Source: a virus | IMG/VR virus record: IMGVR_UViG_3300025233_000047 | Span: 1 to 45,612 of that record | Strand: one strand, 5' to 3' | DNA: 45,612 nt | In this document: one piece after another, positions 1-45,612 of the stretch | How positions within the stretch are numbered: position 1 is the first letter of the stretch | Layout: each line of letters opens with the position of its first letter | Program-made: the position numbers and the translations under genes | Notes under the pieces: model-generated | What the model saw: the letters and a program-made list of their open reading frames with translations, nothing else | Told to the model about the DNA's origin: nothing | Databases searched by the model: none

Positions 1-510
1 TTACAGCATACTGAACTGCATCGTAACGATGGTTTGAGTGGCTAGTGTTGCAGGCACATCAATCAAACGTTGATTCCGACTGCCACGGAAGGGAAGAGAG
101 ACGTCACGCTCAGCTTGAATATATCGACCGTCGATAATGACGTCGCATAGTTGGGCAAGCTCCGCTCTCGCAGGGTCAGTCACCAGCTCTTCATATTCGA
201 ATCCGGTATAAGCCCATACTGTCATATCAGGACGTGCCGTGCGGAGCTGCTGAACCCAGTTCGCACATTCTGCTGCTGAGAAAAAGGGATCACCGCCACA
301 CAACGTCACGCCATCGAGCAACGGATGGTTTGTCACTTCATGCAGAATCTGCTGCTGTCGCTCCTCTGTAAAAGGCTCACCCGCTCGAAAGCTCCATGAA
401 TCCGGACTGAAGCAGCCCGGACAGGCGTGACGGCATCCGCTGATGAACAACACCGCACGCAGGCCGGTTCCCTCATTCACCGATTCCGGAATGTATCCGT
501 ATAGATTCAT
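1..510 (-). CDS. nrdG: Anaerobic ribonucleotide reductase activating protein (radical SAM)
   Basis: This 169-aa protein is the radical-SAM activase that uses S-adenosylmethionine and a 4Fe-4S cluster to install the glycyl radical on NrdD. The cluster motif CxxxCxxC is visible as CRHACPGC (Cys26, Cys30, Cys33), and a glycine-rich SAM-binding stretch LCGGDPFF follows near residue 70. The length is normal for NrdG. Its start overlaps the end of nrdD by 4 bases, so the two are translationally coupled in one operon, nrdD first. The stop codon is at the very edge of the window, and the gene is complete. Confidence 0.95.
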   Translation of the reverse strand: MNLYGYIPESVNEGTGLRAVLFISGCRHACPGCFSPDSWSFRAGEPFTEERQQQILHEVTNHPLLDGVTLCGGDPFFSAAECANWVQQLRTARPDMTVWAYTGFEYEELVTDPARAELAQLCDVIIDGRYIQAERDVSLPFRGSRNQRLIDVPATLATQTIVTMQFSML

Positions 511-2468
511 CGGTGTTTCACCCGATCCCGCACTTCAGCCTGCTTGGCAGCATTGAAGCGCACTTTGTAATCTCCGGTCAGATAGCCGGTTACACGGCGT
601 AACCGCTGGAAGTGTACATGGTTCTCGTGGGCTTCACAGCCTGGGCATACATCCCCGATAACACCTTCATAACCACATGCAGGGCAGCGATCAATGGGAT
701 GATTAATGGAAAAATACCCGATATCCTGCGCCAGTGCATACTGCACGATTCGCAGGAAAGCTGCGGTGTTGGCTCGAACGTTGCCGTCAAGCTCCACATA
801 GGAGATTGCTCCCGCATTACATAAAGTATGGAACGGGGCCTCCAGTTCAATCTTGCGATAGGCTGGAAGAGTGTAATAGACCGGGATGTGGAATGAATTC
901 GTATAATACTCCCGATCATTAACTTCAGGAATGAGCCCATATCGCGCTCTGTCGATCTTCGTAAATTTGCCGGATAACCCTTCAGCAGGTGTAGCAAACA
1001 GGGTGATATTCAAGTTATGCTGCTCGCTCATCTGATCACAGAACTCTCTTATGGTGCGAATAATGTTCAGCGCTTCACGATGCACATGAGGGTCCTGTCC
1101 ATGATGGCGTCCATAGAGAGCTGTCATACATTCAGCCAGACCGATAAAACCCAGGGATAACGTACCATGTTTGAGCAGATCCCCAACGGGTTCATTCGGA
1201 GCAAGTTGCTCTCCGCCTTCCCATACCCCCTCCCGCATCATGAAGTCTGACGCCTTCGCAGGTTGCACGGTCTGGATACGATACCGATGCAACAGACCAT
1301 CCGCAGCATTTTGCATCACGGATTCCAGTGCAGTGTAGAATCCCGCCCGATCGGCAACCGCTCTGTTGCCTTGGCAGATGCCAAACCGAATGCCGAGCTT
1401 GACCAGGTTAATGGTATTAAAAGACAGATTACCTTTACCACTTTGGCGATTACGACCAAACCGGTCAGCCAGAGTACGTGTGCGGCATCCCATGGTTGCG
1501 ATGATCGTATCCGGATCTTCCGGACGATAGAAAGGCAGATTGAACGAGGCATCCACATTGACAAAGTTAGGATACATCCGCCGGGATGAACACGTGACCG
1601 CGAGGCGGAACAAATCATAGTTTGGCTCGCCTTGAGCTTGATTGATCCCTTGTTTACATTGGAAAATATGCTGAGGGAACACGGGAGTCTCCCCGTTGCC
1701 AAGGCCACGGATGGTTGCTTCCAGCAATGAACGTGATACCAACCGTCCTTCCGCTGATGTGCATAAACCATAGTTCAGAGAAGTGAACGGAATCTGACCA
1801 CCTGCCCGACTGCTCATCGTATTCAGGTTATGGATCAGTGATTCGGCAGCTTGTCCTGTCTCCAGTTCAGTCTCTTCGTAGGCGAAGGCATATGCCCGCG
1901 GACACTGATTCTTCGCTTCAATGCTGTCCAGATGAAGTTGTTCATCTTCAAGCAGGACATTCTCACCAAAAAGTCGTTGTCCTTTACGATAATGTTTGCG
2001 GAACGATCGCTGTACATAAGGGGCCAAATCCCAGTCAATCTTGTTAGCCGATACGCCGCCATATTGACTGTTCTGCTGGGATTGGAAGATGATTGCAACC
2101 AGTGCCATTGCAGACATGATCGTCTGAGGTGTGCGAACCGAACCGTTACCTGTATTGAAACCAGCAGCCAGCAGACGGTCAAACGGGATAAAGATGCAGT
2201 TGGTTGTACCAAGTGCATACTGATCCAGATCGTGTACATACAGATCCCCATTCTCCACAGCTTGAGCAAGCTCTTCCGGCAACACATGACGCAGAGCATG
2301 CCACTTGGCGGTCTCTGAACCGAGCCTGCTCATCTTGCCGCTGAAGGAGTCCCCGTTCAGATTCGCATTTTCCCTCAGCGTATCAGCGTCTTCAGCGCCA
2401 ATAATTCGTCTTCCCAGGTCGGATAATAGATCGGATGCCGGTGGAGTGGCATACTCAAGCAAGTTCAT
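507..2468 (-). CDS. nrdD: Anaerobic ribonucleoside-triphosphate reductase (class III)
   Basis: This 653-aa catalytic subunit reduces ribonucleoside triphosphates to deoxy forms without oxygen. The C-terminus carries the glycyl-radical motif RVTGYL (Gly about 628), preceded by the structural zinc site CPACG...CPGC. Candidate active-site cysteines lie in GTTNCIF near the N-terminus and in ATMGCRTR mid-protein. The start is fixed by an AGGAGG 8 bases upstream. The protein begins almost directly at the catalytic barrel (NANLNGDSFSGKMSRLGSE) and has no N-terminal ATP-cone of about 90 residues, which many NrdD proteins use for allosteric activity control. Thermotoga maritima NrdD is a known family member of similar length without the cone. 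It is cotranscribed with nrdG. Confidence 0.95.
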   Translation of the reverse strand: MNLLEYATPPASDLLSDLGRRIIGAEDADTLRENANLNGDSFSGKMSRLGSETAKWHALRHVLPEELAQAVENGDLYVHDLDQYALGTTNCIFIPFDRLLAAGFNTGNGSVRTPQTIMSAMALVAIIFQSQQNSQYGGVSANKIDWDLAPYVQRSFRKHYRKGQRLFGENVLLEDEQLHLDSIEAKNQCPRAYAFAYEETELETGQAAESLIHNLNTMSSRAGGQIPFTSLNYGLCTSAEGRLVSRSLLEATIRGLGNGETPVFPQHIFQCKQGINQAQGEPNYDLFRLAVTCSSRRMYPNFVNVDASFNLPFYRPEDPDTIIATMGCRTRTLADRFGRNRQSGKGNLSFNTINLVKLGIRFGICQGNRAVADRAGFYTALESVMQNAADGLLHRYRIQTVQPAKASDFMMREGVWEGGEQLAPNEPVGDLLKHGTLSLGFIGLAECMTALYGRHHGQDPHVHREALNIIRTIREFCDQMSEQHNLNITLFATPAEGLSGKFTKIDRARYGLIPEVNDREYYTNSFHIPVYYTLPAYRKIELEAPFHTLCNAGAISYVELDGNVRANTAAFLRIVQYALAQDIGYFSINHPIDRCPACGYEGVIGDVCPGCEAHENHVHFQRLRRVTGYLTGDYKVRFNAAKQAEVRDRVKHR

Positions 2469-2517
2469 GTAAGGTTCCTCCTAAAATGATTTGATGATCA
2501 TTTAATTCACGTTAAAT

Positions 2518-2560
2518 ACTATATGTAGATTTGTATTATCCATTTATAAACTATATGTGG
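2518..2560 (-). promoter_or_regulatory. Tandem NrdR boxes
   Basis: Two copies of ACTATATGTRG lie at 2518-2528 and 2550-2560. They match the NrdR core (CWATATATWG) and are spaced 32 bp apart, three helical turns, as is usual for NrdR box pairs. They flank and overlap the predicted -10 of nrdD, fitting repression when deoxynucleotides are plentiful. The rest of the 2469-2946 gap shows no further gene. Confidence 0.75.
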
Positions 2561-2585
2561 TTTTTTGGGTGTGATAATGGTCACA
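2536..2585 (-). promoter_or_regulatory. nrdDG promoter with Fnr box at -41.5
   Basis: A perfect TGTGA-N6-TCACA palindrome lies at 2570-2585, the Bacillus Fnr consensus. On the minus strand a -10-like TATAAA lies at 2543-2548, giving a predicted start near 2536. The centre of the palindrome (2577.5) is then exactly 41.5 bases upstream, the classic class II activator position. No good -35 is visible, as expected for an activator-dependent promoter. The start site is inferred. Confidence 0.7.
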
Positions 2586-2946
2586 CAACTTACTGGACAA
2601 AGTGGACTTTCCTTTAATTACTGCGGATAAAGGTTTCCAAAGTCTGAGTAGAAGCGTATAATTTCTAGTTATTCTGCATGTAAAATAACCGAAGTTGGAC
2701 AAGATGAACTTTGAACATCTGAAAAGGCAATTTGCAATACATTTAGGTTTGTTAAATCATCAGTTCAAGACCTGCTTTTGTCCAAAAAGGGGCTATTGGC
2801 AGGGAGTATGATTCTCTTTTACTTCTACGGTTAATCATATAAGTATAGATTGTGACAGATATTCGGATTCTTGATGAACCCTTGTACGTGATTAAACATT
2901 CTGATATACAGATTTGAAAGCGCAGCTAAGACAAGAGGGGTGAATC

Positions 2947-4584
2947 ATGGGGACGGCAGAAGGCATTACGAGAGGCTTCTATGAAAACATAAAGGAAGCT
3001 GCGGCCCATATCGTGGACGTATTAAGCGGGATATTGAAGGTCAATACCATCTTCGTTGCCACGAATGATGGGGTGACGAATGTCATTTTGGAGGCCTTTA
3101 ACCGTACGGAAGAGTTGATTGTTAAAGGCAGTGAGCTTTCATTTAACGAATCATATTGCAGTCTGGTATTAAGAGATAAGGGTAGCGTTCTTTCCATCCA
3201 GAATACATGCGAGAACCCAATGACACGCTCCATGGACGTCACGAGTGGGCTTGGGAGTCGTTTCTTCGTGGGGGTACCTATCATGCGAAGATCTGGCGAA
3301 ACATTTGGAACGATATGTCTAATGGACAACGCTGGTTATGTGATCAGTGAAACGGACATGAAGACGCTGAACGCGATGGCTGTCTTTCTGGGATATGTTG
3401 TGGATCTGGAGAGCACCTTGCATGTCCAGGAACGAAAATTGAGTGATTCGGAGCAAATGAAAGAGCAGCTCCAGGCAGAGAAAGAACGAGCCGAATCCGA
3501 GGCCATGACCAAATCGCAGATGTTAAAGCTGATGAGTCATGAGATTCGCAATCCGTTAAACGGCATTTTGGGACTGACGGATCTGATGCGTACACCGGAT
3601 ATGTCTGAGGAGCAGTCGGAGTATGTAAATATGATCGAGACGAGTGGCAATATATTACTCTCGTTGTTGAACAATATGATGAACTTCAATATTAATGAGG
3701 CAGGCAAAACGGTTATCCATGATGATCCGTTCGACTTGGTCGGCACCATTGAAAATACCGTTTATCTCTATGCCGGAATGGCAACGGGCAAGAATGTTGA
3801 ACTGGGATTGAATCTTGAATTGAATGTGTCGCAAGTATTTGTGGGTGATGAGACCAAGATCGGACAGATGCTTGCACATGTCATTCAATATGCTCTTGAT
3901 TCAACGCGTGAAGGCTCAGTTCTCATCACGGCAGTGGTGAACGGAGAAGATACAGAGGAGACTGGTACACTTCTGCTCAAGGTGAAGTACACCGGTCAGA
4001 TGGTATCCGATAAGAGGTTGCGTACCTTGAACGGCCAAGATGAAAATTTGGATATCCAAAAACTGATCGGAAGCAATCTGGGTTTGGCAGTAAGCCAAAA
4101 TCTTGCCATTCTCATGCATGGCCGTATTCAGGTGAGTAGTGCGGGGGAGAATGAGACGGAATTCCATATTGCCCTTCCCTTACGCAGATACTGGGAGTTA
4201 CCTCAACTGGCAAGTATTCAGCAGCGGTTAAAAGGGAAAAAGGTGCTGCTTGCCAAGGAGCCTGATATATTGCAAGGTGTTTCTTCCCTGATGCGCAGGT
4301 GGGAGATGGATGTGCATATGACCTCAGGTTCGAGTGTAGCGCATGAGTGGATCAAGGATGGCTTCAAGCCGGATGTGGCCGTTGTAGATATGGGACTTCA
4401 GGAAGGCGGCGCAGTTGATTTTGTACATGAAATGAAACAGCGGCTGGAGAACCTGCCCGTCATTGTTCTGGTTCCATATGGTATGCACATTGACCCGCAT
4501 GAAGCGGAAACCTTTGATGCTGTTCTGACGAAGCCGGTCAGACAAGCTGATCTGTTGAATGCATTGAGTATTACTCTGCCTTAA
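2947..4584 (+). CDS. GAF / histidine-kinase / receiver hybrid with degenerate catalytic motifs
   Basis: This 545-aa soluble protein has, in order, a GAF-like sensor domain (about 1-155), a coiled-coil linker (156-190), a HisKA dimerisation domain with intact H-box SHEIRNPLNG (His198), a HATPase-like domain (about 256-415) and a receiver-like domain (about 431-545). The N-box Asn next to the usual NAxKFT position is Tyr315, the DxGxG motif reads YTGQMV, and GxGLGLA reads GSNLGLA, so ATP binding is doubtful. The receiver keeps the phospho-acceptor Asp481 and Lys529, but the acidic pair is AKE and the Thr/Ser switch is lost. No membrane segment is seen. It may be a pseudokinase or scaffold rather than an active kinase. 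The start has GAGGGGTG upstream. Confidence 0.85.
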   Translation: MGTAEGITRGFYENIKEAAAHIVDVLSGILKVNTIFVATNDGVTNVILEAFNRTEELIVKGSELSFNESYCSLVLRDKGSVLSIQNTCENPMTRSMDVTSGLGSRFFVGVPIMRRSGETFGTICLMDNAGYVISETDMKTLNAMAVFLGYVVDLESTLHVQERKLSDSEQMKEQLQAEKERAESEAMTKSQMLKLMSHEIRNPLNGILGLTDLMRTPDMSEEQSEYVNMIETSGNILLSLLNNMMNFNINEAGKTVIHDDPFDLVGTIENTVYLYAGMATGKNVELGLNLELNVSQVFVGDETKIGQMLAHVIQYALDSTREGSVLITAVVNGEDTEETGTLLLKVKYTGQMVSDKRLRTLNGQDENLDIQKLIGSNLGLAVSQNLAILMHGRIQVSSAGENETEFHIALPLRRYWELPQLASIQQRLKGKKVLLAKEPDILQGVSSLMRRWEMDVHMTSGSSVAHEWIKDGFKPDVAVVDMGLQEGGAVDFVHEMKQRLENLPVIVLVPYGMHIDPHEAETFDAVLTKPVRQADLLNALSITLP

Positions 4585-4616
4585 ACGAGCAGCCGGATGG
4601 AGAGTTATCTCAGTTG

Positions 4617-4650
4617 GCGCACCTGCTACGGGTGCGCTTCTTTGTTTTTC
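4617..4650 (+). terminator. Intrinsic terminator after the hybrid kinase
   Basis: A perfect 7-bp stem GCGCACC/GGTGCGC (4617-4623, 4631-4637) with a 7-nt loop is followed by a T-rich run (TTCTTTGTTTTT). Confidence 0.85.
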
Positions 4651-4756
4651 CCTTTGCATTTTTCCAATTTCTGCGTCAAAGCCCTTTTAATCCGAGCTGG
4701 TTACGTTACAATAGAATGTGAACTTCATCTTTATAACCATAGAGGAGGATATGCAA

Positions 4757-4802
4757 TCAATGGATTATCGCAGATTACCTTTAAACATCGATAATCCATT
4801 GA
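4757..4802. repeat. 14-bp perfect inverted repeat near the prophage left end
   Basis: TCAATGGATTATCG at 4757-4770 is repeated in exact inverted form (CGATAATCCATTGA) at 4789-4802, with 18 bases between. There is no T-run, so it is not an ordinary terminator. It sits between the chromosomal terminator and the integrase gene and includes the first codons of the short frame at 4760. Confidence 0.8.
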
Positions 4803-4837
4803 TACATAAGGGTTTTACTGTGGTTTGTATGACATAG
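4760..4837 (+). pseudogene. Possible 5' fragment of a host gene interrupted by the prophage
   Basis: A short frame of 25 codons begins MDYRRLPLNIDNP and stops at TAG 4835-4837. An AGAGGAGG lies upstream (4741-4748), with somewhat long spacing to ATG 4760; an in-frame ATG at 4751 is too close to it. The strong ribosome binding site without a full gene, right beside an integrase, suggests the prophage entered the start of a chromosomal gene. Its other half would lie beyond the right end of the window. It is not recognised as any family. Confidence 0.3.
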
Positions 4838-4855
4838 GGTAACATTTGGGTAACA
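4837..4855. repeat. Tandem GGGTAACA beside integrase (possible attL element)
   Basis: Two exact copies of GGGTAACA at 4837-4844 and 4848-4855 are spaced 11 bp, one helical turn, directly downstream of the integrase stop. The position and phasing suit integrase arm or core binding. No partner copy was found at the right side of the window, so the attachment core is unproven. Confidence 0.35.
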
Positions 4856-4862
4856 ATCGTCC

Positions 4863-6080
4863 TCATTTTATGCTTTTCATCAGTGCGCTGAACTTCGAAC
4901 TGGTATCTTTTTTTCTACTCTTGGTCACATGCAAGTATACCGTTTCAGTCGTCGTATCATCTTTGTGTCCCAAGCGATCCATGATCTCATGTAATTCGGC
5001 TCCAGCTTCAGCAAGTAGTGATGTATGCGTATGACGTAATGAGTGCGGCGTCAGATTCTCATCCAAGTTACACAGTTTTAGCAGCCTGTTCATTCTCCAG
5101 TTGATAAATTGATGCATTTCCGGGTATCCAGGTGTTCTGGAAGCTTTGGCGATCACAAAGTCCTTATCGTGATAGGTGTCCCTGAATCGCATCTTCGTTT
5201 CACTCTGCTGCTTCTTATGCGTTTTTAATACCTCAATGACTTCTGGTGCTACATTGATTGTTCGGCGCGAAGTTGCTGTCTTTGGCGTTAAGAGCGTGTA
5301 GTCGGTTGCATTATTCTTCGGGTTATACAGTGTTTTCGTGATGGATATCTCATGGTTATCGAAGTCTATGTCTTTCCATTTGAGCGCGCACAGTTCTCCG
5401 GCACGCATGCCTGTATAAGAGAGTAGGGTAAAAATGACATAATCTCGTTCTAGCCCTTTTACTTCAGCGGTATCCAAGAACAGTTTTAATTCCTCTTTTT
5501 CTAAATACTTCACACCCTCTTCAGCTGACTCCAGATCTTCAACAGTCTTTTGTTCCTTTGGGATATATGAGAATTCAGTGGGATCTTTCTTAATTACATT
5601 CATTTCAATCGCCTTCTTAAAGATCATCTTCCCAGTCCGATGTGTTCCGACCAATGTGTTATGCTCATATCTGTTTTCGGATTTCATGGAGTAAAGCATT
5701 TCTTGATATATGTTTAGTGTGATGTCCTTCATTTTGTAGAAGCGTAAATACTTCAACAATCGATTGATTTCTGTTTTCCTCAGGTCAACCGTGCTTATTT
5801 TCACCTTGCCCGATCCGCTGTACGCTTTAATCCAAGTTTCCGCAAATTCTTCAAAGCCAATATCTTTCTCTTCTACATAGGTGCCTTGCTTTAATTCAAT
5901 CAATAGATTGGCAGCATGTAGCTCAGCTTCAGCCTTTGTCGCGAATCCACCTTTCTTTTTCTGCTTCCGTCTACCATTGGCCGGATTGATCCCTACATCG
6001 ATCATATATGACCAGGTGGCGCTACACTTACACTTCTTCGTGGTGCACTTACAGTGCGGCTTGTAAAAGTGTCCTTTCAT
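4863..6080 (-). CDS. int: Tyrosine-family phage integrase
   Basis: This 405-aa site-specific recombinase catalyses integration and excision of the prophage. The catalytic set is visible: Arg226 (TGMRAGEL), His346 and Arg349 (HSLRH), His372 (RLGHKDD) and nucleophile Tyr382 (TVYLHV). A SAM-like core-binding domain covers about residues 70-165. The N-terminus is unusual in carrying CKC...CKC, a possible metal site in the arm-binding domain. The frame is open 20 codons further upstream, but only the ATG at 6080 has a ribosome binding site (AAAGGAG, 9 bases away). The gene faces outward to the left prophage end, as usual for int. Confidence 0.93.
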   Translation of the reverse strand: MKGHFYKPHCKCTTKKCKCSATWSYMIDVGINPANGRRKQKKKGGFATKAEAELHAANLLIELKQGTYVEEKDIGFEEFAETWIKAYSGSGKVKISTVDLRKTEINRLLKYLRFYKMKDITLNIYQEMLYSMKSENRYEHNTLVGTHRTGKMIFKKAIEMNVIKKDPTEFSYIPKEQKTVEDLESAEEGVKYLEKEELKLFLDTAEVKGLERDYVIFTLLSYTGMRAGELCALKWKDIDFDNHEISITKTLYNPKNNATDYTLLTPKTATSRRTINVAPEVIEVLKTHKKQQSETKMRFRDTYHDKDFVIAKASRTPGYPEMHQFINWRMNRLLKLCNLDENLTPHSLRHTHTSLLAEAGAELHEIMDRLGHKDDTTTETVYLHVTKSRKKDTSSKFSALMKSIK

Positions 6081-6130
6081 GGTTGCCGACTCCTTTCGAC
6101 GTTTTAATAGGATTGTAATCGAAGTGATAG

Positions 6131-6152
6131 AAAAAAGCACCCAGAAGGGTGC
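6131..6152 (-). terminator. Intrinsic terminator between membrane gene and integrase
   Basis: On the minus strand GCACCC-TTCT-GGGTGC is followed by six T. It lies after the stop of the membrane protein gene and just before the integrase start, separating the two transcripts. Confidence 0.8.
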
Positions 6153-6164
6153 CAGTGCTAAGGG

Positions 6165-6767
6165 TTATTGATCTATAGAATTCTTATTTGAAGTAAATAG
6201 AGATGCGATTGACCCCAATATAGAAGCTATTGCAATGAGGGTAATATAAATTGCATACACAAAGGCTGCTGCTGCAATTAACCAGTTAAGGAAAGGGATA
6301 TCCTGAACCCAATCAATAATATTTGCTATCCCTTGTGTCAGACTATTAACTGCTGGACGTGGATCATACAGCACATAAACAAAGAAAAGCATCTCAATCA
6401 ATATAACCCAGTATTTAAAATTCAACGCCTTATATGTACTGAAATCATAATTCTTCTCAGCTTCCTTCTTAGCAAGCATAACTCCCCAAATTTCATTAAA
6501 GAAAAGAAACAGTCCACCAATTAATGCTAGGTGCCATTTCACCTCTCCTTCACCAACGCCTAATACAGTAAAAGCTGTGAATGCAGCAAATAAGTAGTGT
6601 GGCAAGAGAGACAATACGTTAGCTATAGCGATACCAGCACGTTCATTAAATAAGAGAGCAATGATTATGATTACTATCTTCTCAACAAACTTCCATAAAA
6701 AAGAAAAAACTAATATCATTGCTGCGATAGAGTAAATCAGGTACAACCAATCCCATCTCCAAGACAT
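6165..6767 (-). CDS. Multi-pass membrane protein, unknown
   Basis: This 200-aa protein is mostly hydrophobic, with about five to six predicted membrane segments (for example the ALLFNERAGIAIANVLSLLP region and two C-terminal segments). No family is recognised. The start is the third in-frame Met of the open frame, since GAGGAG lies 7 bases before it and only 1 base before the first ATG. It is transcribed away from a LytTR-like gene across a 165-bp gap. Its place between integrase and repressor, where lysogens express genes, suggests lysogenic conversion or superinfection exclusion. This is inference from position only. Confidence 0.75.
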   Translation of the reverse strand: MSWRWDWLYLIYSIAAMILVFSFLWKFVEKIVIIIIALLFNERAGIAIANVLSLLPHYLFAAFTAFTVLGVGEGEVKWHLALIGGLFLFFNEIWGVMLAKKEAEKNYDFSTYKALNFKYWVILIEMLFFVYVLYDPRPAVNSLTQGIANIIDWVQDIPFLNWLIAAAAFVYAIYITLIAIASILGSIASLFTSNKNSIDQ

Positions 6768-6843
6768 TTCCATTCTCCTCGTTTAACTCCGCATCGGCTG
6801 CGGTAATGGTTCTATATATGTAAGCTAGCCTATTATATCATTT

Positions 6844-6880
6844 CCCGATATTTCCTTGGTATATTTTGCCCGATGTTTCC
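6844..6880. promoter_or_regulatory. 12-bp direct repeats in the divergent promoter region
   Basis: CCCGATATTTCC (6844-6855) and CCCGATGTTTCC (6869-6880) are 11/12 identical and 25 bp apart, in the gap between the membrane gene and the LytTR-like gene. LytTR proteins bind paired direct repeats, so this is a candidate operator. A separate hairpin TAGATGC-ATA-GCATCTA lies at 6901-6917, just before the ribosome binding site of the regulator. Confidence 0.45.
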
Positions 6881-6932
6881 AAGTCTTTCTTCCATTAGTA
6901 TAGATGCATAGCATCTAGAGAGGGGAACATCA

Positions 6933-7271
6933 TTGGATATTATCGGAGTTAAAATGTACGGCAGACAGGACGATGATTCAGATTTCGTTCTGTTTAACCT
7001 GGAGAAAGACGTAAATTTTATTGAGCCTCTTCAAATGACATCTAATTCCGCAAAAACATTAGCGTTTCATACCGCATGTGGTTCATACATTGCGATACAT
7101 CTTATGCGAGATGCGAAGCAGGCTTATAAGCAGTATGGGTTTGATGCATTCGACAGTTCAACCATAGTAAATCTTGAACGTATTGAGAGAACTGAGAATG
7201 TAGATAATGGAGGAATTGTCTATTTTAAAGATGGGTCACACGTTAAAGTGCGAAAAGTATTTAAAAAATAA
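6933..7271 (+). CDS. Small LytTR-like DNA-binding protein
   Basis: This 112-aa protein matches the LytTR pattern: NLEKDVNFIE at the beta strand region, LAFHTACGSYIAIHL, then the hallmark DSSTIVNLERIER and a closing YFKDGSHVKVRK. LytTR domains bind paired direct repeats and regulate transcription. There is no receiver domain, so it is a stand-alone form. The start is TTG, 7 bases after GAGGGG; the first ATG inside the frame has no ribosome binding site. It is divergent from a membrane protein gene and may regulate it and itself. The family call is from motif reading. Confidence 0.65.
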   Translation: MDIIGVKMYGRQDDDSDFVLFNLEKDVNFIEPLQMTSNSAKTLAFHTACGSYIAIHLMRDAKQAYKQYGFDAFDSSTIVNLERIERTENVDNGGIVYFKDGSHVKVRKVFKK

Positions 7272-7279
7272 TCGTGTCA

Positions 7280-7307
7280 AGCACCCTTTAACCCCATTAA
7301 AGGTGCT
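7280..7307. repeat. Hairpin after the LytTR-like gene
   Basis: An imperfect stem AGCACC(C)TTTAA/TTAAAGGTGCT with a single bulged base closes shortly after the stop. There is no T-run, so termination is uncertain. Confidence 0.4.
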
Positions 7308-7418
7308 AAATTCCTCCAAGATTCGACAGCATATGACATGCGATGTCTGGTATAGTATGGGTACCAACTAAATCAGACTACATAAATACGTTGTTAATTG
7401 ATTTTATTGGTGCTCCTG

Positions 7419-7471
7419 AGTTCGCTGCATAGCGAACTTCTGCCCCGGTCGGAGTGACAGAAACGTCACTC
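7419..7471. repeat. Two adjacent perfect hairpins
   Basis: AGTTCGCT-GCAT-AGCGAACT (7419-7438) and GAGTGAC-N6-GTCACTC (7452-7471) lie side by side. The second overlaps the stop of the minus-strand regulator gene. They may terminate or protect converging transcripts, since the LytTR-like gene arrives from the left and the XRE gene from the right. There is no T-run on either strand. Confidence 0.6.
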
Positions 7472-7691
7472 AATCGCTGCTGACTTCGATACGCTCGTAC
7501 AAATCATCAATATAGCAACCAACTGCCGCGGCAATGGTCATCGCAGTTGCTATAGACATCGTTCTTTTTTTGTTAGCGTATTCCGAAATTGAAGACTTTG
7601 GAATACCAGTTACATCGGCTAACCACTGTTGAGAACGTTTGATTTCGCGTAATCTTTTTGTCAGCAGGCAACGACCAGGTTTATACACCAT
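7470..7691 (-). CDS. XRE-family helix-turn-helix regulator, small
   Basis: This 73-aa protein is essentially one HTH_3 domain: LREIKRSQQWLADVTGIPKSSISEYANKKRTMS covers the recognition helix. The domain binds operator DNA. The second ATG is chosen because GAGG lies 7 bases before it but only 1 base before the first. It is divergent from the 46-aa gene at 7792, and its promoter region contains the LexA-type box, so it may be co-regulated. It is a second lysogeny regulator besides the CI-like protein. Confidence 0.8.
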   Translation of the reverse strand: MVYKPGRCLLTKRLREIKRSQQWLADVTGIPKSSISEYANKKRTMSIATAMTIAAAVGCYIDDLYERIEVSSD

Positions 7692-7720
7692 GATCATGCC
7701 TCACTATATATTTTTTTAGC

Positions 7721-7749
7721 TTGTAACAGAACAAGTGTTCCCTTAAAAT
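7721..7749 (+). promoter_or_regulatory. Promoter with LexA/SOS-type box
   Basis: A -35-like TTGTAA (7721-7726) and -10 TAAAAT (7744-7749) are separated by 17 bases. Exactly between them lies GAACAAGTGTTC (7729-7740), which fits the Bacillus LexA (DinR) core GAAC-RNRY-GTTY, although the flanking C and G of the full consensus are absent. Bound LexA would block this promoter until DNA damage. It reads toward the 46-aa gene. Confidence 0.65.
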
Positions 7750-7791
7750 GAATATTACCAAAAGGCAACTAAGATTACGGGAGATGATCAG

Positions 7792-7932
7792 ATGGACACG
7801 GAGGAAATATTTGAAATACTGCAAAGTTGTGATGTCGATCAATTAATGATGATCCAGTCCGTTGCCCACGACCTACAATTGGAACACATTGAAGAGCGCT
7901 TGTGCCAGCTGATCTCTCTTTTAAGAGAGTGA
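7792..7932 (+). CDS. 46-aa protein, candidate SOS-induced antirepressor
   Basis: This short gene (46 codons plus TGA) starts with ATG 9 bases after GGGAG and begins MDTEEIFEILQSCDVDQLMM. It is predicted to be all helical and acidic to neutral, and no family is recognised. It follows the LexA-box promoter and converges on the CI-like repressor gene with 13 bases between stops. Since the repressor has no self-cleavage domain, a small damage-induced protein that inactivates it would complete the switch. The role is inferred from promoter and position only. Confidence 0.6.
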   Translation: MDTEEIFEILQSCDVDQLMMIQSVAHDLQLEHIEERLCQLISLLRE

Positions 7933-7945
7933 TGCTGGCTTCAAC

Positions 7946-8305
7946 TCACTTCTTATTATCCTCTTTTAACGCTTCTAACATATCCATCAATATTTTTCTT
8001 TTCTGTTCAGGAAGATTATTGATATCTTCTGCAAGTTTAAGCGTTCCATCAACTATATAATGTTCTTTGGCTTCTCGTACGGTTGCATACATAACTTCAG
8101 GTTCATTAAATCCAGATAATTGAGAAGGGGATACATCATAAAGAGTGGCTAGTTTATTGATCATCTCTAAGTCTGGTTCCCTGAGATCGTATTCCCAGTT
8201 TGCATATGTGCTACTTCTCTTCAATCCTAATTGTTTTGAAACGTATACCTGAGACCATCCGAGTTTTTCTCGTTCTCTTCGCAGACGCTCTCCTAAAGTA
8301 GACAT
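7946..8305 (-). CDS. CI-like lysogeny repressor (XRE family)
   Basis: This 119-aa protein has an N-terminal HTH_3 domain (LGERLRREREKLGWSQVYVSKQLGLKRSSTYANWEYDL region, residues 4-60) and a short helical C-terminal tail (about 75-119). There is no S24/LexA-like peptidase domain, so it cannot be cut by RecA in the lambda manner. GGGAGG lies 8 bases before the ATG. It is divergent from the Cro-like gene across the operator region. It most likely binds the TTACAC palindromes there. Confidence 0.88.
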   Translation of the reverse strand: MSTLGERLRREREKLGWSQVYVSKQLGLKRSSTYANWEYDLREPDLEMINKLATLYDVSPSQLSGFNEPEVMYATVREAKEHYIVDGTLKLAEDINNLPEQKRKILMDMLEALKEDNKK

Positions 8306-8338
8306 TTACACACCTCCCAATATTTAATCTTACCACTC

Positions 8339-8430
8339 TTACACAATAAAAATAATTATTTACACTAAAAGTGTTGACTTACACGTTTTGTGTATGTATT
8401 ATAAAGACATGAGTTACACGAAATGAGTAA
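8339..8430. promoter_or_regulatory. Lysogeny-switch operators and rightward early promoter
   Basis: Three 17-bp sites of form TTACAC-N5-GTGTAA are seen: O1 8360-8376 (right arm GTGTTG), O2 8379-8395 (GTGTAT) and O3 8414-8430 (GAGTAA), plus a half-site TTACAC at 8339-8344. A sound promoter overlaps them: -35 TTGACT (8374-8379), 17-base spacer and -10 TATTAT (8397-8402), reading to the Cro-like gene. O2 fills the spacer, so repressor there would shut early transcription. Confidence 0.8.
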
Positions 8431-8443
8431 AGAGGTGAGACGG

Positions 8444-8686
8444 ATGAGACAAAAACTTAGAAAACTAAGAATGGAAAGAGGCATTAGCCAAACATTCCTT
8501 TCGAAGAAGCTAGGATTCAGTTATCCAAGTGGATACTGCAACATTGAAGCAGGACGTAACAGACTCGGGTATGAACAAGCAGTTATTATTGCCGAAATAC
8601 TCGGAGTTGATGTTTCGGACTTGGAAGAAGAGCAGCTTTTTTTTGAGAAAAAGTTACACGAAAAGTGTAATAAAAAATTAGCTTAA
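8444..8686 (+). CDS. Cro-like XRE regulator
   Basis: This 80-aa protein with an HTH_3 domain (LRKLRMERGISQTFLSKKLG, then a recognition helix in YPSGYCNIEAGRNRLG) is the first gene of the early rightward operon and the probable counterpart of the CI-like repressor. The ATG at 8444 is preferred over the in-frame ATG at 8423, because AGAGGTG lies 6 bases before it while the earlier one lies inside operator O3 without a ribosome binding site. Its last codons contain a perfect operator (8654-8670). Confidence 0.85.
   Translation: MRQKLRKLRMERGISQTFLSKKLGFSYPSGYCNIEAGRNRLGYEQAVIIAEILGVDVSDLEEEQLFFEKKLHEKCNKKLA
8654..8670. promoter_or_regulatory. Perfect operator inside the end of the Cro-like gene
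   Basis: TTACACGAAAAGTGTAA is the only fully symmetrical copy of the operator in the window. It lies inside the coding sequence, 16 bases before the stop and about 250 bp downstream of the others, a spacing that could allow looping or a roadblock to the antirepressor gene. Confidence 0.65.
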
Positions 8687-8702
8687 CAAGGAGCGAATAA
8701 CC

Positions 8703-9485
8703 ATGAACCAATTAAACATCGTTAACAACCAAGGTAAACTGCTGGCAGACAGCCGCGACATTGCAACAATGACAGGGAGACTTCATAAGAATCTGGTCCG
8801 AGATATTGAGACATATAAAGAAGTGTTGAGTGAAAGCTCAGATTTGAGCCCTCAGGATTTTTTCATCGAAAGTACTTACAAAACAGAAGGAAATAACAAG
8901 ACGTACAAGCACTTTCTTCTAACAAGAATGGGCTGCGACATGGTAGCTAACAAGATGACTGGACAAAAAGGCGTACTCTTCACAGCCACTTACGTATCCC
9001 GGTTCGCTGAAATGGAACGCAAGTTGGCAATGCCGAATCTTCCGCAGAACTACAAAGAAGCATTGGTTGCCCTGGTGGATCAGGTGGACAAAAACGAAAA
9101 ACTTCACACTGAAAACTTAATGCTTGAACAACGTGTGAGAGAGTACGAACCCAAATTGACCTACCTGGACCAAATCTTACAAAGCAAAGATACGGTGACG
9201 GTGACGCAGATCGCCAAGGACTACGGTTTGTCCGGAACAGCGCTGAACCAAATCCTTCATGAAGAAAAGGTGCAGTACAAACAAAATGATCAGTGGTTGC
9301 TGTACTCCAAACACCAAGACAAAGGATATACCAAGTCTAGAACGATCGATATTCATCACAACAGCGGCGAACGTTCGGTGCGCATGAATACACGATGGAC
9401 TCAGCCAGGAAGATTATTCATACACGGAATACTAAGTAAGCGTGGAATCATCCCATTCATGGATCGGGAAAACCCTGGAGCATAA
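8703..9485 (+). CDS. Phage antirepressor, Rha + KilAC domains
   Basis: This 260-aa protein has an N-terminal Rha-type regulatory domain (DSRDIATMTGRLHKNLVRDIE through the conserved FLLTRMGCDMVANKMTGQKG, residues 15-105), a coiled-coil linker (about 115-150), and a C-terminal KilAC/ANT domain (VTVTQIAKDYGLSGTALNQIL... through RWTQPGRLFIHGIL, residues 165-250). Such proteins bind DNA or repressors and help lytic development. It follows the Cro-like gene by 16 bases in the early operon with a clear AAGGAG. Confidence 0.9.
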   Translation: MNQLNIVNNQGKLLADSRDIATMTGRLHKNLVRDIETYKEVLSESSDLSPQDFFIESTYKTEGNNKTYKHFLLTRMGCDMVANKMTGQKGVLFTATYVSRFAEMERKLAMPNLPQNYKEALVALVDQVDKNEKLHTENLMLEQRVREYEPKLTYLDQILQSKDTVTVTQIAKDYGLSGTALNQILHEEKVQYKQNDQWLLYSKHQDKGYTKSRTIDIHHNSGERSVRMNTRWTQPGRLFIHGILSKRGIIPFMDRENPGA

Positions 9486-9587
9486 GTAAACACAACATGC
9501 AGATATGTATGTAAGGACAAGCCCTATATATTGTACAACCATGAAACAAACTATGAAAGTGAAAATTATCCAATGGAGGTAATTACC

Positions 9588-9827
9588 GTGATATCAAGAT
9601 ACACACCAAAAGAAGATTTGCCGGAAGTACTAACACCTCAAGACATCGCTGATTACATGGGAGTCACGCGTTTGACGATTTACCGCCTGATCCAGATACC
9701 GAACGACAAAGGTGGCATTCCATTCTTCTCAGTCGGCGTATCCAAACATTCATCTAAACGAGTAGTAAAGAAAGACTTCCTGCGGTGGCTTGAAAAACAA
9801 ACAGAAAGAGGTGTTATGCATGCGTAA
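9588..9827 (+). CDS. Excisionase-like MerR/HTH_17 protein
   Basis: This 79-aa protein carries LTPQDIADYMGVTRLTIYRLI, the winged-helix motif of excisionases and other helix-turn-helix_17 proteins. The GTG at 9588 is chosen because GGAGGT lies 7 bases before it; the frame is open further up to TTG 9531 but without a ribosome binding site. It may direct excision with the integrase or act as a regulator. The preceding 9486-9587 gap shows nothing else clear. Confidence 0.75.
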   Translation: MISRYTPKEDLPEVLTPQDIADYMGVTRLTIYRLIQIPNDKGGIPFFSVGVSKHSSKRVVKKDFLRWLEKQTERGVMHA

Positions 9828-10035
9828 ACTCGAACTGGTCGGCAAGAAGAACAACGTAATCCCGATCATCAACCCAGCAACAAAATGTGGCTGCAACAAG
9901 CCAGCTGAGTACGAAGTGTACGAAGGGCTAACACGACAAGGACATTGCTTAAATTGCATGCTCGAAGCGGTAGACAACCAACATGCTGTTTCCGTGAGAA
10001 AGATAGGCGGAGGAGGATACGACGATGCAAGTTGA
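9820..10035 (+). CDS. Small Cys-containing phage protein, unknown
   Basis: This 71-aa protein starts at the ATG after AAAGAGGTG, overlapping the previous gene by 8 bases. It has KCGCNKPAEYEVYEG and HCLNCML, so four cysteines that could bind one zinc. No family is recognised. It is coupled to the next gene by an 11-base overlap. Confidence 0.65.
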   Translation: MRKLELVGKKNNVIPIINPATKCGCNKPAEYEVYEGLTRQGHCLNCMLEAVDNQHAVSVRKIGGGGYDDAS

Positions 10036-10279
10036 GGGAATGAGAAGTAGCGAAACACCTTTGACGGTGTACCGAGTGGTTACCGATGCAGGCCGGGTGC
10101 TCAGTTGGAACGCCTTCGACTACAACGACCTGTTCCGCCAGTTGCGCAGGAGGGGGCACGATCCAATATATGCAAAGCCTTTAAGCGAGTATGAAGCCGA
10201 GATAGCGGATAGAGAAGAACAGGAACGCCTACATCATGAGTTGCAACAGGCAATTGAGGAGGAACGAAAGACAGCGTGA
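10025..10279 (+). CDS. Hypothetical early phage protein
   Basis: This 84-aa protein has a strong AGGAGG before ATG 10025. The N-terminal half is globular (TVYRVVTDAGRVLSWNAFDY) and the C-terminal third is a highly charged helix (ADREEQERLHHELQQAIEEE). Function is unknown. It lies in an unbroken early operon. Confidence 0.65.
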   Translation: MQVEGMRSSETPLTVYRVVTDAGRVLSWNAFDYNDLFRQLRRRGHDPIYAKPLSEYEAEIADREEQERLHHELQQAIEEERKTA

Positions 10280-10485
10280 AACAACAGACATTCAAGAGTG
10301 TGGACGACATCCTACGGTATTACGGGTGGGAGGCTCCTATCAAGGTAGTGGAGGTGAGAAAGGATGAAAGTTCCGCCGACAAATCGAAATCACTTCCTAC
10401 AGATGGCGAAGATTGCAAGCGAGAGAGGGACGCTGACGGAGACGCTGAAACGGGTGTACCTGATGAACTACGCCAAAGCCGTTAA
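10276..10485 (+). CDS. Possible small protein overlapping the next gene
   Basis: This 69-aa frame with a GTG start overlaps the stop of the previous gene by 4 bases (GTGA). The first 30 residues look natural (SVDDILRYYGWEAPIKVVEV), while the rest is low-complexity and shares 122 bases with a better-supported gene in another frame. One of the two may be non-coding over the overlap. Confidence 0.35.
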   Translation: MKQQTFKSVDDILRYYGWEAPIKVVEVRKDESSADKSKSLPTDGEDCKRERDADGDAETGVPDELRQSR

Positions 10486-10540
10486 ACGAGAAAAGGCCGC
10501 CGTAGCATCGGCAGCCCAAGAAAGACGATTTGCAAATTGA
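10364..10540 (+). CDS. Small basic hypothetical protein
   Basis: This 58-aa protein has ATG after GGAGGTGAGAAAGG and begins MKVPPTNRNHFLQMAKIASE. It is rich in Lys, Arg and Ala and probably helical (LKRVYLMNYAKAVKREKA). No family is recognised. It is embedded in the early operon and overlaps the weaker frame at 10276. Confidence 0.55.
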   Translation: MKVPPTNRNHFLQMAKIASERGTLTETLKRVYLMNYAKAVKREKAAVASAAQERRFAN

Positions 10541-10577
10541 ATTACAGATAATATACCACAACGAAAGGAGCATGACA

Positions 10578-10823
10578 ATGTTCACTAGAGTCAAATACGT
10601 GCCTAAACATAAGGAGGACGGACATTATCTGGACCAATACGGGCAGCCTGTTCCAACCTTCATGAAAGCCATAAAATTCTTTACACCTGATGATGACTTC
10701 GCCGTTTGGTTGCTTGGTAGATACGGCCCGGATAAACCGCAAGAATACTTTGCTTCTCCAATAGAGATCACTCAAAAGGAACTGGAGGTCCAACCAGATG
10801 AACATTTACCAGAAGCTAATTGA
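10578..10823 (+). CDS. Hypothetical protein before the ERF gene
   Basis: This 81-aa protein starts at the second of two close ATGs, as AAAGGAG is 7 bases before it and only 1 before the first. It contains KHKEDGHYLDQYGQPVPTFM and has an acidic C-terminus. It overlaps the ERF gene by 26 bases, so the two are translationally coupled. The role is unknown; association with recombination is suggested only by position. Confidence 0.65.
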   Translation: MFTRVKYVPKHKEDGHYLDQYGQPVPTFMKAIKFFTPDDDFAVWLLGRYGPDKPQEYFASPIEITQKELEVQPDEHLPEAN

Positions 10824-11439
10824 AGTCCGGAAGGAAGTCCCGTATCTGCAAAAAGCTGATCAAGGTGCCCAGTACAGTTATACCGGTTCGAGTCGTGTCC
10901 TTGCCTCACTAAAAAGTAAAATGGACGAGCTCGGACTGCTGCTGGTGCCAGCAATCACTAAACCAACATTACACGAGTCACCAATTGAATATAAGGATCA
11001 AAGTGGCAATGTCACTAAACGAACGACAACCTACTTTACAGAGCTTGAAATGACCATGACATGGATCAATGCAGATGACCCAAAAGAGACTATCACGGTT
11101 CCTTGGTACGGTCAGGGAGTGGATATTGCAGGTGAAAAGGGAGTCGGCAAGGCGCTGACGTACGCAGAGAAATACTTCATGCTGAAATTCTTCAACATCG
11201 CTACGGACAAGGATGATCCAGACGCATTCCAAGAGAAGCATGATCTGGTGCAGATGATCAGTCAGCAACAAGTAGATGAAATTAAATCACTGTGGAGCGG
11301 ACTTGGATACCAAGAACCAAAACTCAATGAACAAACCGCCAAGCTTTATAAAAAACCATTAATTCGGCTAACAGAGAAAATGGCACATGAATTTATCGAA
11401 AATTTAAAGTCCATGAAGGACACAAAGGAGACTGCTTAA
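10798..11439 (+). CDS. erf: ERF-family single-strand annealing recombinase
   Basis: This 213-aa protein has the ERF signature: N-terminal [20 protein letters not shown], and the block [20 protein letters not shown] with ATDKDDPDA near residue 140. ERF proteins anneal complementary single strands and help circularise phage DNA. The C-terminal about 55 residues form a linker and helical tail that could contact SSB. It is followed directly by ssb, the usual recombination pair. Confidence 0.92.
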
Positions 11440-11440
11440 C

Positions 11441-11821
11441 ATGCTGAACCGCTCAATTTTGATTGGAAGATTAACCCGAGACCCTGAACTGAGATACACA
11501 CCAAACGGCATCGCTACTGCATCCTTTAACCTCGCTGTTGATCGAGCGTTCGGTGACAAAGAAACAGACTTCATCCCAGTGGTGACATGGCGGCAAACAG
11601 CTGAAGCATGTGCGAACTATCTTCGCAAAGGCCGCTTATGCGCTGTAGAGGGCCGCATACAGGTTCGGAACTACGAGAACAACGAGGGTAAGCGAGTATA
11701 CGTGACTGAGGTCATAGCGGACAACGTGCGTTTCCTAGAGCGCGGAGAGCAGCAGGAGAGCACGCAGAGCAGAGATGAAGGCAAGCCAATCGATATCGCA
11801 GACGATGACCTTCCATTCTGA
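11441..11821 (+). CDS. ssb: Single-stranded DNA-binding protein
   Basis: This 126-aa protein has an OB fold beginning [23 protein letters not shown], with the conserved FNLAVDR and [15 protein letters not shown], and ends in the acidic tip ADDDLPF that recruits partner proteins. It is shorter than host SSB because the linker is brief. It works with ERF in recombination and with the replication proteins downstream. Confidence 0.95.
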
Positions 11822-12051
11822 TGAGATACCAAGACACCCTATTCTACGACGACGGCAGCCCAATCAGCCCAGTAACAGACGGACCATTCGGAGAGGAGAC
11901 TCACTATGCTGGCACGCAAGAAGGAAAAGAACATCATGCCTTGGAGGATGAACCTGTTCAACCACCACCACGAGGACGTGCAGATACTTATAAACGACAT
12001 TGTGCGGCACAGAGAGTCTCAAATAAAGAGGTATGGACGAGAATCCTATGA
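11821..12051 (+). CDS. Possible small protein overlapping ssb stop
   Basis: This 76-aa frame starts in an ATGA overlap with ssb, begins [17 protein letters not shown] and then becomes low-complexity. Over the last 146 bases it shares DNA with the gene at 11906, which has the better ribosome binding site and composition. Only its beginning is likely to be translated if at all. Confidence 0.35.
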   Translation: MRYQDTLFYDDGSPISPVTDGPFGEETHYAGTQEGKEHHALEDEPVQPPPRGRADTYKRHCAAQRVSNKEVWTRIL

Positions 12052-12124
12052 TCGACTCATGGAGAAGAACAAACTCAACAACGTGAACACTAAAGGTTTC
12101 TGGCAGCAAGCAAAGCTAGTTTAA
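11906..12124 (+). CDS. Small hypothetical protein
   Basis: This 72-aa protein with GAGAGGAG before the ATG is helical and basic, with the stretch HHHEDVQILINDIVRHRESQ and LMEKNKLNNVNTKGFWQ. No family is recognised. Confidence 0.55.
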   Translation: MLARKKEKNIMPWRMNLFNHHHEDVQILINDIVRHRESQIKRYGRESYDRLMEKNKLNNVNTKGFWQQAKLV

Positions 12125-12160
12125 CCCACCAATAAACCATCTAAGGGAGGATACACCCAT

Positions 12161-12334
12161 ATGGAGCGTCCACAACTCACTGCTACCGCATTACAGATAT
12201 GCGAACAGAATTACAAGTCCAATTGCGGAGGCTGCCCCATCAGATCATCGTGCGTGCAACGTATTGGAGCGGGTCAAGATGCGTTTAATCGTTGGATTAC
12301 AGGCGTTAACGAAGCAGCAGAGGGAAAAGGTTAG
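12161..12334 (+). CDS. Cys-rich microprotein
   Basis: This 57-aa protein with GGGAGG upstream has four cysteines in the spacing C-N7-CxxC-N5-C (LQICEQNYKSNCGGCPIRSSC region), suggesting a zinc or iron-sulfur site. Function is unknown. A GGGG-TAT-CCCC mini hairpin starts right at its stop codon. Confidence 0.6.
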   Translation: MERPQLTATALQICEQNYKSNCGGCPIRSSCVQRIGAGQDAFNRWITGVNEAAEGKG

Positions 12335-12402
12335 GGGTATCCCCGGATAACAGAGGAAGGGAATACCCTCCCTTCCCACCACACATAAAGGAGCGGATAA
12401 AC

Positions 12403-12576
12403 ATGGAAAAGCAAGTGATTGAGGTAAGCAAGGAGCACGCCGTAAAAGTCGGACGTGTTATGGAGAAGATGGCAGAGGCAGGAATAGATATCACACGTAG
12501 CGAGGCTGCTGAACATTGCATTGATTGGGCGCATGAATTGTTGTTCGAAAAAGGAATGAAAATCCGCAAGAAATAA
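12403..12576 (+). CDS. Small helical hypothetical protein
   Basis: This 57-aa protein with AAGGAG upstream begins MEKQVIEVSKEHAVKVGRVM and ends in a basic tail KGMKIRKK. The pattern SEAAEHCIDWAHELL suggests a ribbon-helix-helix or helical bundle, but no clear family is seen. Confidence 0.6.
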   Translation: MEKQVIEVSKEHAVKVGRVMEKMAEAGIDITRSEAAEHCIDWAHELLFEKGMKIRKK

Positions 12577-12610
12577 TGTGGGTTTAGGCCCACCAAAGGA
12601 GAGATAACAC

Positions 12611-12778
12611 ATGACTACATTTGATCGCGATGACGAGGAACAAAAGGAAGACTTCTTGGAAGAGATTCGAATGATACTAGCGGCACGTGGGATTGAATCG
12701 GAATGGAAGGACATTGAGACTGATAGAAAAAGCAATGATGCAGTTGTTACATTCGTTTTCAAGAACGTAGTCGAATAG
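12611..12778 (+). CDS. Small acidic hypothetical protein
   Basis: This 55-aa protein with AAAGGAGAG upstream begins MTTFDRDDEEQKEDFLEEIR. It is strongly acidic at the N-terminus with a beta-like C-terminus (DAVVTFVFKNVVE). No family is recognised. Confidence 0.6.
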   Translation: MTTFDRDDEEQKEDFLEEIRMILAARGIESEWKDIETDRKSNDAVVTFVFKNVVE

Positions 12779-12818
12779 ATTGAGGCTGTCGGCCTCTAAC
12801 CAAGGAGGGATATACAAG

Positions 12819-13286
12819 ATGGCTGATCCTCTCATAACAACGGTTTGCAGATTCAAACTTTTCAAACAGCCATACAAGATTGGCGACACTTACGAATCAG
12901 GCGGTGAAACAAGGCTTGTACTGGGCATTGAAGGGTTCGAGTTAAACAGACACAGCAATGTATTGAAGGTTCGCTACACTTGTCAACGGCTGGATGTACT
13001 CGACTTCGTGAGCAAAGGTAAAGCTTACCCAGAACCGCATCAAATAGAAATGGAAGCAACTCTCAGGCATGAAAAATGGGATAAGGTCAGTGATCTGAAC
13101 CTCGGAACAACAACGACATATCGGGGTGAGAGATACAAGATTCTGGAGTATACGGAAATCAGCCTGAAAGGGACGGACCTGTACGTGAGTTTCTTGGCTC
13201 GCCAGGTGCATCCAGTGGACCGCAAGGAAGCGAAGGCGAAGCTTTTGAACGAGCGCCGCAAGAAGTTGAAATTTGAAATCATTTGA
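12819..13286 (+). CDS. Hypothetical phage protein, beta-rich
   Basis: This 155-aa protein begins at the ATG after AAGGAGGG; the frame extends 13 codons upstream without a site. It has two similar halves built around 'Y.IGDTYESGGETRLVLGIE' and 'TTYRGERYKILEYTEI', suggesting a duplicated small beta domain, and a basic tail (NERRKKLKFE). Function is unknown. Confidence 0.65.
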   Translation: MADPLITTVCRFKLFKQPYKIGDTYESGGETRLVLGIEGFELNRHSNVLKVRYTCQRLDVLDFVSKGKAYPEPHQIEMEATLRHEKWDKVSDLNLGTTTTYRGERYKILEYTEISLKGTDLYVSFLARQVHPVDRKEAKAKLLNERRKKLKFEII

Positions 13287-13302
13287 GGGAGGAAGAACAG
13301 TC

Positions 13303-13662
13303 ATGAGTATGAGTAAGCAGGAAGAAATCAAACAAGCGTTGGCGGCAGCTACACCGGGGCCGTGGGTTGCAAGTGGTGACGCCGTTAGAACGAGTGATGA
13401 CAAATGGATATGCCAGATGTACGAAGGCGAATACGATTGCGAATGTGATTTCAGTGAGTTTCCGAATGCTAAAAGTAATGCTGGGTTAATCGCCAAGGCT
13501 CCTGAATATATCGCTTATCTTCTGGAAGAGAACGAACGGCTTCGCAGCGCCCTAGAGACAACTTTGTTCCATCTAAAAAAAGAATACTACATGTCAGCAG
13601 AGGATTCTATTGAAGAGGCATTGGCGGTGGGTCAGGAAGGAGAGGGGAACCAAGATGAGTAA
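13303..13662 (+). CDS. Ead/Ea22-like early phage protein
   Basis: This 119-aa protein has the pattern AATPGPWVASGDAV...NAGLIAKAPEYIAYLLEENERLR, resembling the Ead/Ea22 family of lambdoid early proteins of unknown role. A leucine-rich helix follows. The start is the ATG 10 bases after GAGGGAGG. It overlaps the next gene by 8 bases. Confidence 0.6.
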   Translation: MSMSKQEEIKQALAAATPGPWVASGDAVRTSDDKWICQMYEGEYDCECDFSEFPNAKSNAGLIAKAPEYIAYLLEENERLRSALETTLFHLKKEYYMSAEDSIEEALAVGQEGEGNQDE

Positions 13663-13933
13663 CATGGGATTCGGAATGTGGCACGATGGCGGAAATCCAT
13701 CCTGTTATGTAGCGCCTAAACATGATTATGATTCTCCTGAAGATTTCAAAGAAGAATGCATTTCTGAAGCTGATGGGTTTTATGAGGTCGGACCTGTGCG
13801 TGAGAGGCATGCAAGATGGTTTCCGGTAGCGCCGGAAGGGATCGACATAGACGGTGGATGTTATGGATTTTGTTCTGCTGGACGCGGGTCGTTCGCCGTT
13901 TGGGTCGCTGATGTAAAAGAGATTGAGGAATGA
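13655..13933 (+). CDS. Hypothetical protein
   Basis: This 92-aa protein with GGAGAGGGG upstream is rich in aromatic and glycine residues (GFGMWHDGGNPSCYVAPKHD, YGFCSAGRGSFAVWV). No family is recognised. Confidence 0.6.
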   Translation: MSNMGFGMWHDGGNPSCYVAPKHDYDSPEDFKEECISEADGFYEVGPVRERHARWFPVAPEGIDIDGGCYGFCSAGRGSFAVWVADVKEIEE

Positions 13934-13974
13934 GGTCCTTTGGGCCTCTCCCTACTAAGGAGGATATAACACAT

Positions 13975-14286
13975 ATGAACGTGTACAAAGTCCAAAATCA
14001 TTATATAGCAGCTGAGTTGGCAGCTCACGCATGGTATGAGTACATGGAAGCAACAACAGACATTGAATACATCTTCGATCACACCTCGCTAAATGAAGGG
14101 GAAAGCGAAGATTATCCCATCACTATAAAACGCCTCACTGAGAAAGAAATTGATACTATGACAGTCCCATGTTGCCAAGACGGTTGTGAGGAGTGTGAGG
14201 AACTGGACGAACATGCCCAATATACATTCCGTCAACTCATAAATAGAGACGGGGACTTCCCTCGCGTAATCGCATTTGACCTTTAG
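13975..14286 (+). CDS. Hypothetical acidic protein with Cys cluster
   Basis: This 103-aa protein with the AGGAGGATATAACACAT linker begins MNVYKVQNHYIAAELAAHAW. A central cluster VPCCQDGCEECEELDE gives four cysteines in nine residues and may bind metal. The N-terminal pattern resembles small phage proteins that act on antirestriction or host factors, but nothing definite can be said. Confidence 0.6.
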   Translation: MNVYKVQNHYIAAELAAHAWYEYMEATTDIEYIFDHTSLNEGESEDYPITIKRLTEKEIDTMTVPCCQDGCEECEELDEHAQYTFRQLINRDGDFPRVIAFDL

Positions 14287-14301
14287 GGAGGATATAACAC
14301 G

Positions 14302-14484
14302 ATGGGCATCAATCCATTCTCCAACATGTTCAAATTCAAAGGATATACGAAATGGTACCACTTTTTCTGGGCAATGCCGTTAGCATGCATATTTCTTTTC
14401 ATCTTCTTCATTTTACCGTTCCTAGTGATCGGATTGCCGATTCGGATTATAGACAAATTGCAAAGCAAGTTCAAACGAAAATAG
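14302..14484 (+). CDS. Small single-pass membrane protein
   Basis: This 60-aa protein has one strong hydrophobic segment (FFWAMPLACIFLFIFFILPF, extending to LVIGLP) and a basic C-terminus (KLQSKFKRK). The ribosome binding site is GGGAGG. The role is unknown; small early membrane proteins of phages often alter host functions. Confidence 0.65.
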   Translation: MGINPFSNMFKFKGYTKWYHFFWAMPLACIFLFIFFILPFLVIGLPIRIIDKLQSKFKRK

Positions 14485-14502
14485 GTTAGGGAGGATAAAT
14501 AG

Positions 14503-14832
14503 ATGACACAAACAGCAGAAGTCACAGAAGAAGAAGTGTATGCCAGTTTTGTGCAATCAGCTATGACGATCATGGACCCGACAGGCGGTGCTAGAAACAT
14601 AGATTATCTATCTCATATGCATAAGATCAGTAAATATAAAGCGAGAAAGCTTGTACATGCGCTTCGCGATAAAGGGTGGATAGAACTAAAGTGCTTCCCT
14701 AATTTGTGTGAAGATGAGTTTTACCCACCATACTGGGCATACGTACTGACGGAAAAGGGACGGGACACGGATTACTATCGTCGAGAAAGCGAAAAGCATC
14801 ATCAAATATTGCAACATTGCTTTGGCTTATAA
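14503..14832 (+). CDS. Winged-helix-like hypothetical protein
   Basis: This 109-aa protein has a segment NIDYLSHMHKISKYKARKLVHALRDKGWIEL, followed by a wing-like YWAYVLTEKGR, the layout of a winged helix DNA-binding fold. GGGAGG precedes the ATG. It could be a small regulator; direct targets cannot be told. Confidence 0.55.
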   Translation: MTQTAEVTEEEVYASFVQSAMTIMDPTGGARNIDYLSHMHKISKYKARKLVHALRDKGWIELKCFPNLCEDEFYPPYWAYVLTEKGRDTDYYRRESEKHHQILQHCFGL

Positions 14833-14849
14833 CATAGGAGGGATAGACG

Positions 14850-15119
14850 ATGAATCTTGAATACAAAGGTCTAAATCATCGAAATAGGGCTGTATGGATT
14901 GATTTGGATTACTACGATGAGATGAAGCCTTGGCATTTTGAGCTAGAAGAATGGAAAATACCACGCTATCGGGAGCTGGTTGAGACAGCCGAAAGTTGCA
15001 TGGGTAGAAAGCTTACTAGACCGGAGGCCCAAACGATGGAATGGCTGTCTGGCGGCGAGGCGGAAACATGCAAGATAATTAGTAATTTCATCAATGAAGC
15101 TAATCAGAACAAGAAGTGA
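14850..15119 (+). CDS. Hypothetical protein
   Basis: This 89-aa protein with AGGAGGGATAGACG upstream has DLDYYDEMKPWHFELEEWK and a conserved-looking LTRPEAQTMEWLSGGEAETC. No family is recognised. A TGGCC-GATA-GGCCA hairpin follows the stop. Confidence 0.6.
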   Translation: MNLEYKGLNHRNRAVWIDLDYYDEMKPWHFELEEWKIPRYRELVETAESCMGRKLTRPEAQTMEWLSGGEAETCKIISNFINEANQNKK

Positions 15120-15217
15120 TGCAATATGGCCGATAGGCCACCGATTCGACCGCAATACTCAACGAAGTGGAGGCCGGATAAGGGTTTCTGGTCTCCCCAA
15201 ATAGGAGGATATACAAG

Positions 15218-22657: not shown

Positions 22658-22749
22658 GCCGAAGGCCATCGAGTCCGACCGAATCACCCAGCGACAGCGG
22701 GGGCCGTATAGGGTTGGGGTTGGGTCATTAAGAGGAGGGATAACACATA

Positions 22750-22908
22750 GTGAAGTTGACGAGAACGATAGCGTTGATGGAACAATACGAGAAATGTCCT
22801 AAATGCGGCAGCTCTTATGTAGCGAATGGTGAAGGCAAGTTAATCGTGGAAGACACAACATTCCACCGCAGTTGTAAGTGTGGCTGGGAAGTGACTATTG
22901 AGGAGTAG
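22750..22908 (+). CDS. DUF3797-like zinc-ribbon microprotein
   Basis: This 52-aa protein with GTG after GAGGAGGG has CPKCG and CKCG pairs around GEGKLIVEDTTFHRS, matching the DUF3797 pattern seen in Bacillota phages. It probably binds one zinc. It opens the late operon. Confidence 0.7.
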   Translation: MKLTRTIALMEQYEKCPKCGSSYVANGEGKLIVEDTTFHRSCKCGWEVTIEE

Positions 22909-22925
22909 AGAGGAAGGTGATACCC

Positions 22926-23099
22926 ATGGAAGCATCACCCGTGTATAGGACATTAACTATTAAGTACGACATGGCAAATGATCGTGTTGAATATGACAAT
23001 CCGGACGGAATGACGTATCTGGAGATACTTGGGTTGATCAAATATGCTGAGATGCAGATGACAGCTGATGTGGTGAGGTCGGATATTGCGGAAACATGA
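22926..23099 (+). CDS. Small hypothetical protein
   Basis: This 57-aa protein with AGGAAGGTG upstream has YRTLTIKYDMANDRVEYDNP and a helical end (MTYLEILGLIKYAEMQM). The in-frame GTG at 22917 lies within the ribosome binding site, so the ATG is used. Confidence 0.55.
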   Translation: MEASPVYRTLTIKYDMANDRVEYDNPDGMTYLEILGLIKYAEMQMTADVVRSDIAET

Positions 23100-23116
23100 G
23101 AGAGGAGGAATGAACC

Positions 23117-23602
23117 ATGGCAGACTTGAGACCACAGATCATGCTGTTTGTGACTGAGTACATCAAGAACGGTGGCAATGGAACGGCCGCTGCTATTGCT
23201 GCTGGATATAGTGAGAAATCAGCGTACAGCCAAGCGAGCAGATTGCTAAAAAGTGTTGAAGTTCAACAATATCTTAACAATACTCAACAAAGTATTAACA
23301 AGGACTTGCGTTTAATGTTCGCAGAAGACGCTGTTAAAGCCTATAACGTGCTGCTAGAGATCATGCAAAAGCCTGATGCAATGGACAAGGATAGACTGGT
23401 TGCGGCAAGAGATTTGCTGGATCGTGCCGGATATAAACCGATTGATCGAGTGCAGGCAGATGTAAAAGGCGAGGTGAACCATCACCATGAGTACATTGTC
23501 GAACAAACCATCACAACAGACCCAGAAAGCGCCGAGTTACTCAAACAACTCTGGAAGCGACAAACCAGTTCCACTCACCAGACAGTGGGAGATATTAGCT
23601 AA
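23117..23602 (+). CDS. terS: Terminase small subunit
   Basis: This 161-aa protein matches the Terminase_2 family: FVTEYIKNGGNGTAAAIAAGYS, then SAYSQASRLLKSVEVQQYL, a helix-turn-helix that recognises the packaging site. The C-terminal part should form the oligomer and contact the large subunit. It overlaps terL by 116 bases, an unusually long overlap, suggesting coupled translation at a fixed ratio. Confidence 0.92.
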   Translation: MADLRPQIMLFVTEYIKNGGNGTAAAIAAGYSEKSAYSQASRLLKSVEVQQYLNNTQQSINKDLRLMFAEDAVKAYNVLLEIMQKPDAMDKDRLVAARDLLDRAGYKPIDRVQADVKGEVNHHHEYIVEQTITTDPESAELLKQLWKRQTSSTHQTVGDIS

Positions 23603-25028
23603 ACTCGACTTTAGCTTTTTCATGGACTATGACAGCGATGGTCGTGACGCCGACGGCAAGCACCTGGATGTACTGGACAAAGCGCTCATGGATGTATCTG
23701 AGGGCAAGATCAAACGTCTAATCATTACAATGCCACCACGGCATGGCAAGTCAGAACGAGTGAGCAAGAAGTTTCCTGTATGGCACATAGGCAGGAACCC
23801 AAACGATGAGATCATACTGGCGTCATATGCATTATCACTCAGCCGGGACAACAATAGGATTGCGCGAGACACGTTCATGGACAGATCGGGTCTATTTGGC
23901 GTTTCTATATCTGGTGCAAGACAATCGGCAGAGTCATGGGGTATTGAAGGATACCGCGGCGGCGTGAATGCTGCTGGTGTGGGTGGTCCTATCACAGGTA
24001 AGGGTGCACGTATAGCTATCATTGATGACCCGCTCAAAAACGCTGAGGAAGCCAACAGTGAGGTTGTACGTGAGAGTCTATGGAGCTGGTACACATCAAC
24101 ACTGTACACGCGGTTAACGCCAGACGGACGCATTATTGTGGTTATGACGCGATGGCATGAAGACGACTTGGTAGGGCGGCTATTGAAGAAGGAAGCCGAT
24201 GAGATTAAAGCAGGAACACATGAGGGCGAGCGTTGGACGGTAATCAACTTCCCGGCAGTAGCTGAAGAGGATGATTATCTGGGTCGTAAACCTGGAGAGG
24301 CGCTATGGCCGGAGTTTGGTTTTGATGTCCAGCGTCTGAGACAGATTAAGTCCGACGTTGGCTCATATGTATTCAATGCGTTGTACCAGCAAAGGCCTAC
24401 AGCTGCTGAGGGTGCGATGATCAAGCGTAACTGGTGGCAGTATTACGAAACCGATCCAGAGTACATGCAGTTCGATGAGATCATTCAGTCTTGGGACTGT
24501 ACGTTCAAGGATTCAGACGGCAGCGACTTCGTGGTTGGTCAGGTATGGGGCCGCAAGGGTGCAGACAAGTACTTGCTTGATCAGATCCGTGACCGGATGG
24601 ATATTAACCAAACGATGGATTCCATACGCAACATGACGAACAAATGGCCCAAAGCGCGGTTGAAGCTGATCGAGGACAAGGCTAACGGTCCAGCAATCAT
24701 CCAGATGATGAATAAGAAGATAGGTGGTCTGGTGCCGATCAGTCCACGAGACAGTAAGATTGCCCGTGTATCCACCATTGTGCCTGACATTGAAGCGGGT
24801 AACGTGTATCTGCCTGCTGACAAGCCTTGGGTGCAGGACTTCGTGGAAGAGTGTGCTTCGTTCCCTAAAGGTGCGAATGACGACATGGTTGACTCCATGA
24901 GCCAGGCGCTGAACAGATGGGCACTCAAGACAGTGCATGGTAAGAGCGAGAAGCCACAGGGTCACTACTACGGATCGGAGTTGGAAGACATGGGATACAA
25001 ATCTACCGGGATACGGAAGGTGAAATGA
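23487..25028 (+). CDS. terL: Terminase large subunit
   Basis: This 513-aa packaging motor has a Walker A MPPRHGKSE (about 82-90), a Walker B IAIIDDP (about 176-182) and a C-terminal RNase-H-like nuclease with SWDCTFKDSDGSD (about 335), EDKANG and the last acidic NDDMVDSM (about 475). It translocates and cuts DNA at the portal. The start is inside terS, after a GAGGTG. The type fits with podoviral phage large terminases. Confidence 0.95.
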   Translation: MSTLSNKPSQQTQKAPSYSNNSGSDKPVPLTRQWEILAKLDFSFFMDYDSDGRDADGKHLDVLDKALMDVSEGKIKRLIITMPPRHGKSERVSKKFPVWHIGRNPNDEIILASYALSLSRDNNRIARDTFMDRSGLFGVSISGARQSAESWGIEGYRGGVNAAGVGGPITGKGARIAIIDDPLKNAEEANSEVVRESLWSWYTSTLYTRLTPDGRIIVVMTRWHEDDLVGRLLKKEADEIKAGTHEGERWTVINFPAVAEEDDYLGRKPGEALWPEFGFDVQRLRQIKSDVGSYVFNALYQQRPTAAEGAMIKRNWWQYYETDPEYMQFDEIIQSWDCTFKDSDGSDFVVGQVWGRKGADKYLLDQIRDRMDINQTMDSIRNMTNKWPKARLKLIEDKANGPAIIQMMNKKIGGLVPISPRDSKIARVSTIVPDIEAGNVYLPADKPWVQDFVEECASFPKGANDDMVDSMSQALNRWALKTVHGKSEKPQGHYYGSELEDMGYKSTGIRKVK

Positions 25029-25029
25029 T

Positions 25030-25188
25030 ATGGAGAAATGTCCAATGTGCAAAAGTACATCCATTAAACGTGCGCGTAACGACAGCGGGTTCTTCAAGGC
25101 TGACGGGATCAAGCCGATTCGAACATACAACTACCGTTGTGACACATGCGGGTTTGTAGCAGCTTATGCTAAGGAGGAAGCGAAATGA
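25030..25188 (+). CDS. Zinc-ribbon microprotein
   Basis: This 52-aa protein has CPMC and CDTCG pairs (four cysteines, one zinc) separated by a basic linker. GGAAGGTG precedes the ATG. It sits between terL and the next gene with an ATGA overlap. Function is unknown. Confidence 0.65.
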   Translation: MEKCPMCKSTSIKRARNDSGFFKADGIKPIRTYNYRCDTCGFVAAYAKEEAK

Positions 25189-25442
25189 TGTATGCAGCAG
25201 TGTTGCTGGTTGGCATGGTGTGCGGATACCTGATGTGTTACATGGCACAGCGTCCACGTCCTCCTGAACGAGTGCAACATGAGGATAAAGAGATTATGGT
25301 CAAACGAAACAAACCGAGCCTGAGAAGCCCATTGCGTACGACTCAGGTGAGATATGACAAGTACAAGACGCGTGACAGTGGGCTGTATGCACCAGTTAAG
25401 CCTAAGGTGAGTCGCAAGGATGAATTCGAGGTTGGGAGGTGA
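25185..25442 (+). CDS. Small membrane-anchored protein
   Basis: This 85-aa protein has an N-terminal hydrophobic segment (YAAVLLVGMVCGYLMCYMA) followed by a long basic tail (KRNKPSLRSPLRTTQVRYDK). AAGGAGG precedes the start. The position before the portal is odd for a membrane protein; the role is unknown. Confidence 0.6.
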   Translation: MMYAAVLLVGMVCGYLMCYMAQRPRPPERVQHEDKEIMVKRNKPSLRSPLRTTQVRYDKYKTRDSGLYAPVKPKVSRKDEFEVGR

Positions 25443-25446
25443 GTAG

Positions 25447-27372
25447 ATGGCTGAACTAAAAGAAGGTGCGTTTAAACTTAACACGGACAAGGAAGACCGA
25501 CGTACCGATGTGATGGATGAAGCGGAATGCAAACTCGCAGATAAGTTGTTGGGATGGTACCGCAGTGCCTGGAACGACAAGGACAACCGCGGACTGTTCG
25601 ATAAGTGGGAAACGATTGACTTGTACTGGGAAGGCGATGCCAACGAGCCGGAGAGCGATACAGACCCAGCCAGTAACACGAACATCATCAACCCGAACGT
25701 TGAGGGACAGGTTGCGTACCTGATCGAGCAGAACATATCTGTGCAGACCAAGGGCCGTGGCCCGAGCGACGTTCCATTTGCCGACATGGCACGGATCGTG
25801 CTGGAGTTCGTGAAGGACCAGAACAAGATGCGCCGCAAGCTAGATGTGCATGAGCGCAGACGCCAGAAGTTTGGTACAGGCATCTTCCGGGTGCTATTTG
25901 ACCCTGACAAACTAGATGGCATGGGACTGCCGTGTGTAGAGCCTTGTAACCCTGCATATGTGTTCCCGGATCCAAACATCACAGACATCTACAAGACCAA
26001 CGAGGGGCGATTTATGATCGAGGTCATGAACAAGTCCATCAGCTGGGCGCGTGAGTCTGGAATGTACGATGAGGACCGTGTAGATGCCATTGACCCAGGG
26101 TACGAGCCGATGGAGACAGGCATGATCTTCGGTGAGGATGAGGGCGACACGGACACGGTGAGTCACGACCACTACCTACACATGTTGGTGTGGTTCCGGG
26201 ATAAGGTGAAAGTGAAGTCAGAGGATGAAGACGAGGATAGCAAGGAATACGAATGGCGCATGCGACTGGTGGAGATGTCCGGTTGCGGCGTCATTTTGCG
26301 TGATACAAAGGAAGATGAAGATGATTTTGTGATCCCGGGCAATCGCTATCCGTACTTCTTCACACCGGACATGTACCGTGAAGGCACCGTGTGGGCCAAG
26401 GGTACAGCCGAGATGCTGATTGACACACAGGACTTGGTGAACGACATTGATGACCAGATTCGAATCAACGCACGCCTGACGGGTAACCCGCAGCGTTGGG
26501 TCAATACAGCAAGCGGTGTAGACCCAGACAAGGTAACGAACGAAGGCGGCTTGGTCATACCGACAGACACTGCAGGTGGAGAAGCTATGGGATTCTTCCA
26601 ACCACCGGGCATGCCGAACTACATCATCGAGCGTAGAAACCTGTCCCTGACCACCGAACGACAGCTTGTAACGCGATTCGGTGACCAGCAGACAGGCGTT
26701 AAGCAACAGGGTGTAGACACAGCTACCGAAGCCCTTGCGATCCAGCAGGGAGCCAATGCGGGAGTCACACATAAGAAGATGCTGCTGGAAGAGACGCTCA
26801 GTGACATGTTCGAATACATCCTTGAACTGTGCATGGAGTATTGGGACGAGGAACAGGCTTTCCGGGTGACGGAACGTGAGGATGATTTTGAGTTCTTCCG
26901 ACCATCTGAGTTGAAAGAAGTCCCCGTAATGATGCCAGCTACACCAGCGTATCAGACCAATTTCATGAAGCATCTTGGAGCAATGGGTCTTCCTGCAGAA
27001 GCTGGCCCGCGTTACATGCCGTTGATGGACGAGTCGGGACAGAACAAGCAGACCAAGAAGGCAGCTTTTGACGTGTCTATCACGGTGGGCGCTGGATTAC
27101 CAAGCAACAAAGGTTTCGTATACACGCTGATCAATGAGGCGCACACCAAAGGCGTGTTGTCCAACGCGACGTATGCCAAACTGCTGCGTGAGTATGCGGG
27201 CTTGCCGATATCGGACGATGATATTCAAGCGCTTCAGCCGCCACCACCGCAGCCAGGAATGGCAGATGGTGGGCAACAACAGATGGGCAATCCGTTGATT
27301 GAGGGACTTGGTCCAGGCGGAGCGCCAATGCAACCGGGTAACAGCGTACCAACAGGAGGGATGGCAATATGA
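25447..27372 (+). CDS. Portal protein (P22-like)
   Basis: This 641-aa protein is the dodecameric DNA gate of the capsid. Features are the early LYWEGDANEPESDTDPASNTNIINP, a large acidic mid-region, the conserved DTQDLVNDIDDQIRINARL and a Pro/Gln/Gly-rich tail. Size and layout match P22-like portals of podoviruses rather than the shorter SPP1 or HK97 types. It follows the terminases as expected. Confidence 0.88.
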   Translation: MAELKEGAFKLNTDKEDRRTDVMDEAECKLADKLLGWYRSAWNDKDNRGLFDKWETIDLYWEGDANEPESDTDPASNTNIINPNVEGQVAYLIEQNISVQTKGRGPSDVPFADMARIVLEFVKDQNKMRRKLDVHERRRQKFGTGIFRVLFDPDKLDGMGLPCVEPCNPAYVFPDPNITDIYKTNEGRFMIEVMNKSISWARESGMYDEDRVDAIDPGYEPMETGMIFGEDEGDTDTVSHDHYLHMLVWFRDKVKVKSEDEDEDSKEYEWRMRLVEMSGCGVILRDTKEDEDDFVIPGNRYPYFFTPDMYREGTVWAKGTAEMLIDTQDLVNDIDDQIRINARLTGNPQRWVNTASGVDPDKVTNEGGLVIPTDTAGGEAMGFFQPPGMPNYIIERRNLSLTTERQLVTRFGDQQTGVKQQGVDTATEALAIQQGANAGVTHKKMLLEETLSDMFEYILELCMEYWDEEQAFRVTEREDDFEFFRPSELKEVPVMMPATPAYQTNFMKHLGAMGLPAEAGPRYMPLMDESGQNKQTKKAAFDVSITVGAGLPSNKGFVYTLINEAHTKGVLSNATYAKLLREYAGLPISDDDIQALQPPPPQPGMADGGQQQMGNPLIEGLGPGGAPMQPGNSVPTGGMAI

Positions 27373-27614
27373 TTATACGTAGCGTAGGCATAGACCAGTT
27401 TAAACAACACGCCGCATCTCACCCGATGATCGGCAGGCATGGTGGCGCGAACTCACACGTGCAACATCCAGTATGTCCAGCATGTGAAAAGATTGCGCTC
27501 AGGGATAAAGGATGGTCGCAGAATCGTAAGGCGCGGTGTCCAGCTTGTGGTTGGACTGGACGTGCTACGAAGCTGCTTAACGAATACATCGAGGATCAAA
27601 TGTACCGGAGGTGA
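27369..27614 (+). CDS. Zinc-ribbon protein
   Basis: This 81-aa protein overlaps the portal stop (ATGA) with AGGAGGG upstream. It has CPACEKIALRDKGWSQNRKA and CPACGWTGRA, two CxxC pairs for one zinc, and a helical end. No role is known. Confidence 0.7.
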   Translation: MIIRSVGIDQFKQHAASHPMIGRHGGANSHVQHPVCPACEKIALRDKGWSQNRKARCPACGWTGRATKLLNEYIEDQMYRR

Positions 27615-27618
27615 TGAC

Positions 27619-27897
27619 ATGGACCACATGAGAACAACGAAATGCTGCAATCATACATTTACAGCAAAGGACATCAAACCACCGCTCATGAAGCAACAAC
27701 AGGCGCTGGGTACGAATGATCCGCATATCTACGGTGGAAACGCCAAGGTGTTCGCCGCTGCTGAGTGCCCGGAGTGTGGAGAACAATACATACTCTGGAT
27801 GAAACAACAGTCACCCAATTACAAGGTGCTGACCATCAGTAAATCGCAAATGGAACTGGACTTAAAAACTACATCAAAACGAAGCTCTGCCAAATAA
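27619..27897 (+). CDS. Cys-containing hypothetical protein
   Basis: This 92-aa protein with GGAGG 6 bases before the ATG has KCCNHTF and CPECGEQYILWMKQ, again a likely zinc site. Its frame is open 60 codons upstream but only this ATG has a ribosome binding site. The stop codon lies in the loop of a terminator hairpin. Confidence 0.65.
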   Translation: MDHMRTTKCCNHTFTAKDIKPPLMKQQQALGTNDPHIYGGNAKVFAAAECPECGEQYILWMKQQSPNYKVLTISKSQMELDLKTTSKRSSAK

Positions 27898-27913
27898 GGT
27901 AGGGCTTTTCTTA
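27883..27913 (+). terminator. Intrinsic terminator around a stop codon
   Basis: A 9-bp stem AGCTCTGCC/GGTAGGGCT (two G-T pairs), loop AAATAA including the stop TAA, then TTTCTT. Ribosomes arriving at the stop would melt it, so it may be conditional. Confidence 0.65.
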
Positions 27914-28037
27914 TACCCATCTGTAGGGCAGCTACAGGATTCGGTGAGAGCACACCGCCCAAAAAACTTGTGTTATCGGTTCACACGAAAAACCGCATAC
28001 TCGTGGGCGACACGCTTAAAACGCAGGAGGAACGAAC
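27914..28037 (+). other. Leader of the head gene cluster
   Basis: This 124-bp gap has no gene but several small complementary blocks (for example CGGTG..CACCG and CGGTT..AACCG). No promoter is convincing. It may be an mRNA leader that sets scaffold and capsid levels. Confidence 0.35.
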
Positions 28038-28916
28038 ATGAAGCACCTGAAAAAGCATTACACAATGGACTTGCAACTGTTTGCTGAGCAGTCCGCTACG
28101 GTAGATGGCGAAGAATGGACCATCGATGACGATAGAAAGTCTGACTACGCCACAACTGATGGTGAATACGAGGCAGATGAAGAAGGGATCACGATCCCGG
28201 ATGATGAGGAAGAACAACCTGATCCGGACGATGTTGACTCAGATAAAGACCAAGAGGAAGCAGACGAGGAGAAGGAAGAATCCGAACAGGATGAGCCAGC
28301 TACCAAGGGCAAGGGGAAATCCTCTACAGCCAGTGCGGTAATCGCCGAACGCCGTAAATGGCAAGAGCGCGTGAAGGCAATGGAACGCAAGGCTAACTTG
28401 GCTGACAAGATCATGAAGACGTCCGGTGCCGCCTCTGTTGAGGATTTGGAACGCCAGATGGATGGACTCGTGGCTCAAAGCTACATTGACCGCGGATACG
28501 ACGAACAAACCGCAAGTATGCTTGCTAGTCAACAACGACGTATGGATGAGATGGAACGAGACATGCGGCAGAAGAGTTTCGACGCTGAGGTTACATCGCT
28601 CAAGTCAGATCCATTCTTCGCGGATATCGATGACTGGCGTGATGAGTTCGAGCCGATGGCGATCAATACTGGGCAATCGCTGAAAGATGTGTACATGATG
28701 CAGCGTGGCCGGGAGCGCATGAAAGAGTACGAGCGTGAGGTTGAACAGCGTATGATTGCCAACCGCACCAAAAAGAGCAAGGCCAAGGTGGACACCACGT
28801 CTGGTGGAGGCACACCGAAGAAACCAACCGGTCCGAAGCTTACGCCGGATCAATTGGCAATTGCGAAGCTTGCAGGCATAAAGCCTGAAAATTACTACCG
28901 ACATCTAAAAAAGTGA
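28038..28916 (+). CDS. Head scaffolding protein
   Basis: This 292-aa protein starts MKHLKKHYTMDLQLFAEQ, the 'MDLQLFA' opening common in Firmicutes phage scaffolds. It has a very acidic region (about 35-85), long helices (about 100-240) and a basic C-terminus (RTKKSKAKVDTT, then KKPTGPKLTPD) that would bind the capsid protein. It assembles the procapsid and leaves before packaging. AGGAGG precedes the ATG. Confidence 0.85.
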   Translation: MKHLKKHYTMDLQLFAEQSATVDGEEWTIDDDRKSDYATTDGEYEADEEGITIPDDEEEQPDPDDVDSDKDQEEADEEKEESEQDEPATKGKGKSSTASAVIAERRKWQERVKAMERKANLADKIMKTSGAASVEDLERQMDGLVAQSYIDRGYDEQTASMLASQQRRMDEMERDMRQKSFDAEVTSLKSDPFFADIDDWRDEFEPMAINTGQSLKDVYMMQRGRERMKEYEREVEQRMIANRTKKSKAKVDTTSGGGTPKKPTGPKLTPDQLAIAKLAGIKPENYYRHLKK

Positions 28917-28926
28917 GGGATATACT

Positions 28927-29376
28927 ATGGCACAACGTGGAGTTTACAAGGGTTCGCTCGATGGTAGCGCACCGATTTACAAGGAAGTACCTGTCAATGC
29001 AAGCCAAAACATCTTGAAAGGATCTGTCGTCGTTAAGGCAACAGGTAAAGCGTCCGTAGCAGCGGCGGCAGCTGCAGCAGGAACCGTATGGGGCGTAGCT
29101 GCTCAAGATGTAGCGACTGGAGCAAGTGTCACTGCTGCTGACCTGATCAAGATCGACGTTAACCCAATGAGTGTTTATGAGTTTCCGCATAACACAACCG
29201 GAACCAAGACGACCATTGACAAGGCAGATGTTGGTAAGGTGTTCGACTTGGGCGCTAACGCCTTTACAGTCAACCTGGACGACACCACAGGTGGTTACTT
29301 CGAACTGGTGAACACCGTAACAAACAAGCCAAGCCGTGGCGACTTTTTAATCAAGAACCGCATCCAAGTGGTATAA
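28927..29376 (+). CDS. Head decoration / cement protein
   Basis: This 149-aa protein is beta-rich and Ala/Thr/Val-rich (KGSLDGSAPIYKEVPVNASQ, then NILKGSVVVKATGKAS), typical of capsid-stabilising proteins. It lies between scaffold and major capsid gene, the usual place. No catalytic motif is seen. Confidence 0.7.
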   Translation: MAQRGVYKGSLDGSAPIYKEVPVNASQNILKGSVVVKATGKASVAAAAAAAGTVWGVAAQDVATGASVTAADLIKIDVNPMSVYEFPHNTTGTKTTIDKADVGKVFDLGANAFTVNLDDTTGGYFELVNTVTNKPSRGDFLIKNRIQVV

Positions 29377-29390
29377 GGGGGAAATAGACA

Positions 29391-30284
29391 ATGAAACTGA
29401 CAAGAGATAATTTCCAAGAGTTGCTGACGCCAGTCCATAAAGAGATCATTGCTGATGAATACAAAAGTCTTGAACCGCAATTTGAGAAGATTTACAAAGT
29501 GATTGACATGAAGAAGAAAGATGAAACGTACCCACACATGGGTGCATTCGGCCTATGGGGTGAAAACACTGAGGGTAACACGATCAATGAAGATGAGATC
29601 AACCAAGGTGAGACTGCACGCCTGGAAGCTCGTCGGTTTGACAAAGGGTACTCGGTTACATGGGAACTGACTCGTGACGACTTGTACGGTGTATTGAATG
29701 GACGCGGTAAAGATGGTTCTGCCCGTCAGCTGGCACGCGGTTTACGTGCAACGATTGAGACGGATGCAGCGAATGTCATTAATAACGGTTTTTCTCAAAT
29801 AGGATATGACGGAGTATCACTCTTCTCCGGTAGTCACCCATTGACTGACTCATCTTTGACTGGAGATAACTTGGTTACAGGTGCATTGACACCAGAGAAT
29901 ATCAAAATAGGTCTTACCAAAGTACGTAACCAAGTCAATGAAGCTGGCGTTAAAATCCAGTCGCGTGCCAAACAATTGATTGTGGGACCAGATAACGAGT
30001 ACACAGCACGCGAGATTCTCAGATCAACGAACCAAGCGTTTGAGATGTCCAACACTGTTAATTCAATTGAGGGTATCTCTGCAATTGTCATGGACTACAT
30101 TGACGGAGAAACATGGATTCTGCGCGACCCATCCATCGACAACTTGGTATTCGGCTGGCGTGACCGCACGTTCTATGACTCCATGAAGCTTCCTAAGACG
30201 GTAGACTTCTTTATGTATGGTTTCGCTCGTTGGGACTGCACACACGTTGACTGGCGCGGTCTGGTTGGAAGCACAGGAGAATAA
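29391..30284 (+). CDS. Major capsid protein
   Basis: This 297-aa protein resembles Mu gpT-like/HK97-fold capsid proteins: ERYDKGY-like RRFDKGYSVTWELTRDDLYG, the 'SQIGYDGVSLFSGSHP' loop, KQLIVGPDNEYTAREIL, and MDYIDGETWILRDPSIDNL. It builds the shell. A GGGGGA ribosome binding site is 8 bases upstream. Confidence 0.85.
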   Translation: MKLTRDNFQELLTPVHKEIIADEYKSLEPQFEKIYKVIDMKKKDETYPHMGAFGLWGENTEGNTINEDEINQGETARLEARRFDKGYSVTWELTRDDLYGVLNGRGKDGSARQLARGLRATIETDAANVINNGFSQIGYDGVSLFSGSHPLTDSSLTGDNLVTGALTPENIKIGLTKVRNQVNEAGVKIQSRAKQLIVGPDNEYTAREILRSTNQAFEMSNTVNSIEGISAIVMDYIDGETWILRDPSIDNLVFGWRDRTFYDSMKLPKTVDFFMYGFARWDCTHVDWRGLVGSTGE

Positions 30285-30295
30285 GGAGGGTTCAT

Positions 30296-30598
30296 ATGCC
30301 TAAGTTAATCCTAAGTGATGGCAAAACATTGTTCTCGAAGATGGTTGATGACATCCGGGCTACAGTTGATTTTGCCAGTGTCGCTACTGGTGCAGGTGCT
30401 ACTTCCAATAACATTACAGTCCCCGGCGCAATGCTTGGGGATTTTGTATTTGTGGCACCGTTGATTGATACGCAAGGACTGCAATTGTTTGGCTGGGTAA
30501 CGGCGGCGAATAGCGTGAAGATCCGGGTCGTGAACAACACGGGAGCCGATGTCGACCTTGTCAGTGCCCAGTACAATATCAAAGTGGTTAGGGGCTGA
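30296..30598 (+). CDS. Small virion protein, beta-rich
   Basis: This 100-aa protein has a repeated beta pattern (ATVDFASVATGAGATSNNIT, GAMLGDFVFVAPLI) and ends with YNIKVVRG. Similar proteins near capsid genes decorate heads or tails. AAGGAGGG precedes the ATG. Confidence 0.65.
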   Translation: MPKLILSDGKTLFSKMVDDIRATVDFASVATGAGATSNNITVPGAMLGDFVFVAPLIDTQGLQLFGWVTAANSVKIRVVNNTGADVDLVSAQYNIKVVRG

Positions 30599-30603
30599 GC
30601 AGG

Positions 30604-30795
30604 ATGAGGGAAGTCAGATCGCGGTCTGTTGCAGATAGCGCGTCTAAGTCGTCCAAATCGCGCCGTAAGCAACTACCCTATGTGTCGGAGGCTAAGATCC
30701 AATCGGACTATACGGACTCTCAGAAGCGATTCTCAGAGACGTTTAATCAGATGCGGGAACGGCTACTGGAAACTGGGGAAATGCAGCAGAAGTAA
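30604..30795 (+). CDS. Small basic protein
   Basis: This 63-aa protein is Ser/Lys/Arg-rich at the start (RSRSVADSASKSSKSRRK) and helical at the end. The ribosome binding signal is weak. It is the last gene before a strong terminator; its role is unknown. Confidence 0.55.
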   Translation: MREVRSRSVADSASKSSKSRRKQLPYVSEAKIQSDYTDSQKRFSETFNQMRERLLETGEMQQK

Positions 30796-30798
30796 AGC

Positions 30799-30822
30799 GG
30801 GAGGGTTCGCCCTCCCCTTTTT
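30799..30822 (+). terminator. Strong intrinsic terminator
   Basis: GGGAGGG-TTCG-CCCTCCC with a stable UUCG loop, followed by CTTTTT. It separates the head genes from the tailspike. Confidence 0.9.
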
Positions 30823-30840
30823 ATGTATGGAGGTGAGACA

Positions 30841-32757
30841 ATGCCAACTGTTTCAGAGTTAATGAGTCAGAATAACGCCAATGCCATGATGAATTATCGT
30901 TTGTGGGGAAATCTCACGTATGTTGTTTCGGCCTATGATATTTTCCCAGATGGTACTGATGTAACGAACAAACTCCAAGCTCTGGTTAACTTGGCTAATA
31001 GCGAAGGAAGGACTGCTATCTTTTTTCCGCCAGGCGAGTATTTTGTCACTTACATCAACAACGACGAAAATATTTATTACTTTGGAGATAATGCGAGTTT
31101 TATTGGAGGATATACAAAGAAAATTGCTCAGATTGGCCAAGAATTTAGCGGAGCGGATTCTTACAATGTATTGGATTTCGGAGCCAAGAGAGACTATGTA
31201 ACTGACAATAGAACTGCAATTCAGGACGCTATTAATGTGGTCAGCAGCAATGGTGGAGGTGAGTTATTCTTCCCAGAAGGGCACTATTATATTGATGACT
31301 ATCTGGTGTTGAAAGATAAGGTTCGTATGGTTTCAGTTCCGGACACAGTAACACTGGACTTCTCAAGGTATAATGGTTTTCATGAGTATGGTGGTTGTAT
31401 AAGAGCACAAGGGTCACTAGCAACAACCTCATATGTGCCAACGACAGCTATAAATAAAGGTACGAATGAGATCACGTTCCCTTCAGTAACCGGTCTCGAA
31501 GTTAATCAAGCAATTTTGATCTCTAATGGAGAATCTTCATGGGGCGGTGAAGGGACAAAGGGAGAAATTCAACTCATCGCCAAAATTGATACAAGCACAA
31601 ATAAAGTTATTTTAGCAGGGAGAACTTTTGACAGTTATTCTACCTCTGGATTGAAAGTTAACCATATAAACACTATCACGTGTGGGATGAAAGGATTCCG
31701 AATTATCGGAAACGGAATCAACGAAAACTCGCCTGATAATGGTTTTACCTCTGGTACACGTGGTGATACAGGGGTGTACATCCAGTATGGTAAGAACGTA
31801 ACAATAAAAGACTGCCACTTCACAAAAATTGAAAACAGGTGCGTGCTACTGGACACGACTATTGACTCTACAATCGATAGTTGTGTTTTTTATTTCGATG
31901 AACGTGAGTATCTGTTGCAATACGGAACGGCTGTATTGGGCGCGTGCCAAAACATCACGATAACGAAATGCAAAAGCTACAACGATCGCCATTGCTTTAC
32001 CACAGCTGCAGGCATTGGGTGCCCAAGATTTATAAATGTAACAGGTAACTTCAGTTATGGTAGCTGGGTCAACGGATTCAATACCCACCGTGGCGGCGAA
32101 TTTATTATCTTTGAAGGCAACTTTGTAGATTCTAAATTCTGCGGTATGGATATTCGTTGTAAAAATGTAACTATTATAGGAAATATCCTAAAAGGTAGAT
32201 ACACAGACGGGGCAGCCCGAAACTCATGGGGAATTGGTTTGACCTGGAGTGTTGGAGAAATCATTATATCCAACAATCAAATCGACAACGTGGATACAGG
32301 CATTTCCCTTAATGGATTAGACAGTATATCAAACACGAACAACATCACTATAGATAATAACCGCATTTCAAATGTGGTAAGAGGTATAAACCTCGCAAAT
32401 ACATCAACAACGGATCGTGTGCTTAAAGGACTACGTATCATAGGGAATACAATCAAGATAGCTACATCCTGGGGTATTTATGTATCAGGTAAAATAGCAG
32501 GTGCTGTTATCGTGCATAACCACACTCAGAATACAGTAGCTAGTGGCATTGTTTGCGACAATCCGGTCGGGTATGTAATTTCAGAGAATGTATGTGAAGA
32601 CGTGCCCGCGAGTGTATACGCAATGGCACTTCAAGGAACCGGCAATACATGTACTGTAAAAGGAAACAAGTATATAAACTGCGGGCGAGGACTTTCCAAC
32701 GTAGCTGCTGTTGATGTTAACAGTTCTGTCTCTGACAATGTTCAAATCACATTTTAG
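30841..32757 (+). CDS. Tailspike with right-handed beta-helix (pectate-lyase-like)
   Basis: This 638-aa protein has the entry motif of polysaccharide-lyase spikes: VLDFGAKRDYVTDNRTAIQD, then GGGELFFPEGHYYIDDYLVL, followed by many short beta-helix turns with 'NITITKCKSYN'-like rungs. It likely binds and degrades a surface glycan. A second, weaker copy of the entry motif lies earlier (residues 25-70). The start is the ATG after GGAGGTGAG. Confidence 0.88.
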   Translation: MPTVSELMSQNNANAMMNYRLWGNLTYVVSAYDIFPDGTDVTNKLQALVNLANSEGRTAIFFPPGEYFVTYINNDENIYYFGDNASFIGGYTKKIAQIGQEFSGADSYNVLDFGAKRDYVTDNRTAIQDAINVVSSNGGGELFFPEGHYYIDDYLVLKDKVRMVSVPDTVTLDFSRYNGFHEYGGCIRAQGSLATTSYVPTTAINKGTNEITFPSVTGLEVNQAILISNGESSWGGEGTKGEIQLIAKIDTSTNKVILAGRTFDSYSTSGLKVNHINTITCGMKGFRIIGNGINENSPDNGFTSGTRGDTGVYIQYGKNVTIKDCHFTKIENRCVLLDTTIDSTIDSCVFYFDEREYLLQYGTAVLGACQNITITKCKSYNDRHCFTTAAGIGCPRFINVTGNFSYGSWVNGFNTHRGGEFIIFEGNFVDSKFCGMDIRCKNVTIIGNILKGRYTDGAARNSWGIGLTWSVGEIIISNNQIDNVDTGISLNGLDSISNTNNITIDNNRISNVVRGINLANTSTTDRVLKGLRIIGNTIKIATSWGIYVSGKIAGAVIVHNHTQNTVASGIVCDNPVGYVISENVCEDVPASVYAMALQGTGNTCTVKGNKYINCGRGLSNVAAVDVNSSVSDNVQITF

Positions 32758-32768
32758 GTGGTGATTAA

Positions 32769-33461
32769 ATGCCGACTGTCGAAGAATTGTTACGGACAGT
32801 AGACACATCATATCGAAACTCGTACTCAACAAAACAAAAGATTGAATGGATGGATACCACACAAAAACAAATATTTCAAACCATACGTCATGAAGCGCTG
32901 CCTTATTCCATAACTTTAACAGCCGATTTCGCATTCTACCCATTACCACCTGACTGTGATCCGATGGGTATCAAACAAGTGGTTATTGAAACCAAGGCTG
33001 GTCGCGACAGGTACGATGATATGAGATTTGTTTCCATAGAATCGAATGAAGACGTGGGAAACTCTGCAAGGTTCTACAGTATCGGATCGAACCAGAATAT
33101 ATTCATCAATCCGCTGCCAAAGCTTGAAGATGAGGGTCGCAAGGTATTTGTATACTATAACCGCCGTCCTGCGGATCTTACTGCTTCTCAATTGGACCGC
33201 ATTCCCGATCTGGAAGAGGACTTCCAGGAGCTTCTAGTGCTCGGATGTTTGGAACGAATCGCCCGGGCTCGTGGTGAGTATGACGATAAAAACACCTTTG
33301 CCGCTGATTACCTTGCTCTGTTGAGAGACTACAAGAGTCTGTACCGCACGCCATACCCTGAGTACACCAAGCCACAGGACAAGATGCCGCGCAGACGCGG
33401 TCATGTGGCCACCAAGTATGGATATGGTCGGCGCAATGCGGTTTATCCGTGGGGTGAGTAG
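32769..33461 (+). CDS. Head-to-tail connector, P22 gp4-like
   Basis: This 230-aa protein starts MPTVEELLRTVDTSYRNSYS and has KIEWMDTTQKQIFQTIRHE, FAFYPLPPDC and NIFINPLPKL, the pattern of adaptor proteins that close the portal after packaging. It is directly followed by the nozzle-like gene, as in P22-like phages. Confidence 0.75.
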   Translation: MPTVEELLRTVDTSYRNSYSTKQKIEWMDTTQKQIFQTIRHEALPYSITLTADFAFYPLPPDCDPMGIKQVVIETKAGRDRYDDMRFVSIESNEDVGNSARFYSIGSNQNIFINPLPKLEDEGRKVFVYYNRRPADLTASQLDRIPDLEEDFQELLVLGCLERIARARGEYDDKNTFAADYLALLRDYKSLYRTPYPEYTKPQDKMPRRRGHVATKYGYGRRNAVYPWGE

Positions 33462-34856
33462 ATGACAATAGGCAAAGGAAGACAAACGAAAAAGCGTGCA
33501 GAGAACAATTTCAGCGGTGGACTCAATCAAGCGATGGATCCATTCGCAATCGGTGACACCCAAACGTCTGAGGAAATGGGATTCGACACAGTCGATACGC
33601 CATTCGCTTCGACAGCACTCAGTCATCAGGCTTATGGTTCTGCTGGTTCAGGACAAACGTTCCTGCTCACTAACTTTGGCAACACACATTTAGTGCGAAT
33701 CACAGGTACAACAATGCAGTACAACAGCGCAGGAACGACCTGGACGAATATCGCGGGAACGTTCCTGAGCACAAACTGGGATGCGACCAACTTTGAAGTG
33801 GCTGGTGCACCAGCGCTGATCATGACCGATGGAGGTAACACTCCTCGATATTGGAACGGAAGCACTCTCGGTACATTAGGCGGTTCTCCACCTAAAGGGG
33901 CATTCATCACAAACGACACAGTGCGAGTATGGCAAGCTTTAGGTGATATGTTGTACTTTTCCGGCTTCCAAGATGCTCAAGATTGGACATCAACAGAGAA
34001 TAGCGGATTCCTGAAGTACTACACAGAGCGAGGCGGAGACATCACAGCCCTGAAGAACTTTTATGGCGATAAGTATGTATGGAAACGTGACTCTATGGCG
34101 GTCATACAAGGAACAAACTATTTCAACTACAAGCTCAAAGAGATATCAAATGATGTGGGGTGCACTAGCTTCAAGACACTGCAAGAGGTAGGGGATACGT
34201 TAATCTGGCTGGGAGAAACAGACGTATACACGTTTCAAGGTGGTTTCCCAGTGCCAATCGGCGATCCCATCCGAAAGTATCTGAAACGGATCAATCAGAA
34301 CTACTTGGAAGGATGCAGTGCTGTACACGATGGTGAACGATATTACTTAAACCTCGTGCTCGACTCAGCAACACAACCGAATATCCGGCTAGTGTATGAC
34401 ACGAGGTACAAAATATGGCGGGTATCTGGACAGAATGAGCAGATCACATACGGCGTTCGGTTCAAAACGGATACGTACATTGGCAATGCGTCAGGACAAA
34501 CATTCAAACTGAATGCTCTACCATTGTCGCAATCATGGTCACTGACGACGAAACCATTTGACGAAGGCATTGCCGAAGCGGAGAAGGAGTATAAGGAATT
34601 GCATATACAAGGGTATTTCCCTCCGGGAACCACTCTGAAAATAAGCTATTCCACATCTGATCGCATTGATTTTTTTACGGACATCACGTTTAATCCGTTG
34701 GACAGCAATTCAACTTCTGCCCAAAATCGAAACCTGATCATCCCATTGGACACCACGCCGTTAACAAACTGGATAAGGTTCAGGATATCCGGCACGGGAC
34801 AGGCCACCATCTACAACGTTCAACGTTATTTCCGAGTCTGCCGGGTTCAACACTAA
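33462..34856 (+). CDS. Tail nozzle / DNA stabilisation protein, P22 gp10-like
   Basis: This 464-aa protein starts GRQTKKRAENNFSGGLNQAM, and has beta-propeller-like repeats (LIMTDGGNTPRYWNGS, DTVRVWQALGDMLYFSGFQD). Such proteins form the tail nozzle below the connector. It begins right after the connector stop. GGGGTG gives the ribosome binding site. Confidence 0.78.
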   Translation: MTIGKGRQTKKRAENNFSGGLNQAMDPFAIGDTQTSEEMGFDTVDTPFASTALSHQAYGSAGSGQTFLLTNFGNTHLVRITGTTMQYNSAGTTWTNIAGTFLSTNWDATNFEVAGAPALIMTDGGNTPRYWNGSTLGTLGGSPPKGAFITNDTVRVWQALGDMLYFSGFQDAQDWTSTENSGFLKYYTERGGDITALKNFYGDKYVWKRDSMAVIQGTNYFNYKLKEISNDVGCTSFKTLQEVGDTLIWLGETDVYTFQGGFPVPIGDPIRKYLKRINQNYLEGCSAVHDGERYYLNLVLDSATQPNIRLVYDTRYKIWRVSGQNEQITYGVRFKTDTYIGNASGQTFKLNALPLSQSWSLTTKPFDEGIAEAEKEYKELHIQGYFPPGTTLKISYSTSDRIDFFTDITFNPLDSNSTSAQNRNLIIPLDTTPLTNWIRFRISGTGQATIYNVQRYFRVCRVQH

Positions 34857-34867
34857 GGAGGATAAAT

Positions 34868-35089
34868 ATGGAACTCACCCAGGAACAGAAGAATCTTATG
34901 ATCGAGGCGCGCCTATTGGAATACCGGGGACGCCTCTTTAACATTGAAATGGACATGGTGGCTGCTCAGGCTGCTGGTGATCATGATGCACATCATGAAA
35001 TGCAACAATCAGCTGAAGGTCTCAAAAAGGCTTACAAAGCCGTTGAGGGGATGATACAACATGCCGATACCGCAGATACAACCGCTTAA
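34868..35089 (+). CDS. Small helical protein
   Basis: This 73-aa protein with AAGGAGG upstream is predicted all helical (ELTQEQKNLMIEARLLEYRG). It overlaps the fibre gene by 29 bases. It may be a chaperone or spacer in the tail tip. Confidence 0.6.
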   Translation: MELTQEQKNLMIEARLLEYRGRLFNIEMDMVAAQAAGDHDAHHEMQQSAEGLKKAYKAVEGMIQHADTADTTA

Positions 35090-35834
35090 CCAAGACGCCG
35101 ATCTTGATCAGGTGAAGACGTACGTAATCCGTCTGGAGCGCACGCTGAACTTCCTGTTAGAGAACGGCTTGGACAGCGAGAACGTGTTCGAGGTGGGCGG
35201 CTGGCGAGTGAAGGACGATACGCTGTCATCCAAGGACGGGGACGTAGGCATGACGACATCAGGCAGTGCAGCAACGGACATACGACTCTGGGCAGGGTCA
35301 ACCGATCCGAACACGGCACCGTGGCGTGTGACGAAGGATGGGAAGATGTACACCACAGGAGCGGTGATACAAAGTTCAAATGGGTACCCACGTGTCGAGA
35401 TGAATCCAGATCAGAATTTGTTCGGTGCGTATGCGGCAGCTAATAATTCCTTGACTATACAAGCTTTGGGACCATCTCAATCACCTCAAATGTTATTTTC
35501 AGCTCCCAGCTCCAACTTATTTATGTATGTATCAGGTTTATCAGCATATTTGGGCGCCACAAGCGCAGACCTTAGAATAAGTACGAATCGAAATTTATAC
35601 CTTACACCCGGAGCGAACATATATGATGTCATTGTTCCGTTTGATCAGTTTAAGGATTCATCCACCAACCAAACGCTTTACGCGAAACTCCTCGGAAAAG
35701 CTTCTGCTGGATCATCTACAGGAGCAAGCGGAGGGCACAACCACGGCATAGCGGCAGGTACACAACTGATGGTGGCTGGTGGTGGTACGGTAACTTGGCA
35801 AGTTGCTCCAACGCATACACATACCCAAAACTAG
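35061..35834 (+). CDS. Tail fibre / appendage protein with His-rich tip
   Basis: This 257-aa protein has an N-terminal coiled coil (VKTYVIRLERTLNFLLENGL), a beta region with WRVKDDTLSSKDGDVGMTTS and WRVTKDGKMYTTGAVIQSSN, and a C-terminal tip GGHNHG...THTHTQ that may bind metal, as in other fibre tips. It probably contacts the host envelope. GAGGGG precedes the start. Confidence 0.75.
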   Translation: MPIPQIQPLNQDADLDQVKTYVIRLERTLNFLLENGLDSENVFEVGGWRVKDDTLSSKDGDVGMTTSGSAATDIRLWAGSTDPNTAPWRVTKDGKMYTTGAVIQSSNGYPRVEMNPDQNLFGAYAAANNSLTIQALGPSQSPQMLFSAPSSNLFMYVSGLSAYLGATSADLRISTNRNLYLTPGANIYDVIVPFDQFKDSSTNQTLYAKLLGKASAGSSTGASGGHNHGIAAGTQLMVAGGGTVTWQVAPTHTHTQN

Positions 35835-35841
35835 CATTATA

Positions 35842-35850
35842 TGCTATGAT
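35842..35850 (+). promoter_or_regulatory. Extended -10 promoter of the inserted gene
   Basis: TGC-TATGAT forms an extended -10; no good -35 is visible. It lies between the fibre stop and a secreted-protein gene that also has its own terminator. Confidence 0.5.
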
Positions 35851-35881
35851 GTTGGCAAAATCTAACACAGGGGTGTGTGTA

Positions 35882-36496
35882 ATGAAAAAGCATCTTAAGA
35901 ATTTCAGCTTGGTGCTCAGTGGTGTGGTACTTGGTGTGGCAATCTCATTCTCAGGAGAGATTAGCGCAGCAACATCCAAGCTGCTAGGCGGTAAAGTAGG
36001 TAAGGTCATGACAGTGACTTTGGATAATAAAAAGATCGGTGAGGCTCCTGTTATCGGAGGAACAAGCTATGTCCCTGTCCGGACCGCTGCCAATGAACTG
36101 GGACTGGAGGTTAAAGTGAGTGGTAACGAGATTGAACTGACAACTCCAACCGACGATGGTGTGCTATCAAACGAGGAAATGGCTCAGATAGCCAAAGAAC
36201 AACAAGCCGAAATGGACCGCTTAACTGCGGAAGAAAATACTAAAAGCGAGAACTTAAGAAAGCTGAAACAAGATATCGAAACAGCCGAAAGAAAGATATT
36301 CAATGCTGATAATAGTATTACAGTTGCGACGCGGATGCTAGAGGATGCGAAAAGCGGAAAGGCTGCTGGAGCACAGGGAATGGACCCTATGATCCAAGCA
36401 TATGAGGAAGAAATAGAATCCGCGACAAAGAATAAAGCAGAACAGCAAATCGTTCTTGCTGACTTGAAAACACAGCTTGCAGTCTTGGAAAAATAA
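35882..36496 (+). CDS. Secreted stalk-domain protein, probable moron
   Basis: This 204-aa protein begins with a signal peptide (MKKHLKNFSLVLSGVVLGVA, cleavage near AATSK) and continues with a copper-amine-oxidase-N-like stalk domain (VIGGTSYVPVRTAANELGLE), then a long coiled coil (about 105-200). Stalk domains in Paenibacillaceae serve surface attachment. It has its own promoter and terminator inside the virion cluster, so it is a candidate lysogenic-conversion gene. An upstream 29-codon extension of the frame lacks a ribosome binding site. Confidence 0.75.
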   Translation: MKKHLKNFSLVLSGVVLGVAISFSGEISAATSKLLGGKVGKVMTVTLDNKKIGEAPVIGGTSYVPVRTAANELGLEVKVSGNEIELTTPTDDGVLSNEEMAQIAKEQQAEMDRLTAEENTKSENLRKLKQDIETAERKIFNADNSITVATRMLEDAKSGKAAGAQGMDPMIQAYEEEIESATKNKAEQQIVLADLKTQLAVLEK

Positions 36497-36514
36497 AAAT
36501 AATTATATTATCAA

Positions 36515-36537
36515 GGACTCCATCCGGGGTCCTTTTT
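36515..36537 (+). terminator. Intrinsic terminator of the moron
   Basis: GGACTCC-ATCC-GGGGTCC (7 bp with one G-T pair) followed by TTTTT. Confidence 0.85.
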
Positions 36538-36558
36538 CTATTGCAAAGGAGTGAGATC

Positions 36559-38238
36559 ATGGCGGTATACGAAACAACAGGAACCGTGGTTCAGCCTGCA
36601 ATGGGCGCGGGCGCTGTGCCAACACCGAAGACGACAACTCCGACATCCACCCAGAACATTGCACAACAGTCGCAACAAGTACAGAACCCAGTGCCGGCCA
36701 GCCCATCCAGCTTGTACAACATCGGCGTACGTCAAGCACTCAATGGCATGGGCGTGGACAACAATCGGATTGGATATACCAACGGATATGTTACCATCGA
36801 CGGTCAAAACATCATTAGACCGCAGGTGAACGCAGGTGGTAACACATACACGTCACAGGGAAACCTCAACTCTATTCAGGGCCAGGTCAATCAACTCAAC
36901 CAATCCAACAGCATCATGAACCGTGTGACGAACCCGCAAGATACGGTAAACCCGTTTGATACGCGGATATCTGATGTGCTGACACAGCTCACGCAGGGTA
37001 TCAACAACCCAGCTTCATATGATCCGTATTCTTCAGCAGAGTACGCTGCATACCAAGCACAGGCGCAGAGGCAAGCGCAACAGGGTATACGTACCGCGCA
37101 GGAGTCACTTGGGGCTTCCGGCTTGGGGCGTTCATCCATCCTTTCAGACCGTGCACAAGGAATCCAGAACGATGCGAATGAGTACATGCAACTACAGGTC
37201 ATACCTCAATTGATCGCGGCCAATCAAGCAGCAGAGCAGCAGAAGCTAGGCAACTTGTCGAACTTGATGGGGTTAATGTCCAACCAACAAGCGACGTATG
37301 ATACACGAGATCAGAATAACTTTAACAATTCATTCAATGTGCTGGGATACTTGGCAGATCAGAACCAATTGAAACTGGACAACTCCCGAGCGGATGCAGG
37401 ATTAACCGGAAACTACTTGACTCCAGAAGCCAGAGAGCTGATGAACAGCCTACTTGGGTTGAAACAACAAGCTGAGACGAAGGGAATTACGAAGGATGCG
37501 CGTGCTGGACTGAGCAGTCAGGCCGATGGTATCCGGGATCAATTGAGTATGTTGGGCGTTGATACATCACAACTTGGTGCCAATACTTCATATGCAAATG
37601 CCAGCAAATCTGGTGTTGGACGAACCATCCAAGGACAAGCGCTTGACCAACAAATTCAAGGACAACAGTTTGATCAAGGTATGCAGACTAGGCAGCAGGA
37701 CTTTGTTGAGAAGCAAACGGGTGTTGAGAATAACTTCCGTAGCGAAGAAAATGCGTTCCGCGCAGAACAATTCGCATACTCCAAAGCTCGTGATGCCGTG
37801 GCAGATAGCCAATGGAATGCAACATTCCAGTACAACATGGAACAAGGCGGGTTAGATTACGCCCTGCGTGTACTTAAACAACAGGACGATTCAACTTACC
37901 AGAAAGCTATGCTGGCGATTAACCAGGATGAAAACTCTCGTGCTTGGCTTGGACTGGGCAGCGCACAACCGGCTGAGTACAACGGCATGAATGCTAATCA
38001 GGTGTTGAGTGCATTGCAGTCACAATACATCGATCCGACCACAGAGAAATATGCCGCGCCGAAAGATGCAGCAACACGAGAACAGATTTATCAGCAGGTA
38101 GCTGGATACGGTCTGCCACAGGGACAGGACGATCAAGTCATGCTCTCCATGGGATTGACCACGAAAGAGATTCAGGAATTTGATAAGAAGTACATTCAAC
38201 CATCAGCTGGCACGGGAGCAGCATCAGCGGGAAAGTAG
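36559..38238 (+). CDS. Gln-rich ejection/internal virion protein
   Basis: This 559-aa protein is very rich in Gln, Asn, Ser and Ala, with helical segments (SSAEYAAYQAQAQRQAQQGI, SLGASGLGRSSILSDRAQGI), typical of podoviral ejection proteins. The start has AAAGGAG. Its last codons GCG GGA AAG TAG contain a slippery heptamer, so part of the product should continue into the transglycosylase frame to give about 691 residues. It would travel in the head and enter the cell with DNA. Confidence 0.78.
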   Translation: MAVYETTGTVVQPAMGAGAVPTPKTTTPTSTQNIAQQSQQVQNPVPASPSSLYNIGVRQALNGMGVDNNRIGYTNGYVTIDGQNIIRPQVNAGGNTYTSQGNLNSIQGQVNQLNQSNSIMNRVTNPQDTVNPFDTRISDVLTQLTQGINNPASYDPYSSAEYAAYQAQAQRQAQQGIRTAQESLGASGLGRSSILSDRAQGIQNDANEYMQLQVIPQLIAANQAAEQQKLGNLSNLMGLMSNQQATYDTRDQNNFNNSFNVLGYLADQNQLKLDNSRADAGLTGNYLTPEARELMNSLLGLKQQAETKGITKDARAGLSSQADGIRDQLSMLGVDTSQLGANTSYANASKSGVGRTIQGQALDQQIQGQQFDQGMQTRQQDFVEKQTGVENNFRSEENAFRAEQFAYSKARDAVADSQWNATFQYNMEQGGLDYALRVLKQQDDSTYQKAMLAINQDENSRAWLGLGSAQPAEYNGMNANQVLSALQSQYIDPTTEKYAAPKDAATREQIYQQVAGYGLPQGQDDQVMLSMGLTTKEIQEFDKKYIQPSAGTGAASAGK

Positions 38239-38269
38239 CCAGCCCCACATCCAACGGGACTGGTGGGGC
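38229..38269 (+). promoter_or_regulatory. Programmed -1 ribosomal frameshift site
   Basis: The heptamer G_GGA_AAG (38229-38235) is in the correct register of the upstream gene, directly before its TAG. Six bases later a stem GCCCCAC/GTGGGGC begins (38242-38248, 38263-38269), whose loop holds an extra TCC/GGA pairing. Heptamer, spacer and stem form a canonical -1 signal; lambda G-GT uses the same heptamer. The -1 frame is then open to 38633. Confidence 0.85.
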
Positions 38270-38633
38270 CCTTTCCTACAACAATTACTACAAAGCAGTG
38301 AAGGACGCGAAGGCCAACCCGAATAACTATGCTACAGCAAGCGCGGCAGTTAGTAATGCCATCAAAGCATTGGGATACCCCGATAGCTGGTTACAACCCG
38401 CGCTGGAGCTGGTAGCTAGGGAGTCCAGTTTCAACTCGAATGCGAAGAATCCTAAATCTACCGCAGCCGGGTTATTTCAGTTTCTGGACAGCACCCGTAA
38501 GAATTACGGAGGTAGCTCAGTGAACTGGAGCGATCCAAATCAGCAAGCGTTACAAGGATTGAAATATGTAAAAGATCGCTACGGCGACCCAGTTAAAGCA
38601 CTACAATTCTGGGACAAAAACAAGTGGTACTAA
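38235..38633 (+). CDS. Lytic transglycosylase domain, made as frameshift extension
   Basis: In the -1 frame the 132 residues after the shift read VASPTSNGTGGALSYNNYYK, then a soluble-lytic-transglycosylase-like domain: LELVARESSFNSNAKN (catalytic Glu), AAGLFQFLDSTRKNYG, and a closing VKALQFWDKNKWY. It cleaves peptidoglycan glycan strands, probably a hole for DNA ejection. The first possible independent start is GTG 38298, but no ribosome binding site precedes it, supporting production only as a fusion. Confidence 0.8.
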   Translation, partial: VASPTSNGTGGALSYNNYYKAVKDAKANPNNYATASAAVSNAIKALGYPDSWLQPALELVARESSFNSNAKNPKSTAAGLFQFLDSTRKNYGGSSVNWSDPNQQALQGLKYVKDRYGDPVKALQFWDKNKWY

Positions 38634-38645
38634 GGAGGTAGGCGC

Positions 38646-45612: not shown

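Follow-up and report, generated by a model that had tools for sequence, protein, structure and literature searches.

A candidate programmed −1 frameshift signal that would append a lytic transglycosylase to a probable ejection protein in short-tailed phages of Paenibacillus and Bacillus

We describe a slippery heptamer, a stop codon and a stem at the end of a gene for a 559-residue phage protein (positions 38,229–38,269) that very likely form a programmed −1 ribosomal frameshift signal. As a whole, the evidence is best explained by a signal that appends a lytic transglycosylase to a probable ejection protein, a reading that comparative sequence analysis leads us to hold with high confidence. 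Short-tailed phages of Paenibacillus and Bacillus form a large family that appears to use such a slip at the end of an internal-protein gene.

Results

The frameshift junction and its gene context

The window analyzed here is the whole IMG/VR virus record IMGVR_UViG_3300025233_000047 (45,612 nt, positions 1 to 45,612). It encodes an integrase, an anti-repressor, DnaD/DnaC-type helicase loaders, a terminase, an endolysin and a holin, as well as a P22/SU10-type portal, a Mu-gpT-like major head protein and a pectate-lyase-like tailspike among its structural genes, and this content therefore indicates a temperate short-tailed phage, the host of which is probably Paenibacillus. An NrdD-like anaerobic ribonucleotide reductase gene on the minus strand (507–2468), near the integrase gene (4863–6140), could be host flank of a prophage or a phage-borne copy. 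The structural region ends with the 559-aa ORF, the transglycosylase frame and the gene for a 1359-aa LPD38 protein, in this order:

36545–36551, plus strand: ribosome-binding site AAAGGAG of the 0-frame gene (from sequence)
36559–38238, plus strand: 0-frame gene, 559 aa, predicted helical, ATG start; sits between tail genes and the giant LPD38 protein
38229–38235, plus strand: slippery heptamer G_GGA_AAG in exact X_XXY_YYZ register; conserved in kind in relatives
38236–38238, plus strand: 0-frame stop TAG, immediately 3' of the heptamer
38242–38248, plus strand: putative stimulatory stem, 5' arm GCCCCAC (from position and compensatory changes in 38 loci)
38263–38269, plus strand: putative stimulatory stem, 3' arm GTGGGGC, after a 14-nt loop (same basis)
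38229–38633, plus strand: −1 frame extension, linker and transglycosylase, 134 residues counted from the slip site and ending at TAA (from the codon-position pattern in relatives)
38373–38585, plus strand: SLT lytic transglycosylase domain PF01464 (Pfam E 8.6e-9, 35.4 bits against a cut-off of 21.3)
38646–42725, plus strand: LPD38-domain giant virion protein of 1359 aa, which has a AAGGAGGT site of its own; common to Pagevirus

The final codons of the 559-aa ORF read GCG GGA AAG TAG, and the heptamer-to-stem spacer is TAGCCA (6 nt). Slippery register, stop, spacing and a 7-bp stem are thus all in place as the original prediction had described them. It had also seen a −1 frame open through a transglycosylase domain that has neither a ribosome-binding site nor a good start, and this holds as well: the frame runs to a TAA at 38631–38633, the SLT match lies above the Pfam cut-off, and the sole start codon among its first 40 codons, a GTG at 38298, is not preceded by a ribosome-binding site. 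The likely catalytic Glu (codon 38421–38423) lies in an RES motif that is kept in SLT-type relatives; a phmmer search with the SLT product returned no match.

Considered alone, the window stem folds no better than shuffled sequence (z −0.5 for 65 nt and −1.6 for 50 nt), and its significance rests on comparison with relatives. A terminator at this position was considered and rejected, as a pattern scan found no intrinsic terminator, and an Rfam search of the stem region matched no family.

Conservation of the slip site

Using the enzyme, the 0-frame protein and the giant protein as queries, scans recovered well over 100 related loci, overlaps included, in viral contigs as well as in Paenibacillus and Cohnella genomes. 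These were reduced to 59 non-redundant junctions, no two of which are more than 92% identical over 90 nt, and compared with a background of 690 other ORFs from the same loci. An X_XXY_YYZ heptamer in register was present within the last eight codons of 49/59 junctions versus 35/690 background ORFs (Fisher p = 9e-44), and directly at the stop in 39/59 versus 10/690 (p = 8e-41), p values to be read with the shared ancestry of the loci in mind, the events not being independent. YYY was AAA or TTT in 46 of the 49 heptamer-bearing junctions. The heptamer takes the forms GGGAAAC (26), GGGAAAG (10), GGGAAAA, CCCAAAC, CCCAAAA, AAAAAAC, AAATTTT and GGGTTTT; it is therefore slipperiness that is conserved, not one sequence. 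The last codon of the commonest form, G_GGA_AAC, is generally regarded as less slippery in E. coli, a point against the frameshift reading.

The remaining junctions carry GGGGGAG, GTTTTTCAG, GCTTTTCAG or unclear sites, with GGGGGAG- or TTTTC-type sites in about a dozen loci. We infer that GGGGGAG and NNT_TTT_C sites are better accounted for by one tRNA slipping in the P site than by the two-tRNA model; GGGGGAG would otherwise require the A-site codon to pair G-U at its second base. GGG GAG and a stop stand in place of GGGAAAN in L108, L114, L127, L128, L142–L144, L161 and L183–L188. In L035 (5650–5720), whose −1 frame is VgrG3-like, the 58-nt overlap holds no recognizable slippery site.

A conserved stem downstream of the slip site

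Stems of the GCCCCAC/GTGGGGC type begin 6 nt past the slip site in 38 loci, and homologue alignment, the check put forward with the original prediction, thus finds heptamer and stem alike conserved. In L137 (GGGAAAC CAA TAA), and likewise in L140, the stop has shifted downstream by one codon, yet the distance from heptamer to stem is still 6 nt. Compensatory pair changes comprise C-G to T-A (4 loci), A-T to G-C (9) and C-G to G-C (8), with non-pairs in 3/266 cells of the stem alignment. The arms were anchored on GCYYC and GGRGC, which leaves the upper two pairs, with most of the changes, free of selection by the anchor. Unrelated stems occupy the same place in L113, L148 and L167, and a clear stem is absent in L106, L126 and the Pagevirus type. 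Over the 59 loci, downstream folding has a mean z of −2.2. The conserved position and the covariation fit a structure that would stimulate the ribosome.

The fixed position also bears on whether the fusion could arise from transcriptional slippage by an RNA polymerase, be it that of the phage or of the host. A few relatives do contain stretches such as AAAAAAC or GGGGGGG, which could serve such a mechanism, but the main form, GGGAAAG/C, has no run of sufficient length and the fixed 6-nt stem position fits a ribosome, leaving polymerase slippage highly improbable.

The −1 frame is under codon constraint and has no start of its own

Downstream of the junction, differences between relatives number 685, 425 and 1940 at −1-frame codon positions 1, 2 and 3, and the −1 frame is therefore a selected coding frame. 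It always reaches back across the slip site; at several loci it is open just 10–16 nt upstream of the 0-frame stop, with the slip site inside that overlap.

Relatives in which the enzyme starts at its own ribosome-bound codon were the observation that, by the original prediction, would speak against a frameshift. In 58/59 loci the first 40 codons of the −1 frame hold no start with a ribosome-binding site, and many hold no start codon at all; L113 is a weak possible exception (a GTG with an SD-like stretch), and one locus, sampled as L018/L060/L174, is ambiguous, with AGGAAAGGAGGTGG after the stop. Together with the annotation of a separate gene at this place in the Bacillus phages Page, Pascal and Palmer (PMC3990757), these two cases are what favors a transglycosylase expressed on its own, by internal initiation or by re-initiation after the TAG, without any fusion. 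We consider this very unlikely given the general lack of starts and the invariable reach of the −1 frame across the slip site, even where the overlap is minimal; it would moreover leave the heptamer, the 6-nt spacing, the stem and the in-frame fusions described below unexplained.

Exchange of enzyme modules and in-frame fusions

Across 30 extensions, Pfam identified SLT (18), glucosaminidase (7), VgrG3-like C-terminal (6), NlpC/P60 (2), M23 (1) and M15 (1) domains, some extensions carrying two. Nearly all matches of −1 products are to wall hydrolases, and predicted wall cutting is thus what the unrelated enzymes behind one slip signal have in common. Sister pairs were taken to judge exchange, in a tree built by a quick method; a shuffle test of enzyme type over that tree was rejected as carrying no information, near-copies having been taken out before it. 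L021 and L095, with 0-frame proteins 88.9% identical, carry SLT and glucosaminidase, respectively, and L022 and L024 (87.4%) carry SLT and VgrG3-like domains; enzymes also differ within L129/L166 (91.2%), L118/L120 (91.6%) and L142/L143 (83.9% 0-frame identity). Modules in the place of the transglycosylase include a glucosaminidase-like domain (L023, 6290–6712), a VgrG3-like domain (L024, 6263–6886) and an M15 peptidase (L127, 6116–6439). A protein with about 51% identity to the L095 glucosaminidase module is found in the unannotated records of Listeria phages LM 4-14-1 and LM 4-11-1 (H81, H82).

In other relatives the two frames are continuous. In L015 and L145 a net change of one base, immediately past a relic GGGAAAC, unites them, and further in-frame fusions carry VgrG3-like (L062, L175/L176), SLT (L055/L181, L198) or M23 (L077/L180 and L182) enzymes. 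Within this family the fused protein is therefore an ordinary architecture, and loci whose frames are separate almost always have a slip site. L018 was rejected as an in-frame fusion; its enzyme lies in the −1 frame after TCT TTT CTC CCG TAG.

Neither enzyme nor shift is found in the Cohnella locus L165 or in L047, L050 and L054. In Cohnella nanjingensis (L123/L165) a relative of the 559-aa protein is followed directly by the giant gene, without enzyme or frameshift; a long −1 frame there was rejected as an enzyme extension because it is the giant gene itself, and the locus was counted as an absence.

L015 and L145 could also be taken to mean that a frameshift mutation or a sequencing error has split a continuous gene, leaving the short form as the only product. 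The split gene with a slippery site is, however, what isolates, genomes and metagenomes commonly show, its enzyme frame is under codon constraint, and enzyme modules have been replaced behind the site again and again, all of which makes accidental disruption scarcely credible.

Identity of the upstream protein

The 559-aa protein gave no match in PHROG and Pfam searches, none by tblastn in annotated phages and no meaningful match in an HMM search of the PDB with its family. Its AlphaFold2 model is all-helical with a pLDDT of 51, and the protein is Gln-rich and without tail-fiber features. An HMM search of the PDB with the giant protein as query likewise returned no meaningful match. On the basis of gene order, helical make-up and podovirus kinship, the 559-aa protein is probably an internal, ejected virion protein.

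A different assignment would keep the frameshift and make the upstream protein a component of the tail or tail tip. It draws on the failure of family and PDB searches to link the protein to any known ejection protein and on the name that the annotators of Page gave the enzyme, lytic tail protein (PMC3990757). The gene, however, follows the tail genes and directly precedes that of the giant LPD38 protein, a usual place of podoviral ejection genes, and its helical, Gln-rich product does not resemble a tail fiber; we regard a tail component as rather unlikely. Of the original prediction, the appended transglycosylase is thus strongly supported, by conservation, in-frame fusions and the absence of a start with a ribosome-binding site, and the ejection identity is plausible, with no family or structure match and an uninformative fold.

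Discussion

Proposed mechanism

In the mechanism we propose, most ribosomes would terminate the 559-aa protein at the TAG at 38236. The GC-rich stem 6 nt downstream would hold up a fraction of them over GGA AAG, where tRNA-Gly and tRNA-Lys could slip and re-pair on GGG AAA, and this presumed minority would continue in the −1 frame, giving a fusion product of about 690 aa whose C-terminal part is the lytic transglycosylase. If, as is probable, the 559-aa product is an ejection protein, each particle would hold plain and enzyme-tipped copies, assembled together as a mixture; the enzyme-tipped copies may cut through peptidoglycan as the DNA enters. Throughout the family the signal is kept, and unrelated wall hydrolases take the place of the enzyme behind it. 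We lean somewhat towards viewing the slip signal as a standing socket, which would fix the enzyme-tipped share per virion and accept wall-hydrolase modules exchanged to match the host wall, in-frame fusion being the rarer arrangement.

Comparison with known systems

The closest isolates are the Bacillus megaterium podophages Page, Pascal and Palmer (Pagevirus), which share the gene order and the giant neighbor, 47–49% identical over about 770 residues. At the end of their 417-aa gene, TCG GGT TTT CTG GGG TAG, G_GGT_TTT stands in register, and an open −1 frame passes the stop and continues into NlpC/P60 and SLT domains. Pagevirus differs from the window in its 0-frame protein, which is only distantly similar, in this two-domain enzyme, in having no clear stem and in being annotated as two genes. 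GenBank lists the enzyme as a separate 'lytic tail fiber protein' with a downstream start, which is probably wrong, and the Page paper does not mention a frameshift (PMC3990757). In these phages (L025, Bacillus phage Page, 8405–9325; L026; L027) the annotation likely splits a frameshift fusion in two.

The junction resembles lambda G/GT in its heptamer, G_GGA_AAG, in a −1 shift close to where the first ORF ends and in a C-terminal extension on part of the product. The G/GT product is, according to a review (PMC5009743), a chaperone absent from the virion, whereas the extension here is a wall hydrolase, a conserved stem follows the heptamer, and there are no tape-measure or tail-tube partners. 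The lambda gene context, between major tail protein and tape measure, is not that of the window, where no tape measure was found among the structural genes.

Programmed shifts in virion-protein genes that yield two protein sizes, as here, are found in T7 (gp10A/10B), A2 and PSA, where the extensions are structural. We know of none among these that is an enzyme, and of none in a podoviral internal protein.

Wall-cutting domains on podophage internal or ejection proteins, and domain swapping between such proteins, are a feature of T7 gp16 and the K1E/K1-5 gp15-like proteins, which carry a transglycosylase or lysozyme in frame (PMC8954989), and the function is therefore precedented; the route, as far as we found, is not. 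In the T7 gp16 and K1E type every copy bears the enzyme, whereas here it would be added by frameshift; no sequence similarity to T7 gp16 or to the K1E/K1-5 gp15-like proteins was found. The review PMC5009743 treats phage frameshifts in tail chaperones, capsid proteins and tail shaft proteins, and a search of its text gave no hit for transglycosylase, lysozyme, peptidoglycan or ejection. The open papers in PMC that were searched contained no description of a frameshift that adds an enzyme to an ejection protein; with the scope limited to open papers, priority is uncertain.

Implications

If this reading is correct, programmed frameshifting would have a new role in these phages, that of fixing how many entry-enzyme molecules each particle carries, and 'lytic tail protein' genes that have no start signal would be explained. 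Virion-associated lysins could then be found by reading the −1 frame past a slip site. The number of entry enzymes required by a podophage would become testable, as the dose should depend on the heptamer alone and the natural in-frame fusions would provide an all-copies control, and the Bacillus megaterium phage isolates make the idea testable at once.
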